Below are positions 1-64,000 of a stretch of DNA of 64,000 nucleotides, piece after piece. Source of the stretch: Mesorhizobium sp. L-2-11 (GTDB lineage Bacteria; Pseudomonadota; Alphaproteobacteria; Rhizobiales; Rhizobiaceae). The stretch's first letter is position 1. Each line of letters begins with the position of its first letter. The position numbers and the translations under genes were made by a program. The DNA lies in assembly GCF_016756595.1 (NCBI RefSeq), contig NZ_AP023257.1, positions 930,001-994,000 on the forward strand. The letters run 5' to 3'. The notes under the pieces were generated by a model that searched no databases, was not told the DNA's origin, and saw only the letters and a list, made by a program, of their open reading frames with translations.

Positions 1-448
1 CAGGAGGAAGGTCGCTTTCATCGGCTCTTTCTTCGACCCGCCAAAGGCCAAGGAAGCGGCAATCGCCCAGATCGACGCCGGCGTCGACGTGATCTATGCC
101 GAACGTTTCGGTGTCATCGAAGCGGCGGTCGAGAGGAAGATCCTCGCCATCTCCAACATGTCCGACCAGTCCAGCCTCGGCCCGGACACGGTGATCACCG
201 GCCCGGTCTGGGACATGTATCCGACGGTCGAGCATGCGATCAAACTGGTCAAGGCCGGCGTCTTCACCGCCCAGGATTACGGCGATTTCTCGCGCATGGC
301 CAAGGGCGGCTCCTTTCTGGCGCCCTACCACAAATTCGACAAGACGCTGCCCGCCGATGTCAAGGAACTGGTCGAGAAGAAGAAGGCCGAAATCCTCGAA
401 GGCAATTTCCGCGTCGTCGTCGACGAGAACACGCCGGTTTCGGATTGA
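1..448 (+). CDS. BMP family ABC transporter substrate-binding protein (C-terminal part)
   Basis: The open frame enters from the left edge (first complete codon at base 2) and ends at TGA 446-448, giving about the last 148 residues. The sequence has the C-terminal half of a PnrA/BMP-type periplasmic binding protein: the AGVDVIYAER segment, then NMSDQSSLGPDTVITGPVWDM and a DFSRMAKGGS segment near the end. These proteins deliver nucleosides or similar ligands to an ABC importer. The next three genes are the matching ATPase and two permeases in the same direction, so this is the first gene of that operon. The ligand cannot be read from this fragment. Confidence 0.85.
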   Translation, partial: RRKVAFIGSFFDPPKAKEAAIAQIDAGVDVIYAERFGVIEAAVERKILAISNMSDQSSLGPDTVITGPVWDMYPTVEHAIKLVKAGVFTAQDYGDFSRMAKGGSFLAPYHKFDKTLPADVKELVEKKKAEILEGNFRVVVDENTPVSD

Positions 449-464
449 GCGGTCTTTGGGGTTG

Positions 465-634
465 GCGCTGCACCCCCCTCTGGCCTGCCGGCCATCTCCC
501 CCTCAAGGGGGAGATTGGCAGTTTCATCGGCCGTGCTCTTCAGCCAACTTTAGGAGATTGGCGAAAGTCGAGATCACATCCAATCTCCCCCCTTGAGGGG
601 GAGATGGCCGGCAGGCCAGAGGGGGGTGCAGCGC
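465..634. repeat. Palindromic intergenic repeat, type A (copy A1)
   Basis: Two near-perfect inverted arms (465-518 and 580-634) carry the type A core: CCCTCTGGCCTGCCGGCCAT followed by a CTCCCC/GGGGAG mini-hairpin. The arms are separated by about 60 bases. The element sits between the binding-protein gene and its ATPase gene inside one operon, so it would be transcribed and could fold into a long stem. Copies A2-A4 have the same architecture. Confidence 0.85.
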
Positions 635-685
635 TTCCCCTCGATCAAAGCTGAATCGTAGAGCCAATTCCGATCAGGAGCACCC

Positions 686-2203
686 TTGTCAACGCCCGCC
701 CCTCTCATCGAAATGCGCGGCATCTCCAAGAGTTTCGGCGCCGTCATGGCCAACGAAGCCGTCGATCTCAGCGTGGCACCCGGTGAGATCCTAGGGCTGC
801 TCGGTGAAAATGGCGCCGGCAAGACGACGCTGATGAACGTGCTGTTCGGCGCCTATGCGCCCGACGCCGGCGAGATCCTGGTTCAGGGCCGGCCGGTGAC
901 GATCAACAGCTCGGCCGATGCGCTCGCCGCCGGCATCGGCATGGTGCACCAGCATTTTCATCTGGCGCCGCGGCTGTCGGTGCTGGAAAACCTGCTGATC
1001 GGCATTCCCGGCAAATCAGGCCGGATCGACCGCGCCGGCGGGCTGGCGCGACTGGCGGAGATCGGCCGCCAACATGGGCTCACGCTCGATCCGGACCGTC
1101 CCGTCTCGGCGCTTTCGATCGGCGAGCAGCAGCGGCTCGAAATCGTCAAGGCGCTGTTTCGCGGCGCAAGGCTGCTGATCCTCGACGAGCCGACGGCGGT
1201 GCTGGCGCCGACAGAGGTCGATGGGCTGTTCTCGGCGCTGCGATCGATGGCGGCCCGGGGCCTTGGCATCATCTTCATCTCGCACAAGCTTAACGAGGTC
1301 AGGGCGTTGACCCATCGCTGCGTGGTGCTGCGGCATGGCCGCGTGACCGGGCGCGTCGACGCACCCGCCAGCACCACCTCATCGGAGATGGCGCGGCTGA
1401 TGTGCGGCCACGAGATCGTTCCGCCGGCCAGGGGACCATCGACGCCGGGTGCCGCGGTGCTGACCCTGGACGGCATCTCGACATCGCGGCATTCCGGCAT
1501 GGCGCTCGCCGATGTCTCGCTCTTTGTCCGCGCGGGCGAGATCCTCGGCATTGCCGGTGTCTCGGGCAATGGCCAGCGGGCGCTTGCCGAGGTGATCTCC
1601 GGCGTTCGCGCGCCCGATGCCGGCCGGATGACGATAGCCGGCAAAGCTGTCTCACGGTTCTCGCCGCGCGAGGTGCAGGCGCTCGGTCTCGGGCGCATTC
1701 CGGAAGACCGCATGACGACAGGACTGGTCACCAATCTGCCGCTGGCGGATTCGATGGTGCTGCCGCGCATCGGCACCGGGGCGTTCAGCCGCAATGGCCT
1801 GCTCAGGCCAGACGCGATCCGCGCCTTCGCCGAGGCGCAGATCAAGGCCTATGACATACGCTGCCCCGGGCCGATGACGCGGGCCGGGGCGCTTTCCGGC
1901 GGCAATCTGCAAAAGGCGCTGCTGGCGCGCGAGCTCGCCTTCGAGCCAAAGGTGCTGATCGTGTCGCAGCCGACGCGCGGTCTCGACATCGGTGCGGCGC
2001 GCTTCATCCACGAAAAGTTCCTCGACATGCGTGCCAGGGGCTGCGGCATCGTCGTCATCGGCGAAGACCTCGAAGAACTACTGATGCTCTGCGACCGCAT
2101 CGCGGTGATGTATGAGGGGCGCATCGTCGGCACGCTGGACAGCGCCGACGCCACGATCGCGCGGCTCGGATTGATGATGACCGGGGCGGAGGGCCATAGT
2201 TGA
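686..2203 (+). CDS. ABC transporter ATP-binding protein, BMP/nucleoside type (duplicated ATPase)
   Basis: A 505-residue protein with two fused ABC domains, as in the RbsA/NupO type. Domain 1 has Walker A GENGAGKTT (about residues 41-49), signature LSIGEQQ and Walker B LLILDEPTAVL. Domain 2 (from about residue 255) has the usual degenerate Walker A (GVSGNGQRAL), a good signature LSGGNLQKAL and the SQPTRGLDIGA segment. It would couple ATP hydrolysis to import through the two permeases downstream. The start is TTG at 686, chosen because AGGAG lies at 676-680; no ATG in frame fits better. The gene overlaps the first permease (TGATG). Confidence 0.9.
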   Translation: MSTPAPLIEMRGISKSFGAVMANEAVDLSVAPGEILGLLGENGAGKTTLMNVLFGAYAPDAGEILVQGRPVTINSSADALAAGIGMVHQHFHLAPRLSVLENLLIGIPGKSGRIDRAGGLARLAEIGRQHGLTLDPDRPVSALSIGEQQRLEIVKALFRGARLLILDEPTAVLAPTEVDGLFSALRSMAARGLGIIFISHKLNEVRALTHRCVVLRHGRVTGRVDAPASTTSSEMARLMCGHEIVPPARGPSTPGAAVLTLDGISTSRHSGMALADVSLFVRAGEILGIAGVSGNGQRALAEVISGVRAPDAGRMTIAGKAVSRFSPREVQALGLGRIPEDRMTTGLVTNLPLADSMVLPRIGTGAFSRNGLLRPDAIRAFAEAQIKAYDIRCPGPMTRAGALSGGNLQKALLARELAFEPKVLIVSQPTRGLDIGAARFIHEKFLDMRARGCGIVVIGEDLEELLMLCDRIAVMYEGRIVGTLDSADATIARLGLMMTGAEGHS

Positions 2204-3258
2204 TGTTCCGCCTCGAAGCCCGCACCTCAACGCCCGCCTGGTTCAACCTGGCTCTGCCGTTGCTGGCCATCGGCGCGACATTGGTGCTGTGCAGCGGCCT
2301 CATCGCGCTGGCCGGTGCCGGGGTGATCGAGGCCTATGGCGTGATGTTTTCGGCGTCGCTGGGCGACAGCTACGCGATCACCGAAACGCTGGTGCGCGCA
2401 ACACCGATGATCTTCACCGGGCTTGCCGTAGCGGTCGCCTTCCGCGCCAAATTCTGGAACATCGGCGCGGAGGGGCAGTTGCTTGCCGGCGCAGTGGCGA
2501 GCTGCGCGGTCGGCGCCATCCCGATGCCGGGGCCGCTTGCCATGCTGCTGATGGCGCTCGCCGGCGCCGCCGCCGGCGCGGCGGTCGCCCTGATTCCGGC
2601 GACGCTGCGGGTGAAATTCAAGGTCGACGATGTGGTCAGCTCGCTGCTGCTCAACTCGATCATCTTCTACGCGCTGATGGCGCTGATCGAAGGCCCGTGG
2701 AAAGACAGTTTCAGTGGCTACCCGATCTCGCCGCCGATCGAGGATTCAGCCAATTTCCCGGTGCTGCTCGAAGGCACACGGCTGCACCTCGGCGTCGTGG
2801 CGGCGTTCCTGGCCGCACCGGTCATCTGGTTCCTGATCGCGCGCACGACGCTCGGCTTCAGGATCAGGGTCATCGGCGAAAATCCCGAGGCCGCGCGCTA
2901 TGGCGGCATCCATGTCGAACGGGTGCTGATCTCGACGGCGCTGCTGTCCGGCGCGCTCGCCGGGCTCGCTGGCGTCGGCGAGGTCGGTGGCGTGCATTTC
3001 CAGGTGATGAGCGACATCTCGCCGGGCTATGGCTATTCCGGCATCGTCGTCGCCATGCTGGCGAGGCTCAACCCGCTCGGCGTGGTGCCGGCGGCGCTGT
3101 TCCTCGCCGCCGTCATGACCGGCGCCGAGGCGATGTCGCGGGCCACCGGCGTTCCGGCCTTCCTCAGCGATGTCATCCAGGGAACGGCGCTGCTCGCCAT
3201 GCTGGTGGCGCTGCTGTTCACGGCCTATCGCATCCGCCGCGTCGGAGCCGCACGATGA
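2203..3258 (+). CDS. ABC transporter permease, BMP/nucleoside type (first subunit)
   Basis: A 351-residue inner-membrane protein of the BPD_transp_2 family, with many hydrophobic helices and the conserved IGAEGQLLAGA segment at about residues 84-94 and a KVDDVVSSLLLNSI segment near 143. It forms the channel together with the next gene. The ATG at 2203 overlaps the ATPase stop (TGATG); a TTG one codon upstream is also possible. Its stop overlaps the next start (ATGA), so the operon is translationally coupled. High confidence in the family; the substrate is unknown. Confidence 0.9.
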   Translation: MFRLEARTSTPAWFNLALPLLAIGATLVLCSGLIALAGAGVIEAYGVMFSASLGDSYAITETLVRATPMIFTGLAVAVAFRAKFWNIGAEGQLLAGAVASCAVGAIPMPGPLAMLLMALAGAAAGAAVALIPATLRVKFKVDDVVSSLLLNSIIFYALMALIEGPWKDSFSGYPISPPIEDSANFPVLLEGTRLHLGVVAAFLAAPVIWFLIARTTLGFRIRVIGENPEAARYGGIHVERVLISTALLSGALAGLAGVGEVGGVHFQVMSDISPGYGYSGIVVAMLARLNPLGVVPAALFLAAVMTGAEAMSRATGVPAFLSDVIQGTALLAMLVALLFTAYRIRRVGAAR

Positions 3259-4199
3259 GCGTCGTGCTCGAACAAATTTTCCAGGTCGGCTTCCTCGCCG
3301 CCATCATCCGCATCGCCACGCCTTTGGCTTTTGCGACACTGGGCGAGATGTTCTCCGAGCGGGCCGGTGTGCTCAATCTCGGCATCGAAGGCATCATGCT
3401 GTTGTCGGCGATGACCGGCTTCACCGCGACGAGCCTTAGCGGCAGCCTGTGGCTCGGCGTGCTTGCGGCAGTGCTGACCGGTGCGCTGATGGGCGCAGTG
3501 CATGCGCTGTTCACGGTGGCTCTCGGGCTCAGCCAGCATGTCTGCGGCATCGGTGTGACGCTGTTCTCGTCGGGCCTCGCCTATTTTCTCTACCGGCTGA
3601 TCTTCGGCCAGCAATCGGTGCCGCCCAGCATCAAGAGTTTCGAAACGCTGCCGATCCCAGCTCTCTCCGACATTCCGGTGCTCGGACTGGCGGTGTTCAA
3701 CCAGTTTTCGCTGGTTTACATGGCGATGGCAGCCGTTCCCCTGGCCGCCTTCGTGCTTTACCGGACGCCGTGGGGCCTGTCGGTGCGCATGGTCGGCGAA
3801 AATCCGCGCGCCGCCGATTCGGCCGGCGTCGGCGTTATCGCGACGCGCTTCCAGGCGGTGATCCTTGGCGGCGCCCTGATGGGGCTGGCCGGGGCTTTCC
3901 TGTCGATGGTGCAGTTCAACGCCTTCACCTTCGGCCTCGTCTCCGGGCGTGGCTGGGTGGCGATCGCGCTGGTCGTCTTCGGCCGCTGGGATCCCTGGCG
4001 TTCGGCAGGGGCTGCCCTGCTTTTCGCCTTTGTCGATGCCTTGCAACTGCGCATGCAGGCAAGCGGGCTCGGCCACATCCCCTATGAGGCGTTCCTGATG
4101 CTGCCGTTCATCTTCACCATCGTCGCCATGGCAGTGATGTCGCGCAATGCCGTCGCGCCTTCGGCGCTGCTCAAGCCGTTCCGCCGCGAAGAACGCTGA
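3255..4199 (+). CDS. ABC transporter permease, BMP/nucleoside type (second subunit)
   Basis: A 314-residue membrane protein starting MSVVLEQIFQVG, the second BPD_transp_2 permease of this importer. The conserved LNLGIEGIMLLSAMTGF segment lies near residues 37-53 and VRMVGENPRAADSAGV near 177. The start is ATG 3255, four bases inside the preceding gene. The frame stays open far upstream of this ATG, but that extension lies on top of the first permease and has no homology-like content. It completes a binding protein, ATPase and two-permease set. Confidence 0.92.
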   Translation: MSVVLEQIFQVGFLAAIIRIATPLAFATLGEMFSERAGVLNLGIEGIMLLSAMTGFTATSLSGSLWLGVLAAVLTGALMGAVHALFTVALGLSQHVCGIGVTLFSSGLAYFLYRLIFGQQSVPPSIKSFETLPIPALSDIPVLGLAVFNQFSLVYMAMAAVPLAAFVLYRTPWGLSVRMVGENPRAADSAGVGVIATRFQAVILGGALMGLAGAFLSMVQFNAFTFGLVSGRGWVAIALVVFGRWDPWRSAGAALLFAFVDALQLRMQASGLGHIPYEAFLMLPFIFTIVAMAVMSRNAVAPSALLKPFRREER

Positions 4200-4218
4200 C
4201 CGGCCGGCAGGGAAATTC

Positions 4219-4539
4219 TCAGCCGCCGCTTAGCGCCCGCATCACATTCGGCAGCGCCGGCAGCGTCAGCAAAACCGTGCCGGCAAGCCAGATCGACGCG
4301 ACGACGATGCTTCTGGGGCGCGTTGACCAGCGCTCATAGAGCGCGGCCGGCACGCCGGCGAGCATGATGGTCATCGTCGACAGGATCAGCGCACTTGCCA
4401 TGTAGACGATCTGGCTTAGGGGGGGCGCCCAGCCGGGATACCAGACAGGATAGAACAGGAACACCATCAGCACCCACGGCGAAAAGATGCCGTTGACGAT
4501 GGCGACCGCCATGACCGGCACAAGTGCGTTTCTGTCCAT
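4219..4539 (-). CDS. Small hypothetical membrane protein
   Basis: A 106-residue protein with three hydrophobic segments (about residues 5-27, 36-58 and 76-98), starting MDRNALVPVMAVAIVNG. The ATG at 4539 was chosen over a longer frame reaching 4572 because a GGGGGG/GAGG Shine-Dalgarno stretch precedes it and it begins four bases after the stop of the upstream YggT-like gene. It is therefore probably the second gene of a two-gene operon. I do not recognise the family, and no catalytic motif is visible. Confidence 0.6.
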   Translation of the reverse strand: MDRNALVPVMAVAIVNGIFSPWVLMVFLFYPVWYPGWAPPLSQIVYMASALILSTMTIMLAGVPAALYERWSTRPRSIVVASIWLAGTVLLTLPALPNVMRALSGG

Positions 4540-4543
4540 TGCC

Positions 4544-4852
4544 TCAACCCCCCTGTGAAGCCATCGGCGCAATGCCGAAACTGATCAGCAAGACGAGATA
4601 GAACACGCGCAAGGCCATAAGCCAGAGCACGCCGAAGACGATCACCACCGGCTGGGTCAGGATAGACGGCGTAATGGTCCGCACGATCCGCAGGAACGGG
4701 TCCGTGACGGTCTTGAAGAAGCGCCAGATGTAGTTGTCCCAGCTTTCGGGCACGAAGAGACCGAGCACGAGACGCCCGATCAGCGTGTACATCACCGCGG
4801 CGAGGATGAAATTCGGGATGTGGAAATACCAATAGGACCAGAAATCGTTCAT
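4544..4852 (-). CDS. YggT-like membrane protein
   Basis: A 102-residue protein starting MNDFWSYWYFHIPNFI. It has an amino-terminal membrane segment, the YggT-like middle FKTVTDPFLRIVRTITPSIL, and a second hydrophobic segment near the C-terminus. YggT-family proteins are inner-membrane proteins with a loosely defined role in osmotic and membrane physiology. A second, more typical YggT is at 41810-42100. It lies upstream of, and four bases from, a small hypothetical membrane protein on the same strand. Confidence 0.7.
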   Translation of the reverse strand: MNDFWSYWYFHIPNFILAAVMYTLIGRLVLGLFVPESWDNYIWRFFKTVTDPFLRIVRTITPSILTQPVVIVFGVLWLMALRVFYLVLLISFGIAPMASQGG

Positions 4853-4911
4853 GGGAAATTTTCCAAGCAGCGGCGGCGACGCGTTATGCTATCTACATCC
4901 CGGAAATGAAA

Positions 4912-4935
4912 GCGGGGCCCGTCGCCGGACCCCGC
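4912..4935 (-). terminator. Probable rho-independent terminator of the symporter operon
   Basis: A GCGGGG/CCCCGC hairpin with further GG/CC pairing sits 25 bases downstream of the symporter stop, read on the minus strand, and is followed by a T-rich stretch (TTTCATTT). It could end the DUF4212-symporter transcript before the YggT-like gene. The T tract is short, so confidence is moderate. Confidence 0.5.
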
Positions 4936-4960
4936 CTTGAGCGCCGGTTGCTATGCGCGA

Positions 4961-6826
4961 TCAGGCAGTCTTTTCTTCCATCAACTGCTTGCCGCGCGGC
5001 ACACGGATTTCCTCGATGAAATCCTGCATCTCCCGGGCCGGCGCCCTGGTGACAAGGCTGACGATGACCATTGCGGCGAAGCCGACCGGCAGTCCGAAGG
5101 TCGCCGACGAGATGTTCTTCACCCCCCACCACAGTTCCATGTTGGGTGTCGCCTTGTCGAAATCGGCGCCGTACTGGGTCATCACCAGATAGAACAGGGT
5201 GATGCCGAAGCCTGCGATCATGCCGGCGACAGCCCCCGCCGTGTTGGCGCGCTTCCACCAGACGCCGAGCACCAGCGCCGGGAACAGCCCGCCGGCGGCA
5301 AGCGAGAACGCCCACGACACCATCGACAGGATGTCCGACGGCTTGGTCGACGCGACGTAGGCGGCCAGCACCGCGACCATAACCAGCAGGATACGGGACA
5401 CGATCAGGCGCCGCGACGTCGGCGCATTCTGGTCGATCATCTTGTAATAGATGTCGTGGCTGAGTGCGTTGGCGATGGCCAGCAGCAGGCCGTCCGCCGT
5501 CGACAGCGCGGCGGCAAGACCGCCGGCGGCGACGAGGCCGGAGATGACGTAAGGCATGCCGGCCATTTCCGGCGTGGCCAGCACAATCATGTCGGCGTTG
5601 AGGTTGATGTCGGCGAAGGAAAGTGCCGTCACGCCCTTTTCGCCGCAGGCCGCGACGATCGCCGCGGTATCCGTCGCCGCCTTGCCGCAGATCTGCACGA
5701 GCGTATTGTCGGCAGCGGCCCAGCGCATCATCCATCCGGCTTTCTCGGCGATGTTTTCAGGCGTCAGGCCCGACGCCACCAGGTCGAGCATCGTCCACTT
5801 GGCGAACGCCGCATAGGCGGGCGCGGTGAAGTAGAGGATGAAGATGAACAGCAGCGACCAGGCGACCGAGACCCGCGCTTCACGCACCGACGGCGTGGTG
5901 AAGTAGCGCATCAGGACGTGCGGCAGCGACGCGGTGCCGACCATCAGGCAGAGGATGAGCAGGAAGTAGTTCTTGGCATCATAGCCGCCATGCGCGAAAG
6001 GGGTGATGTGATGCAACGTGATGCCCTGCGCCGTCTCAAGCGCGGTGATGTTCGCCAACGCCTGGCCCTGCATCAATTGCGGGATCGGCACGCCGGTCTT
6101 CACCGTCGACATCCAGATGGCGGGGATCAGGTAGGCGATGATCAGCACGATGTACTGGGCGACCTGCGTCCAGGTGACGGCGCGCATGCCGCCCAGCATC
6201 GAGCAGACGAGAATGCCGGCCAGGCCGACATAGACCGCCACGTTGAAGTCGATGCCAAGGAAGCGAGCCGAGATCAGCCCGGTGCCGAAAATCTGCGCGA
6301 CCACATAGGTGAACGAGCAGGAGAACAGCACGACCACGCCGATGAAGCGGGCAAGATTGCCACCATAGCGCGCCGACAGAAAGTCGGGAACCGTGTAGGC
6401 GCCGAACTTGCGCAGATAGGGCGCAACGAGGATGGCCACGAGCACGTAGCCGCCGGTCCAGCCGAGCACGAAGCCGAGGCCGTCATAGCCGAGCAGGTAG
6501 AGCGATCCGGCCATGCCGATGAAGGAAGCCGCCGACATCCAATCGGCGCCGGTCGCCATGCCGTTGTAGAGCGCCGGTACGCGACGCCCGGCGACGTAGT
6601 ACTCGCCGACATGCATGGTACGGCTCAGAATGCCGATCACCGCGTAGATGACGATGGTAAAGCCCATGAACAGGTAGCCGATGACAACATTCTCGACGCC
6701 CATGGCGCTCAAGACAGCCATCAGGATGATGAAGGCTATGAAGCCGCCGGTGTAGATGCCGTAGATGCGGCCGAGATTTGAGGTGAAGTCGCCTCCGCCT
6801 GCCGAAGTCGCTGTCGTGTTAGCCAT
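4961..6826 (-). CDS. Sodium:solute symporter, VC_2705 subfamily (ActP-like)
   Basis: A 621-residue polytopic membrane protein of the SSS family, with about 13 hydrophobic segments, ATGADWMSAASFIGMAG near residue 85, the VPDFLSARYGGNLARF segment near 135 and STADGLLLAIANALSHD in the C-terminal third. The subfamily imports small carboxylates such as acetate or propionate with sodium. The ATG at 6826 (MANTTATS) is preceded by GGGGGAAC; a TTG at 6844 is the less likely alternative. It lies 14 bases downstream of the DUF4212 gene, the usual small partner of this subfamily, which supports the assignment. The substrate is inferred only from the family. Confidence 0.9.
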   Translation of the reverse strand: MANTTATSAGGGDFTSNLGRIYGIYTGGFIAFIILMAVLSAMGVENVVIGYLFMGFTIVIYAVIGILSRTMHVGEYYVAGRRVPALYNGMATGADWMSAASFIGMAGSLYLLGYDGLGFVLGWTGGYVLVAILVAPYLRKFGAYTVPDFLSARYGGNLARFIGVVVLFSCSFTYVVAQIFGTGLISARFLGIDFNVAVYVGLAGILVCSMLGGMRAVTWTQVAQYIVLIIAYLIPAIWMSTVKTGVPIPQLMQGQALANITALETAQGITLHHITPFAHGGYDAKNYFLLILCLMVGTASLPHVLMRYFTTPSVREARVSVAWSLLFIFILYFTAPAYAAFAKWTMLDLVASGLTPENIAEKAGWMMRWAAADNTLVQICGKAATDTAAIVAACGEKGVTALSFADINLNADMIVLATPEMAGMPYVISGLVAAGGLAAALSTADGLLLAIANALSHDIYYKMIDQNAPTSRRLIVSRILLVMVAVLAAYVASTKPSDILSMVSWAFSLAAGGLFPALVLGVWWKRANTAGAVAGMIAGFGITLFYLVMTQYGADFDKATPNMELWWGVKNISSATFGLPVGFAAMVIVSLVTRAPAREMQDFIEEIRVPRGKQLMEEKTA

Positions 6827-6840
6827 TGAAGTTCCCCCGA

Positions 6841-7095
6841 TCAATCTTCATGGACGCCGTGCTCTTCGTCGATCGCGTTCTGGCGCCGTGCGAACCAGAA
6901 CAGCATGACGACGAAGGCGATGAGCGAACCCTGAGCGGCCATGTAGAAGCCGAGCGGAAAGCCAAAAATGACGATGGTGTTGAGTTGCTCCACGAACATG
7001 TGGATGACGTAACCGAAGAACACCCACAGGCCCAGCATGGTGAACATGAGGCTCTTGGTCTTGTTCCAGTAACTTACGCGGTCTGGAGTCGCCAT
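6841..7095 (-). CDS. DUF4212 protein, small partner of the sodium:solute symporter
   Basis: An 84-residue protein with two hydrophobic helices (about residues 16-36 and 45-68) and the DUF4212-type start VSYWNKTKSLMF. It is encoded directly upstream of the symporter, as in most VC_2705-type loci, and probably acts as an accessory membrane subunit. Start is ATG 7095. Family assignment is strong because both sequence and neighbour agree. Confidence 0.88.
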   Translation of the reverse strand: MATPDRVSYWNKTKSLMFTMLGLWVFFGYVIHMFVEQLNTIVIFGFPLGFYMAAQGSLIAFVVMLFWFARRQNAIDEEHGVHED

Positions 7096-7398
7096 AGCTA
7101 GAACCCTCCCTTGGTTGGCAGCTTGCGAACCGTCTCGACCGCAAGGCGCCGTTTAAAGCTTGCCTCTTCCGCTGATGCAGAAGCCCTCCGGCATATGTTA
7201 CGGCCAGATATAGAATCAGCCGACCGTAACTTTGCAGGAGTATCACTTTTTGTCGCAGCTGTTCATACGACTTTAGAATCGGAGAGAGGACCTGGAGAAT
7301 CGGCAAGAGGACTTGAATCAGCAACAGGACTAGCCGTGCGGCGTCGTGGGGGCTACACGGTCAACATCGGTTGGAAACAAAACCGAAAGGAGAGCGCT
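7096..7398. promoter_or_regulatory. Divergent intergenic region with three direct repeats
   Basis: This 303-base space separates the leftward DUF4212-symporter pair from the rightward 210-aa gene. It holds three imperfect copies of a roughly 19-base unit, GAATCGG-N4-AGGAC, at 7276-7294, 7297-7315 and 7315-7332. Such phased repeats look like binding sites for an activator or repressor shared by the two transcripts (inference). A strong AAAGGAGAG Shine-Dalgarno sequence at 7385-7393 belongs to the rightward gene. No convincing core promoter was found by eye. Confidence 0.45.
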
Positions 7399-8031
7399 AT
7401 GGGCCTGCTGAACGACCTGTTGCCCGCGTTCCTGCGCAAGCCGCAGCCGATCGTCAGCGTCGATGATCTGGCTGATTTCATGGATTCGCGCGCCGCCTTC
7501 CTGGCGCAGAAAAGCATCGTCGAGTTCTGCCGGGTCAGGGCAGGGGTTTATTGGCAGAAGCTGTTCAGCGAGAAGGAGTTCCAGGCGGCGCTGAACCATT
7601 CACGCTGGCGCGCCTACCCTGCGTGCTATGCCATCGTGGCGGAAATGGTGGAGGGTGCGCTGCGCGAACCCGCCGGGTTGCGCCAGCGAGGCCTGCCAGC
7701 GGCGCTGGAAAAAGTGGCCCTGGCAAGCTTCTCCAAATATGCCGTTCCGGAGGGCTCGCCCCCCACTTTCTGGGAGGACGCCGCCGAGTTCACCCGTCAG
7801 CGCCTCGCTGCCACGCAGATCGGTCCGCCGCGCCCGGTGCGCCAGATCCCCGAGCCGCTGGCGCGAACGGTTTTCGAGATGGTCCCGATCCACCCCAATC
7901 TGCTGACCAACGATTACGACTATATTTTCAACTTCCTGAGAATGAATCTGCTGCGCGCGCATGAGGATTTCCTGGTGCAGGCCGACCGCAGCGCCCTCGT
8001 CGACCAACTGCTTGGCGCCGCGCGCAGCTGA
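7399..8031 (+). CDS. Conserved hypothetical protein beside the symporter regulator
   Basis: A 210-residue soluble-looking protein starting MGLLNDLLPAFLRKPQPI. The ATG at 7399 follows AAAGGAGAG at ideal spacing; the frame is open upstream but without plausible protein content. No membrane segment or catalytic motif is obvious; it is mostly helical, rich in aromatic residues, with a conserved-looking WRAYPACYAIVAEMVEGAL stretch. It lies between the symporter pair and the exonuclease-CBS-DUF294 gene (convergent, five bases apart), so a role in the same carboxylate-uptake module is possible. I do not recognise the family. Confidence 0.75.
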   Translation: MGLLNDLLPAFLRKPQPIVSVDDLADFMDSRAAFLAQKSIVEFCRVRAGVYWQKLFSEKEFQAALNHSRWRAYPACYAIVAEMVEGALREPAGLRQRGLPAALEKVALASFSKYAVPEGSPPTFWEDAAEFTRQRLAATQIGPPRPVRQIPEPLARTVFEMVPIHPNLLTNDYDYIFNFLRMNLLRAHEDFLVQADRSALVDQLLGAARS

Positions 8032-8036
8032 GTTCG

Positions 8037-10187
8037 TTACCGTTGGAGCGTCGCCGGCGATGAAAACATCAGGTCCCGCACCAGGTCGGGTGCCGACTGA
8101 AGGCGCTTGATGAGTGTTTTGAGCTGTGCCTGCTGCTCGCGCGCCAGCGCATTGATCTCGACTTGGTTGGATACCGGTATACCGGCGTAGATGTCATGCG
8201 TCTGCTGAGCGAGCAGCAAGCCAATCAGCATGGCGTGGCCGGCCAGCATCGCCTTCATGTCGGGCTCGCCGCCAATATCCAGCGCGATCAGTCGCTCGAG
8301 CCGGGCACGCGTGCTCCGCTCGCGGATGCCGTGGCGAATTGCAAGCGTGCGTGCGGTTGCGACGATTGGAAAAAGGCCATGCTTCTTGATGTCGAGCCGG
8401 CCATTTTCAAGCTGAAAGCCGCCAAAGACCGTGAAGGGATTGCCGGTCGTCATCTGCTCGCCGAGCAGCTTCGCGAACACCGGCTCGGCGTAGGCGCGGT
8501 CATACGCATATTCGACGAACTGCGCGGCCAAGATCGTGTCGCCATGCACCGGCCGCAGGTCGTAGACGATATCGACGTTGAGCAGGTCCTGAGGCCGCAG
8601 GCGGCGAACCCAATCCTCGACGCGCCGCTTCCAGGTGTCGAGGCTTCCGCGGAATGCGGCATTCGAGGCCATTACACCGCCTTTGCAATACGGCACGCCC
8701 GAGATGTCGAGCATGTCGGCGAGCTTGGCACCGAGGTTCTTGAACCAGCGATCTTCGGGTCCATCCGGCTCGCCATCGGCAAAGACGATTGCGTTGTCCT
8801 GGTCGGGGGCCATCAGGCTTTCGCCACGGCCGCCTGAGCCGAGCACGAGCACGGCATAGGCGCAGGGCGGCGGGCCGTGACCTTCGATCTGCATCTGCTG
8901 TTCGGCAAGCACGGCGGCGCGGCGGGTAAGCGAGCAAAGTTCGTCGCTGATGATCTCCGCCACCACGCGCGGGTCGATCGCCTCGCCGAGGAGCGAACGT
9001 ACCACGCCCGGCAGCATCGACCAGCTGTCCGCCAGTTCGGCGGCGTCCCTGGCATGTTCGATCGTGTCGTCGAGATCGATGGCGGCGGCGGCGCGCAGTC
9101 TTAGCAGGTCACGCGCCGAAAGCACGCCGACCAGCACACCCCCGTCGTCGCGGACCGCGAGGTGGCGGACTTTCAGCCGATCCATGCGGCCGATCGCCCG
9201 ATAAGCGAAAGCGGCGGCGCGGATGCTTATCAACGGGCGCGTTGCGATGCTTGCGACCGGCATGTCAAAAACCCGCTCGGCGTCGGACGATATGCGGCGC
9301 AGCAGGTCGCGCTCGGTAACGATGCCGTACTCCTCAATTGGCTGATCCGGCGTTCCACGCTCGGACACCAGGACCGAGCTGATCTTGCGCTTCACCATGA
9401 GGTCGATGACTTGCCTTGTCGGTTTGTTCGACTTCACCACGACTGGCGGGCTGCTCATCAGGCTGCCGACGCGATGGCGATAGGCATAGGGATCGACCGG
9501 CTGGAACGCGGGAGCCTGGGGTCGCGACACCGGCTCGGCCCAGCCCGCACGATGGCCGGCTTCGAGAGCGTCGGAAAGGGCAAGGCAGGCAACCTCGGCC
9601 TCTCCGAGTGTCCGGATGTTGCGCTTGCGCAACTCCGGAATCAACCCGGCAAAGATGTCTCCCGCGGCGATCGCATCGCCCAGAGCCGAATGCCGGCCGA
9701 CTATCTGCAGGCGAAGCCAGGCGGCGATCGTTTCCAGCGAATGGTCTGCCAGATTGGGATTTGCTATGGTTGCAAGAAGCCGGACGCACAGCGCCCGAGG
9801 CTTTTTCCAGGGCAAGCGGGCGCGCCGGCATTCGCGCTCCAAGACCGCCAGGTCGAATCCGATCGAATGGCCGACGAGGATGCGGTTCCCGACGAACGCC
9901 TGGAATTGTGCCCATGCATCCGGGAAGCTGCCGGCTCCGTCGACATCGGCATCGGTGATGCCGTGGACGAGCGAAGCCTCGGATGGGATTGCTTCACCAG
10001 GATTGATGAGGAGATCAAGCTGAGGTTCCCGGACAACCTTGCCATGCGCGATGCCGATCGCGCCAATCTGGACCACGCGCGCCTTGGTAGCGTCGGGCCC
10101 GGTTGTTTCGGTGTCGACCGCGGCAGCCGCAACGGCTATCAGCGGTGTCGCGCCGCTCACCGGCTTCAATTCCGTCTCCTTCGGCAT
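8037..10187 (-). CDS. Exonuclease-CBS-DUF294 nucleotidyltransferase-like fusion protein
   Basis: A 716-residue multidomain protein. Residues about 15-180 form a DnaQ-like 3'-5' exonuclease with VDTETTG, VGHSIGFD and HSALGDA (the DEDDh residues are visible). Residues about 240-365 are a CBS pair (VGSLMSSPPVVVK; VGVLSARDLLRLR). Residues about 390-530 are DUF294 with the nucleotidyltransferase motif GSGGRGESLMAPDQDN, and the rest is the DUF294 C-terminal domain. CBS-DUF294 proteins commonly accompany acetate-type symporters and are thought to be regulatory; in other bacteria the exonuclease is a separate neighbour. Fusion to an apparently intact nuclease is unusual. Start is ATG 10187. Confidence 0.9.
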   Translation of the reverse strand: MPKETELKPVSGATPLIAVAAAAVDTETTGPDATKARVVQIGAIGIAHGKVVREPQLDLLINPGEAIPSEASLVHGITDADVDGAGSFPDAWAQFQAFVGNRILVGHSIGFDLAVLERECRRARLPWKKPRALCVRLLATIANPNLADHSLETIAAWLRLQIVGRHSALGDAIAAGDIFAGLIPELRKRNIRTLGEAEVACLALSDALEAGHRAGWAEPVSRPQAPAFQPVDPYAYRHRVGSLMSSPPVVVKSNKPTRQVIDLMVKRKISSVLVSERGTPDQPIEEYGIVTERDLLRRISSDAERVFDMPVASIATRPLISIRAAAFAYRAIGRMDRLKVRHLAVRDDGGVLVGVLSARDLLRLRAAAAIDLDDTIEHARDAAELADSWSMLPGVVRSLLGEAIDPRVVAEIISDELCSLTRRAAVLAEQQMQIEGHGPPPCAYAVLVLGSGGRGESLMAPDQDNAIVFADGEPDGPEDRWFKNLGAKLADMLDISGVPYCKGGVMASNAAFRGSLDTWKRRVEDWVRRLRPQDLLNVDIVYDLRPVHGDTILAAQFVEYAYDRAYAEPVFAKLLGEQMTTGNPFTVFGGFQLENGRLDIKKHGLFPIVATARTLAIRHGIRERSTRARLERLIALDIGGEPDMKAMLAGHAMLIGLLLAQQTHDIYAGIPVSNQVEINALAREQQAQLKTLIKRLQSAPDLVRDLMFSSPATLQR

Positions 10188-10467
10188 AGCCGATAGCCTT
10201 CCTCTGCCGGATGTCTTCGCCGAGACGGCCTGTCGATGCCGGAACGGTTCGATCCTGCTTGCCCTGCAACATAGAGCGCGCCGGCGGGCCGCGTCGATGG
10301 CCGTATTTCAGGCTGTTGCGTTCGCAAAGTTGCGCCGGCAGTTCCGCGCCTGCACGTCCATGTTGAATCTCGAGGGTATACCCGTCCTGGCGGCGCATTC
10401 GCCTTAAAGTGATTTGATACGGTCGCAGCGCTCGCACATTGTCGGCGAGTTTGTTGCCGAGGCGCTG

Positions 10468-10860
10468 ATGGATGAGATCAGACGGGTTGCTGTGGGGTGC
10501 ATCGGGCGCGCCGTCATGTTCGGCTCGCTTGCCATCGGCTGCGTCATGGTCGGTTTCTCCTTCAATCCGGTATCTGCCTTTCGCTCCGGCGCGTTCCTCA
10601 CGCTGACCATGGTTCTTGCCCTGATGTGGAAAGCCATGACGGCGGCCGGCAAGAATCCCAAGGACACTGAAGTCTGGCTCTACCTCGATGAGAAATGGCG
10701 CCCAGCCGATGGTCCGGCGCGACGGGTGTTCGGCACCATCATGGGCGACGTTTATAAACTCTACGCCCGGATCGCGCTTGGCGTGGCGGTTGGGTTCTTC
10801 CTGGTGTCGATCGTGCTGATGCTGTTCGGGCTGGAAGCTTACAGGCCACCCAGCAAATAG
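10468..10860 (+). CDS. Hypothetical membrane protein
   Basis: A protein of about 130 residues with two hydrophobic blocks: one pair at about residues 12-55 and a C-terminal helix at about 103-124 (ALGVAVGFFLVSIVLMLFGL), with a charged loop between. The ATG at 10468 (MDEIRRVAVG) has GAGG just upstream; a TTG at 10414 would add 18 residues. It has no close neighbour on its strand and no recognisable family motif. Confidence 0.6.
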   Translation: MDEIRRVAVGCIGRAVMFGSLAIGCVMVGFSFNPVSAFRSGAFLTLTMVLALMWKAMTAAGKNPKDTEVWLYLDEKWRPADGPARRVFGTIMGDVYKLYARIALGVAVGFFLVSIVLMLFGLEAYRPPSK

Positions 10861-11063
10861 CGGCCGCTCTCCCATTCGCGCCCTCCGCCTGCATGGGCTC
10901 GGCGTTTTGCCATCGGGCCGATCGGCCTCGGAAGTGCCGTGCTAAGCAGCAAACAAACCAAATTGCCGTCCGGATTGAGAAAAACGTTCCAAGGATCGCT
11001 GGAAAATAGCACTCGACAAAGTCTACTAATTTTATAGATTAATCGCCGAGACGGAGGTCGAAT

Positions 11064-11219
11064 ATGTCCTATTTCCAGAACGCCCGGACTGCCCGCAAAG
11101 GCCAAACACTCGGTTCTGAGCAGATTTGGCGGCCGGCCTATGCGGGAGCCTTTGCCTATCTCATCTTTGCCCTTGCATTCGTGTTCACCGGGGCAGTCGT
11201 TCTGGGCTTTGTTCCCTGA
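11064..11219 (+). CDS. Small single-pass membrane protein, 51 aa
   Basis: A short frame from ATG 11064 to TGA 11217-11219 encodes MSYFQNARTARKGQTLGSEQ followed by a hydrophobic helix (about residues 27-49). GGAGG at 11054-11058 gives a good ribosome binding site. The basic amino end and one helix suggest an inner-membrane small protein with its N-terminus in the cytoplasm. An AT-rich stretch at 11024-11042 upstream could hold a promoter. It lies next to the iron-uptake locus but runs convergently with it. Function unknown. Confidence 0.6.
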   Translation: MSYFQNARTARKGQTLGSEQIWRPAYAGAFAYLIFALAFVFTGAVVLGFVP

Positions 11220-11377
11220 TCATGGGGGCTCGAGTCAGCAGGGCCGGCTAAAGGGATAGCGATCTGCCGTTTCGTAATATCGGAGTTGAATGAACCGAAT
11301 GCCGGTGCGCTTTGGCACCCGTTTGACCCCAACGTGATGGAGGAGGTGGCGATGCCGATGATGCGCTCAGACATCGC

Positions 11378-13384
11378 TTATTGCCGACCTTTCCACATCA
11401 GCACCATGAAATATGGCCCGCCAACCAGGGCAGCTAGCAAACCCGCCGGAATCTGCCACGGGAAAATCAGCATCCGGCCGGCCCAGTCGGCCGAAACAAG
11501 CATCATGCCGCCAAGCATCGCCGATGCGAAAAGCTGCGGCAAGGCGCGTTGCAAGCCGAGCATGCGGGCCAGGTGCGGCGCCATCAATCCGACGAAGCTC
11601 AGCGGCCCGATGACCAGCGTGGCTATAGTCGTCGGCACCGAGACAAGCACCAGGAGAACGACCCGCACGCGAAAGAGGCTCAGCCCGAGCCCGCGCGAGG
11701 CGGCTTCGCCAAGCGGCAGGATTTCCAGCCAGCGGCTGGTGAGCGGCACGATGGCCAGCAGCGCAGTCGCCGTCACGGCGGCGATCGTGGCATCGGCGGC
11801 GGTGGCCCGGTAGGTGGAGCCGGATAGCCAGCCGATGAGCGTATCCAGCCGAGGATCGCCGCTGGCCAGCATCACTGCCGAGAATGCCGACGCCATCGTC
11901 GCCACGGCGACACCTGAGAGCAGCAACCGGTCATTCGCGATCGGCTGCCGGCGGCCGGTCGGCGAAATCATCGCCAGGCTGGCCAGAGCCCCGACGAGAC
12001 CGGCCGCGATCATCGCCGGACGGTTAACATCAGAAGTCGCGACGAACAGCAGCAGGATGCCCAGCGAGGCGCCGCCGGAGATACCCAGCACCTCGGGCGC
12101 CGCCATCGGATTGCCGGTCATCCTCTGCATCAGCGTGCCGACCACGCCCAGCATCATGCCAGCGCAAACCGCGACGACGATGCGAGGCGCCCTAAGCGGC
12201 AGCAGATCCGCAACTTCGGCGGCCGAGGCCAGATGCCAGCCGGCCGCACTTCGCCCGACGACAAGCGCGGCGCAGAGAAGAACCGCCATCGCGAGGAGCC
12301 CTGCCAGCAGATAGCTCCACCCGCTTCGCCTGCGCACCGAAGACAGCATGGCGCCGTGCCGATCCGGGCTGATGCGCAATTTTGGCAGGAGAAGCAACAG
12401 CAGCGGCGCACCGAAGAATGCAGTCGCCACACCGGCCGGGATTTCAGCGGTAAATGGCATGACCTGCACCAGCCGGTCGGTGAGCCACAACAGCGCGGCG
12501 CCCGCAAGCGGCGCCCAGATCATGCGCTGGCGCAAGGTCCGTGCGCCGGCGAGCCTGACCAGCGCTGGTGCTGCAAGCGCCACGAAGCTGATGACGCCGA
12601 CGGCTGCGACCACCATGCTGCTCAGCGCGACGGCGACAGTCATCCCCGCCAGCCGTGTCACCACGGGTTTCGTGCCGAGGCTTTCGGCTCCCTCGTCGCT
12701 CAGGTCGAGAAGCCGCAGCGGCCGGAGCAGAAGGAAGGCAGCGATGCCGGCCACCGCCAGCCATGGCGCGAACCCAAGCACCACCGCATCGCCGTTCTGG
12801 ATCAGCGAACCGCTCTGCCAGATGAAGAGCTCCTCGGAATATTCGCGATTGGCCGCCATCAGCAGGGCGCTCGCCGAACTGCATGTGAGGCTGACCACCA
12901 GGCCGGAAATGATGATCGCGACCGGCGAGAAACTCCGGCCTTGGGCCAGAGCCAAAACCGCCAGCGTCGACAGGGCGCCGCCGGCGAGCGCCACCCATTC
13001 GCGACCTTGCTCCAGCAGCCACGGCGCGTAGAGTGTGGCGACCGTCAGGGCGACGGTGGCGCCTGCATTGGTGCCTATGGTCGTCGGCTCGGCGAGCGGA
13101 TTGCGCAGTACCTGCTGGAGCAGAGTGCCGGTCAGGCCGAGCGCCGCGCCGGCCAGCAGACCGATCGCCAGACGCGGCAGAAAGGCATGCCGGTAAAGCA
13201 GCTGCCGCGGGTCGGCAAAGTCCGCGGCCCCGAGTGACTGCCACCACATGTCGGCGGGCAACAGGCGCAAAAGCCCGGCAGCGGTGAGATATGCGGCAAG
13301 CACCGCCGGCACGCCGACGAGCGCGACGAGCATCCCTCCCATGAAACGCGCGCGATGGCCGGCCGTCGACTGCATCGTGGTCAT
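11378..13384 (-). CDS. fhuB: Ferric-hydroxamate ABC transporter permease, FhuB-like (fused double permease)
   Basis: A 668-residue membrane protein made of two FecCD permease halves (about residues 1-330 and 340-668), the fused arrangement typical of FhuB. Each half has the conserved RNPLAEPTTIG / GNPMAAPEVLGI motif and the PALVRLAG / APHLARMLG segment that contacts the ATPase. It forms the inner-membrane channel for Fe(III)-hydroxamate siderophores. The start is ATG 13384, which overlaps the stop of the fhuD-like gene (ATGA); an upstream frame to 13441 is less likely. Partner ATPase is at 16642-17465 on the other strand. Confidence 0.9.
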   Translation of the reverse strand: MTTMQSTAGHRARFMGGMLVALVGVPAVLAAYLTAAGLLRLLPADMWWQSLGAADFADPRQLLYRHAFLPRLAIGLLAGAALGLTGTLLQQVLRNPLAEPTTIGTNAGATVALTVATLYAPWLLEQGREWVALAGGALSTLAVLALAQGRSFSPVAIIISGLVVSLTCSSASALLMAANREYSEELFIWQSGSLIQNGDAVVLGFAPWLAVAGIAAFLLLRPLRLLDLSDEGAESLGTKPVVTRLAGMTVAVALSSMVVAAVGVISFVALAAPALVRLAGARTLRQRMIWAPLAGAALLWLTDRLVQVMPFTAEIPAGVATAFFGAPLLLLLLPKLRISPDRHGAMLSSVRRRSGWSYLLAGLLAMAVLLCAALVVGRSAAGWHLASAAEVADLLPLRAPRIVVAVCAGMMLGVVGTLMQRMTGNPMAAPEVLGISGGASLGILLLFVATSDVNRPAMIAAGLVGALASLAMISPTGRRQPIANDRLLLSGVAVATMASAFSAVMLASGDPRLDTLIGWLSGSTYRATAADATIAAVTATALLAIVPLTSRWLEILPLGEAASRGLGLSLFRVRVVLLVLVSVPTTIATLVIGPLSFVGLMAPHLARMLGLQRALPQLFASAMLGGMMLVSADWAGRMLIFPWQIPAGLLAALVGGPYFMVLMWKGRQ

Positions 13385-14262
13385 GCCCGGGCCAGCAACG
13401 TCGCAAAACGGGCAGCGGCAGCCAACGCGCCAAACGGCCATACCGGTGGGATAGTCCTGACGTTGCCGGCTTTGACACAGGGAAGGTTCGCCCAGAGGCT
13501 GCTCTGGTCGATCCGGATCTTCACATGCGGCGGGATCGGATCGAGGGAAATCAGCCGTGCCTCGCCGATCGCAACCAGCTGTTCGATGCCCACCATGGAA
13601 AAGCCCCAGCTTTTCGTGGGCGCCGTCCAGGCATTGGTGAGGCTCAGCCGGTCGAGTACGTCCTGGAACAGACTGCCCTTGCCGTAGACGCGGACATGAC
13701 GGTCGTCGAACATGCTGACCACAGCGAGCGGTTGGTCTGCCCGTCCCGAAAATTGCGCATTGACATGGGCGATTGTCGCCGCGGTCTCCTGGATGAGGCG
13801 CTGAGCCTCAGCCTTGCGGCCGAGCTGCGCGCCAAGTTTCAGCGTCTCGTCCTCAGCCTGCCTATAAGGCGCTTCGCTACCGTCGTAGAACGGCACGGTG
13901 TGCAGTGGCGCGATCCGCTTGAACGGCGCTTCGTCCAACCCGTAGCCATAGGCGCCGGTGATCAGGTCGGGTTTTAGTTCCAGGAGCAGTTCGAGATTGG
14001 GCTCGCCGCGCGAGCCGAGATCGAGGCAGAAGGCAGGAAGAGCCGGACCCGCGACCCAGTCGCGGTAGCCCTTGGTGTCGGCGACCGCCACCGGCCCGAT
14101 GCCGAGCGAGGTGACCATCTCGGCCGAGGTCCATTCGAGGCAGGCGATCCGCGGCGGCCGCGCCGCATGCGCCGGGTCGCCGCGCAGACCGAGGCTCGCC
14201 ACGGCCAGGCCGGCAAGGCACTGGCGCCGCGTCAGGGGTGCCAATCGGGTCCGCGCCTGCAC
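13381..14262 (-). CDS. fhuD: Iron-siderophore ABC transporter substrate-binding protein, FhuD-like
   Basis: A 293-residue exported protein. The amino end has a twin-arginine-like motif (TRRQCLAG) and a hydrophobic stretch ending at AHA, so it is probably delivered to the periplasm by Tat. The rest is a class III binding-protein fold with NLELLLELKPDLITGAYG near residue 95 and the C-terminal IRIDQSSLWANLPCVKAGNV segment. It captures ferric hydroxamates and hands them to FhuB. It starts eight bases after the receptor stop and is translationally coupled to fhuB. Confidence 0.88.
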   Translation of the reverse strand: MQARTRLAPLTRRQCLAGLAVASLGLRGDPAHAARPPRIACLEWTSAEMVTSLGIGPVAVADTKGYRDWVAGPALPAFCLDLGSRGEPNLELLLELKPDLITGAYGYGLDEAPFKRIAPLHTVPFYDGSEAPYRQAEDETLKLGAQLGRKAEAQRLIQETAATIAHVNAQFSGRADQPLAVVSMFDDRHVRVYGKGSLFQDVLDRLSLTNAWTAPTKSWGFSMVGIEQLVAIGEARLISLDPIPPHVKIRIDQSSLWANLPCVKAGNVRTIPPVWPFGALAAAARFATLLARA

Positions 14263-14269
14263 CCGAGGA

Positions 14270-16480
14270 TCACCATGTATACTTCACCGAACCCTTGATC
14301 CGGCGACCCTCGCCATAAAAGCAGCCGAAGCTTTCCGCGTAACAGGAGGCGACATAGCGCTTGTCGAACAGATTGCTGACATTGAGGTTCAGCTCGGCGT
14401 TCCGCCATTCGTAGCGGAGTGCGGCATCGACAAGCGTGACCGCCGGCACTTTGAAAGTGTTGGCGTCGTCGCCGAAGGTCGAGCCGACATAGCGGATGCC
14501 GGCGCCGAGCCCGAAGCCTTCCAATCTGCCGCTGCCGAAGGTGTAGTTCGCCCACAGCGAAGCCGCGTGTTCCGGCACGCCGAAAGGCGTGTTGCCCTCA
14601 TCGCTGACCGTCTCGCCGCTATCGTCATCGACGGTGATCGAGGTGGCCTTGGTGATCTCGGTGTCGAGATATGTATAGGCCGCCCGGAAATCGAAGCCTG
14701 AATCAAGGCTCGCAACAGCTTCCAGCTCGATGCCGCGCGAGCGGATCTCGCCGGTCTGGAAGATGTCGTTGGGCGCGCCAACACCGCCATAGCGCACGAC
14801 ATTCTGCCGGGCCAGGTCGAACGCCGAGACGGTGACGAAGGCGTTCCAGCCGACCGGCTGGTATTTCAGGCCGACCTCGTACTGCTTGCCGGTCTCGGGC
14901 ACGAGGGGATTGCCGTTGCTGTCGGGGCCGGACACCGGCTGGAACGATTCGGAATAGCTGACATAGGGGGCAAGGCCGTTGTCGGCGAGATAAAGCAGGC
15001 CGGCGCGGCTGGTGAAGGCGTCGTCCTTCTGGCGGGGATCGAAAGCGCCGGTCAGATTGTCGTGGACTTTCGCGTCCGCCCAGTCCTGACGGCCGCCCAG
15101 CGTCAGCCGCCAGTTGCCCAGCTTGATCTGGTCCTGCGCGTAGATGCCGACCTGCGATTGGGTGGTGTCGGTGTCTGTATAGGGCGTCATTTCGCCGACC
15201 GGGTAGCCATAGACCGGGTCGAATATATTGAAATCGTCCCCGGGCATATCGTTGCTGGCGGCATAGTCGCGGTAGGTGTAGCGCTTGTAGTCGAGGCCGA
15301 GAAGCAGCGTGTGGGCGAGCGGCCCGGTGTCGAAATCGGCCTGCGCCTGGTTGTCGATGGTGAAGCCGCTGAGCCTGGTGCCGCCGGCATCGGCATAGCG
15401 GGAATAGTCGCCGTCATCATTCAGAAGCCCGCCGCCGAAGACGCCTTCCTCATAATGCTTCAGATAGACGTAGCGGGCATGCTGGCGAACCTGCCATGTC
15501 TCGTTGAAACGGTGATCGAATTCGTAACCGATCGACGCCTGGTCGTTGTCGTAGGTGTCGAAGCCCGGTTCGCCGACGAACATGCTGTTCGGCAGATATT
15601 TTCCGTCCTTGCCCGGCCTGATCGTGCCGAAAGCCGGCAGATACTGCATCGCCCAGCCAGACCGGTCGCGTTGATAGTTGGCGAGGATGGTCAGGCTGGT
15701 ATCGGCATCGGGCTGCCAGGTCAGCGCCGGCGCGATGAAGATGCGGTCGTCCTCGACGAAGTCGGTCTGCGTATCGCCGGTGTGGGCGGCGCCGGTGAGG
15801 CGGAATAGCAGCGACTTGTCGGCGTTGACAGCCCCGCTGAAATCGAACTTTCCTTCATAGCGGTCGAAAGTTCCGGCGCCGAGCTCGATCTCGCGGAGGT
15901 TCTCCTCGGTCGGGCGCTTGCTGACATAGTTGATGATGCCGCCAGGACTTGCCTGGCCGTAGAGCACCGACGCCGGCCCGCGCAGGATTTCGTAGCGTTC
16001 GGCGCCGTAGGAATCGAGCGCCGTGAACAGCGTGAAATTGCTTTCCTTGAGCTGAAGCCCGTCCTTGTAGAAGACGCCGCTGGAGTTCGAAATACCGCGC
16101 ATCTGCAAGCCGTGGCCACGATTGTCGGTGCCGTAGAGATTGCCGGTGGCGCCTGGCGTATAACGCAGCGCACTGTTCAGGCTGTCCACCGCCTGCGCTT
16201 CCATCTGGTCTTTGGTGATGACCGATATCGACTGCGGCGTCTCGATCAGCGGCGTGTCCGTCTTGGTGGCCGTGGAGCCCTGGGTGGCGACATAGCCGTC
16301 GACCGTCCCAAAGGCGCTTTCGACGCGTTCCTGAATGTTGATCGGGTCGAGGGTGGTGGTCGCCTCCTGCGCGACGGCGTGACCGCCGCCGAGCAGCACC
16401 GACGACATCGTCGCGATCAGCAGGTTTCGGAACGCAGCCATCTCGTTTTGAATTCTTCCGCGACCAAAACCAGTCACCAT
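14270..16480 (-). CDS. TonB-dependent siderophore receptor (ferric-hydroxamate type)
   Basis: A 736-residue outer-membrane receptor. A signal sequence ends near AVAQ (about residue 38); a TonB box region and plug domain follow (TPLIETPQSISVITKDQMEA; LRGPASVLYGQASPGGIIN), then a 22-strand barrel ending in W. The YGQASPGG motif is typical of siderophore receptors such as FhuA/FoxA. The ATG at 16480 has GGAG nine bases upstream; an internal ATG at 16441 is the alternative. It is first in an operon with fhuD and fhuB, and two TGA-N9-TCA boxes lie 60-100 bases upstream, so iron repression is expected. Confidence 0.92.
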   Translation of the reverse strand: MVTGFGRGRIQNEMAAFRNLLIATMSSVLLGGGHAVAQEATTTLDPINIQERVESAFGTVDGYVATQGSTATKTDTPLIETPQSISVITKDQMEAQAVDSLNSALRYTPGATGNLYGTDNRGHGLQMRGISNSSGVFYKDGLQLKESNFTLFTALDSYGAERYEILRGPASVLYGQASPGGIINYVSKRPTEENLREIELGAGTFDRYEGKFDFSGAVNADKSLLFRLTGAAHTGDTQTDFVEDDRIFIAPALTWQPDADTSLTILANYQRDRSGWAMQYLPAFGTIRPGKDGKYLPNSMFVGEPGFDTYDNDQASIGYEFDHRFNETWQVRQHARYVYLKHYEEGVFGGGLLNDDGDYSRYADAGGTRLSGFTIDNQAQADFDTGPLAHTLLLGLDYKRYTYRDYAASNDMPGDDFNIFDPVYGYPVGEMTPYTDTDTTQSQVGIYAQDQIKLGNWRLTLGGRQDWADAKVHDNLTGAFDPRQKDDAFTSRAGLLYLADNGLAPYVSYSESFQPVSGPDSNGNPLVPETGKQYEVGLKYQPVGWNAFVTVSAFDLARQNVVRYGGVGAPNDIFQTGEIRSRGIELEAVASLDSGFDFRAAYTYLDTEITKATSITVDDDSGETVSDEGNTPFGVPEHAASLWANYTFGSGRLEGFGLGAGIRYVGSTFGDDANTFKVPAVTLVDAALRYEWRNAELNLNVSNLFDKRYVASCYAESFGCFYGEGRRIKGSVKYTW

Positions 16481-16539
16481 TTCGACGCGCTCCGCTTTTT
16501 CGAATTTCGACGCAAATCCGGCGCGTCACGACATTTTGT

Positions 16540-16554
16540 TGACTCAAAAAGTCA
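16540..16554. promoter_or_regulatory. RirA-type iron-responsive operator 1 (TGA-N9-TCA)
   Basis: The bases TGACTCAAAAAGTCA match the IRO consensus TGA-N9-TCA exactly and extend it to TGACT/AGTCA. The box lies between the divergent receptor gene and the fhuC-exbB-exbD-tonB genes. RirA is the iron-sulfur repressor of iron uptake in rhizobia. Confidence 0.7.
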
Positions 16555-16564
16555 TCTTCATTGT

Positions 16565-16579
16565 TGACTAGTAAACTCA
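16565..16579. promoter_or_regulatory. RirA-type iron-responsive operator 2 (TGA-N9-TCA)
   Basis: The bases TGACTAGTAAACTCA also match TGA-N9-TCA exactly. Its start is 25 bases from the start of the first box, which puts the two on nearly the same side of about 2.4 helical turns. One box may serve each direction. This is by eye, from the published motif. Confidence 0.7.
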
Positions 16580-16641
16580 TGTTTCATAGTCAACCGGACA
16601 TCGGCGCCCGCTAACCGGATTGCCGAAAACCGGATTTCGAA

Positions 16642-17465
16642 ATGCGCGCGCAAAGCTGGAGAGAGGCCGAGACCGTGGCAGGCATTCATGCCCAGACTGC
16701 CTTCCAAATCGACGCGGTGCGGTTCGCTGTCGGCGAGCGGACGCTGCTCGGTCCTCTCTCACTCGAGTTGCAACGCTCGCGCATCTATGGGCTGATCGGG
16801 CACAACGGCTCCGGCAAATCGACACTGATCAAGCTTCTGGCGCGCCAGCAGGCGGCAAGCTCGGGCGGCATAACCTTCGCAGCGGCCGCTGGTGCAGTGG
16901 GGCGCGCGTGAACTGGCGCGCGCGCTCGCCTATCTGCCGCAGGCGACGCCGGCGACGACCGGCCTGACCGTGCGCGAACTGGCGACGCTCGGGCGCTATC
17001 CCTGGCATGGCGCGCTCGGCCGTTTCGGGCATGAGGACAGGCGCCATGTCGAGGAGGCGCTGGTTCTGACCGACATGGCGGATTTCACCGACCGGATGGT
17101 CGACGAATTGTCCGGCGGCGAGCGCCAGCGCGCATGGCTGGCCCATGATGGTGGCGCAGAATGCCGGCGTCATGCTGCTCGATGAGCCGATCTCAGCGCT
17201 CGACATTGCCCATCAGGTCGAGGTGCTGGGGCTGGTCAGGGACCTCAGCCGCAAGCGCGACCTGTGCGTCGTCGTCGTGCTGCACGATCCCAACATGGCG
17301 GCGCGCTACTGCGACGAATTGATCGCACTGAAGGACGGCAGGCTGCTGACGCGCGGCACGCCGGACCAGATCATGCAGGGCGAGGTGCTTAGAGGAATTT
17401 TCGGTGTCGAGATGGGCGTGTTTGCGCATCCCCTCACCGGCCAGCCCATCGGCTATGTGCAATGA
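16642..17465 (+). pseudogene. fhuC: FhuC-like ABC transporter ATP-binding protein, interrupted by two frameshifts
   Basis: Three consecutive frames together make one FhuC of about 260-270 residues: frame 1 from 16642 with Walker A GHNGSGKST, frame 2 from about 16880 with YLPQATPATTGLTVRELATL, GRYPWHGALGRFG and signature LSGGERQRAW, and frame 3 from about 17142 with Walker B VMLLDEPISALD and IAHQVEVL. The second shift is explained by one extra C in GGCCCATGATGG (17137-17148). The first lies at about 16878-16890 (one extra or two missing bases). Start may be ATG 16642 or GTG 16675, which has GGAGAGAG upstream. All motifs are intact, so sequencing error is as likely as true inactivation. Confidence 0.85.
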
Positions 17466-17478
17466 GGCCACTGTGAGA

Positions 17479-18468
<990 letters not shown>

Positions 18469-18483
18469 ACACGGAGCGAGGCC

Positions 18484-18942
18484 ATGGCGGCTAGGATTCG
18501 AGAGAACATCGACGGCGATCTCGAGGAAAACCACGAGATCAACGTCACGCCGTTCATCGACGTGATCCTGGTCCTGCTGATCATCTTCATGGTCGCGGCG
18601 CCGCTGGCGACGGTGGACGTCAATGTCGACCTGCCGGGCTCGACAGCAACGCCTGCCCCCCGGCCGGAGACGCCGCTGTTCCTGACGCTGAAGGATGATC
18701 TCAGCCTGGCGATCGGCAACGACACCCTGCCGCGCGCAGCCTTCGCCGCGGCGCTGGTCGGCAGGACAAAAGGCGACAGGCAGACGCGCATCTTCCTGCG
18801 CGCCGACAAGGCGGTCGGTTATGGCGAGCTGATGGAGGTGATGAACCTTTTGCGCGGCGCCGGTTATCTGAAGATCGCGCTGGTTGGCCTTGAGGCGGCG
18901 CCCGACGATGCCGCGGCGCCGCAAGTCGGGACCGGCCAATAA
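18484..18942 (+). CDS. exbD: TonB-system transport protein ExbD
   Basis: A 152-residue protein with a short cytoplasmic end, one membrane helix and a periplasmic domain. The helix carries the conserved proton-path Asp in INVTPFIDVILVLLIIF (about residues 20-36). It works with ExbB and TonB to energise outer-membrane receptors. The start ATG follows GGAGCGAGG, 16 bases after exbB, and the stop overlaps the tonB start (TAATG). Confidence 0.93.
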   Translation: MAARIRENIDGDLEENHEINVTPFIDVILVLLIIFMVAAPLATVDVNVDLPGSTATPAPRPETPLFLTLKDDLSLAIGNDTLPRAAFAAALVGRTKGDRQTRIFLRADKAVGYGELMEVMNLLRGAGYLKIALVGLEAAPDDAAAPQVGTGQ

Positions 18943-19913
18943 TGTCGCCGGCAGCCGCCCTGCCGATGGCCGATCAGCGGCGTTTTGGCGCGCGCGAGAT
19001 TGCCTGGTGGGCGGGCGCGGCTGCGCTGGTTCTGGTGGCGCATGCGGCGATCGGCTATGCGATGCAGAGCTGGCGCCCGGCCGAGCCCGATGGCGGCCCG
19101 CCGCAGGCGCAGGTGATCGAACTGTCGCCGATGGCGGTTGCACCGGCCATACCGGCGCCGCTGCCGGATGTCATAGCCCCCGATCAGCCGGAGCCGGTCG
19201 AGGAGCCCGAGACAACCGAAACGGAGCCTGCGCCCGCACCGCCCGTCGAGCAGGCAGAGCCGGTCATTGAGCCGTCGGAAGCCGCTCCGACCGACACGGT
19301 CGAGCCGACCCCGCCGACCGTGGCCGAACGGGTCGACCAGCCGCCGCTCGAGGAAGTCGTGCCCGACATTGCCGAGGCGGTCACGCCGGAAGTGGTCATC
19401 CCACTGCCGCAGCCGAAACCGGTCGACAAGCCCGTCGAGGCCAAGCCAGCCAGGCAGGCAAAGACTGAGGTGAAGGAGCCGGCCGAGGTCAAGGCGAAGA
19501 AGCCTGTCAAAGAGGCCAAAAAGCCCCCGAAAAAGGAAAAGGCCGCACGGCCCCAGACAACAGCCAGTGTCGCTGCGACATCCGCAGCTAGGGCGGCCGC
19601 ACCGAAGGCGGCCAAAGCGGCGGCTGCGTCCCGAGGCGACGCCAAGAAGTGGAACTCGCAACTGACAAGGTGGCTCAATCGGCACAAGCGCTACCCGAGG
19701 GCCGCGAAAGCCCGCCGTTCGGAAGGCACTGTGAGCGTCTCCTTCATGGTGGCCGGCTCCGGTCGAGTGACGTCCGTTCGCATCACCGGTTCCTCCGGCG
19801 ACCCTGATCTCGACCGCAGTGTCCTGGACCTGCTACAGGGCGCTACAGTGCCGGCGCCGCCAGAAGGCGTTAGCTCGCGTGTCAATGTGCCGTTGAGGTT
19901 CGACCTGCGGTGA
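18942..19913 (+). CDS. tonB: Energy transducer TonB
   Basis: A 323-residue protein: one amino-terminal membrane helix (about residues 19-40), a long Pro/Glu/Lys/Ala-rich spacer across the periplasm (about 45-230), and a C-terminal TonB domain with RYPRAAKARRSEGTVSVSF and SGDPDLDRSVLDLLQGA. It contacts the TonB box of receptors such as the one at 14270-16480. It is the last gene of fhuC-exbB-exbD-tonB and probably shares its iron-regulated promoter. Its low-complexity spacer explains the many false open frames on both strands here. Confidence 0.93.
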   Translation: MSPAAALPMADQRRFGAREIAWWAGAAALVLVAHAAIGYAMQSWRPAEPDGGPPQAQVIELSPMAVAPAIPAPLPDVIAPDQPEPVEEPETTETEPAPAPPVEQAEPVIEPSEAAPTDTVEPTPPTVAERVDQPPLEEVVPDIAEAVTPEVVIPLPQPKPVDKPVEAKPARQAKTEVKEPAEVKAKKPVKEAKKPPKKEKAARPQTTASVAATSAARAAAPKAAKAAAASRGDAKKWNSQLTRWLNRHKRYPRAAKARRSEGTVSVSFMVAGSGRVTSVRITGSSGDPDLDRSVLDLLQGATVPAPPEGVSSRVNVPLRFDLR

Positions 19914-20042
19914 TTCGGCCGCAGGCCGAGAGCCATTTGCCGCTTCCGATTCTACATGGTGTTTGCACGCCATTGCACCGTGCATTCGGCGACGATTTCC
20001 GAATGCCGATCGTCATCCGGCTGTCACATACCCGTCCTATAC

Positions 20043-20074
20043 ATCCATATCTCCGGATTTAAGGATACATGGAT
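20043..20074. promoter_or_regulatory. Candidate ArsR operator overlapping the first arsR start
   Basis: An imperfect dyad, ATCCATATC (20043-20051) facing GGATACATGGAT (20063-20074), covers the start codon at 20069. ArsR proteins usually repress their own operon from such a site and leave when As(III) binds. The symmetry is incomplete, so this is tentative. Confidence 0.4.
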
Positions 20075-20401
20075 AAGAACACCGCTCTTCTCGCATTGGC
20101 AGCGCTTGGCCAGGACACCAGGCTGGAAGTGTTTCGCCTGCTGGTGCGGGCCGGCGCAGACGGTGTTCCGGCCGGCGAGATCGCCGCGCGCCTCGGTGCG
20201 GTGCAGAACACCATGTCGGCGCATTTGAAGGTTCTCGACCATGCCGGCCTGGTCCGCGCCGAGCGCGACGGCCGGACAGTCCGTTACATCGCCGACATGA
20301 CCGGCTTTCGCGATCTTCTGGCCTATCTCATGGAGGATTGCTGCAACGGCGCGCCAGAACTCTGCCAGCCGGTCATTCAGGCCGTGACTTGCAACTGTTA
20401 G
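20069..20401 (+). CDS. arsR: ArsR family arsenic-responsive repressor (first copy)
   Basis: A 110-residue winged-helix repressor. The recognition helix region is QNTMSAHLKVLDHAGLV, with beta-wing ERDGRTVRYIA. The C-terminal EDCCNGAPELC provides the two adjacent cysteines plus a third that bind As(III) in the Acidithiobacillus-type ArsR, and a final CNC tail adds more. It heads the operon with arsC, aqpS, the second arsC and arsH. Start ATG 20069; the upstream dyad suggests autoregulation. Confidence 0.92.
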   Translation: MDKNTALLALAALGQDTRLEVFRLLVRAGADGVPAGEIAARLGAVQNTMSAHLKVLDHAGLVRAERDGRTVRYIADMTGFRDLLAYLMEDCCNGAPELCQPVIQAVTCNC

Positions 20402-20417
20402 AAGGGAGGACCACCCC

Positions 20418-20924
20418 ATGAATGACCCATACAACGTGCTTTTCCTGTGCACCGGCAATTCGGCACGGTCGATCCTCGCCGAGGCGATCCTCAACCGTGT
20501 CGGCGCCGGCAAGTTCAGGGCCTATTCGGCCGGATCTCGGCCGAAGGGAGAGGTCCATCCCTACGCGCTCCAGCTGTTGAAAACCCTCAACCACGACACC
20601 TCCTTCGCCCGCTCAAAAGACTGGCAGGAATTCGCGGCTCCTGGCGCCCGGGAGATGAATTTCGTGTTCGCCGTCTGCGACAACGCGGCCAATGAAGCTT
20701 GCCCGGTCTGGCCGGGACAGCCGATGACGGCGCATTGGGGGGTGCCCGACCCGGCCGCCGTGGACGGCACCGACGCCGAAAAGCATCTGGCCTTTGCCGA
20801 AGCCTATCGCATGCTCAACAACCGGATCTCGATCTTCGTCAGCCTGCCGATGAACACCATCGACAAGCTCGCTTTGCAGAAACGGCTCGATGAAATCGGC
20901 CGCGATCTGCCGAAGGCCGGCTGA
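20418..20924 (+). CDS. arsC: Arsenate reductase, low-molecular-weight phosphatase type
   Basis: A 168-residue LMW-PTP fold protein. The catalytic P-loop CTGNSARS (Cys11 to Arg17, CX5R) is followed by VCDNAANEACPVWPG, whose two cysteines, eight residues apart, form the redox relay seen in thioredoxin-coupled enzymes. It reduces As(V) to As(III). Start ATG 20418 after GGGAGG; the next gene begins five bases after its stop. Confidence 0.93.
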   Translation: MNDPYNVLFLCTGNSARSILAEAILNRVGAGKFRAYSAGSRPKGEVHPYALQLLKTLNHDTSFARSKDWQEFAAPGAREMNFVFAVCDNAANEACPVWPGQPMTAHWGVPDPAAVDGTDAEKHLAFAEAYRMLNNRISIFVSLPMNTIDKLALQKRLDEIGRDLPKAG

Positions 20925-20928
20925 CCTC

Positions 20929-21618
20929 ATGGCGGCCGACCTGTCCCGCCGCATGGTCGCGGAAGCGCTCGGCACGGCAATGCTCGTCGCGACGGTCGTC
21001 GGCTCCGGGGTCATGGCGGATCGCCTGACGGGCGACGTCGCTGTTTCCCTGCTCGGCAACACCTTGCCGACTGGAGCGATCCTGGTGGTGCTGATCACCA
21101 TACTCGGACCGATTTCCGGGGCGCATTTCAATCCGGCGGTGACACTGGTTTTTGCCCTTCGGCGGGAAATCGAAGCGAACGCTGCACTGACCTATGCCGT
21201 CGCCCAGATTGCCGGCGGCATCACCGGGACGTTGCTGGCGCACGCCATGTTCGAACTGCCGATCCTACAGATATCGCAAACCGTGCGGACCGGAAACGGA
21301 CAATGGATTGCGGAGCTGGTGGCCGCTTTCGGCCTGGTCTTCACCATTCTGGCCGGCCTTCGCTTCCGCTCGGATGCCATCCCCTGGCTGGTCGGGCTCT
21401 ACATCACCGCCGCCTATTGGTTCACGGCCTCGACCTCGTTCGCCAATCCGGCAGTCGCCATCGCGCGGGCGGTTTCCAACACCTTCGCGGGCATCCGTCC
21501 CATAGACCTGCCGGGGTTCATCGTGGCCGAGCTGCTGGGCGCGCTGCTTGCCATGGCCTTGGCAGGATGGCTGCTCGCTGATCCCAAGCCAATCAGACAG
21601 ATGGGAGCCGCGAAATGA
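20929..21618 (+). CDS. aqpS: Aquaglyceroporin-type arsenite channel (AqpS-like)
   Basis: A 229-residue MIP-family channel with six hydrophobic helices and two NPA-type half-helices: FNPAVT (NPA at 68-70) and FANPAVAIAR (NPA at 173-175). In Sinorhizobium meliloti the AqpS channel in an ars operon lets As(III) leave the cell down its gradient after ArsC reduces arsenate; the same order here argues for that role. Start ATG 20929; the last bases overlap the next gene (ATGA). Confidence 0.9.
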   Translation: MAADLSRRMVAEALGTAMLVATVVGSGVMADRLTGDVAVSLLGNTLPTGAILVVLITILGPISGAHFNPAVTLVFALRREIEANAALTYAVAQIAGGITGTLLAHAMFELPILQISQTVRTGNGQWIAELVAAFGLVFTILAGLRFRSDAIPWLVGLYITAAYWFTASTSFANPAVAIARAVSNTFAGIRPIDLPGFIVAELLGALLAMALAGWLLADPKPIRQMGAAK

Positions 21619-22037
21619 CCATCACCATCTACCACAATCCCGACTGCGGCACCTCGCGCAACACGCTGGCGATCATCCGGCAGTCCGGCGAAGAGCCTGA
21701 TGTGATCGAGTATCTGAAAAACCCGCCGTCGCGCGAACGGCTGGTCGAGCTGATCAAGGCGATGGGGATGACGCCGCGCCAATTGCTGCGCGAGAAGGGC
21801 ACGCCGTACGCTGAGCTCAATCTCGGCGACCCCAAATGGACCGATGACGAGATCATCAATTTCATGCTGGCGCATCCGATCCTGATCAACCGGCCGATTG
21901 TCGTCACACCGCTCGGCACCATGCTGGCCCGGCCGTCCGAAGCCGTTCTCGACATCCTGCCCAATCCTGAAATCGGGCCGTTCACCAAGGAAGACGGCGA
22001 AGTCGTCATCGACGCGCAGGGCAAGCGCGTTGCCTGA
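21615..22037 (+). CDS. arsC: Arsenate reductase, glutaredoxin-coupled (Spx/ArsC) type
   Basis: A 140-residue ArsC of the E. coli plasmid type, unrelated in fold to the one at 20418. The catalytic cysteine is Cys11 in [13 protein letters not shown], and [14 protein letters not shown] near residue 93 holds a conserved arginine. It reduces arsenate using glutathione and glutaredoxin. The start overlaps aqpS by four bases. Two different arsenate reductases in one operon are worth noting. Confidence 0.92.
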
Positions 22038-22754
22038 CCTGGTGCCCGAAGACTCGCTGCCGAACGTCGACAAAGACCAGTTCCGGCCGATCGACCTGCG
22101 GGCGCTGCTCGACGTGCCGCGGTCGATCCAAAAACCTCGCGTGCTGATGCTCTACGGCTCGCTGCGCGAGCGGTCCTACTCGCGGCTCGCGACAGAGGAG
22201 GCGGCTCGCATTTTGCGCCGCCTCGGCGCCGAGGTGCGGATCTACAATCCGGCTTGCCGCTGCCGGATTCGACCTCGGCCGATCATGCCAAAGTCCAGGA
22301 ACTGCGAAATCTGTCGATCTGGTCGGAAGCGCAGGTCTGGTGCTCGCCGGAGCGGCATGGCTCGATGACCGGAGTGATGAAGGCGCAGATCGACTGGCTG
22401 CCGCTCTCGGCCGGCGGCGTCAGAACGACGCAAGGCCGCACGCTCGCGGTGATGCAGGTTTCCGGTGGCTCGCAAAGTTTCAACGCCGTCAACCAGCTTC
22501 GTATCCTCGGCCGCTGGATGCGGATGGTCACCATCCCCAACCAGTCGTCGGTGGCCAAGGCTTTCAACGAGTTCGACGAGGCCGGCCGCATGAAGCCGTC
22601 ACCGTATTACAACAGGATCGTCGACGTGCTGGAGGAGCTGATGAAATTCACGCTGCTTCTTCGCGATCGGTCTGCCTATCTCACGGACCGTTATTCGGAG
22701 CGCGTCGAAAGCGCCGAAGGGGTGGCGAAGCGGGTCAACCAGCGGTCGATTTGA
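22030..22754 (+). pseudogene. arsH: ArsH, NADPH-dependent FMN protein, with a frameshift
   Basis: An ArsH of about 240 residues read in two frames. Frame 1 starts at TTG 22030 or GTG 22042 and carries [16 protein letters not shown], the flavin-binding loop. The reading shifts near 22247-22255, where AATCCGGCTTGCCG looks to have lost one base. The second frame then supplies [20 protein letters not shown] and [20 protein letters not shown]. ArsH oxidises trivalent organoarsenicals or acts as a quinone reductase. Either the gene is broken or one base is missing in the sequence. Confidence 0.88.
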
Positions 22755-22854
22755 GGGGGTGTGCGTCTGCTTGTTTTATACATGTCGTTATCGCAAAACC
22801 GCTGCACACCCTCGGGTCAGGCCCAAGGGCGTGCTTTTGCGCGACATGCATTAA

Positions 22855-22870
22855 TTCGAAAATTTTCGAA
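22855..22870. promoter_or_regulatory. Perfect 16-base palindrome, candidate operator of the second arsR
   Basis: TTCGAAAATTTTCGAA is a perfect palindrome seven bases upstream of the -35 element of the second arsR. It lies within an AT-rich pocket in an otherwise GC-rich region, as expected of an ArsR binding site. Confidence 0.55.
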
Positions 22871-22876
22871 ATTGCA

Positions 22877-22905
22877 TTGACGCGGCGCTGTCTCGGCGCT
22901 ACGTT
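22877..22905 (+). promoter_or_regulatory. Candidate sigma-70 promoter of the second arsR
   Basis: TTGACG (22877-22882) and TACGTT (22900-22905) are 17 bases apart. A start six or seven bases after the -10 would fall at about 22912, the A of the ATG. No Shine-Dalgarno sequence precedes the ATG, so the mRNA may be leaderless. Confidence 0.5.
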
Positions 22906-22911
22906 ATTTCT

Positions 22912-23232
22912 ATGAAACTCGAACAAGCTGCAAAACAGCTCGAGGCGCTCGGCAATCCGACCCGGCTGAAGCTTTATCGCACGCTGGTGAGGGCAGGTCA
23001 GGCCGGGCGACCGGTCGGTTATCTGCAGGAAGCTCTCGGCATCGCTGCGTCGACCTTGTCGCATCATCTGCACCGGCTTATCCTGACCGGTCTGGTCACC
23101 CAGGAACGCCAGGCAACGACGCTGATCTGCCGTGCCAATTACCCTGTCATGAACGATCTCCTCGGCTTTCTTGCCGATGAATGTTGTGCCGATGCCGCAT
23201 GCGGCCCGGCTGTCGGCGAGTCGGCGGCGTAA
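22912..23232 (+). CDS. arsR: ArsR family arsenic-responsive repressor (second copy)
   Basis: A 106-residue winged-helix protein: helix-turn-helix GIAASTLSHHLHRLILTGLV, and a C-terminal metalloid site DECCADAACGP. It differs from the first ArsR in its DNA-recognition helix and in its cysteine spacing, so it probably controls a separate unit: the flavoprotein and MFS genes that follow. The ATG at 22912 has no ribosome binding site but fits a leaderless transcript. Confidence 0.9.
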   Translation: MKLEQAAKQLEALGNPTRLKLYRTLVRAGQAGRPVGYLQEALGIAASTLSHHLHRLILTGLVTQERQATTLICRANYPVMNDLLGFLADECCADAACGPAVGESAA

Positions 23233-23280
23233 TTTTTTTGGGCCAAACTTCGATAATTCTGGAAACTTAGAAGGTGCATC

Positions 23281-24669
23281 ATGGTTCCTCAAAACAGCCT
23301 CCCGGTCGCCATCATCGGCGGCGGACCTGTCGGTCTGGCGGCGGCCGCACAACTTGTCAGCCGCGGCCTTCCGGTCAAGGTTTACGAGGCAGGTTCCGCG
23401 GTTGGGTCGAACCTTCTGGATTGGGGCCATGTGCGGGTCTTCACGCCGTGGCGCTATTGCGTCGATGCGGTCGCCCGAAAACTTCTCGAGAGCCATGGCT
23501 GGCGAATGCCGGAGCCGGAGGCTTTCCCTACGGCCGATGAGATCGTCGCCCAGTATCTCGCGCCGCTGGCAAAGCTTGCCGAACTGGCGCCGTCGATCGA
23601 GACCAATGCCCGCGTTGTGGCTATTTCCCGCTGGGGAGCCGATAAGGTTTTGAGCAAGGGGCGGGAGACGCGGCCGTTCATGCTTCTGGTCGAAACGGCG
23701 GAAGGCACGCGGCGGGACAGCGCCCGTGCCGTCATCGACGCCTCCGGCACCTGGCAAACGCCGAACCCGCTCGGTGCGGGCGGCTTGTCGGCCGAAGGTG
23801 AAACGGAATTTGGCGATCGCATCGCCTACGGCATACCAAATATCCTGGGACGCGACCGTCATCTCTATGCAGGCCGCACGACATTGGTGGTTGGCGCCGG
23901 CCATTCCGCCGCCACCGCCCTGCTGGAACTGGACCGGCTCGCGCAAACCGAACCCGGCACCTCGGCACTATGGGTGACGCGCAGCACCGACCTTGTCCGC
24001 ATCTACGGCGGCGGCGATGCCGACGCCCTGCCGGCGCGCGGCGAGCTTGGTTCCGATGTCCGGCAGCTCGCCGAGAGCGGCCGCGTGCGGCTGGTGACAG
24101 GCTTTGCCACGCTTGCCATCCGCGAGGTCGACGGCCGTCTCGTGGTGGAAGGGCAGACCAAGGACGGATTGCGTACGCTCGGCCCCGTCGACCGGATCGT
24201 CGCCGCGACGGGGCAGCGCCCCGATCTCAGCTTGACCCGGGAGCTTCGGCTGGACCTCGATCCGTGGCTCGAAGGCGTCAAGGCGCTGGGGCCGCTGATC
24301 GACCCAAATGAGCATTCCTGCGGCGACGTCCCGCCACATGGTCACCGCGAGCTCAGCCACCCCGAGCCCGATTTCTACACGGTCGGCGTCAAAAGCTATG
24401 GCCGGGCGCCGACCTTCCTGCTGCTGACCGGCTATGAACAGGTCCGCTCGGTCGCCGCGGCGCTCGCCGGCGACATGGCTGCTGCCGATGCCGTGCAGCT
24501 GGTGTTGCCCGAGACCGGCGTCTGCACGGTGCCGGTGTCCGCGTTCGGAACCTTATCCGAAGGCTGCTGCGGCGGACCGGCGCCGGCTGCTGTCGATGCC
24601 TGCTGTGTCGACGACGCCAAGGCAAAGGCGAGCGGCAAGAGCGGCTGCGGCTGCAGCGTCGCGGCATGA
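23281..24669 (+). CDS. FAD/NAD(P)-dependent oxidoreductase with a cysteine-rich tail (arsenic cluster)
   Basis: A 462-residue flavoprotein. Residues 10-20 carry the dinucleotide-binding GGGPVGLAAAA; a second Rossmann motif VVGAGHSAATA lies near 202, as in class B flavin monooxygenases and thioredoxin-reductase-like proteins. The last 40 residues contain EGCCGGP, DACCVDD and GCGCS, a cysteine-rich end suited to binding As(III) or antimonite. Related flavoproteins are frequent in ars operons but their reaction is not settled. Start ATG 23281 after AGAAGG; overlaps the MFS gene (ATGA), suggesting joint function. Confidence 0.85.
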   Translation: MVPQNSLPVAIIGGGPVGLAAAAQLVSRGLPVKVYEAGSAVGSNLLDWGHVRVFTPWRYCVDAVARKLLESHGWRMPEPEAFPTADEIVAQYLAPLAKLAELAPSIETNARVVAISRWGADKVLSKGRETRPFMLLVETAEGTRRDSARAVIDASGTWQTPNPLGAGGLSAEGETEFGDRIAYGIPNILGRDRHLYAGRTTLVVGAGHSAATALLELDRLAQTEPGTSALWVTRSTDLVRIYGGGDADALPARGELGSDVRQLAESGRVRLVTGFATLAIREVDGRLVVEGQTKDGLRTLGPVDRIVAATGQRPDLSLTRELRLDLDPWLEGVKALGPLIDPNEHSCGDVPPHGHRELSHPEPDFYTVGVKSYGRAPTFLLLTGYEQVRSVAAALAGDMAAADAVQLVLPETGVCTVPVSAFGTLSEGCCGGPAPAAVDACCVDDAKAKASGKSGCGCSVAA

Positions 24670-25892
24670 GCCTTTCCCCGCCTACGGCGTCCGGAGCGCC
24701 CAGTCGCAGCACGATCATCGCTGCGCTTGGCATGACGCAGATCATGGCGTGGGGGTCTTCGTACTATCTCCCGGCCGTGATTGCGCCGGCCGTAGTGGCC
24801 GACACGGGTTGGCCTCTGGCATGGGTTGTCGGAGGCCTATCCCTTGGCCTGCTCGTCGGCGGGTTGATTTCTCCACGCGTGGGTAGCTCGATCGAACGAC
24901 ATGGCGGCCGGAATGTGCTGGCCTTCAGCGCCGCGTGCATCGGGACTGGCCAGATCGGACTGGCGATTGCTCCAAGTTTAGCGGTCTACATCATTGCCTG
25001 GCTTATTATCGGCCTTGGGATGGGGGCGGGGCTCTACGATGCCGCTTTTGCAACCCTGGGCCGGCTCTATGGCCATGGCGCGCGCTCTGCCATCACCACG
25101 CTCACTCTGTTCGGCGGCTTCGCGAGCACGGTTTGCTGGCCGCTCTCTGCTTTTTTGATGGGCGAGATCGGATGGCGAGGGGCATGTCTGGGCTATGCCG
25201 CCGTGCAATTGCTGGTCGCTCTGCCGCTGTATCTCCTTATCCTGCCGCGGGGCGTCGCCCGGCCCGCCAGCCAGTCCGATCAGAAGTCGGTCGTGGCTCC
25301 CGCGCCGGTGACGAGGTCGACGCCGGTTATGGTCATCCTGGCGGCGACCATAACGCTCGCAGCGGTCATTTCTTCGACCCTCTCCGTCCACCTTCTGACT
25401 GTCCTCCAGTCGACTGGCATGGCGCTGGCCGCCGCGGTGGGACTGGGCGCGCTTGTCGGTCCGTCGCAGGTCGGCGCTCGCGCAATCGAGATGGTCGTTG
25501 CCCGCTATCACCACCCGATATGGACCAAGGTCGTATCGGTCGGATGCGTCGCGATCGGGGTGTCGGCTCTCTGGATGGGAATGCCGATCGTCCCGTTGGC
25601 CCTGGCGTTTTACGGTGCCGGCATCGGCCTGGAATCAATTGCCCGAGGGACGTTGCCACTGGCCCTGTTCGGCGACTCCGGCTACGCCAGGCTTATGGGG
25701 CGCCTGGCCATGCCAAGCCTGATTGCTCAAGCAGCCGCCCCTTCCGTGGGCGCGCTGCTGGTCGAACAGCTCGGTGCGCATTGCATGCTTGCCGTCCTGT
25801 CGGCACTTGCCGTGATCAATGTGGTGCTGGTCGGCACGCTCACGCTGCTGCTTTTCCGGCCTCGATCTACGGGAATAGAGTCTGTTCCTTGA
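24666..25892 (+). CDS. MFS transporter, probable arsenical/antimonial efflux
   Basis: A 408-residue 12-helix major-facilitator protein. Helix 1 includes GMTQIMAWGSSYYLP and the loop 2-3 region is GGLISPRVGSSIERHGGR. Its start overlaps the Cys-tailed flavoprotein stop by four bases, and both lie behind an ArsR gene, so export of arsenite, antimonite or an oxidised arsenical is the likely role. ArsK and ArsJ are MFS arsenic exporters, but I cannot say which, if either, this is. Confidence 0.8.
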   Translation: MSLSPPTASGAPSRSTIIAALGMTQIMAWGSSYYLPAVIAPAVVADTGWPLAWVVGGLSLGLLVGGLISPRVGSSIERHGGRNVLAFSAACIGTGQIGLAIAPSLAVYIIAWLIIGLGMGAGLYDAAFATLGRLYGHGARSAITTLTLFGGFASTVCWPLSAFLMGEIGWRGACLGYAAVQLLVALPLYLLILPRGVARPASQSDQKSVVAPAPVTRSTPVMVILAATITLAAVISSTLSVHLLTVLQSTGMALAAAVGLGALVGPSQVGARAIEMVVARYHHPIWTKVVSVGCVAIGVSALWMGMPIVPLALAFYGAGIGLESIARGTLPLALFGDSGYARLMGRLAMPSLIAQAAAPSVGALLVEQLGAHCMLAVLSALAVINVVLVGTLTLLLFRPRSTGIESVP

Positions 25893-26165
25893 TCGCGCAC
25901 CGCGCTCGGCGGCCGGCCATGCGAAAGATGTGAGAGCTTGCGAGGTGGTGTCGCCGATCTTCATTCGCCGTGATCGCCCGCCCTAGCCTCGCTTGAGCTC
26001 TGGCGCCAGAACATCGTCGTGAGCTGGTCGGGATGCGTCCGATGTTTGCGCTCCATCGGGGCGGGCAGCGTTCGTCCAGCTGTGCGCAACACCGAGCCGC
26101 CGGCCATCGGCGCTCGACGGGCTGTGATGCGGTTGATAAGCCCTCTCCTCAAGGAGAGTCGAGAC

Positions 26166-27665
26166 ATGACCGTTGCGATCGAGATGGGCCACACGAGCGC
26201 AGGCGCGCCGGCGGCACTGGACCTTGAGGAGCTGCTGGCGACGCGCCTTTTGGTGCAGGGCAATTCGGGCTCGGGCAAATCGCATCTGCTGCGCCGCCTG
26301 CTCGAGCAGAGTGCGCCCTGGGTGCAGCAGACCATTATCGACCCGGAAGGCGATTTCGTCTCGCTCGGCGACCGTTTCGGCCATCTGGTGATCGATGCCG
26401 AGGAGCATACCGAGCGCGGCCTGCAGAGCGCCGGCGAGCGCGCGCGCATCCATCGCGTCTCCACGGTGCTCAATCTCGAAGGGCTCGACGCCGAGAACCA
26501 GATGCGGCGCGCCGCCGCCTTCCTCGGCGGGCTTTTCGAAGTCGCCCGCGACCATTGGTACCCGATGCTGGTGGTGGTGGACGAGGCGCAGCTGTTCGCG
26601 CCGGCCGTTGCGGGTGAAGTTTCGGACGAGGCGCGCAAGCTCTCTCTCGGCGCCATGACCAATTTGATGTGCCGTGGCCGCAAACGTGGGCTGGCCGGGA
26701 TCATCGCCACCCAACGGCTGGCCAAGCTTGCCAAGAACGTCGCCGCCGAGGCTTCCAATTTCCTCATGGGCCGAACCTTTCTCGATATCGACATGGCGCG
26801 CGCCGCCGACCTTCTGGGCATGGAGCGGCGACAGGCGGAGGCTTTTCGCGACCTGGAGCGCGGGCAGTTCATGGCACTGGGCCCGGCGCTGTCGCGCCGT
26901 CCGCTGGGCTTGCGCATTGGCCCGACCGACACAAGTCCGCGCAATGGAACGCCGCGGCTGATGCCGCTGCCGGAAGCGGCACTGGAGGACGCGCGCGCCA
27001 TCATCCTGGCAGCCCCGCCGCCGGAAACTGTCCGGCCGCAGCGCCGGTCGTCGCCGGACCTGCTCGATCAGCTGATGGCAGCAAAGTCGGCGGCGCTGGA
27101 AATCCGCCCCGAAGCGGCGGCGCCGCCAATCAGCGCCGAGGACCTGGCGGAGCGGCGTGAGCGGGTGGACCGCGTCCTGCGCGCCGTGCTGGCGCAGCCC
27201 GACGCGGGGTTCCGTGTCATCGGCGTGCTTTATCAGGAGTTCGTGGTCCGCTGCCGGATCGAAGGCCTCGCCTCGGTCGTGCCGGACCTGCCCGCCTTCC
27301 GCCGCATGCTGACGCACGCCCGCGCCGGCCTCGGCTCCGACATGGCAGGCGATGACGCGTGGCAGGATGTCTCGGCCCGCGCCTCGCTGCTGCCCGAGGA
27401 TATGCAGGGCGTGTTCATGATGATCGCCCGCGCGGCGAAGGAGGGCTGGCCCTGCCCGAGCGACGCGGCGATCGCCCGCGCCTATGGCTCGCACTCGCTG
27501 CGCCGCGCCCGGCGCCTGCTGACCTATATCGAGGAGCAGGGCCTCATCGTCTGCCAGCTTGACGGGCTTGGCCGGCGGATCGTGACGCTGGTCGAACTGG
27601 CCTGGGCAACGGCACCGGGCGATCCGAATGCCGAGCAGGCAGAGCAGGGGCGTTTGGCGGTGTGA
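26166..27665 (+). CDS. HerA/DUF87-like ATP-binding protein with a C-terminal winged helix
   Basis: A 499-residue P-loop ATPase. Walker A is GNSGSGKSHL (about residues 33-42) and Walker B is MLVVVDEAQLF (about 136-146). CRGRKRGLAGIIATQRLAKL near 175 fits the HerA/FtsK-like fold. The last 90 residues look like a winged helix (PSDAAIARAYGSHSLRRARR). Such ATPases act on DNA or load nucleases. The ATG at 26166 has AAGGAG upstream. A second, decayed copy of its 3' end is at 29594-29872. Confidence 0.8.
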   Translation: MTVAIEMGHTSAGAPAALDLEELLATRLLVQGNSGSGKSHLLRRLLEQSAPWVQQTIIDPEGDFVSLGDRFGHLVIDAEEHTERGLQSAGERARIHRVSTVLNLEGLDAENQMRRAAAFLGGLFEVARDHWYPMLVVVDEAQLFAPAVAGEVSDEARKLSLGAMTNLMCRGRKRGLAGIIATQRLAKLAKNVAAEASNFLMGRTFLDIDMARAADLLGMERRQAEAFRDLERGQFMALGPALSRRPLGLRIGPTDTSPRNGTPRLMPLPEAALEDARAIILAAPPPETVRPQRRSSPDLLDQLMAAKSAALEIRPEAAAPPISAEDLAERRERVDRVLRAVLAQPDAGFRVIGVLYQEFVVRCRIEGLASVVPDLPAFRRMLTHARAGLGSDMAGDDAWQDVSARASLLPEDMQGVFMMIARAAKEGWPCPSDAAIARAYGSHSLRRARRLLTYIEEQGLIVCQLDGLGRRIVTLVELAWATAPGDPNAEQAEQGRLAV

Positions 27666-28107
27666 GGCGGCGGCCGAGCGCGCAAGGGGAATGCAACGCA
27701 TCAAGGCGATGTATGGCTAGCGGCAGGTACAGCGTCGAGTCTTTTTTGCGCAGATAGGGCCTCGCTGGCCCGTCTTCATCATACGACGACGATTGGCGCG
27801 ACGACGATCCGCCTATTGTAAGGTGTTCGATGCTATAGCGCTCCCTCCTGCCGACGGCGCTTTACATATCTTGTAAATTACCCGCGGGTCGGTTTTCTAA
27901 TGAAGAGATCAGCCACGATCAACTGACGAAGGACAAGAAATACGGCAGGACTGTAGCGCAAATAGCCGCCGAAACTACGCTACCGCCGCCGATTACCCCT
28001 TCGGTTCGTTCTGTTGACATCTCCTGCTTCTCGAGAGATGGTAAGATACTACGCGGCGGCCCTTTTTCCGAAGATTTTATTCTTCAGCTTATCAAAGGAT
28101 TTTGGCA
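27666..28107. other. Intergenic region with one symmetrical site and no gene
   Basis: No supported gene lies in these 442 bases. The region is more AT-rich towards its right side. TTTACA-N5-TGTAAA at 27861-27877 is a perfect 6-5-6 dyad that could bind a regulator. A TTGACA at 28014 has no -10 at a normal distance. Confidence 0.4.
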
Positions 28108-29259
28108 ATGCGTTTGTCTCGATCGCGCCGACTTATGGCCGTCGCTTTGACGGCAATCGCAGCCGTTCCCTCTTATGGACATGCCGAGGACAAGCTGCTG
28201 ACGGAAGCGGTGCAGTTCAACGGTACGATCCTGTATCTCTCCACCAAGGTGCCTGGCCTGATCTTCGGCGCCGTGCGCAACGGCGAGACGGCCTTGGCCG
28301 GTTTCGGCAAGATTGCCGACGGGAGTGAAAAAGTGCCCGACGGCGACACAATGTTCCGCATCGCGTCCGTGAGCAAAGTGTTCTGCGGCAGCGTGCTTTC
28401 CTCGCTGGCGATCGACGGCAAGGTACAGCTCACCGACCGGCTGCAGGATCGCCTTGGCTGGGACGTCACGCTCCCTGAGAAGGATGGCCGCGCCCTCCGC
28501 CTGATCGATCTCGTCGCGCAAGCTTCCGGCCTTCCGCGGGAGGTGCCAGTGGCCGAGGCGCCCCCCTCCGACCCCTTCTCTACGAACACCAAGGAGGCGC
28601 AGATTGCCGCCCTCAAGGACAATCCGCTGCTCTTCGCGCCGGGCACCGCCGTTCTCTATTCGAACTTCGGATACGACCTCCTTGGAGCGGCGCTCGCGAA
28701 TGTCTCTGGAAAGCCCTATGCCGAGCTCCTTCGGGAGCGTGTCCTCGATCCCCTCGGCATGAAAGACACGGTTTTCAACCCAAGACCGGAGGACGAGCCG
28801 CGCCTGATGCAGGGCCATAACTTCGACGGCGGTGCCATGCCCATCGTGCCGACGAGCACAGCCATCGAGTGCGCCGGTGGATTGTACTCGACGGCGAACG
28901 ACCTGCTGCGCTGGATGAACTGGCATGTCGACAAGGAGCCTTCCGCGGCCGACGCCGAGTTCCGCCTTTTGAACCACGCGGCTTTTTTGTACCGGGACGG
29001 GCTCGCGTCGGTGGTGGGGCTGGATGATGGCGGCCCGATGGACGCCATGGGTCTCGGATGGGTCATCATGCTCCCCAACGAGCATCGCCCGCTCATCCTC
29101 CAGAAGAGCGGCGGCCTGCAAGGGATGTTTCTCTATGTTGCGATTGCACCGACACGCGGCGTCGGCGCTTTCTTTGTCATGAGCGAATTCAATGCCGCCG
29201 GCTTCATGGCTGGGGTCAAGACGACGAACGATCTCGTCGCAGAGATCGCTCCACGCTAA
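28108..29259 (+). CDS. Exported serine hydrolase, class C beta-lactamase family
   Basis: A 383-residue protein with a signal peptide (MRLSRSRRLMAVALTAIAAV, cleavage near GHA). The SVSK tetrad near residue 89 supplies the catalytic Ser and Lys, and YSN near 182 supplies the general base motif, as in AmpC, EstB and penicillin-binding serine hydrolases. A late HxG-like KSG motif (KSGG) is visible near residue 335. It could be a beta-lactamase, an esterase or a peptidase. The ATG at 28108 is preferred over TTG 28102. It sits between the ATPase gene and its decayed copy. Confidence 0.8.
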   Translation: MRLSRSRRLMAVALTAIAAVPSYGHAEDKLLTEAVQFNGTILYLSTKVPGLIFGAVRNGETALAGFGKIADGSEKVPDGDTMFRIASVSKVFCGSVLSSLAIDGKVQLTDRLQDRLGWDVTLPEKDGRALRLIDLVAQASGLPREVPVAEAPPSDPFSTNTKEAQIAALKDNPLLFAPGTAVLYSNFGYDLLGAALANVSGKPYAELLRERVLDPLGMKDTVFNPRPEDEPRLMQGHNFDGGAMPIVPTSTAIECAGGLYSTANDLLRWMNWHVDKEPSAADAEFRLLNHAAFLYRDGLASVVGLDDGGPMDAMGLGWVIMLPNEHRPLILQKSGGLQGMFLYVAIAPTRGVGAFFVMSEFNAAGFMAGVKTTNDLVAEIAPR

Positions 29260-29439
29260 TTTCCGCGCTGATCGGGGGGAACGTGCGCGATGATTAGCGC
29301 TGTGGAGGGGCCTGACGGACGGCATGTTTCGTGGCAAGGCAAGCGCGACATCGGTTATTTCCGGCCGACCGCTTAGCTACCCCCCTGAGGACGACCTTTG
29401 CCGGCGCGCCGACCCGCTTCATCGCTGCTCACGGCCTGC

Positions 29440-29600
29440 TCAAGCGGTGGCCAAGGTTCTGCCTCTTGCCTCTTTGGCATTCCGAACAGGCGCCCGGCCG
29501 AACAGACGACGATATTCCCGGGTGAACTGCGACACGCTTTCGTAGCCGATCGCGAACGCCGCGCTGCTCGCAGTCTTTCCCTCCGACAGCATCAGCCGCC
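29440..29600 (-). pseudogene. AraC-family regulator, C-terminal remnant
   Basis: On the minus strand the frame from about 29600 down to the stop at 29440 encodes an AraC DNA-binding end: RRRLMLSEGKTASSAAFAIG followed by YESVSQFTREYRRLFGRAP. The frame upstream is cut where it runs into the antisense of the ATPase fragment near 29595-29600, so only the second helix-turn-helix remains. No intact regulator is near. Confidence 0.75.
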
Positions 29601-29872
29601 TCCTGGCGCAGCCCGACGCGGGGTTCCGTGTCATCGGCGTGCCCGCGCCGCGAAGGAGGGCTGGCCCTGCCCGAGCGACGCGGCGATCGCCCGCGCCTAT
29701 GGCTCACACTCGCTGCCCCGCGCCCGGCGCCTGCTGACCTATATCGAGGAGCAGGGGATGATCGTCTGCCAGCTCGACGGGACTGGACGGCGGACGGTGA
29801 CGCTGGTGGAACTCGCCTGGGCGACGGCGCCGGCGGATCCGCAGGGGCCGAGCAGGGGAGCTTGGCGGTGTG
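29594..29872 (+). pseudogene. Decayed second copy of the HerA/DUF87-like ATPase C-terminus
   Basis: Bases about 29600-29640 match the intact gene at about 27190-27228, then the match jumps to 27428-27657. Around 200 bases are therefore missing. The remaining frame encodes AAKEGWPCPSDAAIARAYGS and most of the winged helix, ending at TGA 29871-29873. Identity by eye is high but not total, with scattered changes, so this is a diverged paralogue remnant and not a fresh duplication. Its left end is fused to the AraC remnant. Confidence 0.75.
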
Positions 29873-30139
29873 ATGGGGTGGCAAGCGGCGTTGGCTATAG
29901 TTAAACGGCAGATGCAGCGGACAAGCCGGTTTCTGCCAGAAGCCGACGCGGGTTTGTGTCAGATTTCGAGCCCGAGCCGCCATGTGCAGCGTACGGAGTA
30001 GAGTTCCAGAGGCGTAGTATGCGAAACTTTGTTGCTTAGAGTCAGTATTCGAGATGGAATTGCTACTCTATAGGTATGACCTGATGATCGGCGATGCCTC
30101 AGATGATTCTGATTTCACGGCGCTACCAAGGGGTAGAAA

Positions 30140-32170
30140 TTGCGATTTGTCTCGGACGGTCCATCTATCCCCGATGACTTGCTATGGGCTCGGGATCAGG
30201 GTCGCGTAATATTCTTCTGCGGCGCCGGAGTTTCGCGAGCCCGTGCGAAGCTTCCCGACTTCTTTGGATTAGCCGAGAAAGTAATCTCGACCCTCGGCGT
30301 TTCAAAGGAGAGCCCTGCCTGCCGATTGATTGAGGAAGCACGCCAAATCGATGATCGTGTCGGTGTTGCGGGAGTAATATCTGCCGACAGGGTATTTGGC
30401 TTGTTGGAACGCGAGTTCTTGTCGCGAGATATCGAAGCCGCTGTGGCCGGCGCTTTAAAGCCGGAGGCGCCGTGCGACGTGAGTGCCCACAAAGTCTTGC
30501 TGGACTTGGCGACCGGTCCAGATGGTACGGTTCGTATCGTAACGACTAACTTCGACCGGTTGTTCGATGAATGCAGCCGTCAACTTCAGACGTGGCAACC
30601 GCCGCGTTTACCTGACCCTCGAAGACCGGCCGAGCTAACGGGGATCGTCTACCTGCATGGCAGGGTCACGCCAAACTATGATGGTGCAGAAGGCGATGGG
30701 TTTGTGCTTTCAAGTTCGGAGTTCGGTAAGGCGTATTTAGCAGATGGCTGGGCAACTGATTTCTTCAGGGCGATTCTAGGGAAATTCGTAGTCGTTTTCG
30801 TTGGCTACACAGCGGACGACCCCCCAGTCCAATATTTGCTCGAAGCGCTGACCAAGGCGTCTGGTCGTATTGAAAACGTCTACGCCTTCCAATCTGGTGA
30901 CGAGAGCGACGCCACGGCCCGGTGGCGACATAAGGGTGTTAATGCGATCGCCTACGACCCGGCGAATAGTCATACGGCTTTGTGGGCAACATTGGAGGCC
31001 TGGTCTGCTAGGGCACGAAATATAGATGGCTGGTACAACGATGTGATTGACTTGGCGCAGCGAGGCCCTGAACCGATGATGCCTCATGAACGGGGACAGG
31101 TAGCTCACATTGTCTCGTCCTACGAAGGTGCTAAGCGTTTCACCGAAGCAGCGTCGCCACCTCCGGCAAACTGGCTGTGTGTTTTCGATCCCTATCGACG
31201 CTACGAACGACCGGGACATTTGGGTACGATGTTAGAGAGGGGAGACTACGTCGATCCGTTCGACCTGTACTGTTTGGATTCCGACGTTGCTCCGGCCAAA
31301 CCTAATCCCGAAGATCACTATGCGCGACGAGACGTGCCGAATGAGGCTTGGGACGCCTTCTCTATCAATCGCTTAGATCGCCAGGCGCTCAACGACGAGA
31401 ACGTCATTGCTCTGCGGGGACACTGGGCAAGAAACGCACCGCGCCTGGTACTTCGCATCTTTCAGTTGGCTGGCTGGCTAACACGGGTATCGGATCAGCC
31501 GGCTGCGGTCTGGTGGGCCGCCCATCAGTCTGCCCTCCATCCCGATATTCGCGACCGTATCCGCTGGCGGTTGGAGCGGGCGGACGAGGCGTCGGCGCCC
31601 GAAATCCGAAAGGCCTGGAGGTTCCTATTCGAAAGCTGGGATTCCTATCGTGGAGAATTTCACAGGGGCATTTATGAGTTAGCGGCTCAGGTAGCCAAGG
31701 ATGGCTGGGACGATACCGCCGTCAGGCAATATGCGGCGATAAGGAAGCCCTATTTCTCTGCCGGAAACGCCTATTGGGGAGGGCCAAAGCCACCAGACGA
31801 CGGTGCAGAAATTCGTCTTGGCAATCTAATTCGGCTCGACGTCAAGTATCCAGAAAGGCACGATCCTATTAACATCCCCGATGGCTGGCTGTCACAAACT
31901 GTAAAAGCGCTCCGCCTGAATTTGGAATTAGCCGTTGCTTTAGAGAATGAAATTGGCGGCTATGGCTTGCTTTCAATCAGCCCAATTGTTGCTGACGAAA
32001 CTGTGGGTGATGATCAGTACGAGCGCAGTCATGGGCTTTCTGCCCATGTGATCGAGTATGTTGTAATTTTGAAACGGCTAGTAGCCCTCGATCCAAGTGC
32101 AGCAAAATCTGAACTGAGCGCATGGCCTATTGGAGACGCGGTATTCAATCGCTCCGGATTTGGGCGCTAG
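30140..32170 (+). CDS. SIR2-like NAD-binding protein, amino-terminal part of a split gene
   Basis: A 676-residue frame with a SIR2-like domain at about residues 20-280: GAGVS at 28-32, TTNFD at 135-139, YLHG at 171-174, and GYTADDPPV at 222-230. This set is typical of defence-associated SIR2 proteins that consume NAD+ during phage infection. The rest is a large uncharacterised region. The start is TTG 30140 with AAGGGG upstream; an in-frame TAG two codons before it rules out anything longer. The frame ends at TAG 32168-32170, where a probable 1-nt deletion (32148-32153) removes continuity with the next frame; together they would make about 1,280 residues, as in SIR2-DUF4020 proteins. Its codon usage is AT-richer than that of its neighbours. 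Confidence 0.8.
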   Translation: MRFVSDGPSIPDDLLWARDQGRVIFFCGAGVSRARAKLPDFFGLAEKVISTLGVSKESPACRLIEEARQIDDRVGVAGVISADRVFGLLEREFLSRDIEAAVAGALKPEAPCDVSAHKVLLDLATGPDGTVRIVTTNFDRLFDECSRQLQTWQPPRLPDPRRPAELTGIVYLHGRVTPNYDGAEGDGFVLSSSEFGKAYLADGWATDFFRAILGKFVVVFVGYTADDPPVQYLLEALTKASGRIENVYAFQSGDESDATARWRHKGVNAIAYDPANSHTALWATLEAWSARARNIDGWYNDVIDLAQRGPEPMMPHERGQVAHIVSSYEGAKRFTEAASPPPANWLCVFDPYRRYERPGHLGTMLERGDYVDPFDLYCLDSDVAPAKPNPEDHYARRDVPNEAWDAFSINRLDRQALNDENVIALRGHWARNAPRLVLRIFQLAGWLTRVSDQPAAVWWAAHQSALHPDIRDRIRWRLERADEASAPEIRKAWRFLFESWDSYRGEFHRGIYELAAQVAKDGWDDTAVRQYAAIRKPYFSAGNAYWGGPKPPDDGAEIRLGNLIRLDVKYPERHDPINIPDGWLSQTVKALRLNLELAVALENEIGGYGLLSISPIVADETVGDDQYERSHGLSAHVIEYVVILKRLVALDPSAAKSELSAWPIGDAVFNRSGFGR

Positions 32171-33975
32171 GCGACGAGAACTTGCTTCCCGAGAGCGAAT
32201 TCACGAAAGAGTTGCAACGCTTGAGCGATGACTCTTTTTGGGGTTCCCGCGACCAGAGAGACCTTCTCCTTTCTCTCAAAGGCCGATGGAACGGCCTTAA
32301 GGCAGAGACGAGGCAAGCTATTGAGGAAAGGCTCGTCCGAGGTCCTTCACGCTGGAAGGATGAAGAAGAGGATCACTTTAAAGAGAGATCTGCCTTTGAT
32401 GTTCTGAATCGCCTCCATTGGTTCCGCGATCAAGGATGCCTTCTGACGATTGATTTGCAAACTCTTTCTGAGCAACTTCAGCCACTCGCTCCGAAATGGA
32501 AAACAGAATATTCCAAATCGGCGGCAGCTTCGTTGGAGGGGCGCGTTGGCTGGGTGAGAACAGAAAAAGACTTCTCGGCTTTGCTCGCGCTGCCACTATC
32601 GGGAGTCATATCGAAAGCTAGAGAAATAAGTGGACGCGACGACGCATTCGTAGAAAACGCGCCATTCTCCGGACTGGTCGAAGAGAAGCCGGTTAGAGCA
32701 CTGGCGGCTTTGCACTTCGCCGCTAAAGGTGGAGAGTTCCCCGAATGGGCATGGCGTGCGTTCCTAGGCTCGGATGCCCGGAAAAATGACGACCCTAAAC
32801 TCATTTGGCTGACGGCCAAGCGGCTTCTGTCTTATCGACGACAAGATATTTCTGAGCTGATTTACTCGTTGTCGGAGTGGGTTTTAAAAGTCGCAAAGAC
32901 CCTTTCCAGAAATCATGAGGCAGTCTTCTACGAAATAGTGACCAGAATTGCTGACATCATTGGCTCCGATCCCCGCGCAGGCGCTTCGGCGATTATACGA
33001 GGGACCGGAAGTCGTGATTGGGCGACAGAGGCACTGAATTCGCCAGCCGGCAAGATTTCTCAAGCCCTTTTTAATACTCCTTCGACGGAGGGAGTGAAGA
33101 AAGGAAAAGGCCTTTCAGAGAATTGGCTTAGCCAAGTCAATCGACTTCTGCTTGTCCAAGGGGAGCCGCGATGCCATTCGCTCGTGATCTTCTGTCACAA
33201 TCTCCTATGGTTCGATTTCGTTGATCCTGAATGGACGCGGAAGCACCTTATCGCCGCCCTGAAAAACGATGACATAGACGACAGAGATGCGGCTTGGGCG
33301 GGCTTCTTTTGGGCTGCGAAGATTCCGCATCCGACACTTTATCGGGTGTTGAAAGATGATCTCCTTGCTATCGCTAAGAGTGACACGCTTTCCAAGCGCT
33401 CACATGAGCAGGTTTTGGCCGGCATTCTTTTATCCGGCTGGGCCAATGTTGATCCCGCTGAGGGCAAGGCGTGCGTTTCCGACGATGAAATGCGCGATCT
33501 GCTACTCAAATCGGACGACGAATTTAGGTCTCATGTTCTGTGGCAGGCCGAGCGGTGGTCCGAAGCAAAGAAGGAGGCAACAGGAGTTAGTTGGTCCGAT
33601 GAAATAGAGAGGCTGCTTGAACATGTGTGGCCGCGGCAAATTGCGGCAAAGTCCCCCCGCATCTCTGCGCGCCTCTGCAACTTTGCTTTTTCCAGCAAAG
33701 ACCGCTTTGTTAAAAGAGCCAACATCGTTCTTCCGCTGTTGAGCAAGGCGGAAGGCGATTCAGTCAGGATGCCGAACCTTAGAAAATCGAAGGACAACAT
33801 CGTAGATATCTATCCCGAACAGACACTCGCAATTCTTGATGTAATCCTTCCAGAGAATGCTGCGGCTTGGCCCTATGGGATCGAGAGCACTATTGACCGC
33901 ATTGGAAAAGGAGACAGTCGCTTGAGCAATGATCCCAGGCTCCTTTCCTTGAAGCGTCGGTGGGACGCGAGATGA
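32122..33975 (+). CDS. C-terminal part of the split SIR2 protein (DUF4020-like)
   Basis: A frame of up to 617 residues, whose true content begins near 32150 with LRIWALGDENLLPESEF, directly continuing the SIR2 frame (AVFNR...) if one C is restored. The ATG at 32122 is probably not a real start, since it lies in the antecedent frame's sequence. The protein is largely alpha-helical with no membrane segments and no nuclease motif seen. SIR2 proteins with a C-terminal DUF4020 are known by name; I recall the pairing but cannot confirm it here. It has the same low GC as the previous frame. Confidence 0.7.
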   Translation: MAYWRRGIQSLRIWALGDENLLPESEFTKELQRLSDDSFWGSRDQRDLLLSLKGRWNGLKAETRQAIEERLVRGPSRWKDEEEDHFKERSAFDVLNRLHWFRDQGCLLTIDLQTLSEQLQPLAPKWKTEYSKSAAASLEGRVGWVRTEKDFSALLALPLSGVISKAREISGRDDAFVENAPFSGLVEEKPVRALAALHFAAKGGEFPEWAWRAFLGSDARKNDDPKLIWLTAKRLLSYRRQDISELIYSLSEWVLKVAKTLSRNHEAVFYEIVTRIADIIGSDPRAGASAIIRGTGSRDWATEALNSPAGKISQALFNTPSTEGVKKGKGLSENWLSQVNRLLLVQGEPRCHSLVIFCHNLLWFDFVDPEWTRKHLIAALKNDDIDDRDAAWAGFFWAAKIPHPTLYRVLKDDLLAIAKSDTLSKRSHEQVLAGILLSGWANVDPAEGKACVSDDEMRDLLLKSDDEFRSHVLWQAERWSEAKKEATGVSWSDEIERLLEHVWPRQIAAKSPRISARLCNFAFSSKDRFVKRANIVLPLLSKAEGDSVRMPNLRKSKDNIVDIYPEQTLAILDVILPENAAAWPYGIESTIDRIGKGDSRLSNDPRLLSLKRRWDAR

Positions 33976-34082
33976 GTTCCAACAGCGACGCCGGAGCCGA
34001 TGTCGGCTTCTCGTAAACTCTAATCAGCGCAACAGGAGTCGGGTTAGATCCAAAACCAGCCATTCGCCTCGCCTCAGCGCCC

Positions 34083-35063
34083 CTAACGATCCTCAATAAT
34101 CCGCAAATACGCCGCCGTCACGAACAGCACGATCAGCCCAAACAATATCCGCCGCGCGCCTTCGGGCATCTGCAGGATGGTCAGCAGGGTCGTCAGCACG
34201 GTGAGAATGAGCGCCCCGATGATGGTGCCGGTGTAGCCGCCGCGGCCGCCGAAGATCGAGGTTCCGCCGATCACGGCGGCTGCCACCGAGGGCAGCACCA
34301 GCGGTTCGGCCAGCGACAGCGACGGCGCCTTGATCAGGCCGATATAGAGCAGCCCGGTGATGCCGGCGAGCACGCTCGAAATGACGTAGAGCGCTGTGAT
34401 GACCTGCCAGTAGCGGACGCCGGACAGGCGTGCCGCCCCCTCATTGTCGCCGACTGCGTAAAGAAGACGGCCAAAACCGGTGCGGTTCAAGGTGAAGACG
34501 ATGAGAACGGCCACCGGCACGAACAGCAGCAGCGCGTTGGGCACGCCATAGGTGAGACCGGTGCCCAGCCAGGCCAGGAAGGGCGGAATCTTGGCGCCCG
34601 AAGCGATGACGGTGCGCTGGTAAACCTGCAGGCATCCGGTGCCGATCAGGCTGGTGCCGAGCGTCATGATCAGCGGGTGCACGCGAAACACGCCGACGCC
34701 GATGCCGTTGACCAGGCCGATGAGCACTGCCGGCACCAAGGCGATGAGAATCGCCACCGCCGGGTCATGGTTGACCACCTGCGTCGCCATGATGAAGGCG
34801 CTCATCGTCGCCACGGTTCCGACCGACAGATCGATGCCGCCGGTCAGCATGGTCATGGTCTGGCAGCCGGCAAGAATTGCCAGCGGTATGGCGAATTTTA
34901 TGGTGTTGGCGAGCCACCGCTCGTTGACGATGCCGGGACGCAGGATCTGCAGCACCAGCACCAGGATGACGAGCAGGATGATCAGGGGAATCAGCGGCCG
35001 GTCGGCCATGAACCGCTTGAGGCGGCGGCCGAAGGGGGTAGGCTGGATCGCGGTAATGCTCAT
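34083..35063 (-). CDS. Sugar ABC transporter permease (RbsC type, second permease)
   Basis: A 326-residue BPD_transp_2 permease with about ten hydrophobic segments and the conserved LTGGIDLSVGTVATMSAFI near residue 74. It starts at ATG 35063 and is the last gene of the leftward operon. Repeat A2 (35109-35284) separates it from the first permease. It would form the inner-membrane pore for a monosaccharide or polyol. Confidence 0.9.
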   Translation of the reverse strand: MSITAIQPTPFGRRLKRFMADRPLIPLIILLVILVLVLQILRPGIVNERWLANTIKFAIPLAILAGCQTMTMLTGGIDLSVGTVATMSAFIMATQVVNHDPAVAILIALVPAVLIGLVNGIGVGVFRVHPLIMTLGTSLIGTGCLQVYQRTVIASGAKIPPFLAWLGTGLTYGVPNALLLFVPVAVLIVFTLNRTGFGRLLYAVGDNEGAARLSGVRYWQVITALYVISSVLAGITGLLYIGLIKAPSLSLAEPLVLPSVAAAVIGGTSIFGGRGGYTGTIIGALILTVLTTLLTILQMPEGARRILFGLIVLFVTAAYLRIIEDR

Positions 35064-35108
35064 GACGTTGCTCGCGATTGGGGTGGCGCGATGCCGCGAG
35101 AGGATGGT

Positions 35109-35284
35109 GCTCTACGGCGCCCCCCTCTGTCCTGCCGGACATCTCCCCCACGGGTGGGGAGATTGGCAGCTTCGGCGCCTCGCTCATTCTTGGAACGCCG
35201 ACAATTGGCGAAAGCCGTCGCGCCGTCCAATCTCCCCCCAAGTGGGGGAGATGTCCGGCAGGACAGAGGGGGGCGCCGTGGAGC
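35109..35284. repeat. Palindromic intergenic repeat, type A (copy A2)
   Basis: Inverted arms (35109-35168 and 35227-35284) carry GCGCCCCCCTCTGTCCTGCC and its complement with internal TCTCCCCC/GGGGGAGA hairpins. It lies between two permease genes of one operon and would be transcribed as a stable stem that could set differential expression. Confidence 0.85.
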
Positions 35285-35316
35285 GCCGACCCCATAAACC
35301 AGCCTCACGCCATTGC

Positions 35317-36288
35317 TCATGATTGCCGGCTCCGCATGGTGATGAAGGCGCCGAACATGACGACGGCGACCATGATCGCGCCCTCGATGATTGCGGTGAC
35401 GTTGGGATCGATCGCCATGAGCGTCAGGTCGGTGCGCACCAGCCGCAGCACGAAGACGGCGACGATCGGGCCGAGCAACCCGCCTTTGCCGCCGCCAAGT
35501 GCGACGCCGCCGAGCACGACCGCCGCCACGCTGGCGAGAAGGTAAGGGCCGGGAATGGGGGCGCCGATGCCGGTGCTCATGGTCAGCGCCAGCCCGCCCA
35601 TGGCAGCGAAAAGCCCCGACAGGGCATAGGCTATGATTTTGGTGTGCGCGACAGGCACGCCGCTGCGAAACGCCGCGAGCTCGCTGCTGCCGATGGCGTA
35701 GATCGACAGGCCGAGCTTTGAGCGCTTGAGCGGTATCCAGATAATGCAGAGGCAGACGACGAGGAGCACCAGCGCCTTCGGTATCCAGGCCGAGATCCCG
35801 GGCAAGCCCGGGATCGGGACGGTGCCGACGATGGTCGCCCGCAGCCATTCGGCCACCGCGCCGCCGGGCGCAGCGAGGACGAGCAGCGCCGCGCCCTGCA
35901 GGACGAAGAGGGTGGCCAGCGTGACGACGATATCGGGCACGCGGGTGACGACGATCAGCATGCCGTTGACGGCGCCCAGCACCAGCCCCATGGCCAGCAC
36001 GAACGGCACGACAAAAAGCGCGTATTCCTCGCTGGCGCTGTCCATCATCGAGGCGGCGGTGACGCTGGTCAGCGCCATCATGGCGCCGACGGAAAGGTCG
36101 ATGCCGCCGGCGATGACGACAATCGTCTGGGCGGCCACGGCAAAGGCGTAGGGCAGCACCGCACGCACCAGCGAGCCGAAATCGCCGCTGCCATAGCCCG
36201 GTTGGATGAGCCTGGTGATCACCAACAGGGCCACGAACAGGACGAGCAGGCCGACCACCCAGCCCTGACTGCGGACGAGGCGGGTCAA
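35317..36288 (-). CDS. Sugar ABC transporter permease (RbsC type, first permease)
   Basis: A 323-residue permease with VVIAGGIDLSVGAMMALTSV near residue 51, the RbsC hallmark. The TTG start at 36288 is chosen because in a frame one base off the ATPase the ATPase stop TGA would overlap it as TTGA, the tight coupling seen elsewhere here. A TTG at 36321 or an ATG at 36360 would extend it with residues unlike a permease amino end. It pairs with the permease at 34083. Confidence 0.85.
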   Translation of the reverse strand: MTRLVRSQGWVVGLLVLFVALLVITRLIQPGYGSGDFGSLVRAVLPYAFAVAAQTIVVIAGGIDLSVGAMMALTSVTAASMMDSASEEYALFVVPFVLAMGLVLGAVNGMLIVVTRVPDIVVTLATLFVLQGAALLVLAAPGGAVAEWLRATIVGTVPIPGLPGISAWIPKALVLLVVCLCIIWIPLKRSKLGLSIYAIGSSELAAFRSGVPVAHTKIIAYALSGLFAAMGGLALTMSTGIGAPIPGPYLLASVAAVVLGGVALGGGKGGLLGPIVAVFVLRLVRTDLTLMAIDPNVTAIIEGAIMVAVVMFGAFITMRSRQS

Positions 36289-37822
36289 GGTTTCGCCACC
36301 GGCTCGAATGGATATCGGCAAGGATGCCGACGTCCACCTTGGCGCCGCGCGGCAAGCCATACGCGGCGCGCATCAGTGCCGGCTCGTCGGCGAGTTCGAC
36401 TGGGAAGACATCGACGACGCGCCCCCCAAAGATGACGATGACACGATCGCAGACACGCTGCACCTCCTCGAGTTCGGATGTGTAGAACAGCACCGACTTG
36501 CCCTGGTCGGCGAGTTCGCGCAGCAGCTTGTAAATCTCCTGCTTGGTGCCGACATCGATGCCGCGCGTCGGGTCGAAGCAGAGGATGGTCTGTGCTTCAG
36601 CGGCGATCCAGCGGGCGATCGTCACCTTCTGCTGGTTGCCGCCGGACAGCCGCTGCACCTCGCGCTGGGCGCGCGTGTCGATCTGCAGCCGCTCGATCGC
36701 ACTGACGACCCTGGATCGTTCCTGCGCCATGTTGGTCGGCCCCCAGTTTCGCAAGGCGGCGCTGAACGGCAGCGCGATGTTTTCGCGCACCGAGCGCTGC
36801 ATGGTCAGCGCTTCGGTGCGGTCGCCGGGCACATAGGCGATTCCAGCGCGGATCGCATCCGCCGGATGCGCGAATTTCACCGGCTTGCCGTCCACCTCGA
36901 TCGTGCCGCCGGACGGCCGGATCGAGCCGGCCAGCGCGGCGAACAGCTCGTCCTGGCCCTGGCCCTCAAGCGCGACGACGCCGGCGACCTCGCCGTTGGC
37001 CAGGTCGAATGACACGTCATTGAGCCTCGTGCCGACGCGAAGGTTCGCCACGCCGAGGCGCGGACGGCGGTCCCCAGGCGAAGCGGCCTGGCTCGCCTGG
37101 CGCGCCGTCCGCTGCGTCTTTTCGATCCTGGCGCCGAGCATCATCTCGACGATGCGCTCCTCGACGCCGGGCTCGATGTCGACGACACCGACGGTCTCGC
37201 CGTCGCGAAGCACGGTGGCGCGGTCGCAAAGCGCCGAAATCTCGACAAAACGGTGGGAAATGAAGATCACCGAACGGCCGCTGTCGCCCTGGCGGCGGAC
37301 GACCTCAAGCACCTTTTCGGCAAGGTTGGCCGGCAGAGCGGCGGTCATCTCGTCGAGCAGCAGAACGTCGGGCTCGACCGCCAGCGCCCGCGCCAGATCG
37401 AGCACGCGCAGCACGGCAAGCGGGATGTCGCGCGCCGTGTCGCGAATCTCGAGGTCGGGAATGCCGAGTTCGCGCACCCAGGCGCGGAACGGCTCGACCG
37501 GCGTGTCGGTCAGGCGAAGATTGGAGGCGACGTCGAGATCGGGGATGAGCGACGGTTCCTGGTAAACCGGAAGCAGGCCGGCGCGGCGCGCATCTGCAGG
37601 CGAGCGCACGTCGCGGGCCTCGCCGCGGATCAGGATATGTCCGGCGTCGGCGCGGATGGCGCCGGTCAGGATTTTGACCAGCGTCGATTTGCCGGCGCCA
37701 TTGGCGCCCATCAAGGCGTGAACCTCGCCCGGCAGAACCGACAGCGAGGCATTGCGCAACGCCACCACGGCGCCGTAGGTCTTGACGACGCCGGTGGCGT
37801 CCAGGAGGGGGTTGGTGGTCAA
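36285..37822 (-). CDS. Sugar ABC transporter ATP-binding protein (RbsA type), tail probably frameshifted
   Basis: Two ABC domains over about 510 residues. Domain 1 has Walker A GANGAGKST and Walker B LLLDEMTAAL but no LSGGQ; the place reads IPLAVLRVLDLARAL. Domain 2 has the degenerate Walker A (GQGQDELF) and signature LSGGNQQKV. It starts at TTG 37822. The ATPase frame has no stop until 35060, across the whole permease gene, while a +1-type shift near 36300-36380 would end it at TGA 36285-36287, overlapping the permease start. A lost or gained base in the last 30 codons is therefore likely; the end given is that inferred one. Confidence 0.75.
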
Positions 37823-37860
37823 AATCGCGTTGCTCTCGTTCCAAGTAGTAAATGGCGATC

Positions 37861-38013
37861 CTCCCTTCTCCCCTTGTGGGAGAAGGTGGCCTCGCGAAGC
37901 GAGGTCGGATGAGGGGTGCTCCAGGGAACACCAACATCTCATTCCTTCCAGCACCCCTCTTCCGTCTCGGCGCTGCGCGCCGATCCACCTTCTCCCACAG
38001 GGGGAGAAGGCAG
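37861..38013. repeat. Palindromic intergenic repeat, type B (copy B1)
   Basis: CTTCTCCCCTTGTGGGAGAA on the left and CTTCTCCCACAGGGGGAGAA on the right, with outer GAGGGGTGC/GCACCCCTC pairing. It lies between the binding-protein and ATPase genes of the leftward sugar operon. Copy B2 is at 45847-45979. Confidence 0.8.
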
Positions 38014-38038
38014 AAGCGCGGCTCGTCAAAGCAGCGAA

Positions 38039-39073
38039 TTACTCGCCCGGGCCCTTGCAGGCGATGATCTGGTCCTTGGTATAGGTGGTCCAGTCCGGGA
38101 TGGAGATCGAGACCGGCCATTCCGGGCTCAGCGACGGATCGGCGACGCTTTTCAGCTTGGCCTTGCCCTCCTCGGTGACGTTCTCCCAAAGCTGCGGCTC
38201 GACCAGCACGGTCTGCTCCGCCGGCTTCTTGCCGTTCAGGATCTGCAGCGCCAGCGTCACGCCGGCGCCGCCGATCGAACCGGGGTTGGTCACCGCCGCG
38301 CCGACGAGGCCTTCGACCGAGTTCAACTGGCCGACGAAGCCGGCATTGTCGGCGCCGACCACCGGCACCAGCGGCGTCTGCGACTCGACCAGCGCATCGA
38401 CGATCACATTGTCGATGCCCGAGGTCCAGATGCCGTTGAATGGCGATCCGGTGGCGATGAAGTCGAGAATCTGCTGCTTGCCCTGGTCCTGCTGCCAGCC
38501 GGTGAAGACCTCATGCACGACCTTGACGTCGGGGAATTCGGCAAGCGCCTTCTTAAAACCCTTGTCGCGGTCGCTGTCTGCCGAGGCGCCGGCAGCGCCG
38601 CGCATATAGACGACGTCGCCCTTGCCGCCGATCTGCTGGAACAGCCATTTGGCGCCGAGATAAGCGTACTGCTCCTGGTTGTTGGAGATGATGTAGGCCG
38701 AGGGCTCGGTGACCGCCTGGTCGACGGCGACGACGACGATGCCGGCCTTGGTGGCTTCCTCAAGCGCTGACTTGATGCCGGCCGGATCGGCCGGGTTGAC
38801 AACAATGGCGTTGACCTTGGCGCTGATCAGGTTGCGGATGTCCTCGAGCTGGCCGGCGGCGTCGGTGTTGCGATGGGCGATGTTGAGCTTGGTCACCTCG
38901 CCGGAGGCGAGCGCCTGCGCCTTGATGGCGCAGATCATCTCCTCGCGCCAGCCATTGCCCTGCACCGTGTTGGAGACGCCGATCGTGTATTTGGCTTCAG
39001 CGGACGAGACGCCCATCGAAGCCAGAAACGCCGCGCCGGCAAGCAGCGGGACCATTGCCAGAAATTTTTTCAT
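38039..39073 (-). CDS. Sugar ABC transporter substrate-binding protein (RbsB type)
   Basis: A 344-residue periplasmic binding protein with a signal peptide (MKKFLAMVPLLAGAAFLASM, cleavage near SSAEA). YTIGVSNTVQGNGWREEM and VNAIVVNPADPAGIKSAL are typical of the RbsB/D-xylose type, and NNQEQYAYLGAKWL is in the middle. The ATG at 39073 is preceded by GGAGGAGG, so it is preferred over the upstream frame to 39091. It is the binding protein of the ATPase/permease set that follows on the minus strand. The ligand is not identifiable; the isomerase and SDR genes upstream suggest a sugar or polyol. Confidence 0.9.
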   Translation of the reverse strand: MKKFLAMVPLLAGAAFLASMGVSSAEAKYTIGVSNTVQGNGWREEMICAIKAQALASGEVTKLNIAHRNTDAAGQLEDIRNLISAKVNAIVVNPADPAGIKSALEEATKAGIVVVAVDQAVTEPSAYIISNNQEQYAYLGAKWLFQQIGGKGDVVYMRGAAGASADSDRDKGFKKALAEFPDVKVVHEVFTGWQQDQGKQQILDFIATGSPFNGIWTSGIDNVIVDALVESQTPLVPVVGADNAGFVGQLNSVEGLVGAAVTNPGSIGGAGVTLALQILNGKKPAEQTVLVEPQLWENVTEEGKAKLKSVADPSLSPEWPVSISIPDWTTYTKDQIIACKGPGE

Positions 39074-39118
39074 TTCAGTCCTCCTCCACATTGTTTTCAG
39101 TTCAGTTCGAAAAGGGAT

Positions 39119-40033
39119 TTATTTCACGAAGGGGCGCAGCACGTCGCGGGCCAGCAGAAAGCCTCGCTTGACGTTTTCATCGCTGCCCTCAAACCGCCGG
39201 TCCTCGTGCTCGATGATGATGGGCCCGTCGTAGCCGGCGCGATAGAGGCCGGAGAAGATCACATTCCAGTCGACGTCGCCAAGCCCCGGCATGCGCGGCA
39301 CCTGCCAGCCCATCCCGGCCGAGAGGATACCGCGCTCGTAAAGCCCATCACGATCGATCATCAGGTCCTTGGCATGGACATGCAGCACGTACGGGCCGAA
39401 CTCCCTGATGAAGCGGGCCTGGTCGATCATCTGCCAGACCAGGTGCGACGGGTCGAAGTTCATGCCGACGTCGCCGCCCCAGGCGTCTAGGATGCGGCGC
39501 CAGATATAGGGTGAATAGGCGATGTTGTGGCCGCCTGGCCATTCGTCATAGCTGAAGATCATCGGGCAGTTCTCAAAAGCCAGCTTGACGCCGTAGTCGC
39601 GGGCATGGGCGATGATGGCGGGCCATAGTTTGAGTGCCTCTTGCCAGTTGGCGTCGATGGTTTTTGAGGCGTCGCCGCCGCAGAAAGTGTTGACAACAGG
39701 CACGCCCATATGGCTGGCCAGCACGATCACCTTCTTCAAATGATCGATGACGGCCTTGCGGTGGGCAGCATCGGGATGCAGCGGATTGGGGTAGAAACCG
39801 AGGCCCGAGATCGACAGGTTCTCTTCCGTCAGTGCTGCGGTGATTTCCTTGGCCTGCGAGGCCGAGGTCGAGGCGGCGTCGATATGGCTGGTGCCGGCAT
39901 AGCGCCGGGCAGCGCCCGAGGATTTCGGCCAGCAGGCGATCTCGAGCGCCTCGAAGCCGGCAGAACTTGCCCAGTCGGCGACCTCGCCGAGCGGGGTGTC
40001 GGCAAACGGTGCGGTGAGCAGTCCGAGCTTCAT
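39119..40033 (-). CDS. Sugar phosphate isomerase/epimerase family protein (TIM barrel)
   Basis: A 304-residue AP-endonuclease-2/xylose-isomerase-like barrel. Metal-ligand segments are visible: FENCPMIFSYDEWPG (Glu), GMNFDPSHLVWQMID (Asp, His), VLHVHAKDLMID (His) and IIIEHEDRRFEG (Glu). This set is typical of sugar isomerases and epimerases. It starts at ATG 40033 and lies upstream of the ABC binding protein, so it probably acts on the imported sugar in the cytoplasm. Confidence 0.88.
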   Translation of the reverse strand: MKLGLLTAPFADTPLGEVADWASSAGFEALEIACWPKSSGAARRYAGTSHIDAASTSASQAKEITAALTEENLSISGLGFYPNPLHPDAAHRKAVIDHLKKVIVLASHMGVPVVNTFCGGDASKTIDANWQEALKLWPAIIAHARDYGVKLAFENCPMIFSYDEWPGGHNIAYSPYIWRRILDAWGGDVGMNFDPSHLVWQMIDQARFIREFGPYVLHVHAKDLMIDRDGLYERGILSAGMGWQVPRMPGLGDVDWNVIFSGLYRAGYDGPIIIEHEDRRFEGSDENVKRGFLLARDVLRPFVK

Positions 40034-40086
40034 GTGGCCCTCCCGTGGTTCACGACCGGCCTACTATGCCGATTGTGCGGGCCGCT

Positions 40087-40215
40087 TCAACCGTGTGGCC
40101 GCCGGCAATGCGCAAACCTGTCGACGAACGCCATCGGATTGTCGCTGAGCAGACCGTCGTGAGTGGCTGTGACAGCTGTGCGGAAATCATCGTCGGTGGC
40201 GATCCCGTCCGCCAT
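40087..40215 (-). other. Possible 42-aa open frame in the gap between isomerase and dehydrogenase
   Basis: A frame from ATG 40215 to a TGA at 40087-40089 encodes MADGIATDDDFRTAVTATHD and about 22 more residues. It has no good ribosome binding site and looks like the tail of a larger protein that has been lost. The surrounding gap 40034-40307 holds nothing else I can support. Confidence 0.2.
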
Positions 40216-40307
40216 GAGTCATCCCCGGGACCAGCGCCAACCGGTTGTAGCGGGAGGAAGCCGGCTAAGCAGTGCCGGACTTAGCGTTTCGGGCGATGCG
40301 AAAACCG

Positions 40308-41090
40308 TCACCGGTTCGCCCCGATAACCCGTTGCTCCTGGTCGATCAGCGCGCCGGTCATCGGCCCGCAGGCGTCGGAGAGCAGGAACACGGCGAGGTT
40401 GGCCACCTCGTCGGCCGCCAGCAGCCGTCCGAAAGGCTGCGACGCGTTGGCGGCGTCGATCCAGCCGGGGCCATGCCCCAGCGTCTGCGCCTGCATGATG
40501 CGTTCGGCCGGCGTGTCGGTCCAGCCGACATTTATGCCGTTGACGCGGATGCGATCGAAACGGTGCGCGTTGGCGGCGTTGCGGGTCAGCGTCGCGAGTG
40601 CGCCCTTGGTGGCCGAATAGACGGCGAGTTCCGGCGAGCCGCAATGCGCGTTGATCGACAGGATGTTGACGATGGCGCCGCCCTGACCTTGCTTGCGCAT
40701 CTGCCTGATGGCCGCCTGCATCAGAAAGAACGGCGCCCGCGCATTGACGGCGAACAGCGCCGCCCAGTCGTCAAGATCGGCATCGAGGAATGAGGCGCGG
40801 TTGGTCAGCCCGGCGGCGTTGACCAAGGCATCGATACGTCCGAAGCGACTGATACATTCGTCAACCAGCCGCGCCGGCGCCGTGGTATCCGCCAGATCGG
40901 CGGCGACGAATGCGGTTGGCGTGCCGGCCTGGCAGAGCGAGGTCGCCACTTCGCTGCCGCGCACGGGCTCGCGGCCGGTGACCAGCAGGCCGCCGGCACC
41001 GGAACGCGCCAGCGCCTCGGCGATCGCCCGGCCGACGCCCTGCGTCGCACCGGTGACCAGCACCACCTTGCCTTCCAACCGAAACTCCAT
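40308..41090 (-). CDS. SDR family oxidoreductase
   Basis: A 260-residue classical short-chain dehydrogenase. The coenzyme motif is TGATQGVG (TGxxxGxG, residues 14-21), then DLADTTAP with Asp, NAAGL near residue 91, a catalytic Ser in NILSINAHC, and YSATKGAL (YxxxK). It starts at ATG 41090 and runs in the same direction as the isomerase and ABC genes, so a sugar or polyol dehydrogenase is plausible. The substrate is unknown. Confidence 0.9.
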   Translation of the reverse strand: MEFRLEGKVVLVTGATQGVGRAIAEALARSGAGGLLVTGREPVRGSEVATSLCQAGTPTAFVAADLADTTAPARLVDECISRFGRIDALVNAAGLTNRASFLDADLDDWAALFAVNARAPFFLMQAAIRQMRKQGQGGAIVNILSINAHCGSPELAVYSATKGALATLTRNAANAHRFDRIRVNGINVGWTDTPAERIMQAQTLGHGPGWIDAANASQPFGRLLAADEVANLAVFLLSDACGPMTGALIDQEQRVIGANR

Positions 41091-41351
41091 TCCTCCTCCC
41101 GGGACAAGGTTTCCGTTTTCACAGAAGCCAGCAGATCAACCATGCGCTCGAAGCGATGTCGAGCCCATTGTCGATGCGGTGAAACTGCAGATTGGCCTTG
41201 GGCCGCTGCAAAGATGCGGCTGATTTGGGCATCTGACCACAGCATGACTTCCCTGGCTGGGCACCATTAGTCCACTCCGGCAACGACCTGATTTTGCTCT
41301 TGTGGGGCGATTTCGGTCGAGCTAAATGTGGGTTGGGCTTAGGGGTTTTAA

Positions 41352-41495
41352 GTGACGGACATCATCACATTCGTGGTTGCTGGCGCGTGGGCGGCAGTTG
41401 GATTTGGCGTGATTTGGTACGTCAGAACGAGACCGCCTGGCCCTGAAGGTCACGAGGACCCCGATCTGCGGGAATGGCTTGATGGCCAGGTTTAA
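41352..41495 (+). CDS. Possible small membrane protein, 47 aa
   Basis: GTG 41352 to TAA 41493-41495 encodes VTDIITFVVAGAWAAVGFGV, a hydrophobic segment, followed by a charged tail RTRPPGPEGHEDPDLREW. AGGGG lies 8-12 bases upstream. It is next to the tRNA gene on the opposite strand, with no recognised family. It may be real or chance. Confidence 0.4.
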   Translation: MTDIITFVVAGAWAAVGFGVIWYVRTRPPGPEGHEDPDLREWLDGQV

Positions 41496-41579
41496 AGCCC
41501 CAAGCTCAAAGTCCGCCAGAGCGCGTTCGGGGTGCGCCGCCAAAGCTATCTTCCTGATTTTATTTGGGTAAATTTCCGC

Positions 41580-41655
<76 letters not shown>

Positions 41656-41809
41656 GTCCAGCGGATCGGCGCATTTATCGGGCGCGGCGGTTTCCTGTCA
41701 AGACGGCGTTTTGCCCAATACTGCACGGCCAGGCACCGGCCGCCGCGGAAGCTGGCTCTTGCCGCCTTCGCCCGCAATGGCTAAATGTCGGCAACAATCG
41801 GAGACCGGC

Positions 41810-42100
41810 ATGATAGCCCTCATTCAGACCATTGTCTTGGCGCTTGACATTTATTGGTGGATCATCATCGCTTCGGCGATCTTCTCCTGGCTCTACGCCT
41901 TCAACGTCGTCAACTCGCGCAACCAGTTCGTCGATAGCGTCAGCAACATGCTCTTCCGGCTGACTGAGCCGGCGCTGCGGCCGATCCGCCGCTTCCTGCC
42001 CGACCTCGGCGGCATCGACATTTCGCCGATCATCCTGCTTCTGATCCTGTTCTTCCTCAGGCAGTTCCTGCTCACCACGGTGGCGCCGCTGGTCGTCTGA
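41810..42100 (+). CDS. YggT family membrane protein
   Basis: A 96-residue protein with two membrane segments (about residues 2-27 and 65-90) and the YggT core [20 protein letters not shown] with [15 protein letters not shown]. The ATG at 41810 is preceded by GGAG; longer starts would add a charged, unrelated stretch. It is followed after 11 bases by the DUF167 gene, the usual YggT-YggU pair. Confidence 0.9.
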
Positions 42101-42111
42101 CCCGGCGTTGC

Positions 42112-42441
42112 ATGGCTGGGCCGTTTCGCCCGCGTAACGACGGCCTTGACCTGTTCGTCCGGCTGACGCCGAAAGCGGCGTTGGACAGGCTCGAGGGCAT
42201 CGAGACCTCGGCGGATGGACGAAGCCATCTTAAGGCTCGCGTCCGCGCCGTGCCGGAAAACGGCGCCGCCAACCAGGCGCTGGAACAGCTGGTCGCCAAG
42301 GCGCTGGGAGTGCCGCGATCGGCCGTCTCGGTCGTCGCCGGCGGCACGGCCCGGCTGAAGACGCTGCACGTCCTCGGCGATCCGGCTGCGCTGACGAAAG
42401 CCATCGAGGCGCTGGGTGGCGGCCCAAGCGCGCCGCGTTAA
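42112..42441 (+). CDS. DUF167 (YggU) family protein
   Basis: A 109-residue protein with the DUF167 pattern LFVRLTPKAALDRLEGI at 14-30, LKARVRAVPENGAANQALEQ, and SAVSVVAGGTARLKTLHV. The family's function is unknown. It starts 11 bases after the YggT-like gene, and the two are commonly adjacent in proteobacteria. Confidence 0.9.
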   Translation: MAGPFRPRNDGLDLFVRLTPKAALDRLEGIETSADGRSHLKARVRAVPENGAANQALEQLVAKALGVPRSAVSVVAGGTARLKTLHVLGDPAALTKAIEALGGGPSAPR

Positions 42442-42508
42442 GGTGGCCTGCTGCGAGATGCTTTTGATCAGTCGGTCGAGGTTGGCGATTGGTCCGTTGG
42501 CCCTCGCT

Positions 42509-44557
42509 CTACACCAGGCCGCGCTTGACCATCATCGCTTCGGGCGACGGCATCTTGCCGCGGAAGGCGGTGTAGAGCTCTTCCGGGTCCTTGGAACCGC
42601 CGGCGGCATAGATGTTTTTCCTGAGCCGCTCGGCCAGCGCCGGATTGAATGGGTCGCCCGTCTCCTCGAAGGCGGCGAAGGCGTCGGCGTCGAGCACCTC
42701 CGACCACATGTAGGAATAATAGCCGGCCGAATAGCCGTCACCGGCAAATATGTGGCCGAAATGCGGGGTGCGATGGCGCATGGCGATGGTCTTGGGCATG
42801 TTGAGCTTTTCAAGCGTTTCGGCTTCGAAACGAAGCGGCTCGACCGGCGCATCCTGCCGCGCGTGGTAGGCCATGTCGACCAGTGCCGAGGCGGTGAACT
42901 CGACCGTGGCGAAGCCGGCGCCGAAGGTGCGCGCCGCCAGCATCTTGTCGACCAGCGCCTTCGGCATCGGCTTGCCGGTCGTCACGTGCAGCGCATGCTT
43001 TTCCAGCACCGCCGGCACGGTCAGCCAGTGCTCGTAGAGCTGCGAGGGCAGTTCGACGAAATCGCGGCTGACCGAGGTGCCCGCGACCGACGGCCAGGTG
43101 ACTTCGGTCAGCATGCCATGCAGCGCATGACCGAATTCGTGGAAAAGGGTCTTGGCTTCATCGACCGACAAAAGCGCTGCCTCGCCCTCCGGTGGCTTGG
43201 CGAAATTCATGATGTTGTAGATGACCGGCCTGGAGCCATCGCCAAGCTTGTAGCCGGACTTCAGCGCGCTCATCCAGGCGCCGGAGCGCTTCGAGGGCCG
43301 CGCGAAATAGTCGGCCAGGAACAGACCGCGCTCGCTGCCGTCGGCATTCCTGACGACGAAAACACGTGCTTCCGGATGCCAGGTGGCAATGCCTTGCTTC
43401 TCCTCGAAGCTGATGCCGAATAATTTTGTCGCCACGTCGAAGCAGGCGTCGATGATGCGGTCGAGCTGCAGATATGGCTTCAGCTCGGCCTCGTCGAAGG
43501 CAAATATCTCGGCGCGCAGCCTCTCCTGATAGAAGCGCCAGTCCCAGGCGGCGAATTCTTCGTTGCTGCCGGCCTCGGCCGCCAGCCGCTGCAATTCGAT
43601 CTGGTCGCTTGCCGCCTTTTCCAGCGCCTTTTCCCAGACCGGGTCGAGCAGCTTATGCACCGCCTGTGGCGTCTTTGCCATGGTGTCGTCGAGCTTCAGC
43701 GCTGCGTAGGACGGGTAGCCGAGCAGCTTCGCCTTCTCGGCACGCAGGCGCAGCATGTCGCGCACCACGGCGGTGTTGTCGGTGGCGCCGCCATTCTGGC
43801 CGCGCATGGTGAAGGCGCGGAAGGCGATCTCGCGCAGGTCGCGGCGCTCGGAGAAGGTCGAGAACGGCTCGTAGATCGAGCGCGACAGGGTGACGGCATA
43901 ACGGCCCTTCTGGCCGCGCATCTCGGCGGCTTCCGCCATCGCGCTTTTCAGGAATTCCGGCAGGCCGGCAAGATCGGCCTGGTCGAGGAACAGCGCCCAG
44001 TCGCGCTCGTCGGCAAGCAGGTTCTGGCCGAAAATCGTGCCGAGTGACGACAGCTCCTCATTGATCGCCGCCAGCCGCTTCTTGCCCTCGGCGTCGAGCT
44101 TGGCGCCGGAGCGGACGAAATTTTTCCAGGTCTTTTCCAGCACCCGCAGCGTCTCAGAGTCGAGCTTCAACGCGTCGCGGCGCTGGTAGAGATCGTCGAT
44201 ACGGGCAAACAATCTCTCGTTCATCGAGATCGCCGAGAAATGCCGCGACATCTTTGGCGATATTTCGCGCTCCAGCGCCTGGATCGCTTCGTTGGTGTGG
44301 GCGCCGGCCCGGCACCAGAAGATCGATGAGACATGGTCGAGCGCCTCGCCGCCGAGTTCGAGTGCTGCAAGCGTATTCTCGATGGTCGGGGTCTCGGCAT
44401 TGCCCGCTATCGCCTCGATCTCGGCCTCGTGCGCCGTCAATGCCGCATCGAAAACCCCGGAAAAATCGCCGTCGCCGATGCGGGTGAAATCGGGCAGGCC
44501 GAGCGGCCCTTGCCAGCTGGTCAGCGGATGGGCGGCGAGGTCGACAGCGGACGGCAT
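42509..44557 (-). CDS. M3 family metallopeptidase (oligopeptidase A/Dcp-like)
   Basis: A 682-residue cytoplasmic peptidase with the zinc motif HEFGH (HEXXH) in AKTLFHEFGHALHGML and a downstream Glu in the thimet-oligopeptidase pattern. The ATG at 44557 (MPSAVDLAAH) follows GGAAG; a longer frame to 44644 lacks family content. The enzyme degrades short peptides, for instance from signal peptides and proteolysis. Confidence 0.92.
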   Translation of the reverse strand: MPSAVDLAAHPLTSWQGPLGLPDFTRIGDGDFSGVFDAALTAHEAEIEAIAGNAETPTIENTLAALELGGEALDHVSSIFWCRAGAHTNEAIQALEREISPKMSRHFSAISMNERLFARIDDLYQRRDALKLDSETLRVLEKTWKNFVRSGAKLDAEGKKRLAAINEELSSLGTIFGQNLLADERDWALFLDQADLAGLPEFLKSAMAEAAEMRGQKGRYAVTLSRSIYEPFSTFSERRDLREIAFRAFTMRGQNGGATDNTAVVRDMLRLRAEKAKLLGYPSYAALKLDDTMAKTPQAVHKLLDPVWEKALEKAASDQIELQRLAAEAGSNEEFAAWDWRFYQERLRAEIFAFDEAELKPYLQLDRIIDACFDVATKLFGISFEEKQGIATWHPEARVFVVRNADGSERGLFLADYFARPSKRSGAWMSALKSGYKLGDGSRPVIYNIMNFAKPPEGEAALLSVDEAKTLFHEFGHALHGMLTEVTWPSVAGTSVSRDFVELPSQLYEHWLTVPAVLEKHALHVTTGKPMPKALVDKMLAARTFGAGFATVEFTASALVDMAYHARQDAPVEPLRFEAETLEKLNMPKTIAMRHRTPHFGHIFAGDGYSAGYYSYMWSEVLDADAFAAFEETGDPFNPALAERLRKNIYAAGGSKDPEELYTAFRGKMPSPEAMMVKRGLV

Positions 44558-44660
44558 GGGCAATCTTCCGTTAAGTGAGGGGCTTTCGCTGAGTGGCGGG
44601 ATGAGACGGATCGTCACCGATGTAAAGGCGCTGGCTTGTCGCACGCAATATCGCGGCTGG

Positions 44661-45071
44661 TCAGTAGCTGTCGCAGTTTTCTGCGATCGCCGCCTGCGAG
44701 CTGGCAGTGATGCGGTTGTCGGCGATCGCGAAGGTTTCCTGCATCAGCACGTCGTTGTTGGGGAAATCATAACAGGCGATGACCGTGGTGACGCCGCCTT
44801 CAGTCTTTTCGATCCGATGCCGGATTTCAGCCCCGGCGACTGCGCCCTCCCAGTCGTCGATGGAGGCGATGAATTCCTGCTTGGTCTGGACGACGCCGAG
44901 ATCGTCGAGTTTTATCCGGACGTCGTCGGCAAGCAGGTCCGACAATTCTGTGCGATCGGCGACCAGCAGCGCCGCGTACCAGCGGCCGATGAGCGCGCCG
45001 TCGTCGGCGCGGACGGATATCAGTGAAAACAGCAGCGCCGCTGCGGCCAAAGCGATCGAACGGCATGCCAT
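44661..45071 (-). CDS. Exported NTF2-like hypothetical protein
   Basis: A 136-residue protein with a signal peptide (MACRSIALAAAALLFSLISV, cut near RAD) and an NTF2/SnoaL-like domain, with ALIGRWYAALLVADRTELSD and LADDVRIKLDD typical of that fold. It has no active-site residues I can name. It ends 100 bases before the M3 peptidase start and lies nine bases after the carbonic anhydrase stop, on the same strand. Confidence 0.7.
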   Translation of the reverse strand: MACRSIALAAAALLFSLISVRADDGALIGRWYAALLVADRTELSDLLADDVRIKLDDLGVVQTKQEFIASIDDWEGAVAGAEIRHRIEKTEGGVTTVIACYDFPNNDVLMQETFAIADNRITASSQAAIAENCDSY

Positions 45072-45080
45072 GCAACCCTC

Positions 45081-45725
45081 CTACGTCATCTCCGGCCGCT
45101 CGAAGTCACCGGTGTCCTTGTTCATCACCCAGAGCTCGCCGGTCGAGATGTCGAACCAGGCGCCGTGCAGCGACAGCCGTCCCTTGCCTTCCAGGATCGA
45201 GACGCAGGGAAAGGTCCTGAGATTGGCAATCGAATAGCGGATCGAAATGCGCTCGAGCGCGGTCTGCCGCTCGGTCGCCGTCATGAAGGTGCTTGACGAC
45301 ACGGTCTCGGCGGCCGGCGCAATCAGGCTCATCCACTTGCCGATGAAGTCGCCGGGCGACAGTGGCGCGGCTGTAGGGTCGAGTGCTGCGCGGATGCCGC
45401 CGCAGCGGCCATGGCCCATCACCACGATGTTCTTCACCTTGAGGCTCTGCACGGCGAATTCGAGCGCCGCCGAGGTCGAGTGGAACTGGTCGTCGGGCGC
45501 ATAGGGCGGCACCAGATTGCCGACATTGCGCAGCACGAAGAGCTCGCCGGGGCCAGCGTCGAAGATCGCCTCGGGGGCCGCGCGGGAATCGCAGCAGGCA
45601 ATGATCATCGTTTCCGGGGACTGGCCCTCGCGAGCGAGCGAGCGATAGCGTCCGCTTTCGGCGAGATAGCGGCCGTTCATGAAATTGCGGTAGCCGGTGA
45701 GCAGATGTTCAGGCAGATGAGGCAT
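45081..45725 (-). CDS. Beta-type carbonic anhydrase
   Basis: A 214-residue enzyme. Zinc ligands and catalytic dyad are visible: CCDSRAAPE (Cys, Asp, Arg) and VMGHGRCGGIRAAL (His, Cys). It converts CO2 to bicarbonate for carboxylation and pH balance. Starts at ATG 45725. Confidence 0.93.
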   Translation of the reverse strand: MPHLPEHLLTGYRNFMNGRYLAESGRYRSLAREGQSPETMIIACCDSRAAPEAIFDAGPGELFVLRNVGNLVPPYAPDDQFHSTSAALEFAVQSLKVKNIVVMGHGRCGGIRAALDPTAAPLSPGDFIGKWMSLIAPAAETVSSSTFMTATERQTALERISIRYSIANLRTFPCVSILEGKGRLSLHGAWFDISTGELWVMNKDTGDFERPEMT

Positions 45726-45846
45726 AGGCGGCGTCTGGAGCCTTTCCGGGTTAGGCGGCAGCTCTTTTAGGTCAGCAAGGCTCTAGCGGCAAAAGCCGGT
45801 CGCGAGCAATGCCGAATCGCAGATGGCGGCAATTGCCATGCTGGAA

Positions 45847-45979
45847 GGCCCCCTCATCCGGCCCTTTCGGGCCACCTTCTCCCCGCTGGGAGAAGAGGCT
45901 GGCAACTGCGCCTGCGACCTCTTCTCCCCTTAGGGGAGAAGGTGGCCGTAGCGAAGCGGAGGCCGGATGAGGGGCCTTC
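45847..45979. repeat. Palindromic intergenic repeat, type B (copy B2)
   Basis: CCCCTCATCCGGCCCTTTCG with CTTCTCCCC/GGGGAGAAG on the left, and GGAGAAGGTGGCCGTAGCGA with GGATGAGGGG on the right, forming an inverted pair like B1. It fills most of the gap between carbonic anhydrase and the DUF429 gene, both on the minus strand. Confidence 0.8.
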
Positions 45980-46015
45980 GCCCAATGCGATTGTCTCGCC
46001 GTTAGACGAAGAAAT

Positions 46016-46771
46016 TCATGCCCAGATCGCCACGGGGATGCCAAAGCGGTCGGCGAGCGGCGGATCCGGAAACGGCCTTGCCTCGCCGCCGGCGATGCGG
46101 CCGGCGATCAGCATCATCGCTGCGGCGTCGAGAAAGTCGTCGGCAGCAGCGCCGCGCGGCGGCGTCCGGTCGAGAAAGCCGCTGACATAACCGTGCCGGC
46201 AAAGCAGCGCCTTGCGTTCCGCCATGCCGGCCGGGTTGACGGCGCCCCTGATCTTCTTCGGCAAGCGCATCGCCTGATCGCCGTTCAGCCGGCAGAAGGC
46301 GACTTCCGGATGCGATTCGAAGACCCGGCGGCGCAGTTCGGGACGCGCGATCAGCACCACATCGATCTCGCGGATCTTGGCAAAAATGCCGAACGCCTGG
46401 ATCGAGATGCCACGCGGCGGATCGGAGGTCGCCTTGGCCACTTCGCTTGCCCTGCGATGCGCGGCATACCAGGCCTCGATCGTGGTGAAGCCGTCCGTAT
46501 GCGCATAAAGCGCCGCACGCGAGGGGATGGCGAAGACACTGGATTGCCTGTTGCCGAGCAGCGGCCGCACCAGCGCCTCGGGCCCGCGTCCGCCCTTTTG
46601 CGAAACATCAGGCAGGCCGATCGGCATGTCGACGGCGACCGTCGCATCGGCCGGCAATGCGTCGAGCAGTGCTGCGAAGCTGGGAAAAACGGCTGCCGAA
46701 GGTGCTGCCCCCGGATCGCGGCGAACGGCGATCCAGCCGGCCTTGCAGCCGTCGACACCGACGATAGTCAC
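46016..46771 (-). CDS. DUF429 family protein
   Basis: A 251-residue protein beginning VTIVGVDGCKAGWIAVR, with an RNase-H-fold type Asp strand, AVDMPIGLPD at about 46 and AADDFLDAAAMMLIAGRIA near the end. DUF429 proteins have no settled biochemical role but resemble nuclease-like folds. The GTG at 46771 overlaps the pdxY stop (GTGA), so pdxY and this gene are coupled. Confidence 0.82.
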   Translation of the reverse strand: MTIVGVDGCKAGWIAVRRDPGAAPSAAVFPSFAALLDALPADATVAVDMPIGLPDVSQKGGRGPEALVRPLLGNRQSSVFAIPSRAALYAHTDGFTTIEAWYAAHRRASEVAKATSDPPRGISIQAFGIFAKIREIDVVLIARPELRRRVFESHPEVAFCRLNGDQAMRLPKKIRGAVNPAGMAERKALLCRHGYVSGFLDRTPPRGAAADDFLDAAAMMLIAGRIAGGEARPFPDPPLADRFGIPVAIWA

Positions 46772-47652
46772 GCTCTTTTGTCCCGCCCCGGATGCAGGAG
46801 ATGGCGAAGCTGCACCATCGCCATCGGGTGCGACAGGCTCTGTGCGTCGGTTTCGAGCTGCAATTCGTCGCCGCCGCGCTTGGCGGTGCGCGCCAGGATC
46901 TCGTAGACCGCCGCCGTGGTCGACTGCAGCGCCTTGATCGCCGTCTGGCCGGACAGAATGCGCGCCAGATAGACGGCCGCCGTCAGGTCGCCGAGGCCCT
47001 TGGGCGGCTTGTCGATTAGGCGATGCTCGGCGAGCAGCGCCTGGTTGCCGTTGAGCAGCAGATTGCCGGTGCCGCCGGCCATCATCGCCGGCGCCGAGGT
47101 GACCAGCATGGTCGACGGCCCGGCATGAAGGGCGGCCGCCATCACCGTTTTGAGGTCGGGCAGCGGCGATCCCGCCATCCATTCCAGCTCGTAGCGGTTG
47201 GGCGTTGCGATGTCGGCGGTCGGCATCAGCCGGTCGCGCATGGCAATGGCGGTGGTCTCCGGCACATAGAGCCCGCCCGAATCACCCATGACCGGGTCGC
47301 AGATATAGACGGCGTCCGGCGTCTTCGCCTTGACCGCGCCGACCAGCGAGGCGACGGCGTCGGCCTGGCCACCTTCGCCGAGATAGCCGGACAGCACCGC
47401 GCCGACCTCGCCCAGCCACGGCGCGCGCTCGAGATCGGCCATCAGCGCCCTGAATTGATCGAGCGGCGGTACGATGCGCGTCGCCCGTCCATGGCCCGGA
47501 TGCCAGGGCAGGATGACGGTCGGCACCGCCCACACCGGAAAGCCCAGCGTCTCCAGCGCAAAGACTGCGGCGCGGTTGCCGACCGAGCCGCGCGCGACAT
47601 GGCTGGAAATGACGATGACCGCGCGCGGCGCGTCGTGTTCTTCGGTGCTCAC
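46768..47652 (-). CDS. pdxY: Pyridoxal kinase PdxY
   Basis: A 294-residue PfkB/ribokinase-type enzyme with SSHVARGSVGNRAAVFALE at about 12-30, PDAVYICDPVMGD near 113, and IDKPPKGLGDLTAA with the catalytic Asp near 222. It salvages pyridoxal to its 5'-phosphate. It starts at ATG 47652. Confidence 0.92.
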   Translation of the reverse strand: MSTEEHDAPRAVIVISSHVARGSVGNRAAVFALETLGFPVWAVPTVILPWHPGHGRATRIVPPLDQFRALMADLERAPWLGEVGAVLSGYLGEGGQADAVASLVGAVKAKTPDAVYICDPVMGDSGGLYVPETTAIAMRDRLMPTADIATPNRYELEWMAGSPLPDLKTVMAAALHAGPSTMLVTSAPAMMAGGTGNLLLNGNQALLAEHRLIDKPPKGLGDLTAAVYLARILSGQTAIKALQSTTAAVYEILARTAKRGGDELQLETDAQSLSHPMAMVQLRHLLHPGRDKRA

Positions 47653-47659
47653 GAGGTTC

Positions 47660-47908
47660 CTAACTCTGGATGATGAAAAGCACGAGCCAGATCAACAGGC
47701 CAATGCCGACAATGAGCCCCAGCGCCCGGCCGATGCGCGTGCCCCAATATTCGATCGGGTCCGCCCGGTCGGCATCTGCAGCAGTGACGTCATCGCGCGC
47801 GCCCTTCGCGGTCCGCGCCACGGACGAGGCCGGGTCGGTTTCACGTGCCACGCGCTCGATGATACGGCGCGATTCGTCGTCGCTGTCCTGGCGTCCCGCC
47901 ATTTCCAT
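47660..47908 (-). CDS. Small hypothetical membrane protein
   Basis: An 82-residue protein: a charged, soluble amino part (ESRRIIERVARETDP) and one C-terminal membrane helix (about residues 60-81, ALGLIVGIGLLIWLVLFII). It ends eight bases before the pdxY start on the same strand. Family unknown to me; a tail-anchored accessory is possible. Confidence 0.6.
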   Translation of the reverse strand: MEMAGRQDSDDESRRIIERVARETDPASSVARTAKGARDDVTAADADRADPIEYWGTRIGRALGLIVGIGLLIWLVLFIIQS

Positions 47909-48064
47909 GCCCTGTTTTTCGCAGCGACTTTAACCTGTTCGCCCGGCCAATCACAGGGCCTGACAGTGAATGACAAAGCACCAGCAGCGCTCCAGGTCGA
48001 GGCCATGTTCTTGCGCGCGGATTGTGGTAATGCTTCGCCCGTCAGTCTTGTTGAGGGATTTTTC

Positions 48065-48697
48065 ATGCCTGCCCTTTCCTCCCCTTTCGTCTTCCGCAAC
48101 CTTCCGGCCTTGCTGATGATGGCGATCGTGCTGCCGCTGCTGGCCGGCTGCGGCTACAACACCATTCCGACGGCGGAGGAAAACGCCAAGGCCGCATGGA
48201 GCCAGGTGCTGAACCAGTACCAGCGCCGCGCCGATCTCATCCCCAACCTGGTTGAGACGGTCAAGGGCTATGCCGCACATGAGAAGGATACGCTCGATGC
48301 CGTGGTCGAGGCGCGCGCCAAGGCGACGCAGGTGACGGTGACGCCCGAGACGCTGAGCGATCCGGAAGCGGTCAAGAGATTCCAGGACAGTCAAGCCGGC
48401 CTGACCAGCGCGCTGTCGCGGTTGCTGGCAGTGGTGGAGAATTATCCCGACCTCAAGGCCAACCAGAATTTTCTGGCGCTGCAGGCGCAGCTCGAAGGCA
48501 CCGAGAACCGAATCTCGGTCGCCCGCCGCGACTATATCGAGGCGGTGCGGGAGTATAATCTGACGCTGCGGACCTTCCCGTCGGTGATTTGGGCGACCCT
48601 GTGGTTCCGCGACAATCAGCCGTTCGCCAACTTCACCATCGAGGAAGACAAGATTCAGACGCCGAAGGTCGATTTCGGCACGCAGCAGGGCGGGTGA
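48065..48697 (+). CDS. LemA family lipoprotein
   Basis: A 210-residue protein with a lipobox (LLAGC near residue 27) followed by NTIPTAEENAKAAWSQVLNQ and RRADLIPNLVETVKGYAAHE, the LemA hallmark. It would be a lipoprotein anchored on the periplasmic side and is mostly helical. The ATG at 48065 (MPALSSPF) has GAGG upstream. It heads a set with two TPM proteins that likely form one membrane module. Confidence 0.88.
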   Translation: MPALSSPFVFRNLPALLMMAIVLPLLAGCGYNTIPTAEENAKAAWSQVLNQYQRRADLIPNLVETVKGYAAHEKDTLDAVVEARAKATQVTVTPETLSDPEAVKRFQDSQAGLTSALSRLLAVVENYPDLKANQNFLALQAQLEGTENRISVARRDYIEAVREYNLTLRTFPSVIWATLWFRDNQPFANFTIEEDKIQTPKVDFGTQQGG

Positions 48698-48704
48698 TCG
48701 GCGC

Positions 48705-49727
48705 TTGGCGAGCGCAGTTACATTGGCCTTGCATTCCGTCCCACCCCCCTCTGTCCTGCCGGACATCTCCCCCACAAGGCGGGACATCGGCAGTCATCAC
48801 GGCTTTCGCAAACCTGCAACGTTGCAAGGAGGGCGCGTTCGACAAAGCTGCCAATCTCCCTCCAAGTGGGGGAGATGTCCGGCAGGACAGAGGGGGGCGC
48901 CACGGAACGCCAGCCTGGCAATCCTGTTCATCGTCCTAAGCCTTCTCTTCCTCCCCCTCACCACCCTTGCCGCCGAATTGCCTGCCCTGACCGGGCGGGT
49001 TGTCGACAATGCCGGTATCATCGATGCCGCCACCGAGGCGGCGCTGACCCGGAAGCTTGCGGATTTCGAGGCCAAGAGCTCTGACCAGATCGTCGTCGCG
49101 ACGCTTCCTGGCCTCGACGGCGAGGAGATCGAGCCCTACGCCAACCGGCTGTTCCGCGCCTGGAACCTCGGCCAGGCCGGCGAGGACAATGGCGTGCTGT
49201 TGCTGGTCGCCAAGGACGACCGCAAGATGCGAATCGAGGTCGGCTACGGGCTGGAAGGCACGCTGACCGACCTGCACACCAGGCTGATCATCGAAAACGA
49301 CATGGTGCCGGCCTTCCGCGCCGGCGATTTCTCCGGCGGCATAGCCAAGGCCGTCGACGACATGGTCATGGTGCTGGAAGGCAATCCGGAAGAACTGGAA
49401 GCGCGCGGGACCCGCAACCAGCAGCCGCCATTCAACACCGACGATCTGTTCTTTGCGATCTTCATAAGCATTTGGGCGATCATCTTCTTCGGCAGCATCG
49501 CTGCCTCCATCCTGCCGCCGATCTTCGGCCGGAAGATCGGTCCCGGTCGCTATCGCTGGCTGGGCATGACGTTCGAGCCGGGCCGGCGATCATCTGACGG
49601 CTGGTCGGGTGGTTCCGGCGGGGGAGGCTGGTCGTCGGGCGGAGGAGGCTGGTCCTCAGGCAGTGGCGGCGGCTTTTCGGGCGGCGGCGGCTCGTCCGGC
49701 GGCGGCGGTTCTTCAGGAAGCTGGTGA
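48705..49727 (+). CDS. TPM-domain membrane protein with a Gly/Ser tail, start uncertain
   Basis: Recognisable protein begins near 48909 with SLAILFIVLSLLFLPLTTLA (signal segment) and AELPALTGRVVDNAGIIDAA; then a TPM domain with PGLDGEEIEPYANRLFRAW, a second membrane segment near residue 250 of the long frame (AIFISIWAIIFFGSIAASIL), and a Gly/Ser-rich tail. No ATG, GTG or TTG in frame lies in the last 60 codons before the signal. The only plausible start in the open frame is TTG 48705, seven bases after the lemA stop, which would make the repeat part of the protein. Use of CTG near 48914 is an alternative. Confidence 0.7.
   Translation: MASAVTLALHSVPPPSVLPDISPTRRDIGSHHGFRKPATLQGGRVRQSCQSPSKWGRCPAGQRGAPRNASLAILFIVLSLLFLPLTTLAAELPALTGRVVDNAGIIDAATEAALTRKLADFEAKSSDQIVVATLPGLDGEEIEPYANRLFRAWNLGQAGEDNGVLLLVAKDDRKMRIEVGYGLEGTLTDLHTRLIIENDMVPAFRAGDFSGGIAKAVDDMVMVLEGNPEELEARGTRNQQPPFNTDDLFFAIFISIWAIIFFGSIAASILPPIFGRKIGPGRYRWLGMTFEPGRRSSDGWSGGSGGGGWSSGGGGWSSGSGGGFSGGGGSSGGGGSSGSW
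48731..48909. repeat. Palindromic intergenic repeat, type A (copy A3)
   Basis: Type A arms (about 48731-48790 and 48852-48909) with CCCCCTCTGTCCTGCCGGAC and its complement. The right arm ends within a few codons of where the TPM protein sequence begins, so the element has replaced or abuts that gene's normal start and ribosome binding site. Confidence 0.85.
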
Positions 49728-50374
49728 GACACGACATGGCAACGCGACCGATCAGCGCCGAAGATCATGACCGCATCGCCAAAGCGATCCGCGTCGCCGA
49801 ATCAAAGACCGACGGCGAAATCTACTGCGTGGTCGCCTATGCCAGCGACGGCTATTTCTTTCCGGCCGCCTTCATGGCGACGCTGGCGATGCTCGTCGTC
49901 AGCCTCGCCGTCGGCTACGGGCTGGAAGCGTGGTGGCTGTCGATCCGCCTGCCGCATTTCGTCATCGCCCAGCTTCTGGCGATGGCCTCGATACTTGTCC
50001 TGTTGTGGGCGGTGCCCGGCTTGCGCATCCACCTGGTGCCGAGACGGCTGCGTTACCAGGCCGCGCACGCCAATGCGATAAAGCAGTTTCTCGCCCGCAA
50101 CGTCCACCGTACCACAGCGCGAACCGGCGTGCTGGTGTTCGTTTCGATCGCCGAGCATTACGCCGAAGTGATCGCCGACAGCGGCATTAACAGCCGCGTC
50201 GGCCAACATGTCTGGGACGACGTCGTCCGCGACCTTACCGCGCATGCCCGCGACGATCGTCTCGCCGACGGCTTCATCAAGGCGATCGAAGAGACGGGTG
50301 CGGTGCTGGCCGAGCATTTCCCAGTTTCTTCCGGCGACAGCAACGAGCTGGACGACCATCTGGTCGAAATCTGA
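49724..50374 (+). CDS. TPM-domain membrane protein (second)
   Basis: A 216-residue protein with a short TPM domain fragment (SAEDHDRIAKAIRVAESKTD, then GEIYCVVAYASDGYF), two membrane helices (about 45-97) and a C-terminal cytoplasmic half. GTG 49724 is preferred: AGGA at 49714-49717 is at normal distance, and it overlaps the upstream stop (GTGA). ATG 49736 is the alternative. It follows the LemA and first TPM genes closely. Confidence 0.8.
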   Translation: MRHDMATRPISAEDHDRIAKAIRVAESKTDGEIYCVVAYASDGYFFPAAFMATLAMLVVSLAVGYGLEAWWLSIRLPHFVIAQLLAMASILVLLWAVPGLRIHLVPRRLRYQAAHANAIKQFLARNVHRTTARTGVLVFVSIAEHYAEVIADSGINSRVGQHVWDDVVRDLTAHARDDRLADGFIKAIEETGAVLAEHFPVSSGDSNELDDHLVEI

Positions 50375-50486
50375 GTCGCTACGGCTTTTTCAGCACTCAA
50401 CGGCACGTCTATCGTCTGTGCGAAAGCTTGGGAGCCGCTGACCGGACTCTTGCAATCGGGCAACGCGGGTTTATGGTTAACCAATC

Positions 50487-50993
50487 ATGAAGACGCTGAG
50501 TATCGACATCAGGAAAGCCGAGCCGCGCGACGCAAGCGCCATCGCCGACGTGCACCTGCTGGCCTGGCGCGGCGCCTACTCCGGCATCATCCCGCATCGC
50601 ACGCTGACATCGATGATCAACCGCCGCGGCGCCGACTGGTGGGCGAACGCGATTCGCCGTGCCGCCACCGTCCTGGTCGTCGAGATCGGCGGCAAGGTCG
50701 CCGGCTACGCCACGATCGGCAAGAACCGCGCCCGTGAGCTCAAGCAGCAGGGCGAGATCTACGAACTTTACGTGCGCCCGGAATATCAGGGCATCGGGCT
50801 CGGCAGCCGGCTATTCTCGGCCGCACGGGCGCGACTGGCGGATCATGGCCTGAAAGGCATGGTGGTGTGGGCGCTGGAGGACAACCAAAGCGCGCTCAGC
50901 TTCTATGCCGGCGCCGGCGGCCGCGACGTCGCCGAGGGCGTCGAGGTCTTCGAGCAAAAGGCTCTGAAGAAGGTCGCCTTCGTCTGGGAATGA
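50487..50993 (+). CDS. GNAT family N-acetyltransferase
   Basis: A 168-residue acetyltransferase with the acetyl-CoA binding run YVRPEYQGIGLGSRLFSAAR (Q/RxxGxG/A) at about residues 94-113, and WALEDNQSALSFYAGAGG near 130. The substrate could be an amine, peptide or small metabolite. It starts at ATG 50487. Confidence 0.88.
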   Translation: MKTLSIDIRKAEPRDASAIADVHLLAWRGAYSGIIPHRTLTSMINRRGADWWANAIRRAATVLVVEIGGKVAGYATIGKNRARELKQQGEIYELYVRPEYQGIGLGSRLFSAARARLADHGLKGMVVWALEDNQSALSFYAGAGGRDVAEGVEVFEQKALKKVAFVWE

Positions 50994-51000
50994 CCTGGCC

Positions 51001-51222
51001 TCGTCATCCTAGGGCGGAGCAGGAGCGAAGCGACGTCGCGGAGACCCTGGGATCCAATGCCGTAACTTTAGGGTGTAGCGACGGTGCAGAACCTCTGATG
51101 CCGAACAGGGCGGAGAGGATCGCGGCTTTCATTCTGCGCCGCTGCATTCTTCGGCTGATTTCACGGAATGGATCCCAGGGTCTGCGCTCCGCTTCGCGTT
51201 CGCTCCGGCCTGGGATGACGAA
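51001..51222. repeat. Long inverted repeat, type D
   Basis: Arms 51001-51056 (TCGTCATCCTAGGGCGGAGC onward) and 51169-51222 (TGGATCCCAGGGTCTGCGCT onward) are imperfect reverse complements of about 50 bases, separated by about 110. Both show TCGTCATCC and GGGATCCA blocks. It lies between the acetyltransferase and pyrophosphatase genes, and fills most of the 315-base gap. Confidence 0.75.
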
Positions 51223-51308
51223 GTGATGATGTCCTCAGTACCATTCGCCGCATTGCACCATGCGCCGCTGCCCGCTATCGGTCTCCAATCGAAAGAGGGA
51301 CAAAAGCC

Positions 51309-51842
51309 ATGCGAATCGAAGCCATCGCCATCGGAAAGAACCCGCCGGAGGACATCAACGTCATCATCGAGGTGCCGATCGGCGGCGAGCCGATCAAGTA
51401 CGAGATGGACAAGGAGGCCGGCACGCTGTTCGTCGACCGCTTCCTGCACACCTCGATGCGCTATCCCGGCAATTACGGCTTCGTGCCGCACACGCTGTCG
51501 GGTGACGGCGACCCGATCGACGTGCTGGTCTGCAACACGCGCGCGCTGGTGCCGGGCTGCGTCATCAATGTGCGGCCGATCGGCGTGCTGGTGATGGAGG
51601 ACAATTCCGGCCTCGACGAAAAGATCATCGCGGTGCCTTCGCCCAAGCTGACGCTGCGCTACGAGAACGTCACCGAATACACGCACCTGCCAGACATCAC
51701 CCGCCAGCAGGTGCAGCATTTCTTCGAGCACTACAAGGATCTCGAACCCGGCAAATGGGTCAAGATCGAGGGCTGGCACGACGCCGCCTATGCCAAAAGG
51801 ATGATCGTCGAGGCGATCGAGCGGGCCAAGGCAAGCAAGTAG
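51309..51842 (+). CDS. ppa: Inorganic pyrophosphatase
   Basis: A 177-residue soluble family I enzyme. [35 protein letters not shown] and [12 protein letters not shown] carry the conserved metal and pyrophosphate ligands, with the DGDPIDV Asp cluster. It hydrolyses PPi to drive biosynthesis. The ATG at 51309 is followed by [15 protein letters not shown]; upstream GAGGGAC serves as ribosome binding site. Confidence 0.94.
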
Positions 51843-51880
51843 CCGAAACGCCTGAAATTTGCGGGCAAACCCCGGCGTAG

Positions 51881-52052
51881 CGCCGCCCCTCATCCGCCTG
51901 CCGGCACCTTCTCCCCGTGAACGGGGAGAAGCCCGCTGACCTCGACCTTGGCACCCATTCAGCAGCTGGTGATTGGCGAAACCACTCATGGCGGCGTCTT
52001 TCTCCCCGTCACTATACGGGGAGAAATGCCCGGCAGGGCAATGAGGGCAGCG
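51881..52052. repeat. Palindromic intergenic repeat, type C (copy C1, intact)
   Basis: GCCCCTCATCCGCCTGCCGG, CTTCTCCCCGTGAACGGGGA (hairpin) on the left; on the right TTCTCCCCGTCACTATACGG and CAATGAGGGCAGC. It is the uninterrupted reference for copy C2, which the IS has split. Confidence 0.8.
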
Positions 52053-52120
52053 TCGGCCTGCAAAGTGTTACAGCGTCCTTTGCGCATCCGGAAGAACGCG
52101 CGGCGCTGTAATGCCAAACG

Positions 52121-52726
52121 CTATTTCTTCAAGCTCGCTTCGATCAGCAGGTCGGCGTTGCGGGCCACAGACTTCGCCGGTCCGCCGGCACCGAACAGCT
52201 GGCCGCTGATATAGGCGCCTTCGATCAGAAGCAGCAGCCCATCGCCCAGCGTATCGGCGTCGCTGGCACCCATCGCCGCCGCCATGGCGCGCAGGCGTCG
52301 GCGCAATTCCTGCTTGTTGGCCTCGCTCACCACGCGGGCCGGGTGGCCCCGTTCGGGATATTCGACGGCCGCATTGGTCATGCCGCAGCCGCGATAGTCG
52401 GGCTTTTGCGTGCGCTTGCCGATGCGTGTCAGGAAGGCGGCGATCTGCGCGCGCGGATCGCCGGGATGGGCAGCCACCGCCTCGTCGAAGCGGGCCCAGA
52501 ACTCGAGGTCGAATTGGCGGAGGTAGGAGGCGGCCAATTCGTCCTTGGACGGAAAGCTGCGATAGAGGCTGGGCTTGGTGACGCCGGCGCGCCGCACGAT
52601 CTCGTCGACGCCGATCGCCCTGATGCCTTGCCGGTAGAACAGGTCGCGGGCAACGCGAAGAATTTTTTCGCCGGCGCGGGGCGGGGTTACTTCATCGGCT
52701 TTGATCGTTGGCTCAATGCTTTTCAT
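52121..52726 (-). CDS. TetR family transcriptional regulator
   Basis: A 201-residue repressor. The helix-turn-helix is GVDEIVRRAGVTKPSLYRSF (about residues 39-58), after ILRVARDLFYRQGIRA. The C-terminal ligand-binding part is variable. It is divergent from the MFS gene 80 bases away, with a palindromic pair between them, and most likely represses that transporter. Confidence 0.9.
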   Translation of the reverse strand: MKSIEPTIKADEVTPPRAGEKILRVARDLFYRQGIRAIGVDEIVRRAGVTKPSLYRSFPSKDELAASYLRQFDLEFWARFDEAVAAHPGDPRAQIAAFLTRIGKRTQKPDYRGCGMTNAAVEYPERGHPARVVSEANKQELRRRLRAMAAAMGASDADTLGDGLLLLIEGAYISGQLFGAGGPAKSVARNADLLIEASLKK

Positions 52727-52747
52727 CTAGGACGCGCCGTTGCCTGC

Positions 52748-52777
52748 TTGACAATGTTACCGATCGGTACGTACGTT
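52748..52777 (+). promoter_or_regulatory. Candidate promoter of the MFS gene
   Basis: TTGACA (52748-52753) and TACGTT (52772-52777) are 18 bases apart. The left operator arm overlaps the spacer, so repressor binding would block RNA polymerase. The -10 TACGTT is the same hexamer as at the second arsR. Confidence 0.45.
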
Positions 52778-52806
52778 GGTGCAATCGCAACGTACCGGTC
52801 AGTAAC
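52756..52806. promoter_or_regulatory. TetR-type operator pair between the regulator and MFS genes
   Basis: GTTACCGATCGGTACGT (52756-52772) faces ACGTACCGGTCAGTAAC (52790-52806) as an inverted pair, matching at 15 of 17 positions. The left arm contains the perfect palindrome TACCGATCGGTA (52758-52769). The second arm ends directly at the MFS start codon. These are TetR-like dimer sites by eye. Confidence 0.65.
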
Positions 52807-54090
52807 ATGATAGTCCAATCCCGCCCGTTTGGCCAGCGCTATGCATTTGTCGTGGTGGCCGTCATTTTCCTGTGCCTGCTGATCGCGGCAGGCTTGCGGT
52901 CGGCGCCGGCCGTCATGATGCTGCCGCTGGAGGAGACTTTCGGCTGGCGGCGCGATGTCGTCTCGCTCGCCGCGGCCATCGGCATCTTCCTCTACGGCCT
53001 GACCGGACCGTTTGCCGCGGCCCTGATGGAACGGATCGGGCTGCGCCGCACGCTGCTGGCGGCGCTGGTGCTGATGTCGGGCTCGACGGCGCTCAGCCTG
53101 TTGATGACTCAGCCGTGGCACCTGCTTCTCACTTGGGGCGTATTCTCCGGCGTCGGTTCCGGCGCGGTCGCCACGGTGCTCGGGGCCACCATCGTCAATC
53201 GCTGGTTCAAGACCAATCGCGGCCTGGTGATGGGGCTGATGTCGGCCTCCGCCGCCACCGGCCTGCTGGTGTTCCTGCCGCTGCTCGCCGCGCTCGCCCA
53301 ATCCGGCGGCTGGAAGCCGGTCGCCATCGCCATTGCTGTCGCCACCGCCTGCCTGGTGCCGCTGGTCTGGCTGCTGGTGCCGGAACGTCCGTCCTCGATC
53401 GGCATGGTGCGCTACGGCGCGGACGTCGACGACGTGCCGCCGGTTCCGCCGGCCTCGCAAGGCAATTTTCTCATGCACACGCTCAGCACGCTGCGTCGTG
53501 CCGCCGGCACGCGCGTGTTTTGGTATTTGTTCGCCACTTTCTTCATCTGCGGCTTCACCACCAACGGACTGGTCGGCACGCACCTGATCGCGTTTTGCGG
53601 CGACATGGGCATAGGGCAGGTGCAAGCCGCCGGCCTGCTGTCGCTGATGGGCATCTTCGACCTGATCGGCACGACGCTGTCGGGCTGGCTTACCGACCGT
53701 TTCGACCCGCGCAAGCTGCTCGGCGTCTATTATGCGATTCGCGGCCTGTCGCTGATCTATCTACCTTATTCCGGCTTTTCGTCGACCAGCCTGATCATCT
53801 TCGCCGTGCTCTACGGATTGGACTGGATCGCCACCGTGCCGCCGACGCTCAGGCTGTCGAACGAGGCGTTCGGCGACCGCAGCGGGCCAATCGTCTTCGG
53901 CTGGATCGTCGCCGGCCATCAGGTGGGTGCGGCGGCCGCCGCCTTCTTCGGCGGCACCATGCGTGAATTGCAGGGCGATTACGAGCTTGCCTTCCTCATC
54001 GCCGGCATGACGGCAATAGCCGCAGCCTGCATCTCGCTGTTGATCAACACCAACCGTCCGGCCTTCGAGCCGGAACCGCAGGCGGCTTGA
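52807..54090 (+). CDS. MFS transporter, probable drug/metabolite exporter
   Basis: A 427-residue 12-helix transporter with FLYGLTGPFAAALMERIGLR (loop 2-3) and a final loop near GWLTDRFDPRKLLG. The ATG at 52807 lies immediately after the second operator arm and has no Shine-Dalgarno sequence; no better start is seen. Control by the divergent TetR gene is likely, so export of the ligand of that repressor is the simplest model. Confidence 0.85.
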   Translation: MIVQSRPFGQRYAFVVVAVIFLCLLIAAGLRSAPAVMMLPLEETFGWRRDVVSLAAAIGIFLYGLTGPFAAALMERIGLRRTLLAALVLMSGSTALSLLMTQPWHLLLTWGVFSGVGSGAVATVLGATIVNRWFKTNRGLVMGLMSASAATGLLVFLPLLAALAQSGGWKPVAIAIAVATACLVPLVWLLVPERPSSIGMVRYGADVDDVPPVPPASQGNFLMHTLSTLRRAAGTRVFWYLFATFFICGFTTNGLVGTHLIAFCGDMGIGQVQAAGLLSLMGIFDLIGTTLSGWLTDRFDPRKLLGVYYAIRGLSLIYLPYSGFSSTSLIIFAVLYGLDWIATVPPTLRLSNEAFGDRSGPIVFGWIVAGHQVGAAAAAFFGGTMRELQGDYELAFLIAGMTAIAAACISLLINTNRPAFEPEPQAA

Positions 54091-54108
54091 GTTGTGACGG
54101 CTGGCGCT

Positions 54109-54133
54109 AATCTCCCCCCTCAAGGGGGGAGAT
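54109..54133. repeat. Truncated type A repeat (A5) or stem loop
   Basis: ATCTCCCCCCTCAAGGGGGG with a following AGAT forms a short hairpin equal to the inner mini-hairpin of the type A repeats. It lies 19 bases after the MFS stop and could act as a terminator. Confidence 0.55.
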
Positions 54134-54232
54134 CACCTGTTCAGTGTAATAAAACCTTCATGGTTTCGAGATGTGCGTGAAACATTGAGGCTGGACCTTG
54201 GCGGCGACGTTTAAGCCATCCAGGAGACAGCC

Positions 54233-55801
54233 ATGAACAGGATTTCACGCCGCGCTTTTGTCACGTCGGCGAGCGCCGCCGGCCTCGTCGGCATATCGGG
54301 CTTCGCGTTTCCCTATTATTCGCGCGCCAATCAGCGGCCCGCCTTCACCCATGGCATCCAGTCGGGCGACGTCGACGCCACCAGCGGCGTCGTGTGGACC
54401 CGCACCGACCGCCCTTCGCGTGTCATGTTCGAAGTGTCGTCGACGGAAAATTTCGCCAACGCCGTCCGTCTTGCGCCGCTCGATACGTCGCCGGCCAGCG
54501 ATTACACGGTAAAGCGGCTGCTCACCGACCTCGCCTCCGACCAGGACATCTTCTACCGCATGATCGCGGCCGATCTCGCCGACATCAACGCCGTCTCCGA
54601 GCCGATCGTCGGCCGCTTCCGCACGGCGCCGGCCTCGAAGCGTGATATTCGGTTCGCATGGTCGGGCGATACCGCCGGCCAGGGCTGGGGCATCGACGAC
54701 ACCGGCATGAAGACCTATGCCACGATCGGCAAGCATACGCCCGACTTCTTCCTGCATTCCGGCGACACCGTCTATGCCGACGGCCCGATGAAGGACGAGG
54801 TCCAGCTTGCCGGCGGCAGCAATTGGAAGAACAAGGTCCTCATCGACGAAAAGCGCAAGGTTGCCGAGACGCTGGACGAGTACCGCGGCCAGTGGAAGTA
54901 CAACATGATGGACAGACATGTGCTGGGGCTCAACGCGATCTGCCCGACCTTCTACCAGTGGGACGACCACGAGGTGGTCAACAACTGGTCGGATTCGAAG
55001 GATTTGGGCGCCGACGACCGCTACTCGGAAAAAAACATTCATGTGCTGGCGGCACGCGCGGCACGTGCCTTCCACGAGATGACGACGATCCGCTACGAAC
55101 CGTCGGAACCCGGCCGCGTTTATCGCAAGATCGCCTACGGGCCGCTGCTCGAAGTGTTCTTCCTCGACATGCGTTCCTATCGCGGCGCCAATGGCCCCGG
55201 CATGCAGGATGCGGTGACGCCGCAATCGCGCATTCTGGGCGAACAGCAGATGAAGTGGCTGAAGCGCGAACTGGCAAACTCCAACGCGACCTGGAAAATC
55301 ATCGCCGCCGACATGCCGCTCGGTCTCGTCGTCTGGAACGACGCCACCAAAAAGGCCGGCGCCGAGGCCGTCAGCAATGGCGAAAATGGCCCGGCCAAGG
55401 GCCGCGAACTGGAAATTGCCGACCTGCTTCGCTACATAAAGAATGCCGGCGTCACCAACACCGTCTGGCTGACCGCCGACGTGCACTATACAGCGGCGCA
55501 CTACTACAATCCTGACAAGGCGCAGTTCCAAGACTTCAATCCGTTCTGGGAATTTGTTTCCGGTCCGCTCCATGCCGGCACCTTTGGACCCAACGATTTC
55601 GACATGACCTTCGGCCCGGAGCTGAAATTCATCAAGGCGCCGACAGCCGAGCAGGGGCAGAACCTGCCACCCTCGGCCGGCCTGCAGTTCTTCGGCCTCG
55701 TCGACATCGACGGCGCCACTGAACAGATGACGGTGCGGCTGATGGATCGCGACGACAATGAACTCTACAAGGTCACGCTCGATCCGGTGCATTCGGCGTG
55801 A
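54233..55801 (+). CDS. phoD: Alkaline phosphatase D-type phosphoesterase (PhoD family)
   Basis: A 522-residue protein with a Tat signal (ISRRAFVTSASAAGL) and a PhoD-like fold: FTHGIQSGDVDATSGVVWTR, FAWSGDTAGQGWG, DFFLHSGDTVYADGPMKDEV, WDDHEVVNNWSDSKD, and WLTADVHYTAAHYYNP with metal-binding His/Asp. It releases phosphate from phosphodiesters or monoesters in the periplasm under phosphate limitation (family knowledge). Start ATG 54233 after AGGAGACAGCC. Confidence 0.9.
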   Translation: MNRISRRAFVTSASAAGLVGISGFAFPYYSRANQRPAFTHGIQSGDVDATSGVVWTRTDRPSRVMFEVSSTENFANAVRLAPLDTSPASDYTVKRLLTDLASDQDIFYRMIAADLADINAVSEPIVGRFRTAPASKRDIRFAWSGDTAGQGWGIDDTGMKTYATIGKHTPDFFLHSGDTVYADGPMKDEVQLAGGSNWKNKVLIDEKRKVAETLDEYRGQWKYNMMDRHVLGLNAICPTFYQWDDHEVVNNWSDSKDLGADDRYSEKNIHVLAARAARAFHEMTTIRYEPSEPGRVYRKIAYGPLLEVFFLDMRSYRGANGPGMQDAVTPQSRILGEQQMKWLKRELANSNATWKIIAADMPLGLVVWNDATKKAGAEAVSNGENGPAKGRELEIADLLRYIKNAGVTNTVWLTADVHYTAAHYYNPDKAQFQDFNPFWEFVSGPLHAGTFGPNDFDMTFGPELKFIKAPTAEQGQNLPPSAGLQFFGLVDIDGATEQMTVRLMDRDDNELYKVTLDPVHSA

Positions 55802-55840
55802 GAGAATGGTTTCAATAGTGGCCAAAACGCAGGCGGGCCA

Positions 55841-56013
55841 GCGCCCCCTCTGTCCTGCCGTCTTGGCCAAAACTTGGCATCTCCCCCACGCGGGGGGAGA
55901 TTGGCAGCTTGGGCGCTCCGCTCGCGCCTGCAACGTTGGAGGTTGGCGAAAGCGGCGGCGACGTCCGATCTCCCCCCTCGTGGGGGAGATGCCCGGCAGG
56001 GCAGAGGGGGGCG
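55841..56013. repeat. Palindromic intergenic repeat, type A (copy A4, with an insertion)
   Basis: Type A arms (55841-55902 and 55966-56013), but the left arm reads CTGTCCTGCCG, then an extra 17 bases including GGCCAAAAC, and then CATCTCCCCC. The same nine bases, GGCCAAAAC, also lie 40 bases upstream at about 55820, suggesting a local duplication. It lies downstream of the PhoD gene. Confidence 0.75.
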
Positions 56014-56065
56014 TGAAGGCTCGCAGCGGAACGGGATCTCGGGATGACTACCGCCGGGCGCGTCG

Positions 56066-56347
56066 TCAATCTGGATAGCAAACGGCCGGAATATTGGGCC
56101 AAACAGCGCGGTCGCAGTTGGCGGCCTCCTGCCTTTGCTTGAAGGCGGCGCTAACCGGCCCGGTCACCACCGGGTCGACGCCATCGGGAGCATCGGCAAA
56201 CAACTGCTCCGCCGTTCGAGTGTCGGACGGCAGGGCAGGCCGTGCCTCCTTCGACCTCGCGGCTGACTGTGCCACGCCTGCCGCAAGCAGAACGGCGAGG
56301 GCAGCCCATGCAAGGATTGGCCAGTATCTGATGCCAGTTTTGCTCAT
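56066..56347 (-). CDS. Small exported hypothetical protein
   Basis: A 93-residue protein with an amino-terminal membrane/signal segment (IRYWPILAWAALAVLLAAGV) and a cysteine pair near the end (NCDRAVWPNIPAVC), which could form a disulfide. It is convergent with the phoD gene and its repeat and divergent from typA. Family unknown to me. Confidence 0.55.
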   Translation of the reverse strand: MSKTGIRYWPILAWAALAVLLAAGVAQSAARSKEARPALPSDTRTAEQLFADAPDGVDPVVTGPVSAAFKQRQEAANCDRAVWPNIPAVCYPD

Positions 56348-56547
56348 GAAATTTGAACTGTCCCGACAGTGAAAGGTTCCGCTTTGGTTAATAATTCAAT
56401 TTCACACCAAGACGCTTAAGATTTGGTGACCATGTATTTGGTGGCACGCCTCCTCTTTCGCAATTGCGAAAAACCCTGTATGAGCCGCCCAACCGAAAGA
56501 GGCAGCGCCTTTTGGCCTGCTGCCTGCAACGCTCCCGAGACCACAAC

Positions 56548-58377
56548 ATGAAAATTCGTAATATCGCGATCATCGCGCACGTCGACCATGGGAAAACCAC
56601 CCTCGTCGACCAGCTCCTGAAACAGTCCGGTTCGTTCCGCGACAACCAGCGCGTCGCCGAACGCGCCATGGATTCGAACGACCTCGAAAAGGAACGCGGC
56701 ATCACCATCCTGGCCAAGGCGACCTCGGTCGACTGGAAGGACACCCGCATCAACATCGTCGACACCCCCGGCCACGCCGATTTCGGCGGTGAAGTCGAGC
56801 GCATCCTGTCGATGGTGGATTCGGCCATCGTGCTGGTCGATGCCGCCGAAGGGCCGATGCCACAGACCAAATTCGTCGTCGGCAAGGCGCTCAAGGTCGG
56901 ATTGAAACCGATCGTCGTCATTAATAAGATCGACCGGCCGGACGCCCGCCACGTCGAGGTGGTCAACGAAGTATTCGACCTGTTTGCAGCGCTCGACGCC
57001 ACCGACGAGCAGCTCGACTTCCCGATCCTTTACGGCTCGGGCCGCGACGGCTGGGTCTCGGAAAACCCCGAAGGCCCGAAGGACCAGGGTCTGGCGCCGC
57101 TGTTCGACCTCGTCGTCAAGCACGTGCCGGCGCCGACCGTTCATCCCGGCCCGTTCCGCATGATCGGCACCATCCTGGAAGCCAATCCGTTCCTCGGCCG
57201 AATCATCACCGGCCGCATCGAATCCGGCACGCTGAAATCCAACCAGGCGGTCAAGGTGCTGCATCATGACGGCACCCAGGTCGAAACCGGCCGCATCTCG
57301 AAGATCCTGGCTTTCCGCGGTCTTGAGCGCCAGCCGATCGACGAAGCGCAGGCGGGCGACATCGTCGCCATTGCCGGGCTGTCGAAGGGCACCGTCGCCG
57401 ACACGTTCTGCGACCCGTCGGTGACCGAGCCGCTGCATGCCCAGCCGATCGATCCGCCGACCGTGACGATGTCGTTCCTCGTCAACGATAGCCCGCTGGC
57501 CGGCACCGAGGGCGATAAGGTGACCAGCCGCGTCATCCGCGACCGCCTGCTGCGCGAGGCCGAAGGCAATGTCGCGCTGAAGATCGAGGAATCGCCGGAC
57601 AAGGATTCGTTCTTCGTCTCCGGCCGCGGCGAATTGCAACTCGCCGTGCTGATCGAGACCATGCGCCGCGAAGGGTTCGAGATCGCCGTGTCGCGGCCGC
57701 GCGTCGTCATGCGGCAGGGCGACAATGGCGCATTGCTCGAGCCGATCGAGGAAGTCGTTATCGACGTCGATGAGGAGCATGCCGGCGTCGTCGTGCAAAA
57801 AATGTCGGAGCGCAAGGCCGAGATGGTCGAATTGCGCCCGTCGGGCGGCAACCGCCAGCGCATCGTCTTCCACGCGCCGACGCGCGGGCTGATCGGCTAC
57901 CAGTCGGAACTGTTGACCGACACGCGCGGCACGGCAGTCATGAACCGGCTCTTCCATGCCTACGAACCTTACAAGGGTGAGCTGCCGGGCCGCACCAACG
58001 GCGTGCTGATCTCCAACGAGCAGGGTGAATCAGTGGCCTATGCCATGTGGAACCTGGAAGACCGCGGCCCGATGGTCATCGATCCGGGCGTCAAGGTCTA
58101 TCAGGGCATGATCATCGGCATCCATTCACGCGACAACGACCTCGAAGTGAACGTGCTGAAGGGCAAGAAGCTGACCAATATCCGCGCCGCCGGCAAGGAT
58201 GAAGCAGTTAAGCTGACGCCGCCGATCCGCATGACGCTGGAACGCGCGCTGGCCTGGATCCAGGACGACGAGCTGGTCGAAGTGACGCCGAAGACCATTC
58301 GCCTGCGCAAGCTCTATCTCGACCCGAACGAGCGCAAGCGTTTTGAGAAGTCGGCGAAAGTGGTCGGCGCGGCGTAA
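56548..58377 (+). CDS. typA: Translational GTPase TypA/BipA
   Basis: A 609-residue GTPase of the EF-G/LepA group. G1 is AHVDHGKTTL (9-18), G2 includes ERGITI, G3 DTPGHADFGGE and G4 NKIDRPDA. The C-terminal half carries the TypA-specific RLFHAYEPYKGELPGRTNGV. It binds ribosomes and helps assembly and stress responses. The ATG at 56548 (MKIRNIAIIAHV) is the conserved start; upstream frame from 56464 is unlikely. Confidence 0.96.
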   Translation: MKIRNIAIIAHVDHGKTTLVDQLLKQSGSFRDNQRVAERAMDSNDLEKERGITILAKATSVDWKDTRINIVDTPGHADFGGEVERILSMVDSAIVLVDAAEGPMPQTKFVVGKALKVGLKPIVVINKIDRPDARHVEVVNEVFDLFAALDATDEQLDFPILYGSGRDGWVSENPEGPKDQGLAPLFDLVVKHVPAPTVHPGPFRMIGTILEANPFLGRIITGRIESGTLKSNQAVKVLHHDGTQVETGRISKILAFRGLERQPIDEAQAGDIVAIAGLSKGTVADTFCDPSVTEPLHAQPIDPPTVTMSFLVNDSPLAGTEGDKVTSRVIRDRLLREAEGNVALKIEESPDKDSFFVSGRGELQLAVLIETMRREGFEIAVSRPRVVMRQGDNGALLEPIEEVVIDVDEEHAGVVVQKMSERKAEMVELRPSGGNRQRIVFHAPTRGLIGYQSELLTDTRGTAVMNRLFHAYEPYKGELPGRTNGVLISNEQGESVAYAMWNLEDRGPMVIDPGVKVYQGMIIGIHSRDNDLEVNVLKGKKLTNIRAAGKDEAVKLTPPIRMTLERALAWIQDDELVEVTPKTIRLRKLYLDPNERKRFEKSAKVVGAA

Positions 58378-58449
58378 GCGCGATGTCTCATTGAAGGGAG
58401 GTCGGCGCTGCCCCTCATCCGCCTGCCGGCACCTTCTCCCCGTGAACGG

Positions 58450-59746
58450 CAGGGCTGTCCGGGGAAAGTTATTCATAAATGAAGGCCATCTGATTGGGAG
58501 AGGCTCGGTCCCTTGGTCGGCTTGGATTGACCGGTGGCGGCTTATCGATGGTGTGCAGTTTCCGCCGCCCGAACAAGTATTGAGCGACCAGTTCTGTGAA
58601 CCTCAAGATAGGAATAGTGACGCGGCGGGTGCGCGCGACAATGCGCAGCAGCGCAAAGGCGATCATTGCGGCAAAGAGTTGCAGGCGGATTGCATTGCCG
58701 TTGTTGCCGAGGAACTTGCGGATCTTGAGGTGCTGCTTGATCCATCGGAACAGAAGCTCGATGTGCCAGCGGCCTTTGTAAAGCCGTCCAATCTCGACGG
58801 CAGAGCGCTCCAGATCGTTGGTCAAAAGCGTGATGGTGTCGCCCGTTTCGCGCTGAACGCGCAGGCGACGCAGCCGCATCGGCAGCTTGCAAGCAGCCTT
58901 GCTGACCAAGCTTACCTCACTGTCTTCCACAACCAGGAAGCCGTCGCCCTGCGGCTCGGCTATAGGGCGATCACGCAGCAGCGCCAGCCTCATGTTGGAT
59001 TTGGGCCGCGTCACGAAGATCGATCCGGCTTCGGCGATCGCCGTCCACCAGCCATAATGGCAGTAGCCCTTGTCGAACACGTAGGTCGCTCCAGCTTCGA
59101 TCGTGATCTGGCGACCGACCTGGGCGTCGTTGACGTTGGCGTCGGTGATGTCGAGGATGCGCGGACAGTCGGTCTTCGGGTCATAGACGACATGCACCTT
59201 CATGCCGCGGATGCGCCCGTTCGACTTGGCCCAATCGCACAGTTTGCCGAGCGGAATGGGGGTCGAGTCGATCAGCCGCAGCATCGCTTCGCCCTCGCGC
59301 CGCATTTGCCTGTCGAGCAGGTTCGCCACCAGACCGAACGCCTCGGCAAAGATGGCGACCGGACGCCGTCTGTTGGCATCCGACAAGGTCGAACGCATCA
59401 ACGGACCGCTGCCCAGGTGATAATGATGCTGGCTGTTGGCGTTCCAGCCGGCTTCCAGGCCACGCAAGCTGCTGCTGCCGCAGAACTGGGCATAGATCAG
59501 CGCCACCAGATGATCCCAGCTTCTGAACGATTTGTCGTACGCATCCCCGTCGTGGCGATCCACAATTGCTTGGAATTGACGCCGATCGATGGGTTCAAGA
59601 AGCTGCCCGAAGATGCTAGGTGCAAAGCGCATGCCCCGTTCCTTTTCTGAGTCTCGACAACCAGAGAAAAGACGGACAAACCCCGTTTTACGGGGCATGC
59701 ACATGTGGCATTTCGATTCACTCAAAACTTTCCCCGGACAGCCCTG
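58450..59746. mobile_element. IS4-type insertion sequence, 1,297 bp
   Basis: Ends are perfect 21-base inverted repeats (58450-58470 and 59726-59746) beginning CAGGGCTGTCCGG. It is flanked by 9-base direct repeats CGTGAACGG. One transposase gene lies on the minus strand. Both ends and target duplication are intact, so it looks recently inserted and possibly active. Confidence 0.93.
58469..59632 (-). CDS. IS4 family transposase (DUF4372-type amino end)
   Basis: A 387-residue transposase. The start ATG 59632 gives MRFAPSIFGQLLEPIDRRQF, matching the DUF4372 amino domain of this group. DDE residues are visible: LIDSTPIPL (Asp), FDKGYCHYGWW (Asp) and the YREK signature YKGRWHIELLFRWIK (Y-2-R-3-E-6-K with the catalytic Glu). 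A frame to 59776 would start outside the inverted repeat and is not used. The stop TAA lies at the inner edge of the left inverted repeat. Confidence 0.92.
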   Translation of the reverse strand: MRFAPSIFGQLLEPIDRRQFQAIVDRHDGDAYDKSFRSWDHLVALIYAQFCGSSSLRGLEAGWNANSQHHYHLGSGPLMRSTLSDANRRRPVAIFAEAFGLVANLLDRQMRREGEAMLRLIDSTPIPLGKLCDWAKSNGRIRGMKVHVVYDPKTDCPRILDITDANVNDAQVGRQITIEAGATYVFDKGYCHYGWWTAIAEAGSIFVTRPKSNMRLALLRDRPIAEPQGDGFLVVEDSEVSLVSKAACKLPMRLRRLRVQRETGDTITLLTNDLERSAVEIGRLYKGRWHIELLFRWIKQHLKIRKFLGNNGNAIRLQLFAAMIAFALLRIVARTRRVTIPILRFTELVAQYLFGRRKLHTIDKPPPVNPSRPRDRASPNQMAFIYE

Positions 59747-59984
59747 CGTGAACGGGGAGAAGACCTCTGACCGCACCCTCGGCGTTCATTTTTTGCAACG
59801 CTGGTAATTGGCGGAACCGTCGATGACGGCGCCCTTCTCCCCGTTGACGGGGAGAAGATGGCGGCAGCCAGATGAGGGGCAGCGCCGGCGCCTCTTCAGA
59901 GGGCAAAGTTCTCTGTACGCTGCAGGGGTGCCATTTCGCTGCCGATCGGATATCCTTGGCTCCCTGACGCTCGAAGGCACTCAC

Positions 59985-60599
59985 ATGCAATTCACCTCGC
60001 TTTTGATCTTCGCCGCCGCCCTTTTTGTCGCCGCCGGCTCGCCCGGCCCCTCGATTGCCGCTCTGGTGGCGCGTGTCATCGCAAAGGGCTTTCGCGACGT
60101 GTTCCCGTTCCTGCTCGCCATGTGGATCGGCGAGGCCATCTGGCTGTCGCTGGCGGTGTTCGGGCTGGCGGTGGTGGCGCAGACCTTCCATCTCGCCTTC
60201 GTCGTGCTGAAATGGGTCGGCGTCGCCTATCTCGCCTACCTCGCCTGGAAGATGTGGACGGCCCCGGTCGAGGCGCGCGAGGGCGAGATGCCGCGCGAGG
60301 AATCGGCCGTCAAACTGTTCTTTGCCGGCATGGCGGTGACGCTCGGCAATCCCAAGATCATGATGTTCTACCTGGCGCTGCTGCCGACCATCATCGATCT
60401 CGCCTCGGTGACGGTCGTCGGCTGGATCGAGCTGACGCTGACTATGGCCGTGGTTCTGGTCGCCATCGATCTGGCCTGGGTACTGGCGGCAGCGCAGGCG
60501 CGAAAACTCCTGAAGAGCAAACGGGCGATGAAGATCGCCAACCGCGTCAGCGCCACCACCATGGCCGGTGCCGCGGCGGCGATCGCGGCTCGATCCTGA
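59985..60599 (+). CDS. LysE family translocator
   Basis: A 204-residue membrane protein of the LysE/RhtB family: six hydrophobic segments, SPGPSIAALVARVIAKGFRD (residues 19-38) and GNPKIMMFYLALLP (about 117-130). It exports amino acids or related compounds; the substrate is not known. The start ATG 59985 (MQFTSLLIFAAA) is preceded by AAGG; the longer frame runs into the type C repeat. Confidence 0.88.
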   Translation: MQFTSLLIFAAALFVAAGSPGPSIAALVARVIAKGFRDVFPFLLAMWIGEAIWLSLAVFGLAVVAQTFHLAFVVLKWVGVAYLAYLAWKMWTAPVEAREGEMPREESAVKLFFAGMAVTLGNPKIMMFYLALLPTIIDLASVTVVGWIELTLTMAVVLVAIDLAWVLAAAQARKLLKSKRAMKIANRVSATTMAGAAAAIAARS

Positions 60600-60608
60600 G
60601 CCATTGCG

Positions 60609-60932
60609 TCAACTCATTTCGATGATCGGCGCGATCTCGACGCTGAAAGCCGGATCCTTCAGGATAGGACAATCCTTGGCCTTGTCGACGGCATCGTCGA
60701 TGTCTGTCGCTTCGACAATTGTGTAACCGGCGGTCGGATTGCTGCCGCCATTGTTTTCGACTTTGCCGCCGGGCAGCACGGTCTTCGACATGCCGACTGG
60801 ATTGCCGCCGTCGACCACGGCCGAGCCAAGCTTGTCGTACCAGCCGTTCCAGGCATCCATCGCAGCTTGCCGTTCGGCCTCGTCGGTCGGCATCTTGCCG
60901 GAGCCGTGATAGACATAGAGAAATTTCGCCAT
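60609..60932 (-). CDS. YCII-related domain protein
   Basis: A 107-residue protein with MAKFLYVYHG and a YCII-like pattern: AERQAAMDAWNGWYDKLGSA and SNPTAGYTIVEATDIDDAVD. These small proteins are found alone or fused to sigma factors; the role is unknown. The start is preceded by GGAGGAGAAC. It is convergent with lysE and divergent from the glutamate dehydrogenase gene. Confidence 0.8.
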   Translation of the reverse strand: MAKFLYVYHGSGKMPTDEAERQAAMDAWNGWYDKLGSAVVDGGNPVGMSKTVLPGGKVENNGGSNPTAGYTIVEATDIDDAVDKAKDCPILKDPAFSVEIAPIIEMS

Positions 60933-61268
60933 GTTCTCCTCCGTTGATCTTCCGTTGATCGGCGGCGTCGAACCGACATGCGGTCACGCCGCAGCGGCAA
61001 TCATCGGACCAAACCGGCAAAGACGCAACGAGAATGCAAATCACTAATGTGAGGTCCGTTGGCTCGCAACCGCCATGCTCTCACCGAGCGATTGCGTGGG
61101 GTGCGAGATCGAGTGCTGTGATTTTTCCGGCCATGGGCTGTTTTTCCTCCTTTGTTGATGATTTGCTGCCGAACTCCGACATTTCGTCGCAAGCGGTCAA
61201 ACCTTTGTCGCCAATCTCGGCCATCTGCTACCATAGTTGCAAAACATATGACGGGAGGGACTAGCGAC
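60933..61268. other. Divergent intergenic region upstream of glutamate dehydrogenase
   Basis: This 336-base gap holds GGGAGGG at about 61252 as ribosome binding site of the glutamate dehydrogenase gene and a strong AAAGGAGG on the minus strand near 61150, which precedes a 17-codon frame (61081-61134). No other gene is supported. It should contain the promoters of both neighbours, but I could not pick a clear one. Confidence 0.4.
61081..61134 (-). other. Possible 17-aa leader peptide
   Basis: ATG 61134 to a TGA at 61081-61083 encodes MAGKITALDLAPHAIAR. AAAGGAGGAAAA lies 8 to 19 bases upstream, the best ribosome binding site in the region. It may be a leader peptide or unrelated small protein. 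Confidence 0.3.
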
Positions 61269-64000
61269 ATGGCCGGCCTGAAATCTGCAAGCCAGTTGAA
61301 AAAGATAAGCGCGGCCAGGGGCAGCGAGAAGCCGGGCAGGCTTGCCGACTATCTGCTGGCTCGAGCGCCGGCCGAAGATGTCGCCGCCTATGAGGTCACC
61401 GCCCTCGAACGCGCCGCCGATCTCGCCGGGCGCGCCGTCGCCAGGCACAAGAAGGGCGATTGCCTCGTCGCCATAGAGGTCGATTCCGGTGTCGTGCGCC
61501 AGGGCAGGCCAATGACGGTGATCACTGTCGTCAACGACAACATGCCGTTCCTATTCGATTCCGTCCTCGGCGAGATCACCGAGAGCGCCGGCGAACCGCT
61601 GCTGGTCACCCACCCGGTCATCGTCGTCAGGCACGGCAAGAGCGGCGTCGAAGAAATCCTCGGCGATGGTGGCTTTGCCAAGGGCGATCACAGTCATGAG
61701 CGGCTGAGCGTCATCCACGTCCATATCGCCCGACTTTCGGCCGATCAGGCCGAGGCATTGGCCGAGCGGCTGAAGAAAATATTAGGCCAGGTGCGCGCCG
61801 CTGTCACCGACTGGAAGCCGATGCTGGCCCGCCTCGACCAGGCAATCTCCGAGTTCCGCTACTCTCCGGTGCCTCTCGACAAGGCCCACGTCGCCGAGGC
61901 GATCGCCTTCCTCGAATGGCTGCGCGACGACAACTTCACCTTCCTCGGCATGCGCGAGTTCAAATATACCGGCGGCGAGAAAAGCGGCACCTTGGAGCGC
62001 ACCGAAAAGCCCGGCCTCGGCATCCTCTCCGATCCGGACGTGCTGGTGCTGCGGCGCGGCACCGAAGCGGTGTCGACGACGCCGGAAATTCGCGCCTTCC
62101 TGCACGGGCCGGAGCCGCTGATCGTCACCAAGGCCAACGCCAAGTCGACCGTGCATCGCCGCATCTATCTCGATTACATCGGCATCAAGACCTACACCGC
62201 CAAGGGCGTGCTTGCCGGCGAGTTGCGCATCGTCGGTCTATTCACCTCGACTGCCTACACGCGCTCGGTGATGAAGATCCCTTATCTCAGGTCGAAAGCC
62301 GAAATCATCATCGCCAAATCCGGTTTCAACCCTGAAGATCACTCCGGCAAGGCACTGATCAATGTGCTGGAGAGCTATCCGCGCGACGAGCTGTTCCAGG
62401 TTCCGGTGCCGATCCTGCGCAAGCACGCCGAAGCCATTCTGGGGCTGATCGAGCGGCCACGCGTCAGAGCGCTGGTGCGCGCCGATCAGTTCGACCGCTT
62501 CGTCTCGATCCTCGTCTTCGTGCCGCGCGACCGCTACGACAGCGTCGTACGCGAGAAGATCGGCACCTATCTGAAGACGGTGTTCCAGGGCCGGCTTTCG
62601 GCCTACTACCCCGCCTTTCCGGAAGGCGGACTGGCGCGTGTTCATTTCATCATCGGCCGTTCCGGCGGCAAGACGCCGAAGGTCGACCAGACGACGATCG
62701 AGGCGGCGATCCGCGCCATCGTGCGGACCTGGGACGACATTCTGCGCGAGACCGCCGAAGAGACTGGCGCCGACGCGGCGCTCACGACGATCGCCTCGCG
62801 CTTCTCGGGAAGCTATCGCGACAGCTTCTCGCCGGCGGAGGCGTTGGCCGATGCCGGTCGCATCGCCAGGATCAGCGCGGCCAATCCGATCGCCATCGAC
62901 TACTATCGTCATGCCAACCAGGAGCCACATCAGGCGGCGCTGAAGATTTATCACCATGGCAGCCCGGTAGCCTTGTCGCGGCGGGTACCGGTGCTGGAGA
63001 ACATCGGTTTCCGCGTAATCAGCGAGCGCACCTTCGAGGTCGGCGACGAGGCTTCCGGCATGATCAATAGTGATCAGCCGGGCATGGTCTTCATCCACGA
63101 CATGGAGCTCGAAAACAGCTACGGCAAGCCAATCGACCTTGGCGACCGCGGCGCGCTGTTCGAGGACGCATTCCTTTCCGTCTGGCGCGGCGACATCGAC
63201 AATGACGGCTATAACGGCCTTGCCCAGACCGCCGGCCTGTGGTCGAGCGAAGTCACCATCCTGCGCGCCTATGGCCGCTATCTGCAGCAGGCCGGGATCC
63301 CGCAGAGCCAGGATTTCATAGCCGCCGCGCTCAATCGCTATCCGGAGATCGCGCGTGGCCTGCATGAGCTGTTCGTCGCCCGCCTCGGACCGACGGCGCA
63401 GACGGAAGGGGCGGTCGCGGCCAGGCACCTCAAGGCAAAGATCAGAGATGCGCTGGAAGAGGTTCCCAACATCGACGACGACACCATCATCCGTCGCTAT
63501 CTCAATCTGATCGAAGCGTCGCTGCGCACCAATCATTTCGTTCCCGATCTGAAGGAGAAGGGCCAGTCGCTGGCGATCAAGCTCGACTCGCAAGCGGTCG
63601 AAGGCCTGCCAGCGCCGCGGCCTTGGCGGGAGATCTTCGTCTACGGTTCCGAGGTTGAGGGCGTGCATCTGCGCTTCGGCCCGGTCGCCCGCGGTGGCCT
63701 GCGCTGGTCGGACCGCGCCCAGGACTATCGCACCGAGGTGCTCGGCCTGGTCAAGGCGCAGCAGGTCAAGAACGCGGTGATCGTGCCGGTTGGCGCCAAG
63801 GGCGGTTTCTATCCGAAGAAGCTGCCGATGGGCGCCGGCCGCGACGCCATCTTCGAAGCCGGCGCGTCCGCCTACAAGAATTACGTCTCCAGCCTGCTGT
63901 CGATCACCGACAATATCGGCCTCGACGGCGTCATTCCGCCGGCCGGCGTCGTGCGGCGCGACCTGGACGACCCCTATTTCGTCGTCGCCGCCGACAAGGG
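61269..64000 (+). CDS. gdhB: NAD-specific glutamate dehydrogenase, large type (amino-terminal 910 residues)
   Basis: The frame from ATG 61269 is open to the right edge, giving about 910 of the roughly 1,600 residues of the 180-kDa NAD-GDH. The amino part carries the ACT-like and regulatory segments typical of the type. Near the end the catalytic core begins with VHLRFGPVARGGLRWSDRAQ and VIVPVGAKGGFYPKK, whose lysines bind glutamate. It oxidises glutamate to 2-oxoglutarate and ammonia. GGGAGGG precedes the start at good distance. The 3' part lies outside the window. Confidence 0.95.
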   Translation, partial: MAGLKSASQLKKISAARGSEKPGRLADYLLARAPAEDVAAYEVTALERAADLAGRAVARHKKGDCLVAIEVDSGVVRQGRPMTVITVVNDNMPFLFDSVLGEITESAGEPLLVTHPVIVVRHGKSGVEEILGDGGFAKGDHSHERLSVIHVHIARLSADQAEALAERLKKILGQVRAAVTDWKPMLARLDQAISEFRYSPVPLDKAHVAEAIAFLEWLRDDNFTFLGMREFKYTGGEKSGTLERTEKPGLGILSDPDVLVLRRGTEAVSTTPEIRAFLHGPEPLIVTKANAKSTVHRRIYLDYIGIKTYTAKGVLAGELRIVGLFTSTAYTRSVMKIPYLRSKAEIIIAKSGFNPEDHSGKALINVLESYPRDELFQVPVPILRKHAEAILGLIERPRVRALVRADQFDRFVSILVFVPRDRYDSVVREKIGTYLKTVFQGRLSAYYPAFPEGGLARVHFIIGRSGGKTPKVDQTTIEAAIRAIVRTWDDILRETAEETGADAALTTIASRFSGSYRDSFSPAEALADAGRIARISAANPIAIDYYRHANQEPHQAALKIYHHGSPVALSRRVPVLENIGFRVISERTFEVGDEASGMINSDQPGMVFIHDMELENSYGKPIDLGDRGALFEDAFLSVWRGDIDNDGYNGLAQTAGLWSSEVTILRAYGRYLQQAGIPQSQDFIAAALNRYPEIARGLHELFVARLGPTAQTEGAVAARHLKAKIRDALEEVPNIDDDTIIRRYLNLIEASLRTNHFVPDLKEKGQSLAIKLDSQAVEGLPAPRPWREIFVYGSEVEGVHLRFGPVARGGLRWSDRAQDYRTEVLGLVKAQQVKNAVIVPVGAKGGFYPKKLPMGAGRDAIFEAGASAYKNYVSSLLSITDNIGLDGVIPPAGVVRRDLDDPYFVVAADK

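Follow-up and report, generated by a model that had tools for sequence, protein, structure and literature searches.

Genes and features of the locus

The window is a 64-kb stretch of DNA from the soil bacterium Mesorhizobium sp. L-2-11, whose genus comprises legume symbionts. It is located on a 6.65-Mb contig of a 7.4-Mb genome that is assembled in 5 contigs. Positions 30140-33975 hold two overlapping open reading frames, ORF1 and ORF2, in a variable site between a HerA-like ATPase gene and an ABC-type permease gene. The features of the locus are as follows.

26163-27665, + strand: HerA-like (DUF87) ATPase gene that borders the variable site on the left (start codon predicted)
27666-34082: variable site between the HerA-like ATPase and permease genes
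29443-29634, - strand: scar, ORF holding an AraC-type HTH gene fragment
29594-29882, + strand: scar, copied and internally shortened 3' piece of the HerA-like ATPase gene (source 27189-27670)
29920-34036: near single-gene insert; the relatives compared have no similar DNA at this site
30128-30133, + strand: Shine-Dalgarno-like AAGGGG, 6 nt upstream of the ORF1 TTG
30140-32170, + strand: ORF1, 676 codons, TTG start; SIR2 NADase-type domain (residues ~1-296) and middle part of a Dsr1-like protein
30548-30550, + strand: codon of Asn137 (TTNFD), equivalent of the DSR2 catalytic N133
30656-30658, + strand: codon of His173 (YLHG), equivalent of the DSR2 catalytic H171
32122-32170, + strand: ORF1/ORF2 overlap of 49 bases, the reading-frame break
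32122-33975, + strand: ORF2, 617 codons, own ATG inside ORF1; predicted all-helical HEAT/armadillo-like C-terminal half of the same protein
34083-35063, - strand: ABC-type permease gene, sugar-type (BPD_transp_2), right border of the variable site

The TTG start of ORF1 is supported by the related genome loci, since 16 of the 80 loci kept (from at least 504) begin with TTG at the conserved start. In the homologue from the Rhizobium sp. BT04 plasmid (L021 8001-8112), the start is annotated 37 codons past the conserved TTG, so that the GAGVS motif is lost, and rare TTG starts may have left other family members truncated in the databases.

The GC content of positions 30140-33975 is 53.7% (0.537) versus a mean of 0.633 (s.d. 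0.025) for 301 sliding 3,836-base positions in the window. One sliding position alone is lower (0.534, start 30001), and it overlaps the gene; among the positions that do not, the minimum is 0.608. Both frames have a GC3 of 0.54-0.56, compared to a mean of 0.785 and a minimum of 0.60 in 37 other window ORFs of at least 200 codons, which were picked by a simple rule and a few of which may be wrong frames. These values make the stretch foreign-looking in composition and bear out the AT-richer island named in the preliminary description, and the comparison of codon use with the neighbours that it proposed gave the same result.

Two reading frames of one gene

Both frames can be aligned with the intact relative found in Mesorhizobium sp. 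LMG 17147 (L070). Its residues 1-671 align with one frame at 63% identity and residues 672-1278 with the other at 47% identity, and the frame change is located at position 32152. Judged by this alignment, ORF1 and ORF2 are the two halves of one gene for a SIR2 protein of ~1,275 residues, as had been proposed for the two consecutive frames. The homology of ORF2 to the relatives starts at the residues LRIW, of which L, R, and W are near-invariant. The frame break is the sole lesion of the window copy in ~1,275 codons.

A single open frame of more than 1,200 codons is found in 69 of the 80 related loci, five run off their contig, and six stop early; the eight plasmid homologues are all single frames of 1,242-1,280 codons. 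The six early-stop relatives (L092, L102, L106, L129, L135, and L140, out of 75 testable loci) comprise four with frame shifts at other places, one with an in-frame stop, and one that loses its end, and these early stops may themselves be sequence errors. Most of the remainder of the gene is retained in five of the six. The break position of the window gene is matched by none of them. Breakage recurs, but at no fixed site, which speaks against a programmed event.

The SIR2 domain and the C-terminal half

ORF1 matches Pfam SIR2_2 at 3.1e-15, which agrees with the SIR2-like domain first recognized from its motifs. In a Pfam search with E up to 1, SIR2_2 was the only match of ORF1, SIR2 (PF02146) did not match, and ORF2 had no match. 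A metabolic sirtuin is less favoured by this result, which is a weak discriminator. A table in PMC10952713 also lists defence sirtuins under PF02146, and PF02146 and SIR2_2 therefore separate metabolic from defence sirtuins poorly. The catalytic residues of DSR2 are given as N133 and H171 in PMC10981675, and their equivalents, Asn137 and His173, are invariant in 52 aligned sequences. The predicted fold of the SIR2 part resembles the NADase domains of DSR2, ThsA, and KomC. Among the related loci, sequence conservation is greatest in the SIR2 part and lower in the C-terminal part, a pattern expected of a fixed effector and a diverging sensor. The residues and the fold suggest that this family has NADase activity.

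A structure model and fold searches predict that the C-terminal half is an all-helical, HEAT/armadillo-like superhelix, and homology links this half to the corresponding half of the Dsr1 profile. A large helical C-terminus had been described beforehand and is borne out by the prediction. DSR2 is absent among the 50 matches listed in the fold searches with this half, which is no proof of a different fold. The suggested likeness to SIR2-DUF4020 proteins was not recovered, as DUF4020 matched neither half of the window protein nor any of 52 C-terminal halves. A role of the modelled superhelix as a phage sensor is plausible.

Relation to Dsr1 and other defence sirtuins

The proposed search with defence-system profiles returned Dsr1, an anti-phage defence sirtuin (NF041818, NCBIfam and PADLOC), which both halves match with 237 and 155 bits. 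The best stretches cover positions 1-356 and 674-1259 of the profile, which has a length of 1,263. Six intact relatives score 336-434 bits against the NF041818 cut-off of 1,400 and lie outside the equivalog, while the congener G033 passes the cut-off with 1,685 bits. The window gene belongs to the Dsr1 family in a wide sense by its homology to both halves of the profile, SIR2 and C-terminal; it departs from the family in not being one open frame. The earlier assignment to defence-type SIR2 proteins is supported by the Dsr1 match and the NADase-like predicted fold, but has to be amended, as the relative is Dsr1 rather than SIR2-DUF4020 and the gene is frame-broken.

A tree was built from 97 N-terminal pieces (78 of the 80 loci, 8 plasmid rows, 10 congener or kin rows, and the window; two loci with short frames were dropped). 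It was made by a quick method with SH-aLRT support and a midpoint root, and has several long branches. The window is placed in a clade of 13 rows (support 98), and G033 in a different group of five rows (support 99). The clade takes in Mesorhizobium, Bartonella, Serratia, Billgrantia, Kaistia, and Pseudochrobactrum, and this mixture of taxa suggests horizontal transfer.

The window protein is like Dsr1 in length, in its N-terminal SIR2 domain, and in its match to both ends of the profile, but its relatives score below the cut-off and form a separate clade, and the window copy is frame-broken. DSR2 of Bacillus subtilis, as described in PMC10981675 and PMC10973363, shares the SIR2 fold, the catalytic Asn and His, and the arrangement of an N-terminal effector and a large C-terminal part. 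It differs in having ~1,005 residues, and its sequence similarity to the window protein is seen in the SIR2 part only. These two papers report that the C-terminal domain of DSR2 binds the monomeric phage tail tube protein, which frees the SIR2 NADase. DSR1 reportedly inhibits phage and leaves the cell alive (Garb et al., as cited in PMC10952713). Thoeris ThsA, KomC, and the AVAST type 5 SIR2 proteins reportedly have different sensor domains, and Thoeris reportedly has a partner gene (partly from PMC10973363). Among the papers listed in a literature search, mostly without subscription papers, there was nothing on the Dsr1-like clade of the window or on the Mesorhizobium site.

The insertion site

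Depending on the relative compared, DNA similarity at this site breaks off on the left between 29860 and 29919 and picks up again on the right between 34037 and 34082. These limits flank the gene closely, and the insert therefore contains hardly anything else. The decayed gene scar noted on the left is identified as the copied 3' piece of the HerA-like ATPase gene fused to the antisense AraC-type fragment, and on the other side, where a core sugar operon had been noted, lies the permease gene. Junctions like that of the scar are present in G181, G123, G184, G060, and G051, and G120 has a short second copy of the ATPase 3' piece. Recombination between the arrangements of different strains would explain the scar. 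A beta-lactamase-family (PF00144) gene also lies inside the variable site (28102-29259), and similar DNA is found in the loci of eight relatives (L049, L050, L051, L053, L054, L056, L057, and L058).

The interval from the ATPase stop to the permease stop varies from 28 bp (G156), 34 bp (G114), and 39 bp (G059) to 31.8 kb. Its median is ~9.8 kb in 96 of 146 genomes of the genus, measured where the listed matches share contig and strand; the ends are approximate, several permease matches are partial, and the value for G150 is an artefact of partial matches. As a control, the interval on the far side of the ATPase (24657 to 26073) measures 1.3-1.4 kb in the window, and likewise in L051, L054, L055, L056, and L058.

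The cargo was surveyed in 16 close relatives with 71 of 114 ORFs of at least 110 residues, hand-picked mostly by length and avoiding repeats. Among the PADLOC matches listed (25 of 92 families) are type II methyltransferase, restriction enzyme, Pycsar-cyclase, PD-T4-6, GajB, and AbiJ models. Among the Pfam matches listed (25 of 72 families) are cytochrome oxidase, beta-lactamase, and LysR and AraC regulators. Ten cargo proteins were scanned; four have no PADLOC match, and some of the matches look like generic domains. A pure defence hot spot was rejected because the cargo is mixed, and no enrichment for defence is claimed from this survey.

Distribution

Homologues of ORF1 are patchy within the genus, with matches in 16 of 146 genomes, the window's own included (E up to 1e-10). 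None of the other 15 has its match near this site on the same contig, although fragmented assemblies may hide links across contigs; synteny in all relatives, raised beforehand as a sign against a foreign defence gene, was not seen. A phage-borne gene was rejected, as a search of 50,697 phage records with ORF1 gave no match (E 1e-5). In a set of 12 annotated plasmid loci, Shedu adjoins the homologue in two near-identical Cupriavidus contexts, and CBASS and AbiEii are close to it in Rhizobium sp. L51/94. In the other nine, the annotated neighbours are toxin-antitoxin, integrase, mobilisation, or ordinary genes, or are lacking altogether.

State of the gene in the window

The most likely condition of the window copy is that it is inactive or recently damaged, or that the break is an assembly error, and it is probably no longer one working protein. 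An assembly or sequencing error in a gene that is intact and working in the strain would account for a break that is the only lesion, for two frames that align with intact relatives along nearly their whole length, and for a family in which intact members are the rule (69 of 80). The homopolymers in the overlap never exceed three bases, and the genome is assembled in 5 contigs, the largest of 6.65 Mb, though contiguity says little on base accuracy. Early stops are also found in 6 of 75 relatives, where they may be errors too, and an error in the assembly is a minor possibility. It is improbable that translation of both frames yields two halves that come together as a functional split defence protein. 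ORF2 does have its own ATG within ORF1, with a 49-base overlap, and LRIW, with its three near-invariant residues, is retained at its start. The ATG is without a clear Shine-Dalgarno sequence upstream (TGAACTGAGCGC), and none of the six broken relatives breaks there, so this is not a conserved two-gene form.

Programmed frameshifting that fuses both frames was rejected and is very improbable. The sole slippery-like heptamer noticed, TTTGGGC at 32159-32165, is inside the overlap, but its phase does not suit a -1 slip in the ORF1 frame, and it is located past the frame change of the homology at 32152. A slip there would replace LRIW, and 69 of the 80 relatives use one frame. A pairing of the SIR2 gene with the HerA-like gene at 26163 in a SIR2-HerA type defence system is suggested by their proximity, as the DUF87 gene ends 2.5 kb upstream, but the two genes are inherited differently rather than jointly as neighbours, and such a pair is hardly credible.

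Interpretation

Positions 30140-33975 very probably contain one horizontally acquired Dsr1-like defence sirtuin gene, located in a variable Mesorhizobium site and later broken by a single frame shift near 32150. Intact members of the clade most likely act as single-protein phage sensors and, judged by their anatomy, should work as DSR2 does. The helical superhelix of the C-terminal half would bind a phage protein, as DSR2 does the tail tube protein, and binding would release the N-terminal SIR2 domain, which would then hydrolyse NAD+ and stop the infection. A role in phage defence, with the C-terminal half as the sensor, would be a property of the intact proteins. The gene in the window is frame-broken, which makes its present function doubtful, and a dead copy would be an ordinary outcome for a costly defence gene.

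A broader reading is put forward tentatively. The window protein may stand for a large, uncharacterised Dsr1-like clade that has a HEAT-like sensor of its own and has spread via plasmids and chromosomal sites over several phyla, with frame breaks silencing its copies again and again. The stretch from the HerA-like ATPase to the permease may be an undescribed Mesorhizobium hot spot with defence genes among its cargo, which would be exchanged by recombination in the conserved flanks.

The kind of system is already known; the clade and the site deserve note, the window copy little more. Dsr1-like defence is extended to a broad clade in which the NADase residues are conserved and the C-terminal part less so, and a chromosomal site of Mesorhizobium is flagged where such genes come and go. 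The intact relatives are the material in which the trigger can be sought.
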